A stretch of DNA of 64,000 nucleotides, taken from contig SNWL01000003.1 of the NCBI GenBank assembly GCA_004362315.1, positions 496,001 to 560,000 of the forward strand. The letters are read 5' to 3'. This document shows positions 1-64,000 of this stretch, piece after piece. The notes below the pieces were generated by a model. The model saw only the letters and a list, made by a program, of their open reading frames with translations, did not search any database and was not told the DNA's origin. The position numbers were made by a program, and so were the translations under genes. The DNA is from Mycobacterium sp. BK086 (GTDB taxonomy: Bacteria; Actinomycetota; Actinomycetes; Mycobacteriales; Mycobacteriaceae). Numbering within the stretch: position 1 is the stretch's first letter; the number at the start of each line of letters is the position of its first letter.

Positions 1-369
1 GGCAATGAACAGCAGGAACAGCCCGAACAAGATGAAGTAGTGCGCGGGGTTGGCCAGCGGCCCTGCATCGCGGCCCTTGCCGATGTGCAGGCTGACATCC
101 CAGATGAACCCGAACAGCGCGCAGATCAGCGTCGCGGAGAACAGCATGATGCTGACCGCCACCCACGGCGGCCTCTTGAACTTGGCACCCGCGCGCTCGG
201 CGGTGCCGGCCAGCCAGGTGATGCGTTTGGCGCGGTGCTGATAGCCGATCCACAGCAGCACCGCGGTGACCACCGCCGCCACGATGGACAGGCCGATCAC
301 CTGGTCCAGTGCCGCACCACCGCCCTCGGACGTCGCCGCCAGAACCGTCGTACTGAGCCCACCACTCAT
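1..369 (-). CDS. Partial integral membrane protein, unknown function
   Basis: The ATG start at 369 is inside the window and the frame stays open to the window edge, so only the first 123 residues are visible. A short polar N-terminus is followed by a membrane segment (about residues 24-42), a basic stretch, a second membrane segment (about 72-92) and the start of a third at the edge. I do not recognise the family. It is the last visible gene of the minus-strand run after pdxT, separated from it by about 100 bp, so co-transcription is possible but not shown. Confidence 0.55.
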   Translation of the reverse strand, partial: MSGGLSTTVLAATSEGGGAALDQVIGLSIVAAVVTAVLLWIGYQHRAKRITWLAGTAERAGAKFKRPPWVAVSIMLFSATLICALFGFIWDVSLHIGKGRDAGPLANPAHYFILFGLFLLFIA

Positions 370-473
370 CGTTGATTCGCTCCGTGGTCGAAGAGTTACC
401 GGTCAGGGAATGACCCTATTCGCCGGAATAGATACCCGGTACCGCCGGTTCCGAATCGAAATTTTCGCGCGAG

Positions 474-1067
474 TTAATCCCGGCCGGTGACGATCTCCAC
501 GAACAGCTTGTGCACCCGCCGATCCCCGGTCATCTCGGGGTGGAACGCGGTGGCCAGCACCCGGCCCTGCCGCACCGCCACGATGTGGTCGCCGGCGCGC
601 GCCAACACCTGCACAGCCGGCCCGACCCGCTCGACCCACGGCGCACGGATGAACACCGCATGCGCGGGACCATCCAGGCCCTCGAAGTCGATGTCGCCCT
701 CGAAGGAATCCACCTGACGCCCAAAAGCGTTGCGCCGCACCGTCATATCGATACCGCCCAACGGCACCGCCTCACGGCCCGGCGCACCGGCGTCGAGGAT
801 CTCGGAGGCCAGCAGGATCATCCCCGCACACGAACCGTAGGCCGGCATCCCGTCGGCCAGGCGCTCCCTCAGCGGCTCCAGCAGGTCGAATTCACGTAGC
901 AGGTGGCTCATCGTGGTGGATTCGCCGCCCGGGATGACCAGGGCGTCCACCGTGTCGAGTTCGCTGCGGCGACGCACCGTGCCCGCCTGTGCACCGGCCT
1001 CCTGCAGGGCCGCCAGGTGCTCACGGGTGTCGCCCTGCAGAGCCAGCACGCCCACCCGCACGCTCAC
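474..1067 (-). CDS. pdxT: PdxT, glutaminase subunit of pyridoxal 5'-phosphate synthase
   Basis: PdxT hydrolyses glutamine and passes ammonia to PdxS, which builds pyridoxal phosphate from ribose 5-phosphate and glyceraldehyde 3-phosphate. The product (197 aa) has the class I glutaminase signatures: PGGESTT near residue 47, the nucleophile cysteine in YGSCAGMI near residue 79, and the His-Glu pair in AFHPEMTGD near the C-terminus. The frame is open far upstream, but the family N-terminus ([10 protein letters not shown]) fixes the start at GTG 1067, giving a 4-bp GTGA overlap with the thioesterase stop. Its partner pdxS lies one gene upstream, so pdxS-tesB-pdxT look like one transcript. Confidence 0.95.
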
Positions 1068-1906
1068 GAGCCGGTGTATCCGCGCTTGTAGCGCGTCAGC
1101 CCCTCCTGCATGACGGCCGCAACCATCTCGCCGTACCGGTTGAAGATCCGGCCCTGGGTCAGCGAGCGGCCGCCGCACGCCGACGGTGAGGACTGGTCGT
1201 AGAGCAGCCACTCGTCGGCCCGGAACGGCCGCATGAACCACATGGCGTGATCCAGTGAGGCGATGTTGAGGTGCTTGCGTTCCTCGGGATGCGTGACCTG
1301 CGCCGAGCCGAGCAGCGTGAGGTCGCTCATATAGGCCAGCGCGCAGATGTGCAGCACGTGGTCGTCGGGCAGCGGGTCCTTGTGCTTGAACCAGACCTGC
1401 TGTTGCGACGCCTTGCCCGGCAGCCGGGCCACCTGGTCGCGCGGGACGATGCGGACGTCCCATTCGGCGAACTGGGAGAAGCCCGCGTCGTCGAACACGC
1501 CACCCTTGGAGATGAACCCGGGCAGGTCGTCGGGCGGCGGCGCGGCCGGCATTTCGTCCTGGTGCTCGATACCGCTCTGATCACTCTGGAACGACGCCGA
1601 CATCGAGAAGATGGTCTCGCCGTGCTGGATCGCGTTGACCCGCCGGGTGACGAACGAACCGCCGTCACGCAGCCGCTCCACGGTGTACACCGCGGGGGCG
1701 GTGGCGTCACCGGGCCGCAGGAAGTAGCCGTGCAGCGAGTGCACCTGGAATGCGGGATCCACGGTGCGCACCGCCGACACCAGGGACTGGCCGGCCACGT
1801 GGCCACCGAATGTCCGCTGCAGGAAACCGGATTCGGGGCTGAAGACCGCACCCCGATAGATGTTGACCTCGAGTTGCTCGAGATCGAGGATCTCTTCGAT
1901 CGCCAC
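1064..1906 (-). CDS. tesB: Acyl-CoA thioesterase II (TesB family)
   Basis: It hydrolyses acyl-CoA thioesters to free acid and CoA in the cytosol. The 280-aa product has the usual length and double-hotdog architecture. The TesB catalytic set is visible: the aspartate in SLDHAMWF (about residue 216), the serine/threonine region [11 protein letters not shown] and the glutamine in VMQEGL near the C-terminus. Translation starts at GTG 1906, only 3 bp after the pdxS stop, and ends overlapping pdxT by 4 bp. A thioesterase between pdxS and pdxT is a mycobacterial arrangement (Rv2604c-Rv2606c); no functional link to vitamin B6 synthesis is evident. Confidence 0.92.
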
Positions 1907-1909
1907 GCG

Positions 1910-2818
1910 TTACCAGCCGCGCTGGGCCAGTCGGTGCGGCTCCGCGATCTCCTCGACGTTGATTCCGACCATGGCCTCACCCAGTCCACGCGACACCCGT
2001 GCCAAGACATCGGGATCGTCGAAGAAGGTGGTGGCCTTGACGATGGCGGCGGCCCGCACGGCGGGGTCGCCGGACTTGAAAATGCCGGAACCGACGAACA
2101 CGCCTTCCGCGCCGAGCTGCATCATCATCGCGGCGTCGGCCGGGGTGGCGATACCGCCGGCGGTGAACAATGTCACCGGCAGCTTGCCCGCCCTGGCGAC
2201 TTCCACAACCAGGTCATAGGGCGCCTGCATGTCCTTGGCGGCGACGTACAGCTCATCTTCCGACAGCGACGACAACCGCCGGATCTCCGCGCCGATGGAT
2301 CGCATGTGAGTGGTGGCGTTGGAGACGTCGCCGGTGCCGGCCTCACCCTTGGAGCGGATCATCGCCGCGCCCTCGGTGATGCGGCGCAGTGCCTCGCCCA
2401 GATTGGTCGCGCCGCAGACGAACGGGACGGTGAACTTCCACTTGTCGATGTGGTGGGTGTAGTCGGCCGGCGTCAGCACCTCGGACTCGTCGATGTAATC
2501 GACACCGAGGCTCTGCAGGATCTGCGCCTCGACGAAGTGCCCGATGCGGGCCTTGGCCATCACCGGGATGGTGACCGCCGAGATGATGCCCTCGATCATG
2601 TCGGGGTCGCTCATCCGCGATACGCCGCCCTGGGCGCGGATATCAGCGGGGACGCGCTCGAGCGCCATGACGGCCACCGCACCGGCGCCCTCGGCGATCC
2701 GCGCCTGCTCGGGGGTGACGACGTCCATGATGACGCCGCCCTTGAGCATCTCCGCCATGCCGCGCTTGACCCGAGCGGTACCGGTCTGCGCGGGGCTGCC
2801 CGAGCCGTTGGTATCCAC
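1910..2818 (-). CDS. pdxS: PdxS, pyridoxal 5'-phosphate synthase lyase subunit
   Basis: PdxS forms the TIM-barrel dodecamer that makes pyridoxal phosphate. Recognisable segments include [19 protein letters not shown], the Schiff-base lysine region [11 protein letters not shown], and the phosphate-binding [19 protein letters not shown]. The GTG at 2818 gives 302 aa, the family length, and is preceded by AAGGGA; a longer reading from 2866 adds an unconserved leader and was not used. It is the first gene of the pdxS-tesB-pdxT run, after a 69-bp gap from the Nudix gene. Confidence 0.95.
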
Positions 2819-2887
2819 TGTCAGTCCCTTCGTTTGATACGGATCCAGTGTAAAGGGCGGACCCAAACTGAATAATTCCGCTGTTCG

Positions 2888-3925
2888 TCAGCGGATCGGG
2901 TGTAATTCCGTGTCCGGCCCGCCACGTCCGTCGGCCAGCAGATTCGCCTCCTCGAGCAGTTCCCCCAGCTGCAGCGGATACACCGTCTGCCCGCCCGCGG
3001 CCAGCTGCTCGATCGTCGCGGAATCACACCACCGGTGGCCGTGAATGTACCGCAGCTCCAACTGGGTGCGCCCGGCCGCGGTCGGTTCGAACCGGGCCGT
3101 GCGGTGCACGAAGTAGAACTCCTGGCTGGACACCACGGTGCCGTTGAAGTCGATCAGCGAATCACGGCGCCAGACCGGGCCGACCATCTGGACCGGGTCC
3201 ACCCGCAGCCCGGTCTCCTCGGCGATCTCACGGACGGCGGCGTCGACCAGCCGCTCCCCCGGTAATGCCTGCCCGCCGACGGTGAACCACCAGCGCGGTG
3301 CCACACCGGTCGTGACAGCTGGATCGGATCCGCAGAACAGCAGCACCGCGCCCCGGTCATCGAGCAGCACGACGCGCGCCGACGTGCGGCGGTCGACCTG
3401 CTCGACGGCTCCCGACGGCGCGGTGTCCGCGCGTTCGGCGATCTCGAAGTAACTTGGCAGCGGAGCGGTACCGGCCAGCCGCAGCCACCGGACCGGGCGC
3501 CGTTCCCGCAGCGCCAGGGTGTCGCGCACGGCATCGTTGTGGAACCGCCGGGCCAGCAGCACTCGGGCTTCGGCGTCGGCGAGCTCGGCGACCAGCGATA
3601 CCGGCATCGATGTCGGGTCGACGGTCGCCAGGGCCGCCGACAGCTCGTTCTCGGCGGCTTCACGGCCGGAGCGGGGCGCGCGTTCGGCAGCGTCAGCCAG
3701 TGTGGCGAGGCGCTTGCCCTCGGGCCGTCCGCGGTAGGTGTCTGCGGCTACCGCGCGGGCGACCACCGCCCGGCGGGCCAGCGCGCCGTCGAGTGCCTGC
3801 CAGGACAGGTCGTAGCGGATGTGCAGCCGGTCCAGCCGGCTGGCGGTCTGCAGGGCCAGCAGCGCGCTGACGACCAACACCAGGATCAGCAGTGCGGTCA
3901 GCGTCCAATACAACCCCGGCGCCAT
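2888..3925 (-). CDS. Membrane-anchored Nudix hydrolase (Rv2609c-like)
   Basis: An N-terminal membrane segment (about residues 6-26) is followed by an alpha-helical linker of about 150 residues and a C-terminal Nudix domain. The Nudix box GX5EX7REUXEEXGU is complete: G-QALPG-E-RLVDAAV-REIAEETGL, about residues 224-246. The family hydrolyses nucleoside diphosphates linked to another group; the substrate here is unknown. The gene starts 1 bp after the pimA stop. Its place in the phosphatidylinositol-mannoside operon, together with the membrane anchor, suggests work at the membrane on a nucleotide-linked substrate or by-product; that is inference. Confidence 0.85.
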   Translation of the reverse strand: MAPGLYWTLTALLILVLVVSALLALQTASRLDRLHIRYDLSWQALDGALARRAVVARAVAADTYRGRPEGKRLATLADAAERAPRSGREAAENELSAALATVDPTSMPVSLVAELADAEARVLLARRFHNDAVRDTLALRERRPVRWLRLAGTAPLPSYFEIAERADTAPSGAVEQVDRRTSARVVLLDDRGAVLLFCGSDPAVTTGVAPRWWFTVGGQALPGERLVDAAVREIAEETGLRVDPVQMVGPVWRRDSLIDFNGTVVSSQEFYFVHRTARFEPTAAGRTQLELRYIHGHRWCDSATIEQLAAGGQTVYPLQLGELLEEANLLADGRGGPDTELHPIR

Positions 3926-3926
3926 C

Positions 3927-5087
3927 TCAGTTCGATCCCCGAGTCGCTTCGCTCCGGCCCGCCGATCCAGCGACCCTGACCTTCATCCCCGCGCCGGCCA
4001 CCGTCTCGTAGACCCGCATGATCTGGTCGGCCACCACCGGCCAGTCGTAGCGCAGCACCGCGGTATTCGCCGCCGCCACGTAGCGCTTGCGCAGGGCGTT
4101 GTCGTCGAGCATCTCGATCAGCGCGTCGGCCAACGCGTCGGAGTCCTCGACCGGAACCAGCCGGCCCGCCTCGCCGTCGAGCAGCACCCGCCGGAACGCG
4201 TCGAGATCGCTCGCCACCACCGGGGTCTGCGCGGCCATCGCCTCGACGAGCACGATGCCGAAGCTCTCACCACCGGTGTGCGGCGCGCAGTAGACGTCGG
4301 CACTACGCAGCGCCGACGCCTTCTCGGCGTCGTCGACCTGACCGAGGAACCGCAGATGTCCCGCCAGATCGCCGCACTTGTCCCGCAGCTCGTCCTCGTC
4401 GCCGCGCCCCACGATCAGGATCTCGACGTCGGCGAAGCGTTCCACCAGTGTCGGCAGCGCGCCCACGAGCACCTCCATGCCCTTGCGCGGCTCGTCGAAA
4501 CGGCCGAGGAACAGCACGGTCTTGCCCGGCCGTGGATAGCCCTCCAGCCGCGGGGCCGACTTGAGGGCCGCGACGTCGACGCCGTTGGGGATTTCGACCG
4601 CGTCGGAGCCCAGCGCCTCCATCTGCCAGCGCCTGGCCAGATCGGAGACCGCGATCCGGCCGATGATCTTCTCGTGGAAGGGCCGCAGAATCCCCTGAAA
4701 TACGCTGAGCGTCAACGACTTTGTGGTCGAGGTGTGAAACGTCGCCACGATCGGCCCCTCAGCGGCCTGCAGCGCCAGCATCGACAGGCTGGGCGCGTTG
4801 GGCTCGTGCAGGTGCAACACGTCGAATTCGCCTTGGGCGAGCCACTTCTTGACCTGCCGGTGGGTGGCGGGCCCGAACCTCAGCCGGGCCACCGAGCCGT
4901 TGTAGGGAATCGGCACCGCCTTACCGCCGGAGACCACGTAGTCGGGCAGCTTCACATGCGGCGACGACGGCGCGAGCACGCTCACCTCGTGACCGCGGGC
5001 GCGCATCACCTCGGCGAGCTGCAGGATGTGCGACTGCACCCCGCCGGGCACGTCGAACGAGTACGGGCAGACCATGCCGATACGCAT
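3927..5087 (-). CDS. pimA: PimA, GDP-mannose-dependent phosphatidylinositol mannosyltransferase
   Basis: PimA adds the first mannose to the 2-position of phosphatidylinositol on the cytoplasmic face of the membrane, starting phosphatidylinositol mannoside, lipomannan and lipoarabinomannan synthesis. The 386-aa GT-B fold protein shows the N-terminal glycine-rich loop (PYSFDVPGGVQSHIL), the catalytic histidine in ATFHTSTTKS near residue 118, the GDP-binding GRFDEPRKG, and the EX7E motif in GGESFGIVLVEAM. The start overlaps the patA stop. The order pgsA1-patA-pimA is the conserved mycobacterial operon. Confidence 0.95.
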   Translation of the reverse strand: MRIGMVCPYSFDVPGGVQSHILQLAEVMRARGHEVSVLAPSSPHVKLPDYVVSGGKAVPIPYNGSVARLRFGPATHRQVKKWLAQGEFDVLHLHEPNAPSLSMLALQAAEGPIVATFHTSTTKSLTLSVFQGILRPFHEKIIGRIAVSDLARRWQMEALGSDAVEIPNGVDVAALKSAPRLEGYPRPGKTVLFLGRFDEPRKGMEVLVGALPTLVERFADVEILIVGRGDEDELRDKCGDLAGHLRFLGQVDDAEKASALRSADVYCAPHTGGESFGIVLVEAMAAQTPVVASDLDAFRRVLLDGEAGRLVPVEDSDALADALIEMLDDNALRKRYVAAANTAVLRYDWPVVADQIMRVYETVAGAGMKVRVAGSAGRSEATRGSN

Positions 5088-6037
5088 CAGTTGTCCCCGA
5101 GCCGGGCCCGCCGCTCATCGGACAAGTCAGCCAGCCACTGCGGCTGCAGCATGTGCCAATCCGCTGGGTGCGCCGCGATATTGGCACCGAAGCGGTCGGC
5201 CAGCGCCTGGGTGATGACGCCGACGTCGCCGCTGGAGCAGTCCAGCTCCGGATAGAGGTCGACGACCCAGCCGTCGTCGGTGAACCAGGAGTGCACCGGG
5301 ATCAGCGCGGCGCCGGTCTCCAGCGCGAGCTTGGCCGAGCCCGCGGGCATCCGGGTGGCCTCACCGAACAGGTCGACGGGCACGCCGGAGCGGCTCAGAT
5401 CGCGCTCAGCCATCAGGCAGACCACGCGGTTGTCGTTGAGCCGTTCCACCAGCACCTCGTAGGCGGGCCGGTCGCCTCCGGTCAGCGGCAGCACCTCGAA
5501 GCCGAGGCTCTCGCGATAGTCGAGGAACCGCTTGTAGAGCGATTCGGGCTTGAGCCGCTCGGCGACCGTCGTGAACTGGCCGTTCAACTGGACCAGCCAG
5601 ACCCCGGCCATGTCCCAGTTGCCGCTGTGCGGCAACGCGAGGATCGCGCCGCGCCCAGCCGCCAGCGCGGCCTCGAGGTGCTCCTTGCCGAACGCCGTCT
5701 TGTCCAGCTCAGGCCCTAGTTTCGTGTGGTCCATCGTGGGCAACCGGAATGCCTCCCGCCAATATCGGGCGTACGAGGCCAGCGAAGCACGAACCAGCGA
5801 TTCCGGCACCTCGGCGGGCGTGGTGCCGATCACCCGGGCCAGGTTCTTGCGCAGCTGCCCGGGCCCGCCGCCCTGCGCGGCGTACCAGGCGCCGGCGTCG
5901 AACGCGTTGCGCGCCACGAACTCCGGCAACGCCCGCACCATCCGCCACCCGGCGGCGTAGCCGAGATCGCTGAGATAGTCGGTGCGCGGCATCCGGTTCC
6001 GGCCCGCTGTCCACAGCTGCCCCGGCGTGCTGATCAC
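5087..6037 (-). CDS. patA: PatA, phosphatidylinositol mannoside acyltransferase
   Basis: PatA transfers palmitate from palmitoyl-CoA to the mannose of PIM1/PIM2. The 316-aa product carries the HX4D acyltransferase signature as LPHSGNWDMAGVW (about residues 141-153) and resembles lipid A lauroyl-type acyltransferases. Translation begins at GTG 6037, overlapping the pgsA1 stop by 4 bp, and the gene overlaps pimA at its 3' end. The translational coupling fits its place between PgsA1, which makes the acceptor lipid, and PimA, which adds the first mannose. Confidence 0.93.
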   Translation of the reverse strand: MISTPGQLWTAGRNRMPRTDYLSDLGYAAGWRMVRALPEFVARNAFDAGAWYAAQGGGPGQLRKNLARVIGTTPAEVPESLVRASLASYARYWREAFRLPTMDHTKLGPELDKTAFGKEHLEAALAAGRGAILALPHSGNWDMAGVWLVQLNGQFTTVAERLKPESLYKRFLDYRESLGFEVLPLTGGDRPAYEVLVERLNDNRVVCLMAERDLSRSGVPVDLFGEATRMPAGSAKLALETGAALIPVHSWFTDDGWVVDLYPELDCSSGDVGVITQALADRFGANIAAHPADWHMLQPQWLADLSDERRARLGDN

Positions 6038-6714
6038 TGCTCGGTACCTTCGGGCTCATCGCCGGCGGTCTGCGGCTGTTCCGGCGCGATCTTGTCCATG
6101 GCGCCGGGGCTGGAGCGCACCGAATGCACCCGCTGGCCGACGGTGACCAGGCTGGCTACCGCCAGGACCCACATCGCGATGGGCAGCAGCACCGGGATCG
6201 GGAAGAGCGGGAAGTCGGAGAGTCCGGCACCGACGAGCACGATGATCAGCCGCTCGGGGCGCTCGATGAGTCCCCCGCCGCCGTCGAGCCCACTGGCCTC
6301 GGCCCGGGCCTTGACGTAGGAGATCACCTGCGAGGTCACCAGGCAGATCAGTGTGGCCACCACCAGGGACGTGTTGTGGAGTCCGAATGCCGCCCACCAC
6401 AGCAACCCGCAGAACACCGCGCCGTCGCTGATGCGGTCACAGGTGGCGTCGAGGACCGCGCCGAACCGAGTGCCGCCGCCGCGCTCGCGCGCCATCGCAC
6501 CGTCGAGCATGTCGGCGAGCACGAAGAACCAGACGGCCACCGCGCCCCACCACAGTTGCCCGATCGGGAACCCGATCAACGCGGCAAGCACCGAACCCGC
6601 GGTGCCGATGATCGTGACCATGTCGGGGGTCAACCCGATCTTCAACGCGCCCTTGGCCAACGGCGTACTGAGCTTGGCGTACGCGGCGCGGGTCATCAGG
6701 TAGAAGTCGCTCAC
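6034..6714 (-). CDS. pgsA1: PgsA1, phosphatidylinositol phosphate synthase
   Basis: PgsA1 joins CDP-diacylglycerol and inositol 1-phosphate to make phosphatidylinositol phosphate, the precursor of all phosphatidylinositol mannosides. The CDP-alcohol phosphotransferase motif DGX2ARX8GX3DX3D is complete, beginning at DMLDGAMARER. Several membrane helices follow. I chose GTG 6714 over an upstream start at 6729 because the resulting N-terminus ([19 protein letters not shown]) matches the M. tuberculosis protein as I remember it and gives the 4-bp GTGA overlap with the HIT gene that is usual here. Confidence 0.93.
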   Translation of the reverse strand: MSDFYLMTRAAYAKLSTPLAKGALKIGLTPDMVTIIGTAGSVLAALIGFPIGQLWWGAVAVWFFVLADMLDGAMARERGGGTRFGAVLDATCDRISDGAVFCGLLWWAAFGLHNTSLVVATLICLVTSQVISYVKARAEASGLDGGGGLIERPERLIIVLVGAGLSDFPLFPIPVLLPIAMWVLAVASLVTVGQRVHSVRSSPGAMDKIAPEQPQTAGDEPEGTEQ

Positions 6715-7280
6715 GGCTGGCTGGCCCACTCGTCGGCGAGAAGCTTGCGGGTGTCGCGAAGCAGCTGCGGGATGACCTTGGTTTCACCGACGATCGTGAT
6801 GAAGTTGGCGTCGCCCGACCAGCGCGGCACGACGTGCATGTGCAGGTGTTCGGCCAGTGAACCGCCCGCGGATTTGCCCAGGTTCAGCCCGACGTTGAAC
6901 CCGTCCGGACTCGACACCGACTTGATGATGCGAATCGCCTTCTGGGTGAACGCCATCAGCTCAGTGCTCTCATCCGCGGTGAGATCCTCCAGCTCCGACA
7001 CCTGCCGGTAGGGCACCACCATCAGATGGCCGGGGTTGTACGGATACAGGTTGAGCACCACGTACACCTGCTCACCGCGAGCGACCACCAACCCGTCCTC
7101 GTCAGACAGGGTGGGGATGTAGGTGAAGGGTTGCGAGGATCCAGCAGATCCTTGCTTCTGAGCGTCCTTCTGTGCGGGCACATCCAGGATGTAGCTCATC
7201 CGGTGCGGGGTCCACAGGCGCTGAAGCCGGTCCGGCTCACCTATGCCCCGATCGATGATCGCGTCCGGTTCGTCAGCCAC
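6711..7280 (-). CDS. HIT-family nucleotide hydrolase or phosphorylase (Rv2613c-like)
   Basis: The product (189 aa) contains the histidine triad as [11 protein letters not shown] (about residues 145-155) and an upstream ADEST helix typical of HIT proteins. The M. tuberculosis orthologue Rv2613c has been described as a diadenosine tetraphosphate phosphorylase. The N-terminal 40 residues are low in conservation, so a start downstream of GTG 7280 is possible. It sits between thrS (8-bp overlap) and pgsA1 (4-bp overlap). Threonyl-tRNA synthetases can make Ap4A as a side product, so the adjacency may be functional; that is inference. Confidence 0.88.
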
Positions 7281-9324
7281 CGTCGACCTTCACCAGTTCA
7301 GCTGTGGGAACGGCATTTTCGCGGTCCGCGATCCACTTCTTGATCGTGGCGGCGGCCTGCGCCCGGGGTATCCCGTTGATCTGGGTGCGGTCCCCGAAGC
7401 GGAATGACACCGCGCCCGCTTCGACGTCGCGGTCCCCCGCGAGCAGCATGAACGGCACCTTCTGATTGGTGTGGTTGACGATCTTCTTGGCCATCCGGTC
7501 GTCGCTGATGTCGACCTCCACCCGAATACCCTGCGACTTCAGCTCGGCGGCAACGTCTTTCAGGTATTCCTCGTGCGCTTCGGCGACCGGGATGCCGACC
7601 ACCTGCACCGGCGCCAGCCACGCCGGGAAGGCGCCGGCGTAATGCTCGGTGAGCACTCCGAAGAACCGCTCGATCGAGCCGAACAGTGCGCGGTGGATCA
7701 GCACCGGACGCTGGCGGCTGCCATCCGAGGCGGTGTACTCCAGCTCGAAACGGTCAGGCATGTTGAAGTCGAGCTGGATGGTGGACATCTGCCAGCTGCG
7801 GCCCAGCGCATCCTTGACCTGCACCGAGATCTTTGGGCCGTAGAACGCGGCACCACCGGGATCGGGCACCAGCTGCAGACCGGATTCCTCGGCGACCTGA
7901 CGCAGGGTCTCGGTGGCCTCATCCCACATCTCGTCGGAGCCGACGGACTTCTCCGGGTTCCTGGTGGACAGTTCCAGATAGAAGTCGTCGAGGCCGTAGT
8001 CGGCCAGCAGGTCGAGCACGAACCGCAGCAGCGAAGCCAGCTCGTCGCGCATCTGCTCGCGGGTGGTGTAGATGTGCGCATCGTCCTGCGTCATGCCGCG
8101 CACCCGGGTCAGGCCGTGCACCACACCGGACTTCTCATAGCGGTACACCGAGCCGAATTCGAAGAGCCGCAACGGAAGTTCCCGATACGACCGCCCCCGC
8201 GACCGGTAGATGAGGTGGTGCATCGGGCAGTTCATCGGCTTGAGGTAGTAGTCCTGCCCGGGCTTGCGCAGCTTGCCGTCCTCGTCGAACTCGGCGTCGA
8301 TGTGCATCGGGGGGAACATGCCGTCGGCGTACCACTCGAGGTGACCCGAGGTGATGTAGAGCTGTTCCTTGGTGATGTGCGGGGTGTTGACGAACTCATA
8401 GCCCGCCTGCTCGTGCTTGCGGCGTGAATAGTCCTCGAGCTCACGCCGGATGATGCCGCCCTTGGGGTGGAAAACCGGTAGGCCAGAGCCCAATTCGTCC
8501 GGGAAGCTGAACAGGTCCAGCTCGACACCGAGCCTGCGGTGGTCGCGGCGCTGTGCCTCCTCGATCAATTCGAGATGACGGTCCAGCGCCTCCTGCGACT
8601 CCCACGCCGTGCCGTAGATGCGTTGCAGGCTGGCGTTGCTCTGATCACCACGCCAGTACGCGGCCGAGCTTCGGGTGAGCTTGAACGCCGGGATGTATTT
8701 GGTGGTCGGAATGTGCGGGCCGCGGCACAGATCACCCCAAATACGTTCGCGGGTGCGGGGATTGAGGTTGTCGTAGGCGGTCAGCTCATCGCCGCCGACC
8801 TCCATGATGTCGGCGTCGCCGGACTTGTCGTCCACCAGTTCGAGCTTGTAGGGCTCACCGGCCAACTCGCTTCGCGCCTGGTCTTTGGACTCATACACCC
8901 GCCGGGAGAACAGCTGACCGTCCTTGACGATCTTCTGCATCCGCTTCTCGAGCTTCTCCAGGTCCTCGGGCGTGAACGCCTCGGGTACGTCGAAGTCGTA
9001 GTAGAAGCCGTCGGTGATCGGCGGGCCGATGCCGAGCTTGGCTTGCGGGAAGAGCTCCTGCACCGCCTGAGCCAGCACGTGGGCGGCCGAGTGCCGGATC
9101 ACGCTGCGCCCCTCGTCGGTGTCGGCGGCCACCGGGATGACGTCGGCATCGGTGTCGGGCGCCCAACTGAGATCGCGCAGCTTGTCCTCACCGTCGCGCA
9201 CGACGACGATCGCACCGGGTTCGCCACGGCCGGGCAGTCCCGCTTCGCGCACCGCAGCGCCCGCCGTAGTCCCGGCAGGCACCCGGATCGGGGCTGCGGG
9301 TGCGGGGTGTGCGGGGGCGCTCAT
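7273..9324 (-). CDS. thrS: Threonyl-tRNA synthetase
   Basis: ThrS charges tRNA-Thr. The 683-aa product has an N-terminal TGS-like domain (about residues 1-75), the editing domain with [11 protein letters not shown] (about 78-88), the class II catalytic core with the [13 protein letters not shown] zinc and motif 2 region, and the anticodon-binding domain at the C-terminus ([12 protein letters not shown] onward). The start at ATG 9324 follows a 62-bp gap and it is the first gene of the run down to pgsA1 and pimA. I saw no T-box-like leader in the short upstream gap. Confidence 0.97.
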
Positions 9325-9386
9325 TGCGGGCCTCTTTCAGCTGTTGGGGAGACGGCTAATCGCCGACCATGCTATCGGGGCGCTGG

Positions 9387-9800
9387 TCAGGCACCGAGGC
9401 CGATGGGGCTGTCCAACGCGGGATGGTCCAAGCCCAGCAGGCCCGCCGACCAACTCACCGCACCGACCAGCCACAGCGTGGCCACCACCACCGCGGCGGT
9501 GAACACCGCACCGAGTGCCTGCACGAACCAGCCCTGCCTGCGGAACCAGACCATGACACTGTCGTAGCGGTCTTTGGTGAACGACAGGGTGCGGTGCGCC
9601 CAATAGAACTCGGTGGCCAGGATCGCCAGGCCGAGGAACACGATCGCCCAGCCGGGACCCGGGTAAGGGATCGCCACGATCCCGACCAGCAGGACGGTGA
9701 GCCCGACGGCGGCCACCACGACGCGGTAGGCGAAATCGGCGACCGGACGGTCCCGGAGCAGATCGCGCCGCCGGGCCCATGCGCGCAGCCAGTTCTTCAC
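9387..9800 (-). CDS. PGPGW-motif small membrane protein (TIGR02611 type)
   Basis: The 137-aa product has the family signature IPYPGPGWAIVFLGLAILATE between two N-terminal membrane segments, a basic cytoplasmic loop, and a third hydrophobic segment (about residues 92-115). The family is actinobacterial and its function is not established. GTG 9800 overlaps the stop of the upstream hotdog thioesterase by 4 bp, so the two are co-translated. Confidence 0.85.
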   Translation of the reverse strand: MKNWLRAWARRRDLLRDRPVADFAYRVVVAAVGLTVLLVGIVAIPYPGPGWAIVFLGLAILATEFYWAHRTLSFTKDRYDSVMVWFRRQGWFVQALGAVFTAAVVVATLWLVGAVSWSAGLLGLDHPALDSPIGLGA

Positions 9801-10444
9801 GGCTGCCCCGGTTTGAGCAGGACGAACAGGCCCTCGCCGTCGGCGAGCAGGTCGTCACCGTCGGACAGCCGGACGTCGACGAAGATCTTGCGGCCTTCGG
9901 TGCGCAGCACCCCGGCATCGATCTGCAGTTCCTTCTCGATGGGCACGATCTTGCGGTAGTTGACGTGCAGATAGGCGGTGCGCTGGAAGGGCCCGCCGGT
10001 CACCAGGAACGAGGTCTTGCCCAGCACCCCGTCGAAGAGGTGGGCGATGAACCCGCCGTGCACGGCCCCGTTGCGGCCGAGGTGATAGCGCCGGAAACGG
10101 ACCCAGCCGCGCAGTCGGCCGTCCGCTCCGACCTCGGTCTCGTTGGGCACCCCGACGATGCTGCCCCGCATCGGCAGGTCCATCCGCCGACCGGACGGGG
10201 TGGTCCACTCGTCGGCGTCGTAGGGCTTGAGCAGGGCCGACACCCGCTCCAGCAGATCCGCCGCCTCGGTGATGACGTCGTCGGGAGCGTCCGCGGCCCG
10301 TGCGCGATCCTGCAGGTCACGCACCGCCTCGATGAACCGGCCGTAGTCGGGGCCGCCCTTGGCGGTCGGCTCCGGCGGATTGAACCCGCCACCCGGATGC
10401 AGCTCCGCCACGACCTCACGGATCGCCGCCGTGTCTTCTCCCAC
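9797..10444 (-). CDS. Hotdog-fold thioesterase (PaaI-like)
   Basis: The C-terminal half is a hotdog domain with NGAVHGGFIAHLFDGVLG (about residues 135-152), which carries the HGG-type active-site region of the PaaI and 4HBT families; it would hydrolyse acyl-CoA or aryl-CoA. The N-terminal 90 residues are mainly helical and specific to the mycobacterial orthologues. The GTG start at 10444 lies 17 bp from the divergent DUF1990 gene, so both must share or overlap promoters. Substrate unknown. Confidence 0.8.
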   Translation of the reverse strand: MGEDTAAIREVVAELHPGGGFNPPEPTAKGGPDYGRFIEAVRDLQDRARAADAPDDVITEAADLLERVSALLKPYDADEWTTPSGRRMDLPMRGSIVGVPNETEVGADGRLRGWVRFRRYHLGRNGAVHGGFIAHLFDGVLGKTSFLVTGGPFQRTAYLHVNYRKIVPIEKELQIDAGVLRTEGRKIFVDVRLSDGDDLLADGEGLFVLLKPGQP

Positions 10445-10461
10445 CTCGTTACCGTAGACCG

Positions 10462-10959
10462 GTGAAGCTCAGCGACCTGGCCGGCCGCCCGTTGACCTAC
10501 GCCGAGGTGGGTGCGACGGCAGCGGATCTGCCTGTGGGCTACCACCATGTGCGGCTGTCCTCGCGGATCGGAAGCGGGCGGGCCCGTTTCGAGCAGGCGG
10601 CGCATGCCGTGATGCGCTACGGCATGCTGCGCGGCGCGGGACTGCGGGTCACCGCGACCACCGAGGTGGCCGAGGTCGGCGCCGACGTGCTTGGCCGGCT
10701 GGGACCGTTCTCGGCGCCGTGCCGGGTGGTCTACGTGGTCGACGAGGCCAATCGGCGCGGTTTCGCCTACGGCAGCCTGCCGGGGCACGCGGTGGCGGGT
10801 GAGGAGATGTTCGGGGTGCGCTTCGAGCCCGCAGACGAATCGGTGCATGCCGAGGTGGTGGCGTTTTCCAGGCCCGCAACATGGTGGAGCCAAATCGGGG
10901 CGCCGGTCGCCTCTGTTGTCCAGCGGGTGATCACCCAGCGCTACCTGTCGGTGGTCTGA
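10462..10959 (+). CDS. DUF1990 family protein
   Basis: The 165-aa product matches the DUF1990 pattern. It has an early PLTYAEVG, a central FEQAAHAVMRYGML, a block GFAYGSLPGHAVAGEEMFGV typical of the fold, and a C-terminal helix ending in QRYL. The family is a START/SRPBCC-like fold of unknown role, common in actinobacteria. Translation starts at GTG 10462, divergent from the thioesterase. The following GAF-ANTAR gene starts 27-39 bp after its stop, so the two may be cotranscribed. Confidence 0.85.
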   Translation: MKLSDLAGRPLTYAEVGATAADLPVGYHHVRLSSRIGSGRARFEQAAHAVMRYGMLRGAGLRVTATTEVAEVGADVLGRLGPFSAPCRVVYVVDEANRRGFAYGSLPGHAVAGEEMFGVRFEPADESVHAEVVAFSRPATWWSQIGAPVASVVQRVITQRYLSVV

Positions 10960-10985
10960 AGGTTGAGCTGTGCCCGGCCGTGGGT

Positions 10986-11714
10986 ATGGCACATGTCATG
11001 TCGGTCGACAACGGATCCCCGCCGACTGACGGAGATGTGGCGGCCCGCATCGCCGACATCGCCCGGGGACTGTACACGCGCAGGAGCCACAGGGGCGGGG
11101 TGATCGCCGGACTTGTGGAGCACGCGGTCGCGGAGCTACCCGGGGTGGACTACGCGAATGTGACTGTCCTGTCGGCTCACAACGACATCGAAACGCCGTC
11201 GGCGACGCACGAGTGGGCGGTGCGCATCGACGACATCCAGCGCCGCCACCGCGAAGGCCCATGCCTGTCGTCGGCCTGGCACCACCAGGTGGTCCACGTC
11301 GATGACCTGCAGCACGAGACCCGGTGGCCGAAGTTTCGCGCCGACGCACTGGAAACCACCCCGGTACGCAGCATCATGGGATTTCAGCTGCATCTGAGCG
11401 GCAAGCCGATGGGCGCGCTCAATGTATTCGCCGAGCGCGCCAACGCTTTTGGCGATCAAACCAGGCAATTGGGATCGTTGTTGGCCGCGCATTCGGCGCT
11501 CGTATGGGACGCCGCCCAGCGCGAGGTGCAGTTCCAGGAGGCGCTGGCCAGCCGTGACATCATCGGCCAGGCGAAGGGCATGATCATGGAGCGCTACACC
11601 ATGAACGCCGACCGCGCCTTCGAGATGTTGCGTCAGCTCTCGCACGACACCAACGTCCCACTGGCCGCGGTAGCCGCCAAGATCGTCGATGCGGCACAGT
11701 CGAATCCGCACTGA
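10986..11714 (+). CDS. GAF and ANTAR domain response regulator
   Basis: An N-terminal GAF-like sensory domain (about residues 20-165) precedes an ANTAR RNA-binding domain (about 180-240) with the signature RDIIGQAKGMIMERY and a final helix PLAAVAAKIVD. ANTAR proteins bind paired hexaloop RNA hairpins and act as antiterminators. The frame is open upstream into the DUF1990 gene; ATG 10986 or ATG 10998 are the realistic starts. No paired hexaloop target was identified nearby. Confidence 0.87.
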   Translation: MAHVMSVDNGSPPTDGDVAARIADIARGLYTRRSHRGGVIAGLVEHAVAELPGVDYANVTVLSAHNDIETPSATHEWAVRIDDIQRRHREGPCLSSAWHHQVVHVDDLQHETRWPKFRADALETTPVRSIMGFQLHLSGKPMGALNVFAERANAFGDQTRQLGSLLAAHSALVWDAAQREVQFQEALASRDIIGQAKGMIMERYTMNADRAFEMLRQLSHDTNVPLAAVAAKIVDAAQSNPH

Positions 11715-11761
11715 GCCTTTCGCGGGTGTAAAACCCACAATCAGCGGCTATTTAACAGGGC

Positions 11762-12487
11762 GTGACACCAGCACGTTTCGACCACGCAGTGGTCGTGATT
11801 CCCGCACACAACGAGGCGCGCGCATTGCCCCGCTGCCTGACCGCGATGCTGACCGCGGCTGTCCGGGTCGACATCCCGGTCAGCGTCATCGTTGTGCTGG
11901 ATGCGTGCGACGACGACAGCGCCGCACTCGCGGATCACTTCGGATCACGCGTTCATTTCGTCGAGGTCGACGCCCGCAATGTGGGTGAAGCCCGAGCGGC
12001 CGGTTTCACGTTCGCACGCAATCAATTACACGACGGCCTCGACGCCGCGCGCGTCTGGTACGCGACCACCGACGCGGACAGCTGCGTCGACCGGAACTGG
12101 CTGGCGAGGCAGCTCAGCGCGGACGCCGACATGGTGCTCGGCATCGTGCGCATCGCCAACTGGCGTCACCTCCCCACCGCGGCCATCCAGCGTTACCGAC
12201 GCGCGTACCGCGCCAAGATCCACCCCGGCCATGATGCCCATGACCACATCCACGGTGCGAACATGGGATTCACCGCCGACGCGTACTGGCACATCGGCGG
12301 ATTCGCCGCCCTGACAAGCGGCGAGGACGTCGATCTCGTCCGCCGCTTCGAAGTGGCCGGGTTTCGCATCCGGCGCGACACCCGCCTGTCGGTGGCCACC
12401 TCAGCGCGCCGGATCGGCCGCGCCCCGGCCGGATTCGCGGCTCACATCCGTTCGGTTTTGAGTGGGCCGGAACGGGATTCGGCATGA
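11762..12487 (+). CDS. Family 2 (GT-A) glycosyltransferase
   Basis: The 241-aa product opens with the GT2 nucleotide-sugar signature VVVIPAHNEARALPRCL, has an aspartate cluster LDACDDDS and a DXD-like TTDADSCVDRNW (about residues 100-111), and a C-terminal acceptor block HGANMGFTADAYWHIGGF followed by SGEDVDL, whose ED is the likely base. No membrane segment is obvious. GTG 11762 lacks a clear ribosome-binding site. It is the first of four genes overlapping by 4 bp each (ATGA or GTGA) and therefore translationally coupled. The sugar donor and acceptor are unknown. Confidence 0.85.
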   Translation: MTPARFDHAVVVIPAHNEARALPRCLTAMLTAAVRVDIPVSVIVVLDACDDDSAALADHFGSRVHFVEVDARNVGEARAAGFTFARNQLHDGLDAARVWYATTDADSCVDRNWLARQLSADADMVLGIVRIANWRHLPTAAIQRYRRAYRAKIHPGHDAHDHIHGANMGFTADAYWHIGGFAALTSGEDVDLVRRFEVAGFRIRRDTRLSVATSARRIGRAPAGFAAHIRSVLSGPERDSA

Positions 12488-13419
12488 CAGCCGCAATCGT
12501 CCAACGATGGCTCGACTCCGGCGAATTGAACCTGCCCCTGCCCGGTTCAGGCCAGACCCAGGTGCGCTGGAACGCACTGGCCGACCTGTGCGAGCGCGAC
12601 GTGGTGGCGGGCCGGCTCGCCGAGGCACACACCGACGCGGTGGCGATTCTGGCCGAGCTGGGCGGACCGCCTGCGCGGCCCGGCCGACTGTGGGGCGTCT
12701 GGGCGGCCGAGACGCCCGAGACCTGCCTTCAGGCCCATCAGAGCAGCGGGGATCTGGTGACACTGAGCGGAACCAAGGCATGGTGTTCGGGCGCCGGCCT
12801 CTGTTCGGACGCGTTGGTGACCGCGCGCACCGACACCGGCGAGCGCGGGCTGTATGCGGTGGATCTGCGCGCTGCGGGTGTTCACCCGCTGCCGAGCAGT
12901 TGGCGTAACGCGGGCATGGCCGACTCGGACACCCGCTCGGTGCAATTCAGCGCGGCACCAGCGGTTTCGGTGGGCAAACCCGGCGACTACCTGCGCCGAC
13001 CCGGATTCTGGCACGGGGCGGCCGGTGTCGCCGCATGCTGGCTCGGGGCCGCCCGTGCCGTGGCGGCACCGCTCTATCGCAGAGTGGCCGAGCGAGCAGA
13101 CGGCGACCCGCACGCCGCAGCACATCTCGGCGCGGTCGACGCCGCGCTCGCCGCAGCGCACGCACTTCTGGTGCGGACCGCGCAAGAGGTCGACGCCGCT
13201 CCGCGCAGCGAGCACGGCGAAATCTCGGCCCGCCGACTACGCGCGGTGGTCGAAGTCGCCGTCGATGAGGCAATCGGACGGACAGCTCGCGCCTTGGGCC
13301 CCGCCCCGCTCGCCCTCGATGCGGCGCACGCACACCGTGTCGCCGATCTGACGATGTACGTCAGGCAGAGCCACGCGGAGCGAGATCTCGCGACGTTGGG
13401 CATCTTGGTGGCCCGATGA
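12484..13419 (+). CDS. Acyl-CoA-dehydrogenase-like protein
   Basis: The 311-aa product is shorter than the usual ~380 aa of acyl-CoA dehydrogenases but keeps the fold landmarks: a central beta-domain segment VTLSGTKAWCSGAGLCSDALVT (residues around 95-116), and a C-terminal helical FAD domain with AVVEVAVDEAIGRTARALGP. The catalytic glutamate is not obvious, so it may use a non-CoA substrate or have lost dehydrogenase activity. It overlaps the glycosyltransferase and the deacetylase by 4 bp each, which argues for a shared pathway. Confidence 0.75.
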   Translation: MTAAIVQRWLDSGELNLPLPGSGQTQVRWNALADLCERDVVAGRLAEAHTDAVAILAELGGPPARPGRLWGVWAAETPETCLQAHQSSGDLVTLSGTKAWCSGAGLCSDALVTARTDTGERGLYAVDLRAAGVHPLPSSWRNAGMADSDTRSVQFSAAPAVSVGKPGDYLRRPGFWHGAAGVAACWLGAARAVAAPLYRRVAERADGDPHAAAHLGAVDAALAAAHALLVRTAQEVDAAPRSEHGEISARRLRAVVEVAVDEAIGRTARALGPAPLALDAAHAHRVADLTMYVRQSHAERDLATLGILVAR

Positions 13420-14183
13420 GCACCGTCGTGCCCGGCAACTGCGCGCGGTTCGCCGCCGCGCCGATCGCAGACGGCGGGACACCTGTCACGGAGTGGCTCG
13501 CGTGGCAGCCCGACTTCCCCGCTTTGCGTCTCGACCGATGTCCCGGGTTGGTGGTCGTCGCCGCACATCCGGATGACGAGACACTCGGCTTCGGCGCTGC
13601 GGCCAGTGACATCGCCGCCCACGACATCGAGGTGCACACCGTCATCGCCAGCGACGGCGGGATGGCATGGCCGGACCTGTCGGCCTGGGAACAGGACCGT
13701 CTTCAAGAGTCACGCCGGCACGAGTCTCAATGCGCGGCAGACCTATTGGGCCTTCCCCGGCCGTCGTTCCTCGGGCTGCCCGACGGCGGTCTGGCAGCGC
13801 ACGAATCACATCTCGCCGACATCCTGACCGATATCCTCACCGCCCGCGGAGCGGGCATGTGGTGCGCGGCTCCCTGGCGGGGTGACGGTCACCCCGACCA
13901 CGAAGCCGCCGGCCGCGCCGCGGCGATCGCCGCCCGTCGCACCGGTGCGGTGTTGATGGAGTATCCGATCTGGATGTGGCACTGGGCGCACCCGGACGAC
14001 GCCGACGTCCCGTGGAATCGTGCAGTCCGCCCCTCGTCGGAACCTGTTGCGGCACTACGCAAACGGCAGGCCATCGACGCGTTCCGGAGCCAGCTCCACC
14101 CACAGGCGAGTGATCGTGACGCGATCTTGCCGCCGTTCGTCGTCTCCCGGATAGACCAGATCGGCGAAGTGGTGTTCCGGTGA
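13416..14183 (+). CDS. PIG-L family zinc-dependent deacetylase
   Basis: The 255-aa product contains the PIG-L/LmbE/MshB zinc motif AAHPDDETLGFGA (about residues 49-61) and the second metal ligand in GHPDHEAAGRAA (about 157-168). Family members remove N-acetyl groups from N-acetylglucosamine conjugates, as in mycothiol synthesis (MshB) and GPI synthesis. In this operon it sits between an acyl-CoA-dehydrogenase-like gene and a NodS-like methyltransferase, which suggests deacetylation of a glycosylated intermediate made by the first gene. The substrate is not known. Confidence 0.88.
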   Translation: MSTVVPGNCARFAAAPIADGGTPVTEWLAWQPDFPALRLDRCPGLVVVAAHPDDETLGFGAAASDIAAHDIEVHTVIASDGGMAWPDLSAWEQDRLQESRRHESQCAADLLGLPRPSFLGLPDGGLAAHESHLADILTDILTARGAGMWCAAPWRGDGHPDHEAAGRAAAIAARRTGAVLMEYPIWMWHWAHPDDADVPWNRAVRPSSEPVAALRKRQAIDAFRSQLHPQASDRDAILPPFVVSRIDQIGEVVFR

Positions 14184-14800
14184 CATTGCCCGACACATAC
14201 TTTGATGACCTCTACGACGGATCGAGCGACCCGTGGCAGCTATCGTCGCGATGGTATGAACGGCGCAAGTACGCCATCACCATGGCGCTGCTGCCCGACG
14301 ACCGCTACCGGCATGCCTTCGAACCGGGCTGCTCGGTGGGTGTGCTCACCGAGCAGCTGACCACCCGCTGTGATCATGTGACTGCTACCGACATCGCCGA
14401 AGCCGCACTGAGGCAGGCCGACCTCCGGCTTCGGCAGTGCGGGCGCCGCGAGGCCGCGACCCTGCTACGACAGTCCTTCGACATGCCCTGGCCGGCAGCC
14501 GATTTCGACCTGGTAGTGATCTCGGAGATCGCCTACTACTTCGACAGCTCGTCGCTGCGGTCGATACTCGATCGTGAACTGCCTCGCCTGGGAGCCCACG
14601 TCACAGTGGTCGCCGCGCACTGGCGCCATGCGGTCGCCGACTATCCGCAATCCGGCGATTCCGCGAACACCGTCATCGGTGCCACCGCCGGGCTGCATCG
14701 CCTCGGTGGATATCGAGACGACGACGTCGTCATCGATGTGTTCGGCACTGGGACAACACAGTCGGTCGCGGCGCGAACCGGGGTGCCGGGCGCGCAATAG
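14180..14800 (+). CDS. NodS-like SAM-dependent methyltransferase
   Basis: The 206-aa class I methyltransferase resembles NodS, the N-methyltransferase of rhizobial lipochitooligosaccharides. It has an N-terminal YFDDLYDGSSDPWQLSSRWY, the SAM-binding EPGCSVGVLTEQL (about residues 48-60), TATDIAEAAL, and the FDLVVISEIAYYF block. GTG 14180 overlaps the deacetylase by 4 bp. It is the last gene of the four-gene unit; its stop lies 4 bp from the convergent DUF7159 gene. Confidence 0.85.
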   Translation: MTLPDTYFDDLYDGSSDPWQLSSRWYERRKYAITMALLPDDRYRHAFEPGCSVGVLTEQLTTRCDHVTATDIAEAALRQADLRLRQCGRREAATLLRQSFDMPWPAADFDLVVISEIAYYFDSSSLRSILDRELPRLGAHVTVVAAHWRHAVADYPQSGDSANTVIGATAGLHRLGGYRDDDVVIDVFGTGTTQSVAARTGVPGAQ

Positions 14801-14804
14801 CCGC

Positions 14805-16304
14805 TCAGGGCATCTGGTTGAAATTCGGGGCAGGCGGTAAACCGGGGATCCGCGGTGGAGGAGGCAGGCCGGGGATCAGCGGCCGCCGAGTCGTGGTGGT
14901 GCTGGTGTCCCACTCGGTGGTGGTCGTCGTCGGTGTGGTCGTGGTGGTCGTCGGCGTCGTCGTCGTGGTCGTGGTGGTCGTTGTTGTCGTGGTGGTAGTC
15001 GTGGTGGTTGTGGTGGGCGGCGTCGTTGTCGTCGTTTCCACCGTGACGACGGTGGTTTGGGGCGGCGGAGCCTGCACCTGCTCGGTGACGGTGCTGATCG
15101 GCGGGTTGGTCATGGTGACCGTTTCGGTCGGCGCCGCCGGCGGCGGGGCCGCGGGGCTCTCCATGGAGTTGACCACGGTGGCCGGCGCGGGCTTCACCGA
15201 CTGGGTGGCCGGTGTGTCCGGGGTGCTGGCACCGGTGAGGGTGTAGGCGAAGCCGCCGACCGCGACGGCAGCGACGGCCGCAGCCCCGCCGAGTAGCAAT
15301 GGCACGCTGCGGGTCAGGCCCGATCCCCGCCGCGCGGGCTGCTCACCGCCGAGGATGGACAGATCCTCGTCGTTGGTCGCGTAGTCGTCATATCCGGTGC
15401 GGTAGCCGCCGTAGTCGTAGTCACCGTACGCGTGCGGCTGGCCTTGCGAGACCGGCTCTTCGGGGGTTTCGTCACTCGACCACGCCAGCGCGGCCGCCAT
15501 GGTGGCTGACTGTGGGCCGACGTCGGCGATCAGCGGAGCCGGCGCGAGTCCGGTCGGCGCGTCGGCAGCGAACTGGCGCGCCGCGGCCAGGCTGGCCCCC
15601 AACGCGGCGTCGAGTTGCGGATGGGCCGACATGATGACCGGCAGCCGCAGATGTTCCGAGAGTTGTTGAGCGGCCGATGCTATCGCGTCTCCATCGCCGA
15701 TAGCCGCGACGGCACTGAGGTTTTCGCGGGACATCCTGGCCTGACCCAGCGTGTCGTCGACAAACCCGCCGAGCTCGGCGAGAACCCCCGACCGGTGCGC
15801 GGTCTCCCCGATCTGACGGTAATCGGCGCCGGCATCGGCCAGGGTCACCGAGGCGCCGTCGGCACCGATGTCGCACACCAGGATGACGCCGTTGCGCGGC
15901 AGTCCGGGGTCGCTCTGCAGTGAGCGCAGCGCGGCGGTCGCGTCGGAGACCAGCAGCGGCGGCGCCGCGGCACCGGCCAGCGCGGGCAGGCTCCACATCG
16001 CGTCACGCAGCGCGTCGCGGCGGCCCGGCCCCCAATGCGCCGGAACTGCCACACCCGACACCGCCGCGAGACCAGCCCCCTCGGCATCCGCCAGCGCGGA
16101 CAGCGCCAGAGCCAGCAGCTGCTCGGCGCGGTAGGAGCCGCCGTCGTCACCGACGAGTGGCATCGGGTCGCCGACCCGATCGACGAAACCGGTCCACACC
16201 TGGTCACCGAGCGTCAACTCAGCCGGGCAGATCAACGAGGGGCCCCCGGCGCGGGCCGCGACCAGACTGGTCGGGCGCACGGAGATACCCAGTGGTTCGG
16301 TCAC
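14805..16304 (-). CDS. DUF7159 family membrane protein with poly-threonine tail
   Basis: The 499-aa product has an N-terminal actin/Hsp70-like domain (about residues 1-260, MTEPLGISVRPTSLVAARAG start), an acidic tyrosine-rich linker, one membrane segment (about 330-352) and a long extracytoplasmic tail. The tail contains a tract of about 45 residues that is almost pure threonine, then proline-rich repeats. The architecture is typical of a mycobacterial family with no assigned function. Translation begins at GTG 16304. The threonine tract is a low-complexity DNA repeat and a likely site of length variation. Confidence 0.85.
   Translation of the reverse strand: MTEPLGISVRPTSLVAARAGGPSLICPAELTLGDQVWTGFVDRVGDPMPLVGDDGGSYRAEQLLALALSALADAEGAGLAAVSGVAVPAHWGPGRRDALRDAMWSLPALAGAAAPPLLVSDATAALRSLQSDPGLPRNGVILVCDIGADGASVTLADAGADYRQIGETAHRSGVLAELGGFVDDTLGQARMSRENLSAVAAIGDGDAIASAAQQLSEHLRLPVIMSAHPQLDAALGASLAAARQFAADAPTGLAPAPLIADVGPQSATMAAALAWSSDETPEEPVSQGQPHAYGDYDYGGYRTGYDDYATNDEDLSILGGEQPARRGSGLTRSVPLLLGGAAAVAAVAVGGFAYTLTGASTPDTPATQSVKPAPATVVNSMESPAAPPPAAPTETVTMTNPPISTVTEQVQAPPPQTTVVTVETTTTTPPTTTTTTTTTTTTTTTTTTTTPTTTTTTPTTTTTEWDTSTTTTRRPLIPGLPPPPRIPGLPPAPNFNQMP
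14890..15056 (-). repeat. Low-complexity GTC/GTG triplet tract coding poly-threonine
   Basis: On the plus strand the tract is dominated by GTG and GTC triplets with little interruption. On the coding minus strand these are ACC/ACG/ACA codons. Mixed synonymous codons show it is kept as protein sequence rather than being a recent slippage expansion. Confidence 0.85.
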
Positions 16305-16395
16305 TCAGCCATGATCACCACGGCCGGCAGCGAATGTCACTCAGGCGCGCCGAATCGGCGCATGCCTATGACCTAACTGTGACTTAGCTTGGTGC

Positions 16396-17022
16396 TCATT
16401 GCGTTTGCCCATGTCGATCGAGGTACGAGCAGATCACGTCGACCAGCGCCGTCAGCTCCCGGCTGTTGTGCAACGGGCCCGCCATGACCAGCTGGGTGAT
16501 CACCAGACCGCGCATGGTGGCCCAGATCAGGTCGCCGATCGCTGCCGCATGCGGATTGTCCAGACCCTCGGCGATATCACCACTCAAGTCTGTTATCGCC
16601 CTTTGCAATTCAACCAGGTGGCGGGTGGCCCGCTTGTCTCGCATGGCCCTGGTGCCGATGAGGATCTCCAGCGAGGCTCGCGAAGTCGGGCTGGAGAACG
16701 CCTCCCAGGCGGCGTGCACCACCAATTCGACTCGCTTGCGCCGGGTTTGCGCGGGCGACGGGGGCGGCAGGCTGCGCAACAGTTCCAACAGCTCGGTGAA
16801 GCCCCGGTCGACCACGGCCATCAGCAGGCCGTCACGGTCGCCGAAGTGGTACTGCACCACCCCCCAGGTGACCCCGGCTCGTTCGGCGATGTGTTTGGCA
16901 CTGGCGGCGGCGAAGCCCTCCTCGACCACACAGCGCACCGTCTCGTCGAGCACCGCCGCACGGGTGCGGTCGGCGCGCAACTGGCCGCCGCCTGGCGGCC
17001 GCCGGGGCGCGATTTTGGTCAC
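16396..17022 (-). CDS. TetR family transcriptional regulator
   Basis: The 208-aa product has the TetR N-terminal DNA-binding domain, with the helix-turn-helix AKHIAERAGVTWGVVQYHFG (about residues 40-59), followed by a helical ligand-binding domain. GTG 17022 starts 1 bp after the stop of the reductase gene, so it is probably the last gene of the SDR-reductase-TetR run. By family habit it would repress this locus and respond to an acyl-CoA or steroid intermediate. A candidate operator pair lies at 18990-19022 in the divergent promoter region. Confidence 0.9.
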   Translation of the reverse strand: MTKIAPRRPPGGGQLRADRTRAAVLDETVRCVVEEGFAAASAKHIAERAGVTWGVVQYHFGDRDGLLMAVVDRGFTELLELLRSLPPPSPAQTRRKRVELVVHAAWEAFSSPTSRASLEILIGTRAMRDKRATRHLVELQRAITDLSGDIAEGLDNPHAAAIGDLIWATMRGLVITQLVMAGPLHNSRELTALVDVICSYLDRHGQTQ

Positions 17023-17023
17023 G

Positions 17024-18091
17024 TCACCACATCACCGAGTCGGCATGCGCGGTCGGCAGGTCCTTGACCGACAACAGGCCTGGCGGTGCCGCGCACACCG
17101 CGTCGATGGCGTTGACAGCGCGCGCGGCAGTGGAGATGACACCGCCGTCGTTGTGGTCGACGCCGTCCAGACCCAGGTGGGTGTTGATCTCCACACCGGG
17201 GTTGCCATGCACGACGACCCGGTGCACACCGAGCCGCCCGTCCGGCGGATAGGGCCAGTCCGGCGCGGTGACCGGGGTGAGCCGGTTGACATGTTCCATG
17301 GTGATCACCGGCCGGCCGTCGCGTATGCCCTCGACCGCGAAGCGAACCGCGGCCACCTGGCCGGGCGCCACGCTCATCATCGTGCAGTGGATCGGCTCGG
17401 GGGTCACCCAGCTTTCGTGCCGCTCGCGCACCTCGTCGAGGGTCACCCCCAGCACGTCGGCCAGTGAGCGGACCTGCCCACCCCACAGGGAGGACAGCAC
17501 ACCAGGGGCGAACATGATCGGAGTGTGGTCCGGTGCGGTTCCGAAACCGAAACTGACACCGGTGAATTCGGCGTCGTCGTAGCTGCCGTAATCGCAGATC
17601 TCCGACACCGTGATGCCGGTGGCCCGCCCGGCCAGGGTCAGCGCGGTGTAGACCAGGCTGTCACCGGAATAGCCCGGGTCGACGCCGTTGATGTACAGCG
17701 ACGTGCCGCCCTCGGCGCAGGCCGCCGCCAGCGGTTCGCGAATCCAGGCGTCGGCGTGCTGCGGGGCGACCAGCCAGACCATTGACGTGCCAACCACATT
17801 CGTGCCGGCCCGCAGGAATCGGCAGATCTCGTCGATCGCCTCCTTCGGGCGCATCTCAGCCTGTGAGGTATAGACGACGCAATCGGCGCCGAGCGCCACC
17901 AGGGCATCGACGTCGTTGGTGGCGATGACACCGGTGGGCTCGGATAGGCCGCACACGTCAGCGGCGTCACGGCCCACCTTGTCGGCACCGTGCGCATGCA
18001 GCCCGACGAGGTCCAGGTCGGGACGTTCGATGATCATCGGCAGCGCATGCTTGCCGACGTTGCCGGTGGCGAACTGGATGACCCGCTTCAC
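17024..18091 (-). CDS. Dihydrodipicolinate-reductase-like NAD(P)-dependent protein
   Basis: The 355-aa product starts at GTG 18091 with the Rossmann motif RVIQFATGNVGKHAL, followed by a DHDP-reductase-type N-terminal domain and a long C-terminal domain. This pattern is common in actinobacterial gene clusters for lipid or steroid breakdown and is only distantly related to DapB. A much longer open frame to 18796 reads antisense-like sequence through the SDR gene and is rejected. The start overlaps the SDR stop by 4 bp. Substrate unknown. Confidence 0.85.
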   Translation of the reverse strand: MKRVIQFATGNVGKHALPMIIERPDLDLVGLHAHGADKVGRDAADVCGLSEPTGVIATNDVDALVALGADCVVYTSQAEMRPKEAIDEICRFLRAGTNVVGTSMVWLVAPQHADAWIREPLAAACAEGGTSLYINGVDPGYSGDSLVYTALTLAGRATGITVSEICDYGSYDDAEFTGVSFGFGTAPDHTPIMFAPGVLSSLWGGQVRSLADVLGVTLDEVRERHESWVTPEPIHCTMMSVAPGQVAAVRFAVEGIRDGRPVITMEHVNRLTPVTAPDWPYPPDGRLGVHRVVVHGNPGVEINTHLGLDGVDHNDGGVISTAARAVNAIDAVCAAPPGLLSVKDLPTAHADSVMW

Positions 18092-18951
18092 AGCAGATCC
18101 GTGATCGTCTTGAGGCCCGCTTCGTAGAGCACTCCGGGCATCATGCCGCCGTCGATCTCGATGGTCGTTCCGTTGATGAAATCGGCTGTCCCACTGCACA
18201 AGAACACCACCGCGCGGCCGACCTCGGCGGGCTCGCCGGCGCGGTGCATGGGGACGGCGTGGAAGTACTTCTCCCCCGTCGGGTCGTCCTTGGGCAGCAC
18301 GAACGACTTGAAGTTGTCGGTCATCGTCGGCCCCAGCGCCAGGCAGTTCACCCGCACCTTCGGTCCCCATTCCTCGGCCAGCGACCGGGTCAGATGGTTC
18401 AGGCCGGATTTGGCCGCGCCGTACGACACCAGCGTCGGCGATCCGGCGGGATGTCCTGCGCCACTGGAGATGTTGACGATCGAGCCGACACCGTCCTGCT
18501 CGCGCATCTGCCGGTACGCCCGGATGGCGAACCACATCGGGCTGATCAGGTTCATCTGAATGGCGAAGGCGTGGAACAGCACCGTGCGTTCGTAGTCGTC
18601 GTCGGCCGCCGGGGCGCCCTGGATGCGCGAGACGAGTTCCGGGATGTCCTCGACGTGCGGAGCGGGCACGGTGCCGCCGGCGTTGTTGACGAGGATGTCG
18701 ATCCGGCCGTAGTCGGCGACCACCGCGTCGACGAACGCGTCGATGGCCCGGTGGTCGCCCTGATCGCAGACCCGCTGCGATGAGCGGGCCAGCCACTCCG
18801 GATCGTCGACGCCGGGGATGGCGTCCAGCGGCCCACGCGAGCAGCCGATGACGGTGGCGCCGGCGCGCAGCAGTTCGTGTGCGATCCCGAGTCCGACGCC
18901 GCGACTGGTGCCGGTGACGACGGCGACCTTGCCGTCCAGCGGTGATGCCAC
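18088..18951 (-). CDS. Short-chain dehydrogenase/reductase
   Basis: The 287-aa product has the classical SDR elements: TGTSRGVGLGIA nucleotide-binding loop (about residues 14-25), NNAGG (about 89-93), the catalytic serine region NISSGAG and YGAAKSGL (Tyr-X3-Lys, about 177-184). It would oxidise or reduce a hydroxyl/keto group with NAD(P). GTG 18951 is preceded by a GGGAGAGG-like site. It is the first gene of the minus-strand unit divergent from the thiolase. Confidence 0.92.
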   Translation of the reverse strand: MASPLDGKVAVVTGTSRGVGLGIAHELLRAGATVIGCSRGPLDAIPGVDDPEWLARSSQRVCDQGDHRAIDAFVDAVVADYGRIDILVNNAGGTVPAPHVEDIPELVSRIQGAPAADDDYERTVLFHAFAIQMNLISPMWFAIRAYRQMREQDGVGSIVNISSGAGHPAGSPTLVSYGAAKSGLNHLTRSLAEEWGPKVRVNCLALGPTMTDNFKSFVLPKDDPTGEKYFHAVPMHRAGEPAEVGRAVVFLCSGTADFINGTTIEIDGGMMPGVLYEAGLKTITDLL

Positions 18952-18989
18952 TGTGAGGTACCTCTCCCTACAGGCAGATTTTCATTAAG

Positions 18990-19022
18990 TGCTCAATATG
19001 ATTACATGCTCAATGTTATTGG
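18990..19022. promoter_or_regulatory. Tandem palindromic operator candidate in divergent promoter
   Basis: TGCTCAAT occurs at 18990-18997 and again at 19007-19014, 17 bp apart. Each is the left half of an imperfect palindrome: CTCAATATGATTAC (18992-19005) and CTCAATGTTATTGG (19009-19022). The stretch is AT-rich in a GC-rich genome and lies between the SDR (minus) and thiolase (plus) starts. It is a good candidate site for the TetR regulator encoded at 16396-17022, but this is inference. Confidence 0.45.
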
Positions 19023-19048
19023 GCAATGATTCGACGAAGGGCAGCGGA

Positions 19049-20254
19049 ATGGGCTTGCGCGGAGAGGCCGCGATCGTCGGCTACACCGAACTCCCCTCGA
19101 CGAAACGACCTACCGGGCCGCTGGAGTTCACCCTCGAGCAGTGGGCCCGACTGGCCGCGGCCACGCTCGCGGATGCGGGCTTGTCGGCCGCCGACGTGGA
19201 CGGCATCTGCACCACGCATTTGCAGGAGTCGCAGATCTTCGTGCCCTCGACGGTCATCGAATATCTGGGCATCAAAGCCAATTTCGCCGAGATGGTCGAC
19301 CTCGGTGGGGCCAGCGCGGTGGCGATGGTGTGGCGCGCGGCGGCGGCCATCGAACTCGGGCTGTGCAACGCCGTGCTGTGCGTGATCCCCGCAACACCGC
19401 TGACCCCGACGACGCCACAGAAGCCGCTCGACGTCAGCGAGCTCATGTACTTCGGCGCGTCGAGCAACCGGTACGGCTCACCGCAGGCCGAATTCGAGAT
19501 CCCCTACGGCAATCTGGGGCAGAACGGGCCCTACGGACAGGTCGCGACCCTGTACGGCGCCAGCTACGGCTACGACGAACGGGCCATGGCCAAGATCAGC
19601 GTCGACCAGCGGGTCAACGCCAATCACACTCCGGGGGCGATCTTCCGGGACGCGCCGATCACCGTCGACGATGTGATCAACAGCCCCATGATCGCCGCGC
19701 CGCTGCACATGCTGGAGATCGTCATGCCGGTGATGGGCGGCGCCGCCGTCCTGGTGACCAACGCCGAGCTGGCCCGTCGCAGCACGAATCGGCCGGTGTG
19801 GGTCAAGGGCTTCGGCGAGCGCGTGCCCTACAAGACCCCGACCTACGCCCACGAGCTCCTGCAGACGCCGATGATCAAGGCTGCGGCATCAGCCTTTTCG
19901 ATGGCCGGGCTGACACCGGCCGACATGGACATGGTGTCGATCTACGACTGCTACACGATCACCGTGCTGCTCAGCCTGGAAGACGCGGGCTTCTGCCAGA
20001 AGGGCAAGGGTCTGCAGTTCGTCGCCGAACACGATCTGACCTTCCGCGGCGACTTCCCGATGAACACCTCCGGCGGTCAGCTGGGCTACGGCCAGGCCGG
20101 AACGGCCGGCGGCATGCACCACGTCTGCGACGCCACCCGCCAGATCATGGGCCGATCGGGTGCCACCCAGGTGGCCGACTGCAACCGCGCATTCGTCTCC
20201 GGTAACGGCGGCATCTTGAGCGAACAGACCACCCTCGTTTTGGAAGGCGACTAG
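19049..20254 (+). CDS. Thiolase-family protein (acetyl-CoA acetyltransferase/SCP-x type)
   Basis: The 401-aa product belongs to the non-canonical thiolases that pair with DUF35 proteins in lipid and steroid side-chain pathways. It starts AAIVGYTELP and has a C-terminal NTSGGQLGYGQAGTAGGMHHV block carrying the active-site His region. No canonical catalytic cysteine loop is obvious, so it may act as an aldolase- or thiolase-like partner rather than a classical thiolase. ATG 19049 follows GAAGGGCAGCGGA; an upstream ATG at 18989 lies inside the operator region and was rejected. The DUF35 gene begins 2 bp after its stop. Confidence 0.85.
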   Translation: MGLRGEAAIVGYTELPSTKRPTGPLEFTLEQWARLAAATLADAGLSAADVDGICTTHLQESQIFVPSTVIEYLGIKANFAEMVDLGGASAVAMVWRAAAAIELGLCNAVLCVIPATPLTPTTPQKPLDVSELMYFGASSNRYGSPQAEFEIPYGNLGQNGPYGQVATLYGASYGYDERAMAKISVDQRVNANHTPGAIFRDAPITVDDVINSPMIAAPLHMLEIVMPVMGGAAVLVTNAELARRSTNRPVWVKGFGERVPYKTPTYAHELLQTPMIKAAASAFSMAGLTPADMDMVSIYDCYTITVLLSLEDAGFCQKGKGLQFVAEHDLTFRGDFPMNTSGGQLGYGQAGTAGGMHHVCDATRQIMGRSGATQVADCNRAFVSGNGGILSEQTTLVLEGD

Positions 20255-20256
20255 TC

Positions 20257-20667
20257 ATGGGCGATTTCACCAAGCCGATGCCGATCCCGACGCCGACCAC
20301 CCAGCCGTTCTGGGATGCGCTGGCCGAACACACGATCCGCATCCAGTACTCGCCGTCGGCGCAGCGCTACGTGTTCTACCCCCGGGTGCTCGCACCGGGC
20401 ACGCTGGCCGACGACCTGGAATGGCGGGAGATCTCCGGCGCGGCCTCGTTGTACACCTACACCGTCGCCTACCGGCCGGTGGCACCGCATTTCGCCGGCG
20501 ACGTGCCGCAGCTGCTGGCCGTCGTGCAGTGGGACGAGGGGCCGCGGTTCTCGACCGAGATCGTGAATGCCGATCCGACCGAACTCGAGGTGGGCATGCG
20601 GCTGAGGCCGGTGTTCGTCGACTATCCCGATTCGGGTGTGACGATGCTGCGCTACGAGCCGGCGTGA
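20257..20667 (+). CDS. DUF35 OB-fold protein, partner of thiolase
   Basis: The 136-aa product has the DUF35 layout: an N-terminal rubredoxin-like helix region (TQPFWDALAEHTIRIQYS) and an OB-fold with YTYTVAYRPVAPHFAGDVP. The usual zinc cysteines are missing; the family motif CXXC is replaced by SPSAQRYVFYP, so a metal is unlikely. DUF35 proteins form complexes with thiolase-like enzymes such as the retro-aldolases of steroid side-chain breakdown. It is 2 bp after the thiolase gene and convergent with the anti-sigma gene. Confidence 0.88.
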   Translation: MGDFTKPMPIPTPTTQPFWDALAEHTIRIQYSPSAQRYVFYPRVLAPGTLADDLEWREISGAASLYTYTVAYRPVAPHFAGDVPQLLAVVQWDEGPRFSTEIVNADPTELEVGMRLRPVFVDYPDSGVTMLRYEPA

Positions 20668-20668
20668 G

Positions 20669-21136
20669 CTAACCGACCGCGAAGTCGGCGTCGTCCTGGC
20701 GGGCGTAGAAGTGCTCGAAGCGCAGGCACACGGTGGTGCCCAGCGCCGAGGAATCGATGGTGAGCTCGTCGGACAACGCCCGCATGAGCGGGATACCGCG
20801 ACCACGCGACCGGCTTTGGGTGGCCGGGGTGGATTCACGCCAGCGCCCCTGGTCGGCGATCGTGATGGTGAGGGTGGAGCCGTCGTAGATGGCTTCTACA
20901 TCGATGGTTCCGGGACCACCGCTGTGCAGATAGGCGAACTCGGCGGTATTGGCGAGCGCTTCGTTGACCGCGAGGACGACGTCGCTGAACCGAACCCTGT
21001 CGAGATCTCCGCGCGCCCGCAGCCAGGTCGCGAACTCATCTCGGACCCTGGCTGCGTTGTGCGCATCAGCGACGACATCGTTACGGATGAAACGGTCACC
21101 GTCTGCTGTGGGACTTGGGTAACTCGGTGTCGTCAT
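20669..21136 (-). CDS. RsbW-like anti-sigma factor kinase (HATPase)
   Basis: The 155-aa product is a GHKL ATP-binding serine-kinase type anti-sigma factor. The N-box is AVNEALANTAEFAY (about residues 57-70), the G1 box ITIADQGRW and the G2 region RGRGIPLMRAL. Such proteins bind a sigma factor (SigF/SigB type) or phosphorylate a STAS antagonist. It lies 30 bp downstream of a STAS gene on the same strand, the usual partner. Its cognate sigma factor is not in the window. Confidence 0.87.
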   Translation of the reverse strand: MTTPSYPSPTADGDRFIRNDVVADAHNAARVRDEFATWLRARGDLDRVRFSDVVLAVNEALANTAEFAYLHSGGPGTIDVEAIYDGSTLTITIADQGRWRESTPATQSRSRGRGIPLMRALSDELTIDSSALGTTVCLRFEHFYARQDDADFAVG

Positions 21137-21166
21137 GGCAAATCTCTTATACCCAACTTCCGAGAA

Positions 21167-21556
21167 TTACTCACCCAATGCGGCGCGTGCCTCTTCCAGT
21201 GTGGCGTACAGACCGACAATATCGGCCAAACCGACCAGTTTCAGCGGTCGGGATGTCGCGGGTCCGCTGGCCACGACCCCGAAACCGATCTCCGCGGATG
21301 CCTTGTCGCGGGCCGCGACCAGGACGCCCATCCCCGCAGAAGCCAGGAAGTCGACGTCGCTCAGATCGACGATGATCGCCGTCGGGTTCTTGTTCAGCGA
21401 GGTGGCGATGCTGGTCTCCAGTTGCGGTGACGTCAGCATGTCCACCACACCTGCCGCGGAGATGACAACCGTGCGGCCGAACCACTCCTCGTTGATCACG
21501 CAACCTGTGTTGGCAGCGGTGGTCGTGCCGGTCGTGGCTGTGGCTTGCTCGTCCAA
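21167..21556 (-). CDS. STAS domain anti-sigma factor antagonist
   Basis: The 129-aa product has a short Thr-rich N-terminus and a STAS domain (about residues 22-125). The phospho-acceptor serine is in DFLASAGMGVLVAA (about residues 73-86), the SpoIIAA/RsbV signature. Translation appears to begin at TTG 21556, preceded by GAGGTG. Dephosphorylated antagonists release the sigma factor from its RsbW-like inhibitor, here plausibly the next gene (20669-21136). Confidence 0.87.
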   Translation of the reverse strand: MDEQATATTGTTTAANTGCVINEEWFGRTVVISAAGVVDMLTSPQLETSIATSLNKNPTAIIVDLSDVDFLASAGMGVLVAARDKASAEIGFGVVASGPATSRPLKLVGLADIVGLYATLEEARAALGE

Positions 21557-21888
21557 GATTCACCTCATTAGCGCGTGCGGACAGCACGCTCGCGATACAG
21601 CGTGGGTGCGAGGCTGCCGTCTGAACCTGGCATCAAAGTAGTAGCAGTCGTGCACCGGTCTGCTTGCGGCGCGTGGTCGATCCCGGAAAATCTACCGAAC
21701 CGACCCGTCCAGGCTAACGCACATCCCCCCTGGATGCCGGAACCACAGTCATCGCCAAGCGTCGACCGCGTCCGCTCAGCAACGTCTTGTCTCTCGCCCA
21801 AACCGACAAACCGCAGGAGAACTGCGAGACGGGCCCTCACTTTCGTCGATCTCGGCGAACAGCGATGCCTCTTTTCTATACTGGACTC
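21557..21888. other. 332-bp divergent intergenic region
   Basis: It separates the STAS gene (minus) from the P450 gene (plus). The only clear element is the P450 -10-like TATACT at 21877-21882. No small ORF with a convincing ribosome-binding site, no tRNA and no clear hairpin was seen. Confidence 0.5.
21877..21882 (+). promoter_or_regulatory. -10 element of an apparently leaderless P450 promoter
   Basis: TATACT ends 6 bp before ATG 21889. With the usual 6-7 bp from -10 to the transcription start, the mRNA would begin at the A of the start codon. There is no ribosome-binding site in the interval, as expected for a leaderless transcript, which are common in mycobacteria. The -35 region is weak. 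Confidence 0.55.
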
Positions 21889-23244
21889 ATGTCTAATACG
21901 CCGACGCCGTCGCTGCCGCCGGGCCCCTCTCTTCCCCCCGCCATCCAGGCCGTGCTGATGCTGCGCTACTGGCCGCGCTTCGTATCCGCCTGCCGGCGGC
22001 GCTATGGCAAGACGTTCACACTGCGGATCGCGTCGATGGGCACACTGGTGTACCTCGACGATCCGGCCGACATCAAACAGGTCTTTGCTGGCGATCCGGC
22101 GATTTACCATGCGGGCGAGGCGAATTCGATGCTGTCGGGCCTGCTGGGCCCGGCGTCGGTGCTGGTGGTGGACGACGAGGTGCACCGCGATCGCCGACGG
22201 CTGATGCTCGAACCGTTCCATCGCGACGCCGTTGCGAGACAGACCGAGGTGATGGCCGAGATCGCGGCGACCAGCATCGCGGGCTGGCCGGTGGGCAAGC
22301 CGTTCCCCGTCGCACCGAAGATGTCGCAGATCACCCTCGAGGTGATCCTTCGCCTGGTCATCGGCGCAAGCGATCCGGCCCGGCTGGCCGCGCTGCGCGA
22401 GGTTCTCCCCCGGCTGCTGAACCTGTCGGCGTTCGAGCTGCTGGCGATCGGCACTCCCCGCCTGCAATACAAGCGGCCGTGGCGCGGGGTGCGCCGGCGC
22501 ATCGAGGAGGCCGACCGTCTGCTGTACGCCGAGATCGCGGAGCGTCGCACCGATCCGGAGTTGGCGTCGCGCACCGATGCACTGGCGATGCTGGTGCGCG
22601 CCGCTGATCAGGACGGCCGCACGATGACCGACTCCGAGTTGCGCGATCAGTTGATGACGTTGTTGGTGGCCGGGCACGACACCACGGCCACTGGCCTGTC
22701 ATGGGCGCTGGAGCGGCTGACCCGGCATCCGGCGGTGTTGGCCAAAGCCGTGCGGGCCGCCGAGTCAGGCGACGACGAGTACTTGGACGCGATCGCGAAG
22801 GAGACGTTGCGCAACCGGCCGGTGGTGTTCGACGTCGGCCGGATCCTCAAGCAGCCGGTGGAGATCGCCGGCCATCTGCTGCCCGCCGGTGTGATGGTGG
22901 CGCCCGGGGTGGGATTGGTGCATTCCGACGACCGGGTCTATCCGGACGCCGATCGGTTCGACCCGGATCGGATGATCGGAGCGACACTGAGCCCGACGAC
23001 GTGGCTGCCATTCGGTGGCGGGGCGCGCCGGTGCTTGGGCGCGACATTCGCGATGGCCGAGATGCGGGTGGTGCTGCGTGAGGTGTTGTTACGGACCGAA
23101 CTGGTGACCACGACCGCTCGCGGTGAGGAGCAGCGGGTCAAGCATGTGATTCTCACGCCGAAACGTGGTGCGCGGATCACGGTCTCGCGCATCAAGACCC
23201 CGCGGCCGACCGTGGACGCGAGCCTCACGCAACCGACGGTGTAA
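21889..23244 (+). CDS. Cytochrome P450 (CYP138-like)
   Basis: The 451-aa product has the P450 hallmarks: I-helix AGHDTTATGLSWALE (about residues 258-272), the ETLR motif in KETLRNRP (about 304-311), PDRF-type DADRFDPDRM and the heme-binding FGGGARRCLGATFA with the axial cysteine. The proline-rich N-terminus resembles the CYP138 group of mycobacteria. It would oxidise a lipophilic substrate with ferredoxin as electron donor; no ferredoxin is adjacent. The start at ATG 21889 matches the leaderless promoter; an upstream in-frame start at 21787 would read through that promoter. Confidence 0.92.
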   Translation: MSNTPTPSLPPGPSLPPAIQAVLMLRYWPRFVSACRRRYGKTFTLRIASMGTLVYLDDPADIKQVFAGDPAIYHAGEANSMLSGLLGPASVLVVDDEVHRDRRRLMLEPFHRDAVARQTEVMAEIAATSIAGWPVGKPFPVAPKMSQITLEVILRLVIGASDPARLAALREVLPRLLNLSAFELLAIGTPRLQYKRPWRGVRRRIEEADRLLYAEIAERRTDPELASRTDALAMLVRAADQDGRTMTDSELRDQLMTLLVAGHDTTATGLSWALERLTRHPAVLAKAVRAAESGDDEYLDAIAKETLRNRPVVFDVGRILKQPVEIAGHLLPAGVMVAPGVGLVHSDDRVYPDADRFDPDRMIGATLSPTTWLPFGGGARRCLGATFAMAEMRVVLREVLLRTELVTTTARGEEQRVKHVILTPKRGARITVSRIKTPRPTVDASLTQPTV

Positions 23245-23337
23245 CCCGCTGCACCGCATCAATATTCGCTGCCGGGTTTCGATTTGCCTGATTCTGTGAA
23301 TCAACTGCGTGCCGTTTCCCAGCGAGAGAGGTTCCCA

Positions 23338-23622
23338 GTGAAGCGAATCGTGCACTCCATCCTTGCAGCGTCGGCGGCCGCGGCCGTGTTCAGCGGTTGC
23401 TCGGCCTCGGAGATCGTCAACACCGGCGGCGACACCAAGTGCAAGGACTTCCTCGGCCAGGACGAGAAGAAGCAGAACGACGAAGTCAGCAAAATGCTCA
23501 AGGACAAGAGCGGCCAGGATCCGACGAACCTGGAGATCACTGCGACGAAGACGTCCGTCACGCTCTACTGCCAGACCTTGGGCAAGGAAGACACCAAGAT
23601 CTCCGAGGCGCCGCACGGCTGA
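23338..23622 (+). CDS. Small lipoprotein with HdeA-like domain
   Basis: GTG 23338 gives a 94-aa product with a signal peptide and a lipobox-like VFSGC (cysteine at about residue 20). The mature part has TKCKDFLGQDEKKQNDEV and a second cysteine in LYCQTLGK. The two cysteines and the CxDFLxxDExxQ pattern resemble HdeA/HdeB, small periplasmic acid-stress chaperones with one disulfide. An AGAGAGG site lies upstream. The frame is also open from 23284, but that would bury the signal peptide. Confidence 0.65.
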   Translation: MKRIVHSILAASAAAAVFSGCSASEIVNTGGDTKCKDFLGQDEKKQNDEVSKMLKDKSGQDPTNLEITATKTSVTLYCQTLGKEDTKISEAPHG

Positions 23623-23786
23623 TCGGATTACGAAAAGCCGCCGACGAGAAGGTGATTCAGCCTTCGAGCTGACGCGGCTCGGGTCACGACACGCGCATGG
23701 TTCCGCTTGGCGCCACATCGAACGTATGTTCTACTGAATGTCATTGCCAGCCGCGTGCAGCGGACGATGTTCAGGAGGAGACCTAC

Positions 23787-24212
23787 GTGACCATGACTGT
23801 AGACACCCACGCCCCCTCGACCGAGGCCGCAACGCCGGACGTATTGCTCCGCCCGATCGGCGCCGAGGTGTCAGAGAGCGGACCGGCGCCGTCCCCCGCC
23901 TCGCAAGAGCCGGCGAAAGTCCCGGCCAAGAAGGCCGGCAAGAAAGCCAAGACGCTTGAGCTCACCCTCACGGTCACCGGTACCGCCGACGGTGAATGGC
24001 GGGCCGAGCTCAAGCGGGGCACCACCTACGTCGCCCGCGACCTCGCGATCGCGGCGGCCGCGGTATCCCGGGCGGCCAAGGAACTGCACGATGACCTTGC
24101 CACCCCGATCGACGAGGTCATCGAGGAGGCACGCTCGGAGCAGGCCGCCAAAGTCGCCGCACTCGAAGCCGAATTGGAAGCCGCCCGCCAGGCGCTCGCC
24201 AACCTGGACTGA
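23787..24212 (+). CDS. DUF6319 family protein
   Basis: The product (about 141 aa) has a disordered Pro/Ala/Lys-rich N-terminus (AKVPAKKAGKKAK near residues 45-57) and a C-terminal domain ending in a coiled coil (EQAAKVAALEAELEAARQAL). AGGAGGAG at 23773-23780 sits 6 bp before GTG 23787 and decides the start; ATG 23793 is possible. The basic tract and coiled coil could suit nucleic-acid or envelope binding, but the function is unknown. Confidence 0.75.
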   Translation: MTMTVDTHAPSTEAATPDVLLRPIGAEVSESGPAPSPASQEPAKVPAKKAGKKAKTLELTLTVTGTADGEWRAELKRGTTYVARDLAIAAAAVSRAAKELHDDLATPIDEVIEEARSEQAAKVAALEAELEAARQALANLD

Positions 24213-24253
24213 GGCGGGCTCCGAAATTCGACGATTGAAGCTCGCCCGTTGAC

Positions 24254-24259
24254 GGGTAT
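24254..24259 (+). promoter_or_regulatory. Candidate SigF-type -10 element
   Basis: GGGTAT lies 45 bp before the CsbD-like start. It matches the mycobacterial SigF -10 (GGGTAY), but the -35 half (GGWWT expected 16-17 bp upstream) is poor, so confidence is low. Confidence 0.3.
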
Positions 24260-24303
24260 GTAAGAACCGCTCGTGCACCCCGACTGAAGCGGAAGGAACC
24301 ACC

Positions 24304-24534
24304 GTGGGCGATAGCGGACCGGAAGAGGCCGTCAAGGGCATCGTCGAAGACGTGAAGGGTAAGGCCAAGGAAGTCGTCGGCATCATCACCGACAAAGACG
24401 ACCTGCGCGAAGAAGGCCGCGCTCAGCAGGACAAGGCTGAAGCCGCACGTGAGGTGGCCAAGAAAGAGGCGGAAGCCGAAGCTGCACGCGCCGCGGAGAA
24501 AGCCGCCGAGGCACGCCAAAAAGCCGCTGAATAG
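24304..24534 (+). CDS. CsbD/Mbp1-like small stress protein
   Basis: The 76-aa, highly charged, helical product begins GDSGPEEAVKGIVEDVKGKAKE, the pattern of mycobacterial microaggregate-binding protein 1 and CsbD-like proteins, and ends in an alanine/lysine/glutamate coiled coil. Such genes are usually part of the general stress response. GTG 24304 follows GGAAGGAACC. It stands alone between two intergenic gaps. Confidence 0.8.
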   Translation: MGDSGPEEAVKGIVEDVKGKAKEVVGIITDKDDLREEGRAQQDKAEAAREVAKKEAEAEAARAAEKAAEARQKAAE

Positions 24535-24699
24535 TCATTGCACCACCGGGTCGGCTGCGCGCCGGCAATTCTGGCCATCGACGCCTGCGTCTCACGCTCG
24601 GCTACGCTCTATAGCGCCAAGCCGTCGGGGCGCTTTGCTGGCGCGGCGCACGAAGTCTTTGGTCGCGGCGCGCGCCGCGTGTGCTTGGAGGTATCACTC

Positions 24700-25503
24700 A
24701 TGCGTTCGTTCAGCGTGGCATTGGTCGTCTCTATTGCCGCCATTTCCCTTTCCTCCGGGACGGCCGCGGCCGCCCCGAAGGATTACTGCGCCGACCTCAA
24801 GGGCGGCAGCACCGGCAGCACCTGCGAGATCCAGCTCTCCGATCCCGCGTACAGCGTCGACATCAGCATCCCGCTGGATTACCCCGACCAGAAATCGGTC
24901 GCCGACTACATCTCGCAGACGCGTGACTCGTTCCTCAACACGGCCAAGGCCGGCTCCCCCGGCGCGTGGCCATCCAAGTTGACCATCAAGCCGGCGGAGT
25001 ACAACTCGTCGATTCCCCCGCGCGGCACGCAGGCCGTGGTGTTCACGGTGACCCAGAACATCGGTGCCGCCCAGCCACAGACGACGTACAAGGCGTTCAA
25101 CTGGGACCAGAGCTACCGCAAAGAGATCACCTACACCGCGGCACCCGATGACAAAGAAAACACGCCGCTGTGGCGGGTGGACGATCCGCTGAAGACCGTC
25201 GCGCCCATCGTCCAGTCCGAGTTGCAGCAGCAGTTGGCTCCGCCGCCGCCGGCAGCGCCGCCCACGACGTCCACGTCGGCCACGCCCACCACGACGACCA
25301 CGACCACGACCACACCGCCACCTCCGCCCCCGCCGTTGCCGTTCGCACCTGGCGCGCTGTACAACCCGGCCAATTACCAAAACTTCGCAGTGGTCAACGA
25401 CGGGGTGATCTTCTTCTTTGACCAGGGGGTGTTGTTGCCTGCCTCAGCCGGTGCGTTGCACGTGCTGGTGCCACGGTCGGCGATCGACCCGATGATCGCC
25501 TGA
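24700..25503 (+). CDS. Secreted MPT64/RsiV-like protein (DUF3298) with Pro/Thr linker
   Basis: The 267-aa product has a Sec signal peptide (MRSFSVALVVSIAAISLSSG..., cleavage after AAA near residue 25) and an MPT64-type N-terminal domain with CADLKGGSTGSTCEIQL and YNSSIPPRGTQAVVFTV. A threonine/proline linker (about residues 190-215) joins it to a C-terminal RsiV-like segment FAVVNDGVIFFFDQGVLLP. MPT64-family proteins are secreted antigens whose molecular role is unclear. ATG 24700 follows TTGGAGG. Confidence 0.82.
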   Translation: MRSFSVALVVSIAAISLSSGTAAAAPKDYCADLKGGSTGSTCEIQLSDPAYSVDISIPLDYPDQKSVADYISQTRDSFLNTAKAGSPGAWPSKLTIKPAEYNSSIPPRGTQAVVFTVTQNIGAAQPQTTYKAFNWDQSYRKEITYTAAPDDKENTPLWRVDDPLKTVAPIVQSELQQQLAPPPPAAPPTTSTSATPTTTTTTTTTPPPPPPPLPFAPGALYNPANYQNFAVVNDGVIFFFDQGVLLPASAGALHVLVPRSAIDPMIA

Positions 25504-25525
25504 CAGTGTCAGGCTCTGGTTCCGA

Positions 25526-26890
25526 CTATCGCCCGGCAGTCGCCGACAACCGCTCGACCGCCCGCTCGATTCCGTGCGCCAGTTCATCGACATCGGGCGC
25601 CGCGTCGTAGTCGGCGGTGATCCCGAACACCAAGCTGTCCGCATAGCTGAGAATTGCGATGCCGGTTCGAAGTTGAAGCGCGATAGGCGGAATGGGTAAG
25701 ACCCGGACAACATCTCGCCCCATGATCTGAGATTTCTTCCGTGGTCCCGGGACATTTGTCGCGAGGGTGACGACTCCCCGTTGCGGCAGTCGGGTGAGCG
25801 CACGAACCGCCCACGCTGTCAGCGGGAAGGGCAACAGATTCATCGCCGACACAAAGACACTGCCGGCTTGGCGCTGACCGCTGGCCTTGGTTCTCGTCAA
25901 CCGGCGATGCACTGCTTGGAGCTGGTCGGCCAGGTCCTCCTTCTCGACGGGCAGAAAAGGAAGCATGACCGAAACCCTGTTGTCGACGATCTCTTGGGCA
26001 TCGTTGGTTCGGATCGACACCGGCACCAGCGTCCGCAGCGAATTACGACGTGGCTTCTCGCCCCGCCGGACCAGCGCGGCCCTGAAACTATCGGTGATCG
26101 CCGTCAGCGCAACATCATTGACGGTTACTCCGAATTCGCGACAAATCGTCGTCACCTCATCCAGACTCACGCACGCCGCGCTGTAGCGGCGCTTCGAGCC
26201 GAGCGGGCCGGCGAGCGAAGACGCCGCCGCCGGGCGCAACAGACCACCCGTGAGCTCGATGGCGCCCTGGGCCGCCAGCACCGCCGCGTTGGTCAAGCCG
26301 GTCGCGGCCGACCACATGCCGGTCGCCCACGCGAGAGGATTCAGACTGATGCCGGGGACGTGGATGTGCGGCCGCGTCGCTTCTCGAGCTGCGCGGATCT
26401 CGGTGGCGAAAGAGTCGTCTTCGCCGTCATCGCTGAGGCCGGCGAACATGTGCATGGTCGCGATCCCGTCGGCGATGCAGTGATGGATCTTCATCAACAC
26501 CGCCCACCGGCCATCGGCGAGGCCCTCGATGATCCAGCACTCCCACAGGGGACGGTCTCGATCCAGCCGGCGCTCCATGACATCGGCAGCAAAACGGTAC
26601 AAGGTCTGTTCGTCACCGGGCCGGGGCAGCGCCGCTCGGTGAAGATGCTGGGACACATCGAAATTCGGATCCTCTACCCATTCCGGTGAGCCGAGGTCGA
26701 GTACGTGGGTGTGTAGCACCTGCCGGAACCGAGGAACCTTGAGGATGCGCTCGACGATGCCATCCGCGAGCGACGCGAAATCCGGCATCGGGCCCTCGAT
26801 CACCGAGATCCCGCCGACTGCCAAGCTCACGTGCCGGTCGGAATCCTCGGCCTCGAGGAATCCGGCATCCAGAGTGGTCAACTGCTCCAC
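25526..26890 (-). CDS. tgs1: Tgs1-like triacylglycerol synthase (WS/DGAT)
   Basis: The 454-aa product carries the WS/DGAT active-site motif HHCIADG (about residues 132-138) and aligns over its length, as I remember it, with M. tuberculosis Tgs1 (Rv3130c): LTTLDAGFLEAEDSDRHVSL at the start, LWECWIIEGLADGRWA, DNRVSVMLPFLPV, ATNVPGPR. It makes storage triacylglycerol from diacylglycerol and acyl-CoA during hypoxia. GTG 26890 gives the same start as Tgs1; GTG 26902 is an alternative, and the frame is open much further only by chance. A strong DosR box lies 38 bp upstream. Confidence 0.92.
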   Translation of the reverse strand: MEQLTTLDAGFLEAEDSDRHVSLAVGGISVIEGPMPDFASLADGIVERILKVPRFRQVLHTHVLDLGSPEWVEDPNFDVSQHLHRAALPRPGDEQTLYRFAADVMERRLDRDRPLWECWIIEGLADGRWAVLMKIHHCIADGIATMHMFAGLSDDGEDDSFATEIRAAREATRPHIHVPGISLNPLAWATGMWSAATGLTNAAVLAAQGAIELTGGLLRPAAASSLAGPLGSKRRYSAACVSLDEVTTICREFGVTVNDVALTAITDSFRAALVRRGEKPRRNSLRTLVPVSIRTNDAQEIVDNRVSVMLPFLPVEKEDLADQLQAVHRRLTRTKASGQRQAGSVFVSAMNLLPFPLTAWAVRALTRLPQRGVVTLATNVPGPRKKSQIMGRDVVRVLPIPPIALQLRTGIAILSYADSLVFGITADYDAAPDVDELAHGIERAVERLSATAGR

Positions 26891-26927
26891 GGGGACCAAC
26901 ACTCCGCCCGCCGCCAACACTGGACAA

Positions 26928-26941
26928 GGGACGAAGGTCCC
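26928..26941. promoter_or_regulatory. DosR box between tgs1 and KAS III gene
   Basis: GGGACGAAGGTCCC matches 12 of 14 core positions of the DosR consensus GGGACTWWAGTCCC. It lies 38 bp before tgs1 (minus) and 58 bp before the KAS III gene (plus), so it could serve both. Confidence 0.85.
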
Positions 26942-26998
26942 TGTCTCCGAGGACACTCGCCGGTGACCGCAGCCGGTGACGTCGATCACCATGTGGAG

Positions 26999-28105
26999 AT
27001 GACCCGCACTCGCTGGTTGGTGATGGAGTCGCCGGAAGACGCTGTGGCGGCACCGTATCGCACCCGCGTGGCCGGAGCGGGCAGGCGTCTGCCCGAGACC
27101 CACCTCACGACCGACGAGCTGATGTCGTCCACGCGGCACCGCACTCACATCGATCTCGAACGGCTGACCGGAATCCACGAGCGCCGGGTGTCGGTCGGCG
27201 ATGAGGACTCCTACAGCCTCGCCGCTGGGGCGGCGGTCGATTGCCTGGCCAAGGCCCAGCGACCAGGCGAATCGATCGACGCCGTTATCAGCTGCAGTAT
27301 CACCAAGTTCCGCGGCGGCCTCACGCAATGGCTGGAACCACCGATGAGCGGCGCAGTGGCCAGGGCGGTCGGCGCCGAAGCAGCCATGACATTCGACGTC
27401 GCCAACGCGTGCGCTGGCATGCTCACAGGCGTCACCATTGCGAACAACTGGATCAGGCAGGGCAGCATCGAACGGGCCTTGGTCGTCAGCGGTGAATACA
27501 TCTCGCAGCTGGGCCAGAATGCGGCCCGCCACATTCGCTCCATCATGAGCAGGGAACTCGCCTGCTTGACGCTCGGCGACGCAGGCGCAGCGCTTCTGCT
27601 GGAACGGGCGCCGGCCGGTTCGGCCAGCATCAGTTTGGCCGGCTTCACCACGGTCGCGGACTACAGCCGATTGTGTCTGGCCTATCCGAAGGGACAGGAT
27701 CCCGGCGGCCGGATGTTCACCGATGCGCGCGGAATTCATCGGGCGGCGATGTCCGATACACCGGTGCTGCTCCGTGAAGTCCTTGAGACCGTTGGTCTTT
27801 CACTACACGATATCGACCACGTGATCACCCACCAGACGTCAGCTCGGGCGATACGCAAAGGCATGGCCGAACTCACCGTCGCGTTCGGCGACCACCCCCG
27901 ACACGACGCGGTGATCACCGTGGACCGGTACGGCAACACCGCCTCGACAACACACACCGTCGCACTTGTCGAGGAACTCGAAGCGGGTCGCATCCGTCCC
28001 GGAGAGACCGTCGCCCTGATCGCCTTGGCCTCGGGTCTCGAAATCGGTGTTGTCATACTGACATTGGACGAGCAGCTGGTGAATCGATATGGGCACGGTA
28101 ATTGA
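26999..28105 (+). CDS. 3-oxoacyl-ACP synthase III (FabH)-like protein
   Basis: The 368-aa product has the full KAS III catalytic triad: cysteine in NACAGMLTG (about residue 138), histidine in ITHQTSARAI (about 278) and asparagine in RYGNTASTTH (about 313). It would condense an acyl-CoA primer with malonyl-ACP or another acyl group. ATG 26999 or ATG 27023 can start it. It faces tgs1 across a DosR box and overlaps a second KAS III-like gene by 17 bp, so it is likely hypoxia-induced and linked to lipid synthesis. Confidence 0.85.
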   Translation: MTRTRWLVMESPEDAVAAPYRTRVAGAGRRLPETHLTTDELMSSTRHRTHIDLERLTGIHERRVSVGDEDSYSLAAGAAVDCLAKAQRPGESIDAVISCSITKFRGGLTQWLEPPMSGAVARAVGAEAAMTFDVANACAGMLTGVTIANNWIRQGSIERALVVSGEYISQLGQNAARHIRSIMSRELACLTLGDAGAALLLERAPAGSASISLAGFTTVADYSRLCLAYPKGQDPGGRMFTDARGIHRAAMSDTPVLLREVLETVGLSLHDIDHVITHQTSARAIRKGMAELTVAFGDHPRHDAVITVDRYGNTASTTHTVALVEELEAGRIRPGETVALIALASGLEIGVVILTLDEQLVNRYGHGN

Positions 28106-28961
28106 TCGGGTCGCCCTGGCCAAGAGCGGCTGGCGGCACCGGCACAGCGCCCTGCATCTCGCGGTGACCACAGCACAGGACTGCCTCCGATCGGCGGCCC
28201 GCCACCCGCATGATGTCGACCTCTTGATCAACGCGGGAATCTACCGAGACAGAAATCTCGGGGAACCGGCGCTCGCGGCCTTGATCCAGGACGATATCGG
28301 CGCCAATCCGGAGGATCCACACGGAGGCACACACGGAACGTTTTCGTTCGACGTGGCCAACGGCACATGCGGCGTTCTCACCGCATTGCAGATCGCCGAC
28401 GGTTTCTTCAGGTCACGAGCGATCGACTGCGCGATGGTGGTGGCTAGCGACGCGGACCCCGGCCACGGCATGAGCGATCACTTCCCGTTTTCACCGACCG
28501 GGGCAGCACTGCTGTGCAGCTGGACCGACGGAGATGGCGGCCTCGATCACGTGCGGTGGACGAATACTCCCGATGATGGTGAAACATTCAGTGCCACAGT
28601 CGGTCTTGTGGACCATGACAATGTGCTGCGCTTCCGGGAATCATCCGCACGCGACGAACGCTTCGCCGTCGCCGCGGCCGAGGCCGCCACGCGTTGCCTA
28701 CAGACGTCGGCACTGGCGATCGACGACATCGACGCAATCGTCGCTGCGCCTGCGCGGCCTTCCTTCCGCCTGTCGCTGGCGGACAACCTGGGTGTGCCCC
28801 CTGACCGGGTCGTCGTCGCACGCGACGAGAACATGCACACCGCTTCGCTCGCAGCGGCTTTCGCGCAGGCTTCCGGGCAGCTCCACGAAGGGACGACCGC
28901 GCTGCTTGTCGCGGCAGGCGCGGGAATCACCGCCGGTGCCGCCCTTTACCGCGCGCGCTGA
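28089..28961 (+). CDS. Degenerate KAS III-like thiolase-fold protein
   Basis: The 290-aa product is shorter than KAS III and keeps the nucleophile cysteine in NGTCGVLTAL (about residue 94). The histidine motif of the partner is replaced by AAPARPSFR, and the Asn region reads ENMHTASLAAA, so the triad is incomplete. It overlaps the complete KAS III gene by 17 bp. A catalytic/regulatory heterodimer is one reading (inference). No other gene lies between it and the DosR boxes of the hydrogenase operon. Confidence 0.7.
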   Translation: MGTVIDRVALAKSGWRHRHSALHLAVTTAQDCLRSAARHPHDVDLLINAGIYRDRNLGEPALAALIQDDIGANPEDPHGGTHGTFSFDVANGTCGVLTALQIADGFFRSRAIDCAMVVASDADPGHGMSDHFPFSPTGAALLCSWTDGDGGLDHVRWTNTPDDGETFSATVGLVDHDNVLRFRESSARDERFAVAAAEAATRCLQTSALAIDDIDAIVAAPARPSFRLSLADNLGVPPDRVVVARDENMHTASLAAAFAQASGQLHEGTTALLVAAGAGITAGAALYRAR

Positions 28962-28978
28962 TCCGACGGCAGACGACA

Positions 28979-28992
28979 GGGACTTTGGACTC
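28979..28992. promoter_or_regulatory. DosR box 1 of hydrogenase operon
   Basis: GGGACTTTGGACTC matches 11 of 14 core positions, with the left half site perfect. It lies 57 bp before the first hydrogenase start and 8 bp from the second box. Confidence 0.6.
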
Positions 28993-29000
28993 CCGCCTCA

Positions 29001-29014
29001 GGGACCCATATCCC
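29001..29014. promoter_or_regulatory. DosR box 2 of hydrogenase operon
   Basis: GGGACCCATATCCC matches 10 of 14 core positions and is 35 bp before ATG 29050, the proximal position for an activator. The two boxes together fit the paired DosR site arrangement. Confidence 0.6.
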
Positions 29015-29049
29015 CTGCTTCCGGCCGCGAAAGAGCGCACGATAACTCC

Positions 29050-30144
29050 ATGGAAAGAGCGGTGATCGACGCCGCAGGGCTGGCGCAACTCGTATCCACA
29101 CTGATCGACCGCGGGTACCGAGTGGTAGGTCCGACCGCGTCGGACAACGCCATTGTGCTGGCCGAGATCACGACGGCCGACGAGTTGCCCAGCGGGTGGG
29201 GCGTCGACGTGGGTCCCGGGCATTATCGGCTGCGCCGTCGCGACGACGACGCGGTGTTCGGCCACTCTGCAGGTCCGCAGTCGTGGAAGCAGTTCCTTCA
29301 CCCACCGCGCCAACAGGTGTGGTCCTCCGACGGGGCACAGCACGAAGCGCAGCCGCGGTATGCCTTCCTCGGAGTGCGGGCCTGCGATCTCGCGGCCATC
29401 GCGACACTCAACGGAGTGTTGGGGAAGCCCCCCTACCCCGATTCCGGTTTCGCGGGCCGGCTCGGGGGCACCTTCGTGGTCGCCGTCAACTGCACCGAAC
29501 CGGGCGCCCTGTGCTTTTGCGCGTCCATGGGCACCGGGCCGCACGTCGGCCCGGGCTACGATCTCGCGCTCACCGAGCGCGCTGACGAAGCGGGCCGATG
29601 CTACCTCGTCGAGGTCGGAAGCGAGGCCGGCGCCGACCTCCTGACGGCCGTTCCCCACCGAGTCGCCAGTCAGGATGAAATCGACTCCGCCAGAGGAGAA
29701 GTGGACGCCGCGGCCCACCATATGGGGAGGCAGATGCCCACCGTCGACCTCCGTGAACTGCTGATCGAGTCACGACAGTCACCACACTGGGACGAGGTGG
29801 CCAGCCGTTGTCTGACGTGTGGCAATTGCACGATGGCATGTCCGACGTGTTTCTGCACCAGCGTGGAGGACGTCACCGACCTCACCGGCGAGCATGCCGA
29901 ACGCTGGATGAATTGGGCATCGTGCTTCGAGACCGACTTCACGTTCATCCACGAAGGCAGCGTGCGCCAATCCGCATCGTCGCGGTATCGACACTGGATC
30001 ACCCACAAGCTCGGGACCTGGCACGACCAGTTCGGAAGCAGTGGATGCGTGGGCTGCGGGCGATGTATCGCATGGTGCCCGACCGGGATAGACATCACCG
30101 AGGAAATGCACACCCTCGCCCGTGCGGCGGACGGCGATGACTGA
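29050..30144 (+). CDS. Group 3b NiFe-hydrogenase beta subunit (4Fe-4S electron transfer)
   Basis: The 364-aa product resembles the HydB/sulfhydrogenase beta subunit. An N-terminal domain with FLGVRACDLAAIATLNGVL and CTEPGALCFCASMGTGP is followed by two ferredoxin clusters: CLTCGNCTMACPTCFC and CVGCGRCIAWCPTGID. It passes electrons between the hydrogenase module and the NAD(P)H-binding subunit. ATG 29050 is the first start after the DosR boxes; the frame is open upstream through the KAS gene only by chance. It is gene 1 of a five-gene operon. Confidence 0.9.
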   Translation: MERAVIDAAGLAQLVSTLIDRGYRVVGPTASDNAIVLAEITTADELPSGWGVDVGPGHYRLRRRDDDAVFGHSAGPQSWKQFLHPPRQQVWSSDGAQHEAQPRYAFLGVRACDLAAIATLNGVLGKPPYPDSGFAGRLGGTFVVAVNCTEPGALCFCASMGTGPHVGPGYDLALTERADEAGRCYLVEVGSEAGADLLTAVPHRVASQDEIDSARGEVDAAAHHMGRQMPTVDLRELLIESRQSPHWDEVASRCLTCGNCTMACPTCFCTSVEDVTDLTGEHAERWMNWASCFETDFTFIHEGSVRQSASSRYRHWITHKLGTWHDQFGSSGCVGCGRCIAWCPTGIDITEEMHTLARAADGDD

Positions 30145-30991
30145 CACCGACCGCTGCCAGGCTCCCACCTCGGCGATGACCCCGGTCCCCTATCGGGTCC
30201 GTCGCCGCGTGTCGGAGAACCGTGACTCGGCCACGTTGGAGCTCGAACCGGTGGACCAGGCGCTGACCGCTCCCCTGCCAGGCGAATTCATGATGATGTA
30301 CGCCTTCGGGATCGGCGAGGTCGCGATCTCCGTCAGCGGTGTACCCACCGGCGCCGACACGACCATCACCAATACGATCCGGTCGGTGGGTGCGGTGAGC
30401 CGCGCGCTGCACGACGCACAGCCGGGAACGGTGATCGGGATGCGCGGCCCGTTCGGCACCGATTGGGGCCTCGGGACCGCAGCGGGCCGCGACCTCGTCA
30501 TCGTGGCCGGCGGAGTCGGACTCGCACCGCTGCGACCGGTCGTACTCGGCGCGCTGGCCGATCGCGATGCGTACGGCACGGTCACCCTGATCGCTGGGGC
30601 CCGCTCCCGCGAAGACTTCCTGTTCGACGACGAACTGCGGCGCTGGGCCGAAGGCGGCGTCATCGACGTGCACCTGACCGTCGATGTGCCGGTACAGGGC
30701 TGGCCCGGCGAAGTCGGGTTCGTCACCGAACCCCTACGCAGACTGAGACTGCGCGGCGGCAACACCACCGCATTCCTCTGTGGACCCGAAGTGATGATGC
30801 GCAACAGCGCCGTCGAGCTGCTCCGAAAGGGATTGGCCGCCAGCGATATCCGGGTTTCGCTCGAGCGAAACATGCAATGTGGGGTGGGTTGGTGCGGACA
30901 CTGCCAGTTGGGCCCGCTGCTGTTGTGCCGCCAAGGTCCGGTGGTGGGTTATGACGCCGCCGAGCCGCTGCTGGCAGTCGAGGAGTTATAG
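30137..30991 (+). CDS. Group 3b NiFe-hydrogenase gamma subunit (FAD/NAD(P)H-binding)
   Basis: The 284-aa product is a ferredoxin-NADP reductase-like diaphorase. An FAD domain (PLPGEFMMMYAFGIGEVAIS) is followed by an NAD(P) domain (VIVAGGVGLAPLRPVVL, about residues 118-134) and a C-terminal [2Fe-2S] cluster with MQCGVGWCGHC and a later LLLC. It links H2 oxidation or evolution to NAD(P)H. ATG 30137 overlaps the beta gene by 8 bp. Its stop abuts the small-subunit start directly. Confidence 0.92.
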   Translation: MTDTDRCQAPTSAMTPVPYRVRRRVSENRDSATLELEPVDQALTAPLPGEFMMMYAFGIGEVAISVSGVPTGADTTITNTIRSVGAVSRALHDAQPGTVIGMRGPFGTDWGLGTAAGRDLVIVAGGVGLAPLRPVVLGALADRDAYGTVTLIAGARSREDFLFDDELRRWAEGGVIDVHLTVDVPVQGWPGEVGFVTEPLRRLRLRGGNTTAFLCGPEVMMRNSAVELLRKGLAASDIRVSLERNMQCGVGWCGHCQLGPLLLCRQGPVVGYDAAEPLLAVEEL

Positions 30992-31753
30992 ATGAGCAGC
31001 ACGCCCACGCTGGCAGTGTGGAAGTTCGCGTCGTGCGACGGCTGTCAGCTCACCCTGTTGGACTGTGAGGACGAACTGCTCACCCTCGCTGCGCAGATAC
31101 GCATCGCGACGTTCCTGGAGGCGTCGAGCGATATCAGCCCCGGACCATACGACGTGTCGCTCGTAGAAGGATCGATCAGCACCGCGGCCGACGTGCGGCG
31201 CATCAAGCTGATTCGTGAGCAGTCGAACGTTCTCGTCGCCATCGGCGCGTGCGCGACCGCCGGCGGTATCCAGGCCTTGCGCAACTTCGCCGACAGCGAT
31301 GAATTCACATCAGTCGTCTATGCACGACCCGACTACATCGACACGCTCACGACGTCCACTCCCGCGTCGGCGCACGTGACGGTCGACTACCAATTGAACG
31401 GTTGCCCGATCGACCGCGGGCAGCTCCTCGACACCCTGGCCGCACTTCTGGTCGGTCGCAAGCCCGCGCTCCCGGCCAAAACAGTGTGCACCGAATGCAA
31501 ACTACGCGGCGTCACCTGTGTCGCCGTGGCCGACGGCATCCCGTGCCTGGGCCCCGTGACTCACGCCGGTTGCGGAGCATTGTGTCCGTCCTACCATCGA
31601 GGCTGCTATGGCTGCTTCGGTCCCGCAGCAGCCCCCAACACCGCGGCTCTGATCCCCCTCCTTCGCCGGGACGGGATGTCGAACTCTGCTGTGGAGCAGG
31701 TCTTCTCAACATTCAATGTGACCAGATTCGCCGCCGAACGGAACGACGGATGA
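30992..31753 (+). CDS. Group 3b NiFe-hydrogenase small (delta) subunit
   Basis: The 253-aa product has the small-subunit Fe-S signature: [10 protein letters not shown] near residue 15, GACATAGG near residue 87, then [31 protein letters not shown] and RGCYGCFG in the C-terminal half. It lacks a twin-arginine signal, so the enzyme is cytosolic. ATG 30992 follows AGGAG with no gap from the gamma gene. It overlaps the large-subunit start by 4 bp. Confidence 0.93.
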
Positions 31754-33042
31754 ACCCCGAGATTCGCACACTGTCGGTGGGCGCCCTGACCCGGGTCGAG
31801 GGTGAAGGCGCACTGCACGTCACGCTCGCCGACGGTGCGGTGAGCAGTGTCGAACTCAACATCTACGAGCCGCCGCGATTCTTCGAGGCCTTCCTGCGCG
31901 GCCGCGCACACACCGAACTGCCGGATCTCACCGCACGCGTCTGCGGTATCTGCCCGGTCGCGTATCAGGTGAGCGCATGCAACGCGGTCGAAAACGCCTG
32001 TGGGGTCACGGTCGACCCCGAATTGGTGGCCCTGCGCCGGCTGCTGTACTGCGGCGAGTGGATCCACAGCCACGCCCTGCATATCTTCCTCCTGCACGCC
32101 CCGGACCTTCTGGGCTACCCGGACGGCATCGCGATGGCGAAGGATCGCCCCGACCTCATCCAACGCGGTCTGGAGATCAAGAAGACCGGCAACCGGTTGA
32201 TGGAGCAGGTGGGCGGTCGTGCCATCCATCCCATCAACGTCCGGCTGGGCGGCTTCCATTCTGTGCCGCACAAGCGCGATCTCGACCCGCTGGCAGAGAT
32301 GCTGCGCCGCTCACTCGACGACGCGGTGGACACCTTGACATCGATCGCCGAGTTCGACTTTCCCGATGCCGAATTCGACCATGAGTTGCTGTCGCTGTCG
32401 GACGGAGACCGATACCCGATCGAAAACGGCGTCATCAATCGCAGCAATGGACCGGCGTTCGACGTCGCGGACTTCAGCGATCACATCGTAGAAACGCAGG
32501 TGAAGCACTCCACCGCCCTGCACGCCGCCCTGGATGGTCATCGGTATCTGACGGGACCGCTGGCGCGGTATTCGCTCAACTCGTCGACCCTGTCCCCGAT
32601 CGCCCGCGAGGCTGCCGCAGCGGCCGGGTTGGGGCCTGTCTGCCGAAACCCATTCCACAGCATTCTTGTTCGTGCGGTCGAGGTGATCTACGCGATCGAG
32701 GAGTCGCTGCGCATCATTGCCGATTACCAGCGCCCCGCGAGGCCTTTTGTCGACGTCCCGGCTCGTGCCGGCATCGGGCACGGAGTCAGTGAAGCTCCCC
32801 GAGGCCTGCTCTACCATCGATATGAGATCGGCGATGACGGCACCGTCCGTGCGGCGACGCTCGTACCGCCCACCTCGCAGAACCAGGGCGCCATCGAGCA
32901 CGAGATGGCCGAACTCGTGGCAGCCAATCTCACACTCGATGATGCGACGTTGACGTCATTGTGCGAGAAGTCGATTCGCAACCATGATCCGTGCATCTCG
33001 TGCTCGGCGCACTTCCTGACGCTCAGCATCGACGGCCGATGA
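31750..33042 (+). CDS. Group 3b NiFe-hydrogenase large (alpha) subunit
   Basis: The 430-aa product binds the NiFe site through RVCGICP (cysteines about residues 65 and 68) and DPCISCSAH (cysteines about 415 and 418, His 421). Nine residues follow the histidine (FLTLSIDGR); cleavage of this C-terminal tail by a maturation protease is expected, and the protease gene comes next. ATG 31750 overlaps the small subunit by 4 bp. M. smegmatis has a group 3b enzyme (Hyd3, MSMEG_3928-3931) that is DosR-dependent, matching the boxes here. Confidence 0.95.
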
Positions 33043-33500
33043 TCGGCGGGGCTCTGGTCATCGGTATCGGCAACGACGTGCGGGGCGATGATGGAGTCGG
33101 TCTCGCCGTCGCCGCCGGCATCGCCGAGCGGCACCATCCTGGCGTCGAGGTCCTCTCGGCGACATGCGATCCGGCAACGATCCTCGACGCCTGGACCGGT
33201 CTGCCGTTGGTCGTGGCGGTGGATGCGGCCAGCGGGCCGGGCGCGGTACCGGGCAGAATCGGACGCTGGACCCCTGGCGAAGAACAACAACCGAGTGTCC
33301 TGAGCTCGCATTCGCTTGGACTGCAGGAGGTCTACGCGCTGGGCCAAGCCCTGGGCCGGTTACCGCAGAGATTGGTTGTCTTCACTGTCGAGATCGAAGG
33401 CGCCGGTTACGGTGTCCAGCTCACAGCACCCGTCGCTGCCGCTGTGTCCGTGGCGGTCGAGGCGGTGCTGGCCGAGATCCAGACGCTCGACATTTCCTAG
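33039..33500 (+). CDS. Hydrogenase maturation protease (HyaD/HycI family)
   Basis: The 153-aa endopeptidase has the family start IGIGNDVRGDDGVGLAVA (about residues 8-25), a nickel-binding acidic residue in LVVAVDAASG and a histidine in SSHSLGLQEV. It would remove the C-terminal tail of the large subunit after Ni insertion. ATG 33039 overlaps the large-subunit stop (ATGA). No hypA-F genes occur in the window, so the rest of the maturation machinery must be elsewhere. Confidence 0.92.
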   Translation: MIGGALVIGIGNDVRGDDGVGLAVAAGIAERHHPGVEVLSATCDPATILDAWTGLPLVVAVDAASGPGAVPGRIGRWTPGEEQQPSVLSSHSLGLQEVYALGQALGRLPQRLVVFTVEIEGAGYGVQLTAPVAAAVSVAVEAVLAEIQTLDIS

Positions 33501-33569
33501 GAAGTTAGCCGGCCTGGTTCGGCCGGATTCGTCGTTTCCCGACCGGCTGCGGTTTTGGCACAGGGTTAG

Positions 33570-33583
33570 GGGACTTTCGTCCC
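33570..33583. promoter_or_regulatory. DosR box of the acyl-ligase/E1-E2/ACP operon
   Basis: GGGACTTTCGTCCC matches 13 of 14 core positions, the best box in the window. It lies 57 bp before ATG 33641. The preceding 69 bp after the protease stop hold no other feature. Confidence 0.88.
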
Positions 33584-33640
33584 TTCACTGCCCCAGCCCA
33601 GGCCGCCATCGTTGAGACGGGGTGGCCGTAAGGAATTGTG

Positions 33641-33898
33641 ATGACGACTGTCAGTGCGGCAAGTGCGATCGCCGAGTGCGAACTCGACACCATTGCGTGG
33701 GAATTCCTCTGCTCCCCCTACACCTCGCAAACCTACTGGGATTGGTCCTTGGAACGGCGCCTCGACGCCTACCTGCGCCACCAAGATCGCGCCGACGTCC
33801 TCAACAACGGCGCCGCCTACGCAACCGTGCTGGACCGGGTGATGGCCAATCTGAGCCGGGCGCGCCGCCACGGCAAGCTGTCGCCACCCCAAATCTGA
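33641..33898 (+). CDS. Small protein of unknown function, first gene of a DosR operon
   Basis: The 85-aa product is soluble, with a tryptophan/tyrosine-rich middle (SPYTSQTYWDWSLERRL, about residues 25-41) and a basic C-terminus ending RARRHGKLSPPQI. I do not recognise a family. AAGGA precedes GTG 33638 and ATG 33641; the ATG fits spacing better. It is 9 bp before the acyl-CoA ligase and directly under the strongest DosR box, so it is a first-gene response to hypoxia. A nucleic-acid or protein-binding role is only a guess. Confidence 0.75.
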   Translation: MTTVSAASAIAECELDTIAWEFLCSPYTSQTYWDWSLERRLDAYLRHQDRADVLNNGAAYATVLDRVMANLSRARRHGKLSPPQI

Positions 33899-33907
33899 GC
33901 AGGATCC

Positions 33908-35652
<1,745 letters not shown>

Positions 35653-35656
<4 letters not shown>

Positions 35657-36633
35657 TCGACAGGGATCTGGCGCGCGGTCTGCTGGCCGACATGATCCGG
35701 GTTCGCCGGATGGAAGAGAAGTGCGCCGAAATGTACAGCGCCGCAAAGATTCGCGGCTTTCTCCATCTCTACGTCGGCGAGGAGGCGGTGGCGGCCGGTT
35801 CGCTGCGCGCACTGGGTGCCGAGGATGCCGTGGTAACGACCTACCGAGACCACGCCCATGCGTTGCTGCGCGGCATTCCGATGACCAGGATCATGGCCGA
35901 GATGTACGGAAAGGTCGAGGGCTGCTCAGGCGGCCGCGGTGGATCCATGCACCTGTTCGACGCAGGCCGACGGTTCTACGGCGGCAATGCGATTGTCGCC
36001 GCGGGCCTGCCGCTGGCAGCCGGGCTGGCGTTTGCCGACGCGCAACTGGACCGAAAGAACATCACCGCATGCTATTTCGGCGAAGGAGCGATCGCCGAGG
36101 GCGCATTTCACGAGTCCATGAACATGGCCGAACTGTGGCAGCTTCCGGTGCTGTTCTGTTGCGAGAACAACCGGTACGCGATGGGCACGGTGATCGACCA
36201 CGAGCTGTCGCAACCAGATCTGGCGGCCAAGGCGGCGTCGTATCGCGTGCCCAGCGCGTCGGCCGACGGGATGGATGTGCTCGCCTGCCATGCCGTCATG
36301 CAGCAGGCGGTCGACCACATCCGTACCGAAGGTGGACCGTTCTTCATCGAATTCCGTACCTATCGCTTCCGCCCGCATTCGATGTTCGACCCCGAACTCT
36401 ATCGGGAGAAGTCCGAAGTCGAGGAGTGGCGCAAGCGCGACCCGATCCACAGTTTCAGCGAGAAGTGTCTGGCCGACGGCACGGTCAGCGCCGAGGACAT
36501 CGCCGCGATGCAGACGTCGGCCGAGACCGAGGTGGCCGAGGCAGTCGCCTATGCCGAGGCGGGTACCTGGGAGAGCGTCGACGACCTGGCGCGACACCTG
36601 ATGTCTCCGATGAGCGCGGAGGCCCTCCGATGA
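35653..36633 (+). CDS. 2-oxoacid (pyruvate/acetoin) dehydrogenase E1 alpha subunit
   Basis: The 326-aa product is a thiamine diphosphate E1 alpha subunit. It has [11 protein letters not shown] (about residues 95-105), the ThDP/Mg motif [17 protein letters not shown] with ENNRYAMGT about 25 residues later, and the phosphorylation-loop-like [11 protein letters not shown]. With the E1 beta gene it would decarboxylate pyruvate or a related 2-oxoacid. GTG 35653 and the E1 beta start both overlap their neighbours by 4 bp. Confidence 0.9.
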
Positions 36634-37607
36634 AGACGACCTACCGCAACGCGGTGCATGACGCGATTCGCCATGCCATGCAGCAGGATTCCCGCGTTTT
36701 GCTGCTGGGCGAGGATGTCGGGGCCTACGGCGGCACCTACGCCGCCTCGAAGGGACTCCTCGAGGAGTTCGGCCCCAAACGAATCTTGGACACCCCGTTG
36801 TCGGAGTTGGGTTTCGTCGGCATCGGGGTCGGCGCCGCATTGGGCGGCCTTCGCCCGATCGTCGAGGTGATGACCGTCAACTTCAGCCTGTTGGCGCTGG
36901 ACCAGATCGTCAACACCGCTGCCGCACTGCGCCACATGTCCGGTGGGCAATTCTCCGTTCCGCTGGTGGTGCGGATGGCCACGGGCGCTGGGCGTCAACT
37001 CGCCGCCCAGCACTCGCACAGTCTCGAGGGCTGGTACGCGCACATCCCCGGTATCAAGGTGCTGGCGCCGGCCACAGTCGCGGATGCCTACGGAATGCTG
37101 CTCACCGCGCTTGCCGACCCTGACCCGACCGTCATCTTCGAACATGTCCAGCTCTACAACACGTCGGTCGACGTCGACACGCTGGAGCCCACCGACATCA
37201 CCCGGGCAGCCGTGCGGCGCAGTGGGACCGACGTCACGCTGATCACCTATGGAGGCTGCCTGCCCAAGACCCTCGATGCCGCCGATCAGTTGTCGCTCGC
37301 CGGAATCGATTGTGAGGTAATCGATCTGCGAGTGCTACGGCCGATAGATGACGAAACGATCCTGGCTTCGGTCCGCAAGACGCACCGCGCCGTCATCGTC
37401 GACGAGATGTGGCGCACCGGCAGTTTCGCCGGTGAGATCTGCGCCCGCATCGTCGAAGGCGCGTTCTACGACCTCGACGCTCCTGTCGCCCGGGTCTGCA
37501 CCGAGGAAGTGCCGATTCCATACGCCAAGCACCTGGAGGATGCGGCTCTGCCGCAGGTGGACGACATCGTGGCCGCGGTACACGGTCTGTTCGGGGATCA
37601 CCGATGA
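36630..37607 (+). CDS. 2-oxoacid dehydrogenase E1 beta subunit
   Basis: The 325-aa product is the E1 beta partner: [20 protein letters not shown] (about residues 23-42), [19 protein letters not shown], and [19 protein letters not shown] in the active-site loop. ATG 36630 overlaps E1 alpha by 4 bp, and E2 overlaps its stop by 4 bp. The open frame to 35496 is not used. Confidence 0.92.
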
Positions 37608-38776
37608 TCGAGTTCACGATGCCCGCACTGGGCGCTGACATGGACGAAGGCACTCTCGACGAGTGGCTGGTCAAGCCCGGCGACTCGATCAGCCGCGGCC
37701 AGATCGTCGCCGTGGTCGAAACCACCAAGGCCGCAGTGGAGATCGAGTGCTGGCACGACGGCGTGATCGGTGAACTGCTCGTCCCGGTCGGAGAGACGGT
37801 GGCCGTCGGCGCGCCGTTGGCCACATTGCTGGAACCTGGCGATGCACTCACACCGCAAACCGCCGCGCCCGCTGCGACAACGCCTGCAGTGACACCCGCG
37901 GGGCACCGGCTCTGGGTCTCTCCCCTGGCGCGGCGCACGGCCGCCACGCTCGGCGTCGACTTGGGCGCGGTGACCGGAACAGGACCACAAGGGTCGATCA
38001 CCATCACCGATGTCGAGCAGTTCGCGGCCGCCAACCACCACGACGAGCCCAAACCTGCTGCTGCGGAGGAGATTTCCGCACCGCAGTCGGCCGCGAAGAA
38101 GGCCGTCGAACGTGGCGAGGCCATGCGCGCAGCGATCGCGGCGGCCATGGGGCGCTCGAAGCGAGAGATTCCGCACTACTATCTGGCAGACGAGATCATC
38201 CTCGACACCGCCGCGGGCTGGCTGACCGACCAGAACACTCACCGGCCCATCACCGACCGGTTGTTGATGGCCGTGCTACAGCTCAAGGCGGTGGCGCTGG
38301 CAGCACAACGGTTCACCGATTTCAACGGGTTCTGGCGGGAAGATCGCTATCAGCCGGCACCGGGTGTGCATGTGGGCGTGGCGATATCGCTGCGGGGTGG
38401 CGGATTGGTCGCTCCCGCGATCCACGATGTCAACGAGAAGAAGCTCGATGAACTGATGCGTGATCTGACTGATCTGGTGGCCCGCGCCAGAGCCGGTTCC
38501 CTACGCAGCTCGGAGATGTCGGACCCGACCATCACCGTGACCAATCTCGGGGACAACGGAGTCGACACGGTGTTCGGTGTCATCTACCCGCCACAGGTCG
38601 CGCTCGTCGGGTTCGGGCGCGCGGCGCAGCGCGTTGTTGTAGTCGATGGCGGCATCCGTGTCGCCACGACGACGCAGGCCAGTCTGGCGGCTGACCATCG
38701 CGCCAGCGACGGGCATCGCGGCGCACTATTCCTGGCCGAGATCAACCGGCTACTTCAGAAACCCGAAGAACTGTAG
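37604..38776 (+). CDS. 2-oxoacid dehydrogenase E2 component (lipoyl acyltransferase)
   Basis: The 390-aa product has one N-terminal lipoyl domain with the lysine in [11 protein letters not shown] (about residue 46), an alanine/proline linker, a peripheral-subunit-binding segment ([20 protein letters not shown], about 106-125) and a catalytic domain ending in [13 protein letters not shown], with the HX3DG motif. It passes the acyl group from E1 to CoA. No E3 (lipoamide dehydrogenase) gene lies in the window. A phosphopantetheine carrier protein is encoded 14 bp later. Confidence 0.93.
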
Positions 38777-38790
38777 AGAGGGAACTCGAC

Positions 38791-39033
38791 ATGGGAGATA
38801 CCGCGCCCCGTTCTCAGATCGTCGATGAGCTGCTGATGGTCGCGCCTGAGATCGAACCAGACGAGCTGGCCGACTCTGTAGCGTTGCGCGACCAGATCGA
38901 CCTGGACTCGATGGACTGGCTGAACTTCCTCATCCGGGTGAGCAAACGCTTCGCTGTCGACATCCCGGAATCGGCACACGCCTCATTGCGCACGATCGAT
39001 GATCTGACACGCTACGTAGACACCCATCGTTAG
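38791..39033 (+). CDS. Acyl carrier protein
   Basis: The 80-aa product has the ACP fold, with the phosphopantetheine serine in DLDSMDWLNFLIRV (about residues 36-49) and an acidic helix II. It follows E2 by 14 bp. A dedicated carrier protein at the end of an acyl-ligase and E1-E2 operon suggests that the acyl unit is loaded onto it, but the partner enzyme is not proved. The KAS III-like genes 10 kb upstream are candidates. Confidence 0.88.
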   Translation: MGDTAPRSQIVDELLMVAPEIEPDELADSVALRDQIDLDSMDWLNFLIRVSKRFAVDIPESAHASLRTIDDLTRYVDTHR

Positions 39034-39069
39034 CCTTCTGGGCGACGACGGTCCTTGCGCCAGTGTGCA

Positions 39070-41112
39070 TTACAGCCCCGTCGGATATGTCTCCGGTATC
39101 TCGCCGGATTTCCACTGGCTGGTCACCTCGAGCGGCTCGAGGGCGCGGGTGTTGTCGATGTGGATCATCGCGTCATACTGCTCGCCCGGTCGGACATGGT
39201 AGTAGTGGCTTTGCCGTTCGGTTGCCGGCTGATAGATGACGCCGATGGCGCGCCCGAGTCGCACCGCGTCAAGTGGCTCGGCTGCGTCGCGACTGATCAT
39301 CGGCGAGATCAGGAAGGCCGGCCGGCCGGCCTCGTGGAACAGCTCTTCCACACTGCCCGGCAGCGCCGGCCGAACGACCTTACGTTCGGCGTGGGCCCCC
39401 CACTCGCTGGCGGCGGTGACCGTGCCGCTGTAGGTCGTCAGGCCGATCAGGCGCACCGCGTCACCGTACCGTTCTCGCGCCAATTGCCCGAGTGTGAGCT
39501 GACCGTCGGATCCCACCTCGGTGGCTCGCGCATCTCCAACGTGAGAGTTGTGGGCCCACACCACTATTCGTGCTGACTGATCGTCGTGGCGATCAAGATG
39601 GTGCATCAGGGCGTCGAGGGTCTGGGCCATGTGTCGATCACGCAGGTTCCATGATGTGACACGCCCGCTGAACATGGCACGGTAGTAAACCTCGGCATTG
39701 GCAACGGTCTGCGCGTTCTGCTGTGCGTAGAACAGTTCGTCCTCGGCGAGAAGGCCATCACTTCGCATGAACTCCCCTGCGCTGCGGTGCATCTCCGCGA
39801 GTTGCTCGACAGCCTCGCGTTCGCAGGAGACGCCGGCACCGAAGGCAGCGGCGAACCCATAGGCCTGACCATCATCGGCCGACGTGTGATCGAAGCAGCT
39901 GTAGCGTTCGCGCGCACGTGAGGCTGCCAGCGGGTCGATGTTCTCGAGGTAGGTGATCACTTCCTTCATCGAGCGGTGCAGACTGTAAAGGTCTAGGCCG
40001 TAGAAGCCCGCTGAGGAGCCGCCTTCGGCTTGCCGGCGCCGGTTGTGGTCACGCAGCCAGTGCGCAAAGTCACGCACCACGACGTTGCGCCACATCCAGG
40101 CTGGGAAACGTTCGAAACCACGCAACGCCTGCTCAGCGGTCGTGTCGTCGCCACGGCCACGCACGAAGCGGTTGATGCGGTAGGCATCCGGCCAGTCCGC
40201 CTCGGCGGCGACAGCGCAGAAACCCTTCTCTTCGATGAGCCATTTCGTGATGGCAGCGCGTGTTTCGTAGAACTCGTGGGTCCCATGTGAACCCTCACCG
40301 ATCATCACGATGCGTGCATCGCCGATGACTTCCTCCAGCGCCTCGTACGGCGGCAGGCCGCCGGGCGCATCGACGGAGTTGTGGGCGACGATCTGCGCCG
40401 GAGTTTCGCGAGCACTGATCGGCGCAGTTCCCGGCCCGACGGTTGGAAGGCTGAGCAGGTCGCGAACCTCGTCGTCATCGACTTGGCGGAAATCCCAGAA
40501 TGATTCACCTACCGCCAGAAACGGCGTAGGCATCGATGCGCAGACCACATCGTCGACGATTGCGGCGAATTCGCGGCACGTCGACTCGGGCGCCGCGGGT
40601 ACCGCAATCACGATTTCGGCGGGGTCGGCTTCGCGCAACGCCTGCACCGCGGCAAGCATGCTCGACCCGGTGGCAAGCCCGTCGTCGACGAGGATCACTG
40701 TCTTACCGGCAACATTCAGCGGCGACCTCCCGGCACGGTAGGCAGCCTCGCGCCGATGCAATTCACGGCCCTCGCGCTCAGCGACGTCGCGAAGCTGCTG
40801 CGGAGTAATGCGTAAGGCGCGCATGATGTCGTCGTTGACGACAACGCGGCCGCCGCTCGCCAGGGCACCGAACGCGAACTCTTCATGCCCCGGGGCCCCG
40901 AGCTTGCGGACGACGAACACGTCCAGCGGGGCACCGAGAGTCGCTGCCACCTCCCAGGCGACGGGCACCCCGCCGCGGGGCAGCGCCAGGACGAGGACAT
41001 TGTCCCGCCCACGGTATGCGCCCAACAGGTCGGCCAATACCCGGCCGGCCTCTCGCCGGTCACGGAAAACCCGCCTGGGTGAGTTCTTCGCCAGACTTCG
41101 CGTATCGGCCAT
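39070..41112 (-). CDS. Phosphoribosyltransferase-erythromycin esterase fusion (Rv2030c-like)
   Basis: The 680-aa product fuses an N-terminal type I phosphoribosyltransferase (about residues 1-215; PRPP motif [16 protein letters not shown] near 120-135) to an erythromycin-esterase-like hydrolase (about 255-680; [31 protein letters not shown]). Rv2030c of the M. tuberculosis DosR regulon has the same layout and length. The true role is unknown; the esterase domain has the family's His/Glu metal-free active site. ATG 41112 is preceded by GGAGG; the longer open frame to 41229 enters GC-rich hairpin sequence and is rejected. Confidence 0.88.
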
Positions 41113-41473
41113 TTCAATACCTCCAACAGGTGGGTGTCTCGTCAGCGGGCGTGAAGGGGCGGCCCCGCCGCTGGTAGCGATAGTCGCGGGACCCCCCGCG
41201 CCGGCCCCGCCACTGACGCAGCGTTTCACGGGGCCGCCCCGCGCCGGTTAGCTCACTGATGCGATGTCAACGCGTTGCTCTGTCGGTTTCTGGGAAGTCT
41301 GCTCATGACTGCTCCTTCATTGACGGGCTTCCCCACTCATCGGACCACCACAGCCTCGGGGCTGATAGGTACCGAAGTCCCGGGTAGCGAGGCCCTTCGT
41401 CGAGGCGATTTGCGTCGCCCGGCGGGGACCACCGGCACTTCTGTGGGCGCGTGGACCAGCGCATTGTTGATCC
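41113..41473. other. 361-bp divergent intergenic region with GC-rich hairpins
   Basis: It separates the Rv2030c-like gene (minus) from the SRPBCC gene (plus). A 12-bp inverted repeat (GGGGCGGCCCCG at 41156-41167, CGGGGCCGCCCC at 41229-41240) encloses a second hairpin (CGCGGG at 41185-41190 with CCCGCG at 41195-41200). A DosR box lies at 41368-41381. The hairpins would be in the leader of the minus-strand gene. No convincing small ORF was found. Confidence 0.6.
41368..41381. promoter_or_regulatory. DosR box upstream of SRPBCC gene
   Basis: GGTACCGAAGTCCC matches 11 of 14 core positions, with the right half site perfect. It lies 92 bp before ATG 41474. A weaker match (9 of 14) starts at 41425. 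Confidence 0.55.
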
Positions 41474-42130
41474 ATGAAAGCGACGGTGATGCGTGCCGGT
41501 GTGACAACCGCATTGCTCTATGCGGCCCGGCGGTTCTACCGCAATTGGGGCACGACCAAGGACGAGTGCCGGCTGTGGCTGCCGGGTGACGAGCTGGTGA
41601 CTCAGCCGGCGCTCGTCACGACAGAAGGCATTTCTATCGACGCGACGCCGCGCGCCGTGTGGCCGTGGCTGGTCCAGATCGGTCAGGACCGTGCGGGACT
41701 GTACGGGTCGCACGCCCTGCACAAGCTGGCCCGGTTGGACAACCACGACGCCGATCGGATTCATCCGGAATGGCAACACCTCGGCGTTGGCGACACCGTG
41801 TGCCTCGCGCCACCTGAATGGTTGGGTCTTTCGAACGGGATTGTGGCCACCGTCGCCGATGTCGACGCCGAGCGATCTCTCGTGCTGGGCATCAGAAGCG
41901 CTAAGGGCACGTGGAGCATCCTCTGGTCGGTGAATCTGTTGCCGCACTGGGACGATCGCTGCCGGGTACTCATCCGCACCCGGGTCGCGCTGCGTCACCC
42001 GGGAGCAGTGCTGGTTGCCGAGCTTGCCGGACCCGTGAACGCCCTGGTGACACGAGGACTGCTGATCGGTGTCAAACGACGCGCAGAGCGCAAGGCACAA
42101 ACCGACGCGGCCGCCGCGTGCGGCGAGTAG
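41474..42130 (+). CDS. SRPBCC (START-like) domain protein
   Basis: The 218-aa product has a short N-terminal helix with a membrane-like face (ATVMRAGVTTALLYAARRF) and an SRPBCC ligand-binding fold (ISIDATPRAVWPWLVQIGQDRAG, about residues 52-75), ending in a hydrophobic helix. SRPBCC proteins bind lipids or other hydrophobic ligands; the ligand here is unknown. It has a DosR box upstream and leads the CheB-like gene by 26 bp. Confidence 0.72.
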   Translation: MKATVMRAGVTTALLYAARRFYRNWGTTKDECRLWLPGDELVTQPALVTTEGISIDATPRAVWPWLVQIGQDRAGLYGSHALHKLARLDNHDADRIHPEWQHLGVGDTVCLAPPEWLGLSNGIVATVADVDAERSLVLGIRSAKGTWSILWSVNLLPHWDDRCRVLIRTRVALRHPGAVLVAELAGPVNALVTRGLLIGVKRRAERKAQTDAAAACGE

Positions 42131-42155
42131 CACCCACCTCGCAATCCTGTGAATC

Positions 42156-42764
42156 ATGGTGACAACAGCTGCTATTCACGAACATCAGCTGGCCACGCCG
42201 GGGCGAGGGTGGAAACGCGTCGTCGTTGTCGCGTCGACCGGCGGCATCCAGGCGTTGATCGGGTTGGTGAGCGGACTCAACGACGAGTGGGATCTGCCGA
42301 TCAGTGTGGTCCTGCACCGCAAGGCATCAGCGCGCACGCCCGATGCGCTGGTCAAAATTCTGGAGCACTACACGAATGTCGATGTCTGCGTTGCAGTCCA
42401 GGGTGCGCCGGCATCCCAGCCGGGTATCACGGTCATGCCAGGCCACACCATGGTCGCCATCGATGCCCGAGGATGCTGGTCATTCGGGAACGTCGAATGG
42501 AACAACAGGCCAGGCGACCGCCTGCTGGAAAGCTCCGCCGCCCTTGGGCCGACCATCGCCGTCATCCTTACCGGCCCGCTCTCCGACGGATCTCAGGGGT
42601 GCCGCGCCGTGAAGCTCTGCGGAGGTCTGGTGATCGTCCAAGATCCGCAGGAAGCACGAGCCCCCGAGATGCCCACCCACGCCATCGCTACCGGCTGCGC
42701 CGACGCCGTTCTACCGACGCGTGACATCGGCGCAATGCTCAGCCTGCTCACGGGGGCTCGATAA
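42156..42764 (+). CDS. Stand-alone CheB methylesterase domain protein
   Basis: The 202-aa product is a CheB C-terminal methylesterase without its receiver domain. The catalytic triad is present: serine in VVASTGGIQAL (about residue 27), histidine in VVLHRKASA (about 53) and aspartate in LTGPLSDGSQGC (about 146). CheB demethylates chemotaxis receptors, but mycobacteria lack flagella and chemotaxis receptors, so its substrate must be different. It follows the SRPBCC gene on the same strand in the dormancy island. Confidence 0.85.
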   Translation: MVTTAAIHEHQLATPGRGWKRVVVVASTGGIQALIGLVSGLNDEWDLPISVVLHRKASARTPDALVKILEHYTNVDVCVAVQGAPASQPGITVMPGHTMVAIDARGCWSFGNVEWNNRPGDRLLESSAALGPTIAVILTGPLSDGSQGCRAVKLCGGLVIVQDPQEARAPEMPTHAIATGCADAVLPTRDIGAMLSLLTGAR

Positions 42765-42789
42765 GCGACGCCGATTCGGCGGGAGTTCG

Positions 42790-43905
42790 TCAGTAACCGG
42801 GCAGTGCGAAACGCAACAGGGCTCCGATACCGTCAGCCAATCGCAGATCGTCGGGAGCGTGGACGAGGCCGGCCCCGGATGACAAGGCCGAGTAGGGCAC
42901 TGCTTCGTCGGCACGCAGCGTCCGCGTAGGGGCAACACCGAAATTCGAGAGCGTATCTGCATCGGGTGCGACGACCGTCAGATCATCGCCGGCAAGCACC
43001 GTGCGATCGGTCATGCCACCGACGATCAGGGTGGCTACCGCGTATTCGCGCAGTGCCGCGGTCACCAGCTCGAGACCCTCGACGGCCAACCCCGATTCAC
43101 GGCCGGCTTCGGCTCGATATTCCTCGGCTACCCGATAGCTCTCACTGCTGCGCCTGTTGGCGAGTTCGCGCGTTATGGCACTGTCGACGGCTTCGTCGAC
43201 GCCCGTGTGGCGAGCACCTACACCTGGCTGCACCACAAGCTTGGCAACCCGTTCTGGCAGCATCGCGGCCAACTCGGCCCGTGCCCGATCTTGCCCGATG
43301 AGGACGACGAACTCGGCTGGGCGCGAGTCGATCTCGTGTGTCAGATGACCGGCGACCGCACGGAGGTTTTTCCGCACGACCTCCTCTACCCGATGTTGCT
43401 GGTCGCCCCAGGCATTGAGACCGGCCGCGGCGGCCTTGTGCACCGGATATCCGCCGGCCTCAACCGTTTCAGAGGAGGTTGATTTGCCGTGGAACCGAGT
43501 GAATTCGGCACCGACCTGGTCGACGGCCACCACCACGTACGGGCCGTGTAGTGCCCCATAGTCGAGCAGCGGAATGAGGTAGGGAATGTCTGAGACTCGG
43601 GCGAGGGAGGTGACCGGCGGTGAAAACAGCGGCTCGTCGACCGCCACCCCGCTGGTGGCGACGATCAAGCCTCGACCACTCGCTTCCTTGCCAGTCCGCC
43701 GTGTCATCGCTTCCCCGACCGAGGTGATGAGTGCCTGGGGGGCACCGTTTTCCGCGAGTTCGCGCGCGATGTCTCGTCGAGTCACCTCGAGGCGGGCCTC
43801 CGCATCGGGAGTGTCGTGGGAATCGTCGTAGAAGACCGAGGCAAACGGACCGCGCGCGGCCAGAAGCTGTTGCGTCAGAGGAGAATATGTGGCTGCGGTC
43901 GTCAC
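42790..43905 (-). CDS. Rv2629/Balon-like ribosome hibernation factor
   Basis: The 371-aa product aligns with M. tuberculosis Rv2629 (374 aa), a DosR-regulated protein of the eRF1/Pelota-like family reported as a Balon-type hibernation factor that occupies the ribosomal A site. It starts TTAATYSPLTQQLLAARGPF and has eRF1-domain segments PYVVVAVDQVGAEFTRF, AEFVVLIGQDRARAEL and LIVGGMTDRTV. GTG 43905 follows GGAG at a good distance; the frame upstream to 44187 is a shadow. The upstream 151 bp holds only a weak DosR-like site. Confidence 0.88.
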   Translation of the reverse strand: MTTAATYSPLTQQLLAARGPFASVFYDDSHDTPDAEARLEVTRRDIARELAENGAPQALITSVGEAMTRRTGKEASGRGLIVATSGVAVDEPLFSPPVTSLARVSDIPYLIPLLDYGALHGPYVVVAVDQVGAEFTRFHGKSTSSETVEAGGYPVHKAAAAGLNAWGDQQHRVEEVVRKNLRAVAGHLTHEIDSRPAEFVVLIGQDRARAELAAMLPERVAKLVVQPGVGARHTGVDEAVDSAITRELANRRSSESYRVAEEYRAEAGRESGLAVEGLELVTAALREYAVATLIVGGMTDRTVLAGDDLTVVAPDADTLSNFGVAPTRTLRADEAVPYSALSSGAGLVHAPDDLRLADGIGALLRFALPGY

Positions 43906-44056
43906 CGGAGAGCTCCTTCGTGTAGGCAGTGCTGCTGACAGCGGGCACGGCTGCTGTAACCATGCGCCGCCTGAACCCCGTCGAGAAGTGACAAAGGTCG
44001 TAATCGACGGCACCCAGATCGATGCCCTTGGTCCCCAGCAAGGGGTATCAGGGTCG

Positions 44057-44818
44057 TCAGTGTCGTACCAGAAGAACCGAACAATCGGGGTAGCCCAGAA
44101 TTGGATGACAATTCGGCACGTCGAGTGAGGCGATACCGGCCGCGTCAGAGGGTCCGACGACGGCGAGCCCGACGTGATCTGACTCATCGGACGGAAACAT
44201 CGATGCGGTGCCAGCGGCTACCGTCTCGACGTGGACGTCCGGGAAACGGCGAATCCAGCTGTTGAGACGCCGATCAATCTGGCGGACAGTGGCTTTACGC
44301 AATCGTCCCTCGCGCATGGCCAAACCCACGACCTCATCGTTGTCAGCGTCGTCGGTCAGCACAACGGACACCACGCCTTGGGTGCGCGGGCTACCGTCCT
44401 CGGCGCTGCGGATGATCGCCACCGGGCACCGGGCATGGGCGGCGAGGTGAGCCGCCGTCGCACCGATCAGCCGGCCCGCACACAACCGCAAGGGACGGGC
44501 ACCAATGCAGACCATTTCGGCGTGGCACGATTCCTCATCGAGTACCTTCTCGGGCGACCCAGCGATGCACGCCGTTTCCACCCGCACCGTTTCGCGTGCC
44601 TGTCGTGCGGCGTCTGCCGCGTCAAGCACCGTGGTGTCGCACCGTCGGGCATCCCGCCCGGGTTTCGCCGGCGGAATCACGTGCACCAGCCGCAACACGA
44701 CATCGCGGTTCACCGCCTCCGACGCCGCCCACCTGACCGCGTTGAGGGCCCACGGGGAATCGTCCACTCCCACGACAACGGCACCGATTGAGCGAGAATC
44801 CTTCTCTTGCCAGGCCAT
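44057..44818 (-). CDS. Universal stress protein (Rv2028c-like)
   Basis: The 253-aa protein has two USP domains. The first (VVVGVDDSPWALNAVRWA, about residues 14-31) has an altered nucleotide loop GARPLRLCAGRLIG in place of the G-2X-G-9X-G pattern, and the second ends in the hydrophobic strand CSVLLVRH with no canonical loop. Such USPs may not bind ATP. It has a DosR box 37 bp upstream and stands divergent from the trehalose gene. In M. tuberculosis the equivalent gene Rv2028c sits next to pfkB. Confidence 0.85.
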   Translation of the reverse strand: MAWQEKDSRSIGAVVVGVDDSPWALNAVRWAASEAVNRDVVLRLVHVIPPAKPGRDARRCDTTVLDAADAARQARETVRVETACIAGSPEKVLDEESCHAEMVCIGARPLRLCAGRLIGATAAHLAAHARCPVAIIRSAEDGSPRTQGVVSVVLTDDADNDEVVGLAMREGRLRKATVRQIDRRLNSWIRRFPDVHVETVAAGTASMFPSDESDHVGLAVVGPSDAAGIASLDVPNCHPILGYPDCSVLLVRH

Positions 44819-44854
44819 CGTCTGACGCTAATGAGGATGGCTGCCGCTCGATAA

Positions 44855-44868
44855 GGGCCTTTCGTCGA
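44855..44868. promoter_or_regulatory. DosR box upstream of universal stress protein gene
   Basis: GGGCCTTTCGTCGA matches 10 of 14 core positions and lies 37 bp before the 44818 start. Its CTTTCGTC core is identical to the 33570 box. Confidence 0.5.
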
Positions 44869-44914
44869 TGAATCGCCAAACCACGCCGAACTGTGGACTC
44901 GAGCACACCGGTGA

Positions 44915-44928
44915 ATGACATTGGTCCC
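44915..44928. promoter_or_regulatory. DosR box upstream of OtsB-GH65 gene
   Basis: ATGACATTGGTCCC matches 10 of 14 core positions, right half strong, and lies 50 bp before ATG 44979. Confidence 0.5.
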
Positions 44929-44978
44929 TAGCCGCACCGACTTCGGCGCGACAACATAGACCGTCATTCGGGGCGACG

Positions 44979-47900
44979 ATGCCCCTGGGAAGGGCCGACA
45001 TTGTGGCGTCCGCCGACTCGGTGGTGTGGGGTGAACACATCGGTCACCGACAGAGTTCGAAGCTACCCGGCGCGCTACAGAGTCTTGCTCAGATCGACTC
45101 GGTACTCGACGGTCGCTGTCCCGCTGTCTTTCTTGACTTCGACGGCACGCTTTCCGACATCGTCGACGACCCGACCACAGCCACATTGGTTCCCGGTGCC
45201 GCACAAGCATTGCGCGCATTGAGTGAGGTGTGCCCGGTCGCGGTCATCAGCGGCCGCGCCCTGGCCGACATCCGAAGCAGGGTGGGTATCGCCGGGTTGT
45301 GGTACGCCGGATCGCACGGCACGGAACTGGTAGGACCGGAGGGCGAAGCACACCGCCATCAGCCCGCCGACGATGCGATTCCCCGTGTCCAGAACGCCGT
45401 CGCCGACCTGGGCCCGCTTCTGGACGCAATCCCCGGCATGCTGATCGAGAACAAACAGCTTGCGGTGGCGGTGCACTACCGGATGGTGGCCGCGGGCCGG
45501 GTATCAGAGATCGTCTCTGCGGTGGAGTCCGTGGGCCGACGTCACCAGCTTCGCGTCTGCCACGGCCGAAAGGTCATCGAACTGCTGCCAGAGGGCAAGT
45601 GGGACAAGGGCGACGCGACCAACTGGATCATCAGCTGCCTCAACCGTCCCGAAGGTCTTGTGCCGATCTATATCGGTGACGATCTGACCGATGAAGACGC
45701 ACTGGGCGTTGTCCGACATGACGGCATCGGCGTCCTTGTGCGGAGCAGCGAGACTGGCACCCGCAGTACCGCAGCACATTTCACTCTCGACTCGCCCCAC
45801 GAGGTCGCCCAATTTCTTGAACACCTGGCCGAGCAACTCATCCTGATTCGCCAGGAAGCCGACGGTTGGAGACTTGTCTTCGATGACTACCGCCCCGAGT
45901 CCGAGCGCCTGCGGGAGGTGTTGTGCGCCGTCGGAAACGGCTACCTCGTGACCCGTGCGGCCGCACCCGAGGCCGTCAATGGTCCCGCCCACTACCCCGG
46001 CACGTACGCCGCCGGCGTCTACAACCGGTTGACCGACGTCGTCGACAACGTGTCCGTCAGCAACGAGAGCCTTGTCAACCTCCCCAACTGGCTTCCCCTC
46101 ACCTTCCGCATCGACAGCGGATCGTGGTTCGAGGTCGACGACGTTGAACTGCTGTCCTATCGGCAGACCATCGAATTCCAGCCGGCGGAGTGCGTCCGCG
46201 AGCTGCGCTTCCGCGACGCCGAGGGGCGCTGCACCTCCGTGACCCAGCGCCGATTCGCCTCGATGCGCGATCCTCATGTCTGCGCACTGCACATGACAAT
46301 CCATGCCGAAAACTGGTCAGGCTCTGTCGAACTGCGATCCGGTGTCGATACCACCGTCACCAACAGTGGCGTCCCGCGGTACCAACGGCTCTCGGCCCAG
46401 CACCTCGGCAGTATCCGGATCAGCGAATTGAGCGAGGGCGCGGTCCTGGTCGACGCGCAAACCGTCCAGTCCCTGGTGCCCATCGCGGTGGCAACCCGCA
46501 CCAGCCTCTGGCACGGCGATCAGGCCGTCGCGGCTACGTTCGTGTTCGACGATGAGCCGGCGACCGCTGGACACCGCATCACCACTGCAATGCAGATCGG
46601 CGAGTCGCTCACCGTGGAGAAGGTGGCAGTCGTCTTCACCGGTCGCGACCGCGCAATATCGGTTCCCTCCGACGCCGCCCAAGACCTTCTCGGCACGCTC
46701 GGCCGGTACTCAGATCTGTTCGACGACCACCGCAATATCTGGGCACAGCTATGGCAGAAATTCGATTTCTCAGCAGCCGGCTTTGTCGACTCCGAAACCG
46801 TTCTGCGCCTGCATATCACGCACCTGCTGCAGTCGCTCTCGGGTTACACCGCCGAAGTTGACGCGGGAGTGCCCGCACGTGGCCTACACGGAGAGGCCTA
46901 TCGAGGGCACATCTTCTGGGACGAACTGTTCATCGTGCCGTTGCTCACCTTGCGGCTGCCACAGGTTTCGCGGTCACTGCTCGGTTACCGCAGCCGGCGC
47001 CTTCCGCAGGCCCGCCGAGCGGCGAGTATCGCGGGCTATGCCGGGGCGATGTACCCATGGCAATCCGGCAGCGACGGCCGCGAAGAGAGCCAGCAACTGC
47101 ATCTCAATCCGCTCTCGGGGAGGTGGAACCCCGACGGCAGCCACCTGGCCCAGCACATCGGTTCGGCTGTGGCTTACAACATCTGGCAGTACTACCAGGT
47201 CACCGGCGACCGTCAGTACCTGATCGACCAGGGTGCCGAGATTGTCGTGGAGATAGCCCGATTCTGGGCCAGCCGCGCGCGATACGACAGCAACCATGGA
47301 CGGTATGTGATCGACGGCGTCATCGGGCCTGACGAATTTCATTCCGGTTATCCGGATCGGCCACATGAGGGGATCAACAACAACGCCTACACCAATGTGA
47401 TGGCGGTGTGGGTGATCGTGCGCGCCTTCGAGGTCCTCGCGACCCTGCCCCTACCCGACCGTCTAGACCTGCTCGATCGACTTCGCCTATCGGAGTCCGA
47501 ACTCGCACACTGGGATTCGGTGAGCAGGCACATGTTCGTTCCTTTCCATCATGGGGTGATCAGCCAGTTCCAGGGGTACGAGCTACTGGAGGAACTCGAC
47601 TGGGACGCCTACCGCCGGCGTTATGGCGATATCGGCAGGCTCGACCGCATCTTGGAAGCGGAGAACGATGATGTCAACCGCTACAAGGCCAGCAAGCAGG
47701 CCGACGTGCTCATGCTGTTCTACCTGTTGTCGGCCGACGAACTCAGGGAGCTGTTCACCCGGTTGGGCTACGAGTTTCGGCCGTATCAGATTCCGGACAC
47801 CATCAACTATTACTCCGCCAGGACCTCCCACGGGTCAACCTTGAGCGCGGTCGTCCACTCCTGGGTCACCGCTCGCGCCAATCGTGATCAAGCCGTGCGG

Positions 47901-48242
47901 TATTTCCAGCAAGTACTCAGCGCCGACATCGCCGACGTGCAGGGTGGCTCGACGACGGAAGGGATCCACCTGGCGGCGATGGCGGGCAGCATCGACCTAC
48001 TGCAGCGGTGCTTCACGGGGCTGGAAACGCGCGGTGAAAGGTTGGTGCTCGGGCCGATGTGGCCCGAAACCGCGGGCCCGCTGCGTTGTTCACTGTGGTA
48101 TCGGGGTCACCGGCTGCACCTTGTCATCAGTGGACGGGAGGCAGACGTCATCGCCGACCCGACCGGCGCACCCGAGATCGAAGTCAGCTGTCGAGGACGC
48201 GTCCAGCGCCTGGCCTCTGGGTGCACCATTCACGTCAGGTAG
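44979..48242 (+). CDS. Trehalose-6-phosphate phosphatase fused to GH65 phosphorylase
   Basis: The 1087-aa product starts with an OtsB-type HAD phosphatase (about residues 35-290; FLDFDGTLSDIVDDP, GDDLTDEDALGVV) and continues as a GH65 domain (about 300-1087). The GH65 part shows the catalytic glutamate in GVIGPDEFHSG, NNNAYTN and the phosphate-binding ASKQADVLMLF and SHGSTLS. M. tuberculosis Rv2006 (OtsB1, 1327 aa) has an additional N-terminal HAD domain that is absent here. The likely flow is trehalose 6-phosphate to trehalose, then phosphorolysis to glucose 1-phosphate or a related sugar phosphate. GTG 45003 after GGAAGGG is an alternative start. Confidence 0.88.
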   Translation: MPLGRADIVASADSVVWGEHIGHRQSSKLPGALQSLAQIDSVLDGRCPAVFLDFDGTLSDIVDDPTTATLVPGAAQALRALSEVCPVAVISGRALADIRSRVGIAGLWYAGSHGTELVGPEGEAHRHQPADDAIPRVQNAVADLGPLLDAIPGMLIENKQLAVAVHYRMVAAGRVSEIVSAVESVGRRHQLRVCHGRKVIELLPEGKWDKGDATNWIISCLNRPEGLVPIYIGDDLTDEDALGVVRHDGIGVLVRSSETGTRSTAAHFTLDSPHEVAQFLEHLAEQLILIRQEADGWRLVFDDYRPESERLREVLCAVGNGYLVTRAAAPEAVNGPAHYPGTYAAGVYNRLTDVVDNVSVSNESLVNLPNWLPLTFRIDSGSWFEVDDVELLSYRQTIEFQPAECVRELRFRDAEGRCTSVTQRRFASMRDPHVCALHMTIHAENWSGSVELRSGVDTTVTNSGVPRYQRLSAQHLGSIRISELSEGAVLVDAQTVQSLVPIAVATRTSLWHGDQAVAATFVFDDEPATAGHRITTAMQIGESLTVEKVAVVFTGRDRAISVPSDAAQDLLGTLGRYSDLFDDHRNIWAQLWQKFDFSAAGFVDSETVLRLHITHLLQSLSGYTAEVDAGVPARGLHGEAYRGHIFWDELFIVPLLTLRLPQVSRSLLGYRSRRLPQARRAASIAGYAGAMYPWQSGSDGREESQQLHLNPLSGRWNPDGSHLAQHIGSAVAYNIWQYYQVTGDRQYLIDQGAEIVVEIARFWASRARYDSNHGRYVIDGVIGPDEFHSGYPDRPHEGINNNAYTNVMAVWVIVRAFEVLATLPLPDRLDLLDRLRLSESELAHWDSVSRHMFVPFHHGVISQFQGYELLEELDWDAYRRRYGDIGRLDRILEAENDDVNRYKASKQADVLMLFYLLSADELRELFTRLGYEFRPYQIPDTINYYSARTSHGSTLSAVVHSWVTARANRDQAVRYFQQVLSADIADVQGGSTTEGIHLAAMAGSIDLLQRCFTGLETRGERLVLGPMWPETAGPLRCSLWYRGHRLHLVISGREADVIADPTGAPEIEVSCRGRVQRLASGCTIHVR

Positions 48243-48252
48243 ATCTCCTGCG

Positions 48253-49233
48253 TCATTCCGCCCGTGCCGTCTGACACGTGAGCGCTCCGAGGGGTTCAGG
48301 CGCCACCACCGTGGATCTCGCGACCTGATCGTAGAAGCGATCGACCTCGTCGAGGGCGAAGGCCGCTGTGCCCGGCGTCTGAAGCTTGGCGGTGGCGGCG
48401 GCGATGCCGTACCGCACGGCGGCGTCCAGCGCCCACCCCCGCTGCAATCCCACCACGATCCCCGCCACCATCGCGTCTCCTGCGCCCACCCCGCTGACGG
48501 CGTTGGCCTCGACGGCGCTGAACCACCGGGCTTCTTCCGATGTCACCAGCAGGGCCCCCTGAGCGCCGAGGGATACGACGATCACGTCGGCGACTCCACG
48601 CTCGATGAGCTCGCGCGCGGCGGCCGCCTGCTCGGATTGAGTACGAAGCTGACGGCCAACGCACTCCTGAAGTTCGCGCAGGCTCGGCTTCAGCAAGTAC
48701 ACGCCCGAATTGATGTGCCTCAGACCGCAACCGGAGGTATCGAGAATCAACCGGACGTGTCGCCGTTGACAGATGTCGGCGACCCGCTGGTAGAAGTCGG
48801 CCGGCACACCGGGCGGTAGGCTGCCGCTCGCCACGATGAATTCGGCTTGTGTCGCAGCGTGGTCGACAAGGCTCAGACAGCGCGCCTGGTCGTCGTCGGA
48901 CAGCAGCGGTCCGGGCAGAACGAAGCGGAACTGCCGCCCTGTCGAACTCTCGTTGACGGTGAAGCTCTGCCTCGTCACACCCCGCACCGCGACGGGCTCA
49001 GTGGAAACTGTCGCGGCATCCATGAGTTCCAGCAGGTGCGCTCCGGTCGGCCCACCGACAGTGAGCACAGCTGTGGCCGACGCACCAAGCGCATGGGCGA
49101 ATCGGGCGACGTTGACTCCGCCCCCTCCTGCGTCGTATCTGTCTGCACGGCAACGGATCTTGTCGGTCGGCCGAACCTCGTCGGCGTCGACTGTGATGTC
49201 CAGTGCTGGATTCATGGTGAGCGTGACGATCAA
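48253..49233 (-). CDS. pfkB: 6-phosphofructokinase, PfkB family
   Basis: The 326-aa ribokinase-family enzyme has the N-terminal TLTMNPALDITVDAD (about residues 3-17), the substrate loop YDAGGGGVNVARFAHALG and the ATP/anion-hole motif NAVSGVGAGDAMVAGIV with the catalytic aspartate (about residue 256). It resembles Rv2029c, the DosR-regulated PfkB. TTG 49233 gives the family start just before TLTMNPAL; ATG 49215 would cut it. It is 33 bp after the nitroreductase stop on the same strand, so they likely share the 50337 box promoter. Confidence 0.9.
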   Translation of the reverse strand: MIVTLTMNPALDITVDADEVRPTDKIRCRADRYDAGGGGVNVARFAHALGASATAVLTVGGPTGAHLLELMDAATVSTEPVAVRGVTRQSFTVNESSTGRQFRFVLPGPLLSDDDQARCLSLVDHAATQAEFIVASGSLPPGVPADFYQRVADICQRRHVRLILDTSGCGLRHINSGVYLLKPSLRELQECVGRQLRTQSEQAAAARELIERGVADVIVVSLGAQGALLVTSEEARWFSAVEANAVSGVGAGDAMVAGIVVGLQRGWALDAAVRYGIAAATAKLQTPGTAAFALDEVDRFYDQVARSTVVAPEPLGALTCQTARAE

Positions 49234-49266
49234 CTGGACCTCCGAGGGTCGGATCGGATACGGCTG

Positions 49267-50244
49267 TCAGCGGCGGACGTCGAGCACGTCGGCCAGTGGT
49301 CGGCGCGGGGTGGCCGGAGGGGTTTGCGCAGGCGGTGGCAACGAGCCGATACGGATCAGCACCTGCGGACAGTCCTGCGCGCCAGTCAGTTCCCGGACAA
49401 CCTCGCGGCTGGCCTCGAGCTCGGTCATATGGGTCAACGTGCAGGTGGCCAGCCCAGCCAGAGTCGCCTCCAGCAATACCTCGGAAAGCACCTCGCCGCA
49501 GCCCAGTGCATCCCGCCGGGTGTCTCCCCAGGTGGACAACACCACGATTGCGGACTGGTCGTGCTGGATTTCCGGTCGCCGGTCGGACTGTTCACCGGCG
49601 GGAAAGACGCGCGCGACATCGAGCCGCTCCCGCTCGGCAACCGACACCAGATTGCTCAGCGGCACTCCTTCGGAAACCTCGTAGTCGGCGGTCCACCACT
49701 GCAGCTCAGCGTGATACGCGCTGTCGTACCGTCGCAGTGACTCGGTGAGTCGGGAGGCCTCGGCCAGCTGGGGGCGCACCGATGCGGGCAGCACGTGCAG
49801 GATGGCCTGCTCACTGTCGATCGTGGTGCGTAACACCGCCTCGAAGGCGCCCCAGTCCGGCGGCGCGGCGAACGGCAGCCGGTCGGTACGACGCGTCAGG
49901 ATCGCATCGGCTCGGTCGCGGTCAGCCTCGGTCACGAAGCTCGCCGGGCTGAATTCGACGGTCGCCAAGTGGCTGGGGTCATTGGGGTTGGGAAATCGGG
50001 ACATGCTCGCCCGCCAACCGGCCGCGGCCATGGCGACGCGCAGATGGTCGAGCACTGCGCCACAGCTGATGACCGCTTCTCGGCCGGTGACATCGGTGGC
50101 GTGCGGTACCCGATGGGTTGCCAAGAACAGCTTCAGCGACCGATCGTCGGCGACCCAGTGCCAGGGCTGGCTGTTGTGCACGGACGGAGCGCGGCACGCC
50201 AACTCCACGGCGTCCGCAATGACCTGAGGATCGGGCGTCGACAT
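49267..50244 (-). CDS. Acg-like nitroreductase-fold protein (Rv2032 family)
   Basis: The 325-aa product belongs to the DosR-induced Acg family: CRAPSVHNSQPWHWVADDR (about residues 17-35), GREAVISCGAVLDHLRVAMA and a C-terminal PPATPRRPLADVL. Family structure (Acg) is a nitroreductase fold that buries FMN and has no open substrate pocket, so it may sequester flavin rather than act as an enzyme. ATG 50244 gives the family start; the longer reading runs into the promoter. A second copy lies at 62933-63832. Confidence 0.9.
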   Translation of the reverse strand: MSTPDPQVIADAVELACRAPSVHNSQPWHWVADDRSLKLFLATHRVPHATDVTGREAVISCGAVLDHLRVAMAAAGWRASMSRFPNPNDPSHLATVEFSPASFVTEADRDRADAILTRRTDRLPFAAPPDWGAFEAVLRTTIDSEQAILHVLPASVRPQLAEASRLTESLRRYDSAYHAELQWWTADYEVSEGVPLSNLVSVAERERLDVARVFPAGEQSDRRPEIQHDQSAIVVLSTWGDTRRDALGCGEVLSEVLLEATLAGLATCTLTHMTELEASREVVRELTGAQDCPQVLIRIGSLPPPAQTPPATPRRPLADVLDVRR

Positions 50245-50336
50245 GGTCACCACCGCTTTCTCTTCTCGGCTCGACCCTAGGACTGGTGCCCGCTGATGAG
50301 AGGTGCCAGAAGTCACTTCGGGCGGAACGGTTCTGG

Positions 50337-50350
50337 GGGGGCTTTGGGCC
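50337..50350. promoter_or_regulatory. DosR box between acg-like gene and kinase gene
   Basis: GGGGCTTTGGGCCC matches 11 of 14 core positions and is nearly identical to the core of known acg promoters as I remember them. It is 93 bp before the nitroreductase (minus) and 83 bp before the kinase gene (plus). Confidence 0.65.
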
Positions 50351-50432
50351 CTGGCGGCGAGGACCTTCAACCTCCGGGCCGCGGCCGTATTGCCGCTTTC
50401 CGCCGGTCACATGCCGGACCAGGATCAGCACC

Positions 50433-51908
50433 ATGGGATCCAGACCGCGCACCGCATCCGCGCCGCAGATCGTCGAAACCCACACTGGGATGGTGTTCCT
50501 CGCCGGCGAGAGGGCATTCAAGATCAAAAAACCTGTCGTCACCGACTTTCTCGATTTTTCCACGCCGGAGCGCCGCGAATACGCGTGCGCCCACGAGGTC
50601 GCCCTCAACAGCCGCCTGGCGCCCAGCAGCTATCTCGGCGTTGCGCACTTCACGTCGCCCGGCGGCGAATCCGAGCCCGTCATCGTGATGCGGCGCCATC
50701 CAGACGAGCGACGATTGGCAACAATGGTGCGCCGCGGCGAGGCGGTCGAGGACGCGCTGACGGACATCGCGATCGTGCTGTCACGTTTCCACGCATCGGC
50801 TTCCCGGGGTCGTGAGGTCGACGCCGCGGGCAGGATCGACGCGATCACCACACGCTGGCACGAGAACCTCACGGAGTTGGCGCGCTACGCCGCCGGTGTG
50901 GTACCCGGCGTCGATCCCGAACTGGTCGCCGAGATCGCGAAACTGTCAACCGATTTCATCACCGGACGATCGGTGCTCTTCGCGCGCCGGATCAGTGAGC
51001 GAAAGATCGTCGACGGTCACGGCGACCTGCTTGCCGACGACATCTTCTGCCTCGAGGACGGTCCCGCACTGTTGGACTGCCTGGAGTTCGACGACCAGCT
51101 GCGCTACGTCGACGTCATCGACGATGCCGCCTTCTTGGCCATGGATCTCGAGTTCCTCGGCCGGCCCGATCTCGCATCGGCATTTCTGCGCACATACAGC
51201 CAACTGTCCGGCGAGAACGCGCCCGCCTCCCTGTCCGCCTTCTACATCGCCTATCGCGCGGTCGTTCGGGCGAAGGTCGATTGCGTACGGCACAGCCAGG
51301 GCGTCACCGGCGCCGCCGATGACGCACGCCGTCATCTCGAGATCGCACGCCGGCACCTACAGGCCGGTGCGGTGCGTCTGATCCTGGTAGGTGGGGCCCC
51401 CGGCACCGGCAAATCGACGCTGTCCCACTCCCTGGCCGAGGCTATCGACGCACGAGTGGTCTCGACCGACGACACCCGCGCAGAGATGGTTCGGCTCAAC
51501 GAAATATCTGGTACGCCCGGGATCCTCGGCGAGGGTCTCTACACCGCGGAAAAGGTGGACGCCGTCTACGCAACCGTATTGCGCCGGGCCCACCTGATGC
51601 TCTGCGAGGGCCGCAGCGTCGTCCTCGACGGCACCTGGGGTGACCCCCGGCATCGCGACGCGGCCCGCTGTCTGGCCTCTGAAGCCGCCGCAGTGCTGAC
51701 CGAATTCGCCTGCGTCACATCGCAGGATGCTGCCCTCGCCCGGATCGCCAGCCGTGGCGCGACCACCTCGCAGGTGACGCCGGAGATCGCCACCGCCGTG
51801 GCAGATCGTGCTGGCGTGACATGGGAGGGTGCGCACTTCATCGACACCAGCGGACCCCGAGAGAAATCCCTGGCCGAGGCCCAAAATATCTGCGCTATGG
51901 GCGTTTGA
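50433..51908 (+). CDS. Aminoglycoside phosphotransferase-like and AAA kinase fusion (Rv2004c-like)
   Basis: The 491-aa product has an N-terminal aminoglycoside-phosphotransferase-like domain (HTGMVFLAGERAFKIKKPVV, DGHGDLLADDIFCLED catalytic loop) and a C-terminal P-loop kinase domain with LVGGAPGTGKSTLSHSLAE (about residues 314-332) and STDDTRAEM. Rv2004c of the M. tuberculosis DosR regulon has the same layout (498 aa). The substrate is unknown. ATG 50433 follows AGGATCAGC. It may be cotranscribed with ppsA, 24 bp downstream. Confidence 0.87.
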   Translation: MGSRPRTASAPQIVETHTGMVFLAGERAFKIKKPVVTDFLDFSTPERREYACAHEVALNSRLAPSSYLGVAHFTSPGGESEPVIVMRRHPDERRLATMVRRGEAVEDALTDIAIVLSRFHASASRGREVDAAGRIDAITTRWHENLTELARYAAGVVPGVDPELVAEIAKLSTDFITGRSVLFARRISERKIVDGHGDLLADDIFCLEDGPALLDCLEFDDQLRYVDVIDDAAFLAMDLEFLGRPDLASAFLRTYSQLSGENAPASLSAFYIAYRAVVRAKVDCVRHSQGVTGAADDARRHLEIARRHLQAGAVRLILVGGAPGTGKSTLSHSLAEAIDARVVSTDDTRAEMVRLNEISGTPGILGEGLYTAEKVDAVYATVLRRAHLMLCEGRSVVLDGTWGDPRHRDAARCLASEAAAVLTEFACVTSQDAALARIASRGATTSQVTPEIATAVADRAGVTWEGAHFIDTSGPREKSLAEAQNICAMGV

Positions 51909-51932
51909 GGTCGCGATCGAAGGAGATGACCC

Positions 51933-54212
51933 ATGCCGAGTCAATACGTCGAGGACATCGCGAACCTCAGCCTGGCCGATTCCGACGAGGCCGGCGGCAA
52001 GGGAGCCAACCTCGGCGAGATGGTCGCTGCCGGTCTGCCGGTTCCTCCCGGCTTCGTCCTGCTGCGTAGCTGCTACCTGGACTCCATGCGGGCGGGTGGT
52101 GTCGAGGACGAGCTGAACTCGTGCCACCGCTCCGCCACGGCGCATACCGATGCGTCCGATGAACTAACCGACAGGTGCGAGCGGATGCAGGCCCTCGTGG
52201 CCAAAGGCGGCATGTCCGACGACGTCCGGGATGCCGTGCTTGCCGCCTACCGCCGAATGGGAGCGGACGTCGTGGTGGCGGTTCGCTCCTCGGCAACCGG
52301 CGAAGACGGCCGCGACGCGTCATTCGCCGGCATGAACGCCACCTTTACCAATGTCACCGGCGAGCAGCAGCTCCTCGATGCGGTGGAGCACTGCTGGGCA
52401 TCACTGTTCAGCCCGCGGGTGGTGACCTACCGGGCGAGCCGCACGTTCACCGCAGACCCGGCAATGGCTGTCGTCGTGCAACGCATGATCGACGTGGAGC
52501 GCGCCGGCGTCGCGTTCACCGCCGACCCCAGCACGGGCGCAGCCGACTGTGTCGTCGTCGAGGGCGCGTTCGGCCAGGGCGAGGCGGTGGTATCGGGATC
52601 AGTCGAACCGGACACTTACGTCGTCGCGAAGGACACCGGCGAAATACTGTCGATGCGAATGGGATACAAATCCTTCAAAATCGTCCGCGGCCAAGACGGC
52701 CACGACGAGCAGATCCCGTTGACGGATGCCGATGCACAGTCGAGGGTCCTCACCGACGACGAGCTCCGTGACATCGTCGCGCTCGCCATCGCCAGCGAAC
52801 GGCACAGTGGGTGCCCGCAAGACACCGAGTGGGCGATCGGCGAAAACCAGATCTGGATGGTCCAAACCCGACCCATCACCACCTTGCCTCATGCTGTTGC
52901 GGCCGAGGCTGATTCGGTGCTGGCGCGTGGTCTGGCCGCCGCACCGGGCCAGGCCACCGGCGTTGTTCGTGTGCTTCGGACACCCGAGGAGGGCGCCAAG
53001 TTGCTGGACGGCGAAGTGCTGGTGGCCCCGATGACCAACCCGGATTGGCTGCCCACGTTGCGCCGTGCCGCAGCGTTGGTGACCGACACCGGCGGGATGA
53101 CCTGCCACGCGGCCATTGTCGCGCGCGAACTGGGCGTGCCCTGCATCGTCGGCACCCGCACGGCGACAACCGACCTGCCTGAAGGCAGCCTCGTGACCGT
53201 TGACGGCACGCACGGCCGGGTACTGGCTGCACAGCCGGCGAGCGGGGCGCTGAAAACACCCCGCCTGGAACCGGTCGCCAGCGCTCCCCCGGTTGTGCGG
53301 GAGGCCACCGGCACCAAGATCTACGTCAACCTGGCAATGCCGGAGAGCGCGGAACGGATTGCCGCCCAAGATGTCGACGGGGTGGGTCTGCTGCGCGCGG
53401 AGTTCATCCTGACCGATGCGCTGCACAATCGGCATCCCCGCGACCTGATCGCACGGGGCGAACAGGAGACCCTCGTAGACGCGCTCGCGGCCGCGGTGGG
53501 ACGAATTGCCGCGGCCTTCGCACCGCGGCCGGTCGTCTACCGTGCGACCGACTTTCGCACCAACGAGTTCCGAGACCTCGACGGGGGCGTCAGCTATGAG
53601 CCCGTCGAGCACAATCCGATGATCGGCTACCGCGGTTGCTACCGGTACATCAAAGAACCCGAGGTATTCGCCCTCGAGCTGCGGGCGCTCGCCCGAGTTC
53701 GCGAGCAGAACCCCAATCTGCATTTGATGATTCCGTTCGTCCGCACCAAATGGGAACTGGAGCAATGCCTTTCGCTGGTCGATGCCAGCCCACTGGGCCG
53801 TCAGCGCGGGCTGCACCGTTGGGTGATGGCAGAGGTACCATCCGTGGTGCACTGGCTCCCCGAATACGTGGGCATGGGCATCGATGGCGTGTCCATCGGC
53901 AGCAACGATCTGACTCAGCTCATGCTTGGTGTCGACCGCGATTCAGAAGTCTGCGCAGAGCTCTTCGACGAGTCCGACGCAGCGGTGCTCGATGCGATCA
54001 GCCGCATCGTTTCCACTGCCCGCCGCCTGGGGATCACGTCCTCACTCTGCGGCCAGGCGCCCTCCACCAAGCCAGCGTTCGCCGAATATCTTGTGCGGAT
54101 GGGCATTACGTCTATCTCGGTCAATCCCGACGCTATCGACCAAGCCCGCCACATCGTCGCTGCCGCCGAGCGGCGCCTCATGCTGGAATCTGCACTCTCA
54201 CAGCGGAGCTGA
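51933..54212 (+). CDS. ppsA: Phosphoenolpyruvate synthase
   Basis: The 759-aa product has the N-terminal ATP-grasp domain (GGKGANLGEMVAAGLPVPPGF; VRSSATGEDGRDASFAG), the phosphohistidine swivel domain with TDTGGMTCHAAIVARELGV (about residues 384-402) and a C-terminal PEP-binding TIM barrel (SIGSNDLTQLMLGVDRD, SSLCGQAPS). It converts pyruvate and ATP to PEP, AMP and phosphate. GAAGGAGATGACCC precedes ATG 51933. In the dormancy island it could feed sugar or trehalose synthesis from pyruvate. Confidence 0.93.
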   Translation: MPSQYVEDIANLSLADSDEAGGKGANLGEMVAAGLPVPPGFVLLRSCYLDSMRAGGVEDELNSCHRSATAHTDASDELTDRCERMQALVAKGGMSDDVRDAVLAAYRRMGADVVVAVRSSATGEDGRDASFAGMNATFTNVTGEQQLLDAVEHCWASLFSPRVVTYRASRTFTADPAMAVVVQRMIDVERAGVAFTADPSTGAADCVVVEGAFGQGEAVVSGSVEPDTYVVAKDTGEILSMRMGYKSFKIVRGQDGHDEQIPLTDADAQSRVLTDDELRDIVALAIASERHSGCPQDTEWAIGENQIWMVQTRPITTLPHAVAAEADSVLARGLAAAPGQATGVVRVLRTPEEGAKLLDGEVLVAPMTNPDWLPTLRRAAALVTDTGGMTCHAAIVARELGVPCIVGTRTATTDLPEGSLVTVDGTHGRVLAAQPASGALKTPRLEPVASAPPVVREATGTKIYVNLAMPESAERIAAQDVDGVGLLRAEFILTDALHNRHPRDLIARGEQETLVDALAAAVGRIAAAFAPRPVVYRATDFRTNEFRDLDGGVSYEPVEHNPMIGYRGCYRYIKEPEVFALELRALARVREQNPNLHLMIPFVRTKWELEQCLSLVDASPLGRQRGLHRWVMAEVPSVVHWLPEYVGMGIDGVSIGSNDLTQLMLGVDRDSEVCAELFDESDAAVLDAISRIVSTARRLGITSSLCGQAPSTKPAFAEYLVRMGITSISVNPDAIDQARHIVAAAERRLMLESALSQRS

Positions 54213-54239
54213 TGCGCAGGACCAACGCAGTCATGAACA

Positions 54240-54253
54240 GGGACCTTCGGCAC
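54240..54253. promoter_or_regulatory. DosR box upstream of USP-devR-devS operon
   Basis: GGGACCTTCGGCAC matches 10 of 14 core positions, left half GGGAC perfect. It lies 63 bp before ATG 54317, in the place of the autoregulatory DosR site of the Rv3134c promoter. Confidence 0.6.
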
Positions 54254-54316
54254 TGATGCCGCTGGCAGACCGGCCATACCCTCAGGTAGGGGGCATCAGC
54301 AGAGCTGAGGTGTGCC

Positions 54317-55177
54317 ATGAATGACGGCGCGGTACCGCGGCCATCGGTGGTCGTCGGGATCGACGGTTCACGCGACGCGCTGACCGCGGCGCTATGGGCA
54401 ATCGATGAGGCAGTCCTACGGGATATCCCATTGCGCCTGGTCTACGCGATACACCCCCGTCCTGGAGCAACACCCGAGGACGCGGCGCGGGACTTGGCCG
54501 TCGCCGACACCGCGGTCCGGATGGCGCTGATCGCCATCGAATCGACGGACAAGCCCGTCAAGGTCGAGATCGAGATCATGCAGGGCCGGCCCGTGGACAT
54601 GCTCCTGGAAGCCAGCCGCGCGGCGGAGATGACCTGCATCGGGGCGATCGGGATCGGCACGGCGACGGGCGTCCGTCTCGGTTCGACGGCCCTCGCCCTG
54701 GCCAACAACTCACATGGTCCGGTAGCGATCATCCGAGGATTCGATCCGGTGATCCGTAACAAAGCCGTCGTCGTCGAGATCGATGCATCGGCCGAAAGCG
54801 ATGTCGTGCTGCAGCGCGGAATCGAGGAGGCGCAGCTTCGCCACGCACCCCTCGTGGCGATCTCCACGTGGCGAACGGAGGCCGACAGCCGGAACGGCGC
54901 CGGTGCTGTCGCCGAGCAGAACCGGGTCCTGACCGCCGCCCTCACCAGGCGGTTGGCGCGATCGGGGCACAGTCGTCCTCAGCGTGACGTGACCCCGATG
55001 GCCGTGCACGGCAGCTTGCCCGCCTATCTGGCGGAGCACGCCCGCACCATTCAACTGGTGATCGTCAGCCGTCGGCGCCCACACGGAATCGCCGAACTGG
55101 TCGGGCCGCCTTGCTCGCTGGCCCTTCACGGGACCGACTGCTCGGTGCTGATCTGCGAACCGATGAGACCGCTGTGA
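54317..55177 (+). CDS. Universal stress protein upstream of devR (Rv3134c-like)
   Basis: The 286-aa protein has two USP domains. The first starts VVVGIDGSRDALTAALWAID and has GAIGIGTATGVRLGSTALAL in place of the usual nucleotide loop; the second starts VVVEIDASAESDVVLQRGI. Rv3134c occupies the same position next to devR in M. tuberculosis and is cotranscribed with it. The gene leads devR by 24 bp and has a DosR box upstream, so it is likely the first gene of an autoregulated operon. Confidence 0.9.
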   Translation: MNDGAVPRPSVVVGIDGSRDALTAALWAIDEAVLRDIPLRLVYAIHPRPGATPEDAARDLAVADTAVRMALIAIESTDKPVKVEIEIMQGRPVDMLLEASRAAEMTCIGAIGIGTATGVRLGSTALALANNSHGPVAIIRGFDPVIRNKAVVVEIDASAESDVVLQRGIEEAQLRHAPLVAISTWRTEADSRNGAGAVAEQNRVLTAALTRRLARSGHSRPQRDVTPMAVHGSLPAYLAEHARTIQLVIVSRRRPHGIAELVGPPCSLALHGTDCSVLICEPMRPL

Positions 55178-55201
55178 CCGAGTCGAACATCTGGAGGAAC
55201 C

Positions 55202-55867
55202 ATGGTGACCGTTGTCCTTGTGGACGATCATGAGGTGGTCCGTCGCGGCCTCATCGAGTTGCTCAGTGCCGATCCCGACCTGGAGGTCGTCGGCGAAGCC
55301 GCATCCGTGTCGGAAGCGTTGGCACGAATACCCGCACTGCGACCTGACGTCGCAGTTCTCGATGTCCAACTGCCGGACGGCAACGGCGTCGAACTGTGTC
55401 GCGAGCTATTGGCACGCCTGCCGGATCTTCGGTGTTTGATGTTGACGTCGTTCACGTCGAACGAGGCGATGCTGGACGCCATCCTCGCCGGAGCGAGCGG
55501 ATACGTCGTCAAGGACATCAGGGGCATGGAATTGGCCAAAGCCATCAAGGATGTGGGAGCGGGCCACTCGCTGCTCGACAACCGGGCGGCGTCGGCACTG
55601 ATGGCGAAGCTGCGCAGCACGGCCGACCAGTCAGGTCCCCTGTCGAGCCTCACCGACCAGGAACGGGTCCTACTCGGGCTGCTGGGCGAGGGGCTCACCA
55701 ACCAGCAAATCGGCGATCGAATGTGTCTGTCGGAGAAGACCATCAAGAACTACGTATCACGACTTCTCGGCAAACTCGGAATGGAGCGTCGCGCCCAGGC
55801 GGCAGTGTTCGCCGCCAAGCTCGACCAGCCGTCCGCTGACTACACGCGGCCAACCCTTCTCCCCTAG
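55202..55867 (+). CDS. devR: DevR (DosR), dormancy response regulator
   Basis: The 221-aa product has the receiver domain with [13 protein letters not shown] (acidic pair, residues 8-9), the phospho-acceptor aspartate in [13 protein letters not shown] (about residue 54), LMLTSFTS and YVVKDIRG. The LuxR-type helix-turn-helix is [22 protein letters not shown]. It follows M. tuberculosis DosR closely along its length, including the KTIKNYVS recognition helix. Phosphorylated DosR binds the boxes listed here. GGAGGAACC precedes ATG 55202. Confidence 0.97.
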
Positions 55868-55986
55868 CTTCGCCTCTCCCGTAGCTTCGCCATGACTTTC
55901 GCCGGAGCTTTCGGTGTCTTCCCCCTGGCCACGCCGTCCCGTAGCATTGGCGCCTTCTCTAATTCCTGAGCTGGAGGGCCCGGCAC

Positions 55987-57699
55987 ATGGAAGCCGATGA
56001 CGGTTCAGCCTTCGCAGCTCTCGGGCGACGCGCGTTGGTCGGCAGCATGCACGCCCAGCTCGACGAACTGCTCGGCGCACGGGATCAGATGGAGCACCTC
56101 CTTAGGATCATTGTCGGGCTGGCCGCTGACCTCGACTTGGACGCCACACTGCGACGCATCGTCACCGCGGCCATCGAGCTGACCGGCGCAACGTACGGCG
56201 CCCTAGGGGTGCTAAGCCCAGACGGCAGCCTGGCGTCGTTCCTGCATTCGGGACTCGATGACACCACCGCGGAGGCCATCGGCCACCTGCCGGTCGGTAA
56301 AGGAGTTCTCGGTGTGCTTCTCGAGCACCCAGCCCCGTTACGGCTCAGCGATCTCACAGCCCATCCGTCCGCGGTCGGATTCCCCGAGCACCATCCGCCG
56401 ATGCACGCATTCCTCGGTGTGCCCATCACGATCCGTGACACCGGGTTCGGGAGCCTGTACCTGACCGAGCCGAAGGGGCGGCGGGAATTCTCGGAATCGG
56501 ACGAAGCTGTTGCGCGCGCGCTGGCGTCTGCTGCGGCAGTGGCCATCGACAACGCCCGGCTGTTCGAAAACGCACGCTCGGCGGCCACGTGGGTCGAAGC
56601 GAGTCGCGCCATCACCACCGCGGTATTGTCCGACACCGAACCGGTGCAGCAGCCACTGCGCCTGATCGCCGAGAAGGCCTGCGAACTAACCCATTCTGAG
56701 CAGGGCATCGTTCTTGTCCCCAGCGATCCAGACCTCCCGGCCGACAGCGTCGAGGAACTGGTGGTCTCCACAGCAGTGGGTCTGATGGCCGATACGGTGG
56801 TCGGTCAGCTCATACCGGTCGAAGGCTCAACGACCGGTGAGGTGTTCCGCTCCCGGGTACCACTGATCACCGAATCGTTTCGTCATCCCATCCAGGCCTT
56901 CACCGACGTCGGACAGCGCCCGGCGATCGTCATGCCGCTGTGCGATCAGCAGTCCGTGCTCGGCGTTCTCGCCGTAGCACGCAACATGCACGAAACTCCC
57001 TTCGACACACATCATCTGAAACTGATGCGAGATTTCGCCGACCATGCGACCGTCGCACTGAGATTGGCCGAAAGCCGCGAACAAGCACAGGAAATGTCGC
57101 TGATCGCCGACCGCGAGCGAATCGCACATGACTTGCACGACCACGTCATTCAACGACTCTTCGCCGCCGGCATGGATCTGCAGGGGACCATCGCGCGCTG
57201 CCGGTCCGAGGACATCAACAAACGACTGGACCGCACCATTGACGACCTGCAGTCGACGATCGAGGAGATCCGCACCACGATCTTTGCGCTGCAATCCCGA
57301 AGCCACGACGCCGACGGGTTTCGCAAACGAATCCAGACCGCCATCACCGAACTCACCGACGATCGTGACATCGAAACGTCAGTACACCTGTCGGGGCCTC
57401 TGCAGATCGTGGAGGCGGGCGTCGCCGCACATGCCCTGGCAGTTGTTATCGAGGCGGTCAGCAACGCCGTGCGCCACTCGGGCGCAAGCCATCTCAGTGT
57501 CGGCGTCGACGTAAGCGACCACCTGACAGTCGACGTCGTCGACGACGGGTGCGGCATCGATCAAACCAACCGGCGGCGCAGTGGTTTGGCGAATTTCGAG
57601 CGCCGCGCCCAATTGGTCGGCGGCACCTGCACCATCACCACCGCACCCGGCAGCGGCACCCACATTCACTGGGCCGCGCCACTGACTACTGAGCGTTGA
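55987..57699 (+). CDS. devS: DevS (DosS/DosT), heme-based sensor histidine kinase
   Basis: The 570-aa kinase has a first GAF domain (about residues 45-190) with the proximal heme histidine in HPPMHAFLGVPI (His 140), a second GAF domain (about 210-360), a HisKA_3 dimerisation helix with the phospho-acceptor in ERIAHDLHDHVIQRL (His 381) and a C-terminal HATPase with VIEAVSNAVRHSGASHLS and DDGCGIDQ. It senses O2, NO and CO through heme and phosphorylates DevR. CTGGAGGG precedes ATG 55987. The 119-bp gap from devR shows no DosR box. Confidence 0.96.
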   Translation: MEADDGSAFAALGRRALVGSMHAQLDELLGARDQMEHLLRIIVGLAADLDLDATLRRIVTAAIELTGATYGALGVLSPDGSLASFLHSGLDDTTAEAIGHLPVGKGVLGVLLEHPAPLRLSDLTAHPSAVGFPEHHPPMHAFLGVPITIRDTGFGSLYLTEPKGRREFSESDEAVARALASAAAVAIDNARLFENARSAATWVEASRAITTAVLSDTEPVQQPLRLIAEKACELTHSEQGIVLVPSDPDLPADSVEELVVSTAVGLMADTVVGQLIPVEGSTTGEVFRSRVPLITESFRHPIQAFTDVGQRPAIVMPLCDQQSVLGVLAVARNMHETPFDTHHLKLMRDFADHATVALRLAESREQAQEMSLIADRERIAHDLHDHVIQRLFAAGMDLQGTIARCRSEDINKRLDRTIDDLQSTIEEIRTTIFALQSRSHDADGFRKRIQTAITELTDDRDIETSVHLSGPLQIVEAGVAAHALAVVIEAVSNAVRHSGASHLSVGVDVSDHLTVDVVDDGCGIDQTNRRRSGLANFERRAQLVGGTCTITTAPGSGTHIHWAAPLTTER

Positions 57700-57736
57700 A
57701 CGCTCGAGCACTGAGCAGCGGCACGCGTGTGATCGA

Positions 57737-58024
57737 CTAGTCGTCGGTGTCTGACTTCGACAGTGCCCGATCAGCCGCCTTGAGCAAGCTGCGATGGAAG
57801 TTGTATTGCGCTTTGACCAGATCATCGGCGAGCTCGAGCGCCGCGTCGACGAGCTTGTTGCGCAGCGGCTGAACGGATTCAGGCATTGCTGCGTCCACCG
57901 CATCGTGGAACTTTCGCAACGCCTTTCCAGCCGCGTGTTGGCCGGCCTTGGCCGACTCGCGCACCTCGTCCGCCAACTCGTTCGTGGCCGATCCGGCAGG
58001 GACGTCTTTCGTCGTGTGCGTCAT
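57737..58024 (-). CDS. Small helical protein of unknown function
   Basis: The 95-aa product has a disordered N-terminus and two amphipathic helices (about residues 17-45 and 52-90), with no cysteines and no membrane segment: DEVRESAKAGQHAAGKALRKF and SVQPLRNKLVDAALELADD. It ends in an acidic tail (SKSDTDD). I do not recognise it. A DosR-like box at 58093 lies 69 bp upstream, and it is convergent with devS. The helices suggest a protein-binding role. Confidence 0.7.
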   Translation of the reverse strand: MTHTTKDVPAGSATNELADEVRESAKAGQHAAGKALRKFHDAVDAAMPESVQPLRNKLVDAALELADDLVKAQYNFHRSLLKAADRALSKSDTDD

Positions 58025-58092
58025 GGCGCAACTCCTCTCGGTTGGTTAAGTACTGCGAGACCAACACTATTGACCGCGGCGCGGGCATCCTA

Positions 58093-58106
58093 TGGGCGAA
58101 GGTCCC
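58093..58106. promoter_or_regulatory. DosR box upstream of small helical protein and USP genes
   Basis: TGGGCGAAGGTCCC matches 10 of 14 core positions and shares the CGAAGGTCCC half with the tgs1 box. It lies 68 bp before the 58024 start and 209 bp before the 58316 start. Confidence 0.5.
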
Positions 58107-58315
58107 CCGACGAGGAGCCGCTGGTCGGCATGATCTGGGATCGACACTGCCGCCGACCACGATGACCGGTGTGACGAGAGCCTTGTCGCGCGAACCCTTC
58201 ACGGCTGGCTGAGCATCACCAAATGTCCTCGTCGGTCGTGACCTCCGGCTCTTCTTCGCCCACGTCCGGCGTAGTCAGATCGAGGTATTACGAAGCGAAG
58301 CCAAGGAGGACAGCG

Positions 58316-59209
58316 ATGGCAAACGCTACAGGGATCGTTGTGGCGGTCAATGGTTCACCGTCAGCACATCCCGCGATCCGTTGGGCAGCTCAAGAAGCAC
58401 ACATGCGTCATCTGCCGCTCACCGTCGTCCACGTGGCTGCGGACATCCCATTCCCGGTGTCCACATTGGGGTGGCCGGCTGGACGGGTGCCCGAGGAAGT
58501 GCTTGCCGGCTGGGAGGAAGACATCGAAGAACTCCTCGCCGACGCGGTGGACATCGCCAACGACACCGTCCTGGACGGGGACCCGCTCGACATACACAGC
58601 GAGAGGGGCAGCGGAAACCCCGTTCCCACACTGGTCGATCTGTCCAAGGACGCGCACATGTTGGTGGTGGGCAGCCGCGGACGAACGGGATGGACCAGCC
58701 GCCTGCTCGGGTCGGTGAGCTCCGGGGTCATCCATCACGCCCACTGCCCGGTAGCCGTCGTCCATCGCGAAAGCGTGCTGCCGCGCCGGCTCGGGAAACG
58801 ACCGGTGTTACTGGGCGTGGACGGCTCACCCGCTTCTGAGCTGGCGACGTCCATCGCATTCGACGAAGCATCCAGGCGGGCAGTGGATTTGGTGGCAGTG
58901 CATGTGTGGAGCGACGATGACATGTCGCTGTTCTCAGGCCTCGAGGATTCGGTCCTCCGTTCAGCCGCACGGGAAACACTGGCCGAGGCGCTGGCCGGCT
59001 GGCAAGAACGCTATCCGGATGTGGTGGTACACCGCCTGGTCGAGGTGGCTGATCCTGCCCGCCACCTGGTGGCCCAGTCCGAGAGGGCGCAACTGGTGGT
59101 GGTCGGCAGCCATGGCCGCGGCGGTTTCGCCGGAATGCTCCTCGGTTCAGTGAGCACCGCTGTCGTGGAATCTGTACAGATACCGGTGATCGTCGCACGA
59201 CACCGTTGA
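58316..59209 (+). CDS. Tandem universal stress protein with intact nucleotide loops
   Basis: The 297-aa product has two USP domains, each with a complete G-2X-G-9X-G loop: GSRGRTGWTSRLLGSVSSG and GSHGRGGFAGMLLGSVST. It should bind ATP, as in the Rv2623 group. AAGGAGGACAGCG precedes ATG 58316; the frame upstream to 58223 is unused. It is convergent with the P-type ATPase gene, 14 bp apart. Confidence 0.92.
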   Translation: MANATGIVVAVNGSPSAHPAIRWAAQEAHMRHLPLTVVHVAADIPFPVSTLGWPAGRVPEEVLAGWEEDIEELLADAVDIANDTVLDGDPLDIHSERGSGNPVPTLVDLSKDAHMLVVGSRGRTGWTSRLLGSVSSGVIHHAHCPVAVVHRESVLPRRLGKRPVLLGVDGSPASELATSIAFDEASRRAVDLVAVHVWSDDDMSLFSGLEDSVLRSAARETLAEALAGWQERYPDVVVHRLVEVADPARHLVAQSERAQLVVVGSHGRGGFAGMLLGSVSTAVVESVQIPVIVARHR

Positions 59210-59223
59210 GCGTGGGTGCAGGT

Positions 59224-61842
59224 TCAGCCCGCATGGCTGAATCGTGCTGCCCGCCGGTGGATTCGGTGTTCGATGCCACGAACGCGATGCGGCTGTCCAT
59301 GCAGTCGCAGCGGATCGGCGTAGAACACTGTCTTCGTCAGTTCGACCAGCACGAGGTACAGCACCGTCATCGCAACGAGAGCGGCGAAGAACGACATCGG
59401 CAAAGCGGTGAAACCCAGCATCCCGGCAAGCGGGGACAGCGTCAGTGCCACTCCTAGCGCAACGACCACGAACGTGGACACCGCCAACACTCCCCCGGGC
59501 CTGCTGCGATAAAAAGGAATCCGACGAGTACGGACCGCAAAGATGATCAATGTCTGTGTGGCAAGGGATTCCACGAACCAACCGGTACGGAACTCGACAG
59601 GGCCCGCGTGCAGGACGCCGAGCATCAAGCCGAAAGTCAGAAAGTCGAACAACGAACTTATCGGTCCGAAGGTGAGCATGAAGCGCCGGATGAAGGAGAC
59701 ATTCCAATGCGCCGGGGCATGTAACTGCTCCGCGTCGACTCGATCGGTCGGAATCGCCAATTGAGAGCTGTCGTAGAGCAGATTGTTGAGCAGGATCTGG
59801 CTGGGCAGCATCGGCAAGAACGTGAGAATCGCCGAAGCGGCTGCGGCACTGAACATATTGCCGAAATTGCTGGAAGTGCCCATCAGCACATACTTAATGG
59901 TGTTGGCGAAGATACGACGGCCCTCGGCAACGCCGGTCGCCAGCACTCCGAGGTCTTTCTCGAGCAGGACCACGTCCGCGGCATCCTTCGCGACGTCGGT
60001 GGCGCAGTCGACCGAGATTCCGACGTCCGCTGCATGCAGAGCCAGCGCGTCGTTGACGCCGTCACCCAAAAAACCCACGGCACGGCCGTGCTGACGGGCT
60101 GACGTGATCAGCTGAGCCTTCTGCTCCGGTGAGATCCGGGCGAAGATGGTGCAGTTCTGCACTCGGTCGTCGAATGCACTGTGATCGAGGGCCTCCAGTT
60201 CCGCGCCGGTGACCGTTCCCTTCGACACCAAACCGAGTTCTTGACAGACCTTTTCGGCGACTTGGGGGTTATCGCCGGTGGCCACTTTGACTTCGATACC
60301 GAGCTCTGTCAGTTTCACCAGGGATTCGCGGGCTGCGGCCTTCGGCTCGTCAGCGAACACGAGGAAGCCAGCCAATGTCAGATCGGATTCGTCGGCCGCC
60401 GTGATGCCCGATAGCCCAACAGCCGCTCTGCTGGCGACGGCCACCACTCGCCGACCATCCTCGAACAGCGCCGCCACGACGGGCTGCGGCCCGTCGCCGA
60501 TCCCTGCGCACCGGGCGAGCACTTGTTCGGGGGCTCCCTTGACGATCAGCGTTCGCTCCGCGCCGTCGCCGACGAGAACCGATGCGGCGCGGCGGGTGTG
60601 GTCGAACGGCAGAGTGGCCACCACGGACGGTTGTTCGGCCGGGGCGCAGCGTCGGGCTCGCGGCGACTCCCACAGTGCGGCATCGAGGGCGTTGGACGCT
60701 GCCGCACCGCTGGCAGGATCCAGGGCAGTAGCCAACAGGCCCAACTGAAGGACTCGGTCTGAACTGTGTCCTTGGGTGTCCAGCGCATCGATCAAGGTGA
60801 TGCGGCCCTCGGTCAGCGTGCCGGTCTTATCGGTGACCAGAATGTCGATATCGCCGAGGTCTTCGATACACACCAGCCGTTTCACCAGAACGTTGAGTTT
60901 GGCCAACCGACCGGCACCGGTGGCCAAGCTGGTACTCACTACGGCGGGTAAGAGTTGCGGCGTGATGCCTACGGCAATCGCCAAGGAGAACAGGACGGCC
61001 TCGATGATCGGCCGATGCAGCAGGAGATTGCACACGAGGATGACCGCGGTCAGGGTCAAAGCCACCCACAGTAAGAGGTAGGAGAACCGGCGTAAGCCGG
61101 ACTGGAACGCCGTCTCGGGCTGGCGCATTCCCAATCCCACCGCGATGCGCCCGAATTCCGCCGCAGACCCGGTCGCATAGACCATCCCGCGACCCTCACC
61201 GGCGGTGACCACCGTGCCCATCAACGCCAGATCGGCCCGGTCAGCGATGGAGATATCCGAATGCACTGGAGTGCAGAGCTTTTCAACTGGAACAGACTCG
61301 CCGGTGAGGATGCTCTCGTTACATTCCAAGCCAGTGGCCGCGAGTAGCTTGACATCGGCCGGCACCACCTCTCCCAGCCCGAGCTCGATGACATCGCCGG
61401 GAACCAGTGTGGTGACATCAACCCGGACCCAGTGCCCATCGCGCAACGCGACCGCGCTGTGACGCAGGCTGGAATGCAATCGAGCCGCCGTCCGCTCGGC
61501 TCGGTATTCGTTGGTGAAACCCAGGCCGACACTGGCCAGCAAGATCACCCCGATGACGAGCGCCTGGGTACTGTCACCGAGGAAGAAGGACAACCCGGCG
61601 GTGGCGGCCAACAACAACAGGATCGCACTGCGGAGCTGACGGACCAGGATTGCCAAGGCGCTGACCCTGTGGCTGCGTACGGCGTTGGGGCCCAGTCGAA
61701 CCAGACGTTCTTGCGCCTCAGCGCTGGTGAGCCCGTCAGTGGTGCTGTGGAGCCATCGTGCCACGTCTTCCGAATCGGCGGCGGCCACCGACGACGCCGT
61801 GAGCGGGCCCGCGCCCTGAGGTGATACGTCAGTAGCGCTCAA
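59224..61842 (-). CDS. P3B-type magnesium-translocating ATPase (MgtA-like)
   Basis: The 872-aa P-type ATPase has the actuator TGES loop (ESILTGESVPVEK), the phosphorylation motif VTDKTGTLTEG (about residue 340), the hinge GDGVNDALALHAADVGIS and a ten-helix layout with six C-terminal membrane segments. The type is closest to MgtA/MgtB magnesium importers. TTG 61842 is the likely start. It follows a USP gene by 18 bp, a pairing that suggests a stress-induced operon. Confidence 0.88.
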   Translation of the reverse strand: MSATDVSPQGAGPLTASSVAAADSEDVARWLHSTTDGLTSAEAQERLVRLGPNAVRSHRVSALAILVRQLRSAILLLLAATAGLSFFLGDSTQALVIGVILLASVGLGFTNEYRAERTAARLHSSLRHSAVALRDGHWVRVDVTTLVPGDVIELGLGEVVPADVKLLAATGLECNESILTGESVPVEKLCTPVHSDISIADRADLALMGTVVTAGEGRGMVYATGSAAEFGRIAVGLGMRQPETAFQSGLRRFSYLLLWVALTLTAVILVCNLLLHRPIIEAVLFSLAIAVGITPQLLPAVVSTSLATGAGRLAKLNVLVKRLVCIEDLGDIDILVTDKTGTLTEGRITLIDALDTQGHSSDRVLQLGLLATALDPASGAAASNALDAALWESPRARRCAPAEQPSVVATLPFDHTRRAASVLVGDGAERTLIVKGAPEQVLARCAGIGDGPQPVVAALFEDGRRVVAVASRAAVGLSGITAADESDLTLAGFLVFADEPKAAARESLVKLTELGIEVKVATGDNPQVAEKVCQELGLVSKGTVTGAELEALDHSAFDDRVQNCTIFARISPEQKAQLITSARQHGRAVGFLGDGVNDALALHAADVGISVDCATDVAKDAADVVLLEKDLGVLATGVAEGRRIFANTIKYVLMGTSSNFGNMFSAAAASAILTFLPMLPSQILLNNLLYDSSQLAIPTDRVDAEQLHAPAHWNVSFIRRFMLTFGPISSLFDFLTFGLMLGVLHAGPVEFRTGWFVESLATQTLIIFAVRTRRIPFYRSRPGGVLAVSTFVVVALGVALTLSPLAGMLGFTALPMSFFAALVAMTVLYLVLVELTKTVFYADPLRLHGQPHRVRGIEHRIHRRAARFSHAG

Positions 61843-61860
61843 CGCCCGATACCAGCCGCG

Positions 61861-62736
61861 TCATTCAGATTTGCGCACGACGAGCACCGGTACCCGCGCC
61901 CGCTGCACAACGGCGGCACCGACCGAACCGAGCAGCATGCCGGCAAAGCCTCCACGACCGTGGCTGCCGACCACCACGAGCTGAGCATGTTCGGATTCTT
62001 TCAGCAGTTGGTCGGCTGCGCGATGGGCAACCACCACGCGTCGCACGTGGACGTCCGGATACCGCTCCTGCCACCCGGCCAGTCGCTCGGCGAGCACCTC
62101 CTCGCCCCAGATCTCCACATCCGACCAGTGGACGTCAGGATGATCCCATCCGTCCCAGTCTGTGCACGCGTGAACCGCGACCAGTTCCACACCACGTCGG
62201 GAAGCCTCATCAAAGGCGAGTTCGGTGGCCGATTCGGAGAACGACGAGCCGTCGATGCCGACGACCACCGGCGCCGTGGTGCTATCGGGAAAGACGTTGT
62301 CCTCGTGCAGAATCGCGACCGGACAGTGCCCATGATGGGTCAACCCGGACGCGACCGATCCCAGCATCGTCCTGAATCGCGACCGGCCACGAGCCCCCAC
62401 CACCATCATCTGAGCATCTTTCGACAAGTCCGCCAGCGTGGAAATTGGCACGCCCGTGGCGATCTCACTGGTGACGTCGATCGGGTCGGCCACCTCATGA
62501 GCCCGCGCCACCGCGGCGTCGAGTGCGTCACGACACGCGGCTTCCTGCCACATTTCAAATCCCGTCGGCAATGCCACACCGGGGGCCACCACCATCGGCG
62601 GCGGAAGCACGTACACCAGCCTCAGCGGCAGACGGCGCATGGCCGCTTCGCGCGCCGCCCAACCAACCGCAACCTGCGAAGCGGGCGATCCGTCGACACC
62701 GACGACGACACCATGATGCGTTGCGGCCCTGGCCAT
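61861..62736 (-). CDS. Tandem universal stress protein (Rv2623-like)
   Basis: The 291-aa product has two USP domains. The second has a complete loop GSHGRGGFAGMLLGSVGAA; the first has GARGRSRFRTMLGSVASG, one residue short. GGGAGACGATA precedes ATG 62736; the longer frame to 62772 has no better site. It is upstream of the P3B ATPase by 18 bp and probably cotranscribed with it. Confidence 0.9.
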   Translation of the reverse strand: MARAATHHGVVVGVDGSPASQVAVGWAAREAAMRRLPLRLVYVLPPPMVVAPGVALPTGFEMWQEAACRDALDAAVARAHEVADPIDVTSEIATGVPISTLADLSKDAQMMVVGARGRSRFRTMLGSVASGLTHHGHCPVAILHEDNVFPDSTTAPVVVGIDGSSFSESATELAFDEASRRGVELVAVHACTDWDGWDHPDVHWSDVEIWGEEVLAERLAGWQERYPDVHVRRVVVAHRAADQLLKESEHAQLVVVGSHGRGGFAGMLLGSVGAAVVQRARVPVLVVRKSE

Positions 62737-62892
62737 TATCGTCTCCCACCCGTTGCGACCCGTTGACATCACCGACGGTATGGTGCGACGGCCACGATGC
62801 CGCAGAGTCGTTGGTCACCCGACTGCGGCATTCCGACCTTGCTTCCAGGGTGCCCTCGCCATCGGGGCCGAGTCCATTGGTCATCGGCCAGC

Positions 62893-62906
62893 GGGACCAA
62901 CGACAC
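62893..62906. promoter_or_regulatory. DosR box upstream of USP-ATPase unit
   Basis: GGGACCAACGACAC matches 10 of 14 core positions. It is 156 bp before the 62736 start, a distal position, and just beyond the end of the nitroreductase gene. Confidence 0.45.
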
Positions 62907-62932
62907 TCCCCTCCCGTTGTGCTCGAGCCGTG

Positions 62933-63832
62933 TCAGACGACGAATACCGATCCATCCAGCCATCGCACCCCCTCGCCCAAGGGGCGCCGAGGGGTTGCGG
63001 GCAACGGCTCAGCGTTCAGCGGCGGCCAGCCCACCCGCAGCACGGCCTGGGGAAAACGTTCACCGTCGAATGTACTGGTGCGCAACGCCGCTCGCGTGTC
63101 ATCCACTTCGAGAACTTCTGATACGTCACACGAGGCCAGACCCTGCGCGGTGGCGGTCAGCATCACTGCGCTGGTAGCCTCCCCGGCCCGCAGCGCAGCG
63201 CCCACATCATCGGAGGCAGTACCCAGCGCCAATATGCTGCCGTGGCCGTCGGCAACGACATCGGCTGCCTCGTAGCGGCCAGTCCAGTTCCTCATCTCGA
63301 GGGTGTAGCCCTGATCGCCTGCATGGGCGTTGATCGCTTGGGCAATCAGAGCGGTGAACGCGTCGCTGCATTCGACGCGCCGCAGCGTCACACCGAGCCG
63401 AGCCGCACGGGCACTCATCAACACGATGTCCGCCATGGCGACCGGCCACGAGCTGTAGTGACGCGGATCGGTTCGCCGCCGCGGGATAGCGGCGGCCAGC
63501 GCGACGTCGACGCCATCGGGTGCTCCGCTGTTGGTCTGCAGAAAAGCGAGGTGCTCGGGCTCAGCCGAATCCGGAAACCGGCGAATGAACGTGCGCCAAC
63601 CTAGTGCGGCGAGCGCGACGGCGGCGTGATGCAGGGTGGCCCCACAACTCACCATCGTGTCGCGATCTCGGGTGTCCGTGCGTGGCAGTCCGCCATCGGT
63701 GCTGGCGTAGAGACTCATGCTGTGCGGCCCGACGCGCCACTGCCAGGGCTGGCTGTTGTAGATCGACGGCGCGCGGTTGGCCAGTTCGAGGGCGGCGCAC
63801 AAGGTGAGGTGGTCAAGGGAGTCCGTGGTCAT
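62933..63832 (-). CDS. Acg-like nitroreductase-fold protein (Rv3131-like)
   Basis: The 299-aa product is a second Acg-family member: ANRAPSIYNSQPWQWRVGPH (about residues 17-36), DRDTMVSCGATLHHAAVALA and a C-terminal PLPATPRRPLGEGVRW. Compared with the copy at 49267 it is 26 residues shorter. ATG 63832 gives the family start; the longer frame to 63949 is a shadow. It would be the first gene before the USP-ATPase pair, 196 bp away. A DosR-like box lies 71 bp upstream. Confidence 0.88.
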   Translation of the reverse strand: MTTDSLDHLTLCAALELANRAPSIYNSQPWQWRVGPHSMSLYASTDGGLPRTDTRDRDTMVSCGATLHHAAVALAALGWRTFIRRFPDSAEPEHLAFLQTNSGAPDGVDVALAAAIPRRRTDPRHYSSWPVAMADIVLMSARAARLGVTLRRVECSDAFTALIAQAINAHAGDQGYTLEMRNWTGRYEAADVVADGHGSILALGTASDDVGAALRAGEATSAVMLTATAQGLASCDVSEVLEVDDTRAALRTSTFDGERFPQAVLRVGWPPLNAEPLPATPRRPLGEGVRWLDGSVFVV

Positions 63833-63902
63833 GTGATCACCAGCTCGAGAGAGAGAACTACCGCGTGTGATCGACATTGCTCGGCGGCCATTCCAGCTAC
63901 CA

Positions 63903-63916
63903 GTGCCGCAAGTCCC
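63903..63916. promoter_or_regulatory. DosR box upstream of second acg-like gene
   Basis: GTGCCGCAAGTCCC matches 10 of 14 core positions with a perfect right half AAGTCCC. It lies 71 bp before the 63832 start. Confidence 0.5.
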
Positions 63917-64000
63917 CGGATTTGAGGACGAAGACTCGACGGACGTCACTGCGGTGGGAAGGAGGTTTCGAGGTCTATCGCCGGGCGGCCTACACGGGCC

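Follow-up and report, generated by a model that had tools for sequence, protein, structure and literature searches.

What could four overlapping mycobacterial genes, encoding a glycosyltransferase (GT), an acyl-CoA-dehydrogenase-fold protein (ACD), a PIG-L deacetylase (PIG-L) and a NodS-like methyltransferase (MT), be making together? They lie in a stretch of 64,000 nucleotides from Mycobacterium sp. BK086, the window analysed here (Table 1), where both the open reading frames and the Pfam families bear out the coupled unit proposed in the initial annotation, and the three 4-bp overlaps described there are exact. We put at roughly one in two the probability that the four genes build a cytosolic amino-sugar conjugate, N-methylated and flavin-oxidised, perhaps for use under stress.

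Table 1. The four-gene unit, its junctions and its upstream context in the window
Feature	Positions	Strand	Basis
GT, GT2-family glycosyltransferase, 241 aa	11762..12487	+	ORF list, Pfam, alignment columns
ACD, acyl-CoA-dehydrogenase-fold protein, 311 aa	12484..13419	+	ORF list, Pfam, profile, alignment
PIG-L (LmbE-like) N-deacetylase, 255 aa	13416..14183	+	Pfam, alignment, solved relatives
MT, NodS-like SAM-dependent methyltransferase, 206 aa	14180..14800	+	Pfam, solved relative
ATGA overlap, 4 bp, GT stop / ACD start	12484..12487	+	
ATGA overlap, 4 bp, ACD stop / PIG-L start	13416..13419	+	
GTGA overlap, 4 bp, PIG-L stop / MT start	14180..14183	+	
Context: GAF-ANTAR protein gene, 47 bp 5' of GT	10986..11714	+	Start inferred; ORF open from 10881
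Context: DUF1990 protein gene, 5' of the GAF-ANTAR gene	10462..10959	+	ORF list, Pfam

A module inherited together across two phyla

Do these genes belong together beyond this window? The initial annotation had called for a search of other genomes, and there the four do form a co-conserved block. Of 106 sites examined, 74 have the full set on a single strand inside 4 kb (the window itself plus 73 of 105 further loci), in six arrangements with permuted gene orders, and the hosts include mycobacteria, Nocardioides, Kitasatospora, Pseudomonas, Acinetobacter, Burkholderiales and Legionella. The unit is not confined to mycobacteria; it occurs as well in other Actinomycetota, in Pseudomonadota and on plasmids. 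A plasmid collection supplied five of the 105 loci, and some loci represent closely related strains or a shared genome (G030 accounts for L116, L117 and L127); the neighbour and arrangement counts over this set exclude loci L001-L030, whose flanks are about 1.5 kb. A scan of species genomes by ACD only, which favours close relatives, returned 64 loci, 56 of which have the complete set on one strand inside 4 kb, more than chance would give. In an even sample of Actinomycetota, ACD was present in 19 of 158 genomes, with MT no more than 1 kb away in 17 of the 19, and each of the 17 genomes with an MT (E<=1e-25) has an ACD within 1 kb of it; the corresponding sample of Pseudomonadota gave ACD in 22 of 249 genomes, always with MT within 1 kb (22/22).

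Protein distances among the four correlate closely (r 0.83-0.93; Mantel test on 46 dereplicated loci, drawn from a start set of 74 defined by separate rules, namely either strand, 4.5 kb and near full length), which shows co-inheritance, though the species tree alone might give as much. At five loci (L087, L115, L116, L117 and L118) PIG-L and MT share a single reading frame. The overlaps described above refer to the three junctions of the window; elsewhere 4-bp overlaps were counted at 158 of 263 junctions, a figure biased upwards by choosing the start nearest a 4-bp overlap. The four genes are one co-inherited, translationally coupled module, found in two phyla; that they have stayed together while their order was shuffled argues strongly that the enzymes serve one common product which it pays to retain. 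A search of open-licence PMC titles and listings brought up no paper that we recognised as describing this unit.

Which of the four is the most dispensable? The flavin-type step had been presented as an addition to a sugar-modifying core, a view that the distribution reverses: no gene is as constant as ACD, and PIG-L is absent more often than any other. PIG-L is lacking beside ACD at L100-L104, L107, L109, L114, L061-L063 and others, and at L031, L068 and L095 the only PIG-L nearby is divergent and on the opposite strand; these gaps count against the four-step pathway proposed below.

Predicted chemistry of the sugar-modifying enzymes

The catalytic motifs of GT and PIG-L are intact. GT belongs to PF00535 (3.8e-12), and its DxD (D104/D106) and ED (E188/D189) motifs fall in invariant columns of an alignment of 42 sequences. 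PIG-L matches PF02585 at 2.1e-23, with 83.7 bits, above the cut-off of 28.2; its metal-site motifs, AHPDDE and H159/D161/H162, are complete, and the residues H51, P52, D53, D54, E55, H159, D161 and H162 are invariant across 30 sequences. Its solved relatives include diacetylchitobiose deacetylase (1.8e-21), MshB (1.6e-15) and N-acetylglucosaminyl-malate deacetylase (1.3e-14), and the presence of amino-sugar deacetylases among them supports a pathway on an amino sugar. MT matches the NodS family, PF05401 (5e-14), and its closest solved relative, PDB 4isc (1.1e-31), is named 'Methyltransferase' without a stated function.

In the pathway that we infer, GT would first transfer an N-acetylated sugar, probably GlcNAc, to a small acceptor, PIG-L would then take the acetyl group off the sugar conjugate, and MT would methylate the amine so freed; ACD would oxidise either the product or the acceptor, more probably by a flavin-dependent oxygenation than by a fatty-acid dehydrogenation. 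The site would probably be the cytosol, although GT has one 19-residue segment with a mean hydropathy of 2.0.

Dehydrogenase or oxygenase?

What kind of oxidation would ACD perform? It is probably a flavoenzyme. The acyl-CoA-dehydrogenase middle domain (PF02770) is the sole domain of that enzyme recognisable in it, without the N-terminal and C-terminal ones, and matches the window protein at 6.5e-7, its 29.9 bits falling short of the family threshold of 33.3. Among 42 ACD members, PF02770 is found at E<=0.01 in 40 and the C-terminal family PF00441 in four, and PF08028 was detected neither in these nor in the window protein; an RQxH...D motif near the C-terminus is invariant. When the ACD profile is compared with solved structures, TdsC (8.9e-11), methanesulfinate monooxygenase (1.6e-9) and DszC (4.6e-9) rank first, followed by an 'acyl-CoA dehydrogenase type 2 domain protein' (2e-8) and by acyl-CoA dehydrogenases from 2e-7, and there are further matches to nitrososynthase and DnmZ at about 1e-3. 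A search with the single sequence places human acyl-CoA dehydrogenase family member 8 (ACAD8; 0.00092) above TdsC (0.0097). One further comparison gives 1e-5 for HsaA-like against 7e-5 for acyl-CoA dehydrogenase-like proteins, and another finds the two equal (1.1e-6 and 1.3e-6). The C-terminal half has weak matches, all with acyl-CoA dehydrogenase names, and alignments to known members stop short of the C-terminal end. By these measures ACD would stand about equally near the DszC/MsuC flavin monooxygenases and the true acyl-CoA dehydrogenases, and a flavin-dependent oxygenase seems more likely than a fatty-acid dehydrogenase. The label 'acyl-CoA-dehydrogenase-like' is sound as regards the fold, whereas acyl-CoA oxidation is doubtful. 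None of the genes annotated around the unit in the window encodes a flavin reductase; at L100-L103, MT and GT are separated by a ferredoxin-NAD reductase-like gene, which favours the proposed pathway.

Were ACD nonetheless a true acyl-CoA or acyl-ACP dehydrogenase, the unit could lead to an acylated, N-methylated glycolipid akin to a Nod factor. The near-universal PF02770 match among its members, the ACAD8 hit and several database records that label ACD as an acyl-CoA or acyl-CoA/acyl-ACP dehydrogenase speak for such a product, which we nevertheless consider improbable, since the window protein falls below the family cut-off, PF00441 is rare among the members, the profile prefers monooxygenases, and the four genes include no acyltransferase.

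Does ACD need the other three at all? Four genomes (G007, G010, G015 and G023) keep it although searches at E<=1e-15 find none of the other three families in them, as does G012, whose ACD contains a TGA. For the four intact orphans, all from mycobacterial relatives, dN/dS is 0.07-0.12, a rough estimate as dS is high (0.8-1.5), and they are under purifying selection. This makes ACD useful without its partners and counts against a single-pathway model. Perhaps, then, ACD acts first and alone on a common metabolite, which GT, PIG-L and MT later decorate into a glycoconjugate, so that its reaction stays useful once the decoration is lost. Besides the conserved orphans, this idea is favoured by the presence of ACD without MT in G017 and G074, by the complete lack of MT (E<=1e-25) without ACD among the 158 Actinomycetota genomes, and by a Janthinobacterium genome (L070, G064) with ACD and none of the other three (E<=1e-15). 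However, the ACD of G074 (L105) is split into two parts, perhaps no longer intact, and at most sites ACD shares a co-inherited block with the other three; we regard the idea as possible if rather unlikely. Within the amino-sugar conjugate reading, a bolder version, held with similar reserve, would see here an undescribed pathway of two phyla and plasmids for an N-methylated, N-oxygenated (or otherwise flavin-oxidised) conjugate serving in stress, with ACD as a new, short oxygenase subfamily kept alone in some lineages. As a short family of the acyl-CoA-dehydrogenase fold, ACD has a reaction that is open to assay in vitro.

Stress-gene neighbours and known pathways

Could the product serve in stress? 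Catalase genes lie near 18 of the 105 loci, in at least seven named genera, a raw count without a background rate in which Acinetobacter supplies eight of the 18. The trehalose genes OtsA and OtsB are each found near 13 loci, 11 of them in Acinetobacter in each case, and all seven loci with Dps are from that genus. The window itself has no match to catalase, OtsA or Dps, and its OtsB-like match is 30 kb from the unit. Nor does the window contain the SigF promoter motif, GTTT-N14-18-GGGTA (0 matches). An ANTAR target in the form of a folded RNA between the GAF-ANTAR and GT genes was considered and rejected, since the 101-nt stretch is no more stably folded than shuffled versions of it (z 0.07). 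The product may have a role in oxidative or desiccation stress, and catalase nearby in several genera, together with the occurrence on plasmids, suggests that the unit may be an unrecognised part of such tolerance.

Catalase and the pairing of a glycosyltransferase with a PIG-L deacetylase, as in mycothiol and bacillithiol synthesis, also invite the thought of a variant pathway to a low-molecular-weight thiol or redox buffer that would work beside catalase, to which one may add that the top solved relatives of ACD act, judging by their names, on sulfur compounds. Yet PIG-L scores 30.4 bits against 224 for MshB (23.4 against 277 for Mca) and 45.5 against 182.5 for BshB1 (34.3 against 195 for BshB2), a ligase is absent from the four genes, and neither of the two thiol routes is known to involve a methyltransferase or a flavoprotein; we judge this very unlikely. 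Mycofactocin membership was likewise rejected: the best NCBIfam score of GT is with the MftF model, at 47.4 bits against 280. None of the four proteins reaches any NCBIfam cut-off, the mycothiol, bacillithiol, Nod-factor and mycofactocin models included; by these models there is no orthology to a characterised pathway, in support of the initial annotation, which named no mycobacterial pathway with this set.

How close, then, does the unit come to the systems it recalls? Nod-factor synthesis (NodC, NodB and NodS) has the same logic of sugar transfer, deacetylation and N-methylation, and of the resemblance first suggested, the family match of MT to NodS holds. The machinery differs: MT scores 55 bits against the cut-off of 300 of the NodS equivalog NF041650; NodB is a polysaccharide deacetylase, and no family of that type is listed by Pfam for PIG-L at E<=1; GT meets no chitin-synthase-type model in Pfam or NCBIfam; and no NodA-type acyltransferase was seen among the four genes and the five neighbours scanned; the unit's four proteins include no relative of NodC or NodA. 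In mycothiol synthesis, MshA and MshB provide a glycosyltransferase and a PIG-L deacetylase acting on an amino-sugar conjugate; MshA is a GT4 enzyme, in contrast to the GT2 enzyme of the unit, which adds a methyltransferase and a flavoprotein and does without a ligase. As for ACD, it scores 27 bits against 431 with the SfnB model and is about 100 residues shorter than TdsC and DszC (414-417 aa), and it has the acyl-CoA-dehydrogenase fold in common with DszC, TdsC, MsuC and the sugar N-oxygenases (group D flavin monooxygenases), the group that supplies its top profile matches among solved structures.

Four overlapping genes and the affinities of their products

The unit's GT (glycosyltransferase), ACD (311-aa acyl-CoA-dehydrogenase-fold protein), PIG-L (deacetylase) and MT (methyltransferase) genes are tied together, as the initial annotation had proposed, by stop-start overlaps of 4 bp at each of the three junctions, read in order as ATGA, ATGA and GTGA. 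Pfam likewise bore out the enzymes named there for GT2, PIG-L and NodS, the acyl-CoA dehydrogenase middle domain alone falling below its cut-off. The nearer neighbours are DUF1990, GAF-ANTAR and TetR regulator genes and a gene for a 499-aa protein. DUF1990 and GAF-ANTAR lie upstream of GT on the + strand; GAF-ANTAR, separated from GT by 47 bp, is possibly on one transcript with it, and nothing special was seen in RNA folds around this gap.

Features of the window and of compared loci
Feature	Locus	Coordinates	Strand	Basis or content
GAF-ANTAR gene	window	10986-11714	+	
GT, GT2 glycosyltransferase	window	11762-12487	+	ORF + Pfam
ACD, acyl-CoA dehydrogenase middle domain	window	12484-13419	+	ORF + Pfam (score below cut-off)
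PIG-L	window	13416-14183	+	ORF + Pfam
MT, NodS family	window	14180-14800	+	ORF + Pfam
499-aa protein	window	14805-16304	-	long threonine-rich stretch; no Pfam match at E<=0.001
OtsB-like long frame	window	44979-48242	+	trehalose-phosphatase-like; 63 bits to an Acinetobacter OtsB
Catalase gene directly before second PIGL-MT-GT cluster	L116 (relative G030)	602-4854		PIGL-MT fused; no ACD
Pseudomonadota cluster	L128	217-3287		second PIG-L, TonB-dependent receptor
Pseudomonadota cluster	L129	6808-10134		second PIG-L, TonB-dependent receptor; no GT seen
Variant locus	L114	61-5324		glycosyltransferase/sucrose-phosphatase-like protein, two other glycosyltransferase-like genes, then MT and ACD

GT retains its DxD and ED motifs in an alignment of 42 sequences, and PIG-L its AHPDDE motif and histidines in one of 30. 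The solved proteins most similar to PIG-L are diacetylchitobiose deacetylases; MshB and N-acetylglucosaminyl-malate deacetylase rank lower. For MT, 4isc comes first and NodS second. What, then, is ACD, with 30 invariant positions across 37 sequences? Its profile matches best the group D flavin monooxygenases TdsC, methanesulfinate monooxygenase and DszC; acyl-CoA dehydrogenase names start at 2e-8 and nitrososynthases appear at about 1e-3. Four comparisons, however, weigh against this ranking: a single-sequence search placed human ACAD8 (0.00092) ahead of TdsC (0.0097), relatives within the same genome gave a tie between monooxygenase-like and dehydrogenase-like proteins, profile-profile alignment favoured an HsaA-like protein by no more than a slight margin, and the C-terminal half matched acyl-CoA dehydrogenases weakly. 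According to PMC6165268, group D enzymes share a domain with acyl-CoA dehydrogenases; its reference list names a sugar N-oxygenase. Because PMC6165268 and PMC7347517 describe, respectively, group D N-hydroxylations and flavin-dependent N-hydroxylating enzymes that accept amino sugars, the predicted N-oxygenation of the methylated amine is plausible.

Co-conservation of the block

Co-occurrence in other genomes, set at the outset as a check, was indeed observed. Scanning 84,980 species genomes with the ACD protein alone, a search that reaches close relatives only, returned 64 loci, 56 of which carry all four genes on one strand within 4 kb; the same holds for 74 of 106 sites when 105 loci and the window are taken together. 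Orders among these 74 are ACD-PIGL-MT-GT (39), GT-ACD-PIGL-MT (30), PIGL-GT-ACD-MT (2), PIGL-MT-GT-ACD (1, carried by a plasmid of Legionella lytica), GT-PIGL-ACD-MT (1) and an arrangement with a second PIG-L (1). The remaining 32 sites comprise ACD-MT-GT (9), ACD alone (7), ACD-PIGL-MT (5), ACD-MT (3), ACD-PIGL (2), sites lacking ACD (2) and four arrangements seen once each; some are contig-end cuts or have one gene on the opposite strand, and in Rhodococcus (L059) GT is present and inverted.

In an even sample of 158 Actinomycetota genomes (E<=1e-25), ACD was found in 19, MT in 17, PIG-L in 12 and GT in 19; all 17 MT genomes have ACD, on the same strand and, by the listed coordinates, with at most 831 bp between the genes. 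ACD also occurs in 17 of the 19 GT genomes (on a different contig in G217) and in eight of the 12 PIG-L genomes, the other four being without it. The even Pseudomonadota survey, which covered ACD and MT in 249 genomes, found 22 and 31, respectively. MT lies within 994 bp of ACD in all 22 ACD genomes; the other nine MT genomes gave no ACD match, their MT scores being at most 117 bits. The 18 of 22 ACD regions read (all except G277, G390, G429 and G459) hold the complete set in 11 cases and PIG-L in 15.

Partnerless ACDs, cluster variants and neighbours

Of 61 genomes from the same genus and order as the window, its own counted, 41 match ACD at E<=0.001. Five relatives (G007, G010, G012, G015, G023) have ACD while PIG-L, MT and GT families were not found at E<=1e-15; at this threshold G017 and G036 have, of the four, only ACD and PIG-L. 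The ACD frame of G012 is interrupted by TGA. The four intact orphans gave dN/dS of 0.07-0.12, similar to the 0.08-0.16 of the other mycobacterial ACDs compared, and by this measure are under purifying selection; ACD thus has a use without GT, PIG-L and MT. An endonuclease/exonuclease/phosphatase-family gene directly follows the orphan in three loci scanned (L120, L121 and L123, from G007, G015 and G023).

In four clusters (L100-L103, from G106, G137, G169 and G121), in which PIG-L was not found, MT and GT are separated by a gene for a ferredoxin-NAD reductase-like protein, a possible electron partner of ACD. From coordinates alone, the MT-GT gap is similar in size in G116, G127, G188 and G207; in the relative G030 (L127) a similar reductase adjoins ACD on the opposite strand. 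PIG-L and MT share a single frame at L087, L115, L116, L117 and L118. The TonB-dependent receptor and second PIG-L of two Pseudomonadota clusters hint at uptake of a product.

The flanks covered at 105 loci contain catalase at 18, OtsA at 13, OtsB at 13 and Dps at seven, as raw counts. The catalase loci span Acinetobacter (eight loci), Cupriavidus, Pollutimonas, Pseudomonas, Xylophilus, Polaromonas, Nocardioides and others, including two relatives of the window (L116, L125), and Acinetobacter supplies 11 of 13 OtsA, 11 of 13 OtsB and seven of seven Dps loci. The window, searched with catalase, OtsA, OtsB and Dps queries, gave no catalase, OtsA or Dps match and one OtsB-like frame; on these raw counts a stress role is thus a lead, not a result.

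Relation to known pathways

None of the four proteins reached an NCBIfam cut-off, and among the literature matches listed, all from open-licence PMC papers, no paper was recognised as describing the unit. The unit would be a variant of known amino-sugar conjugate pathways.
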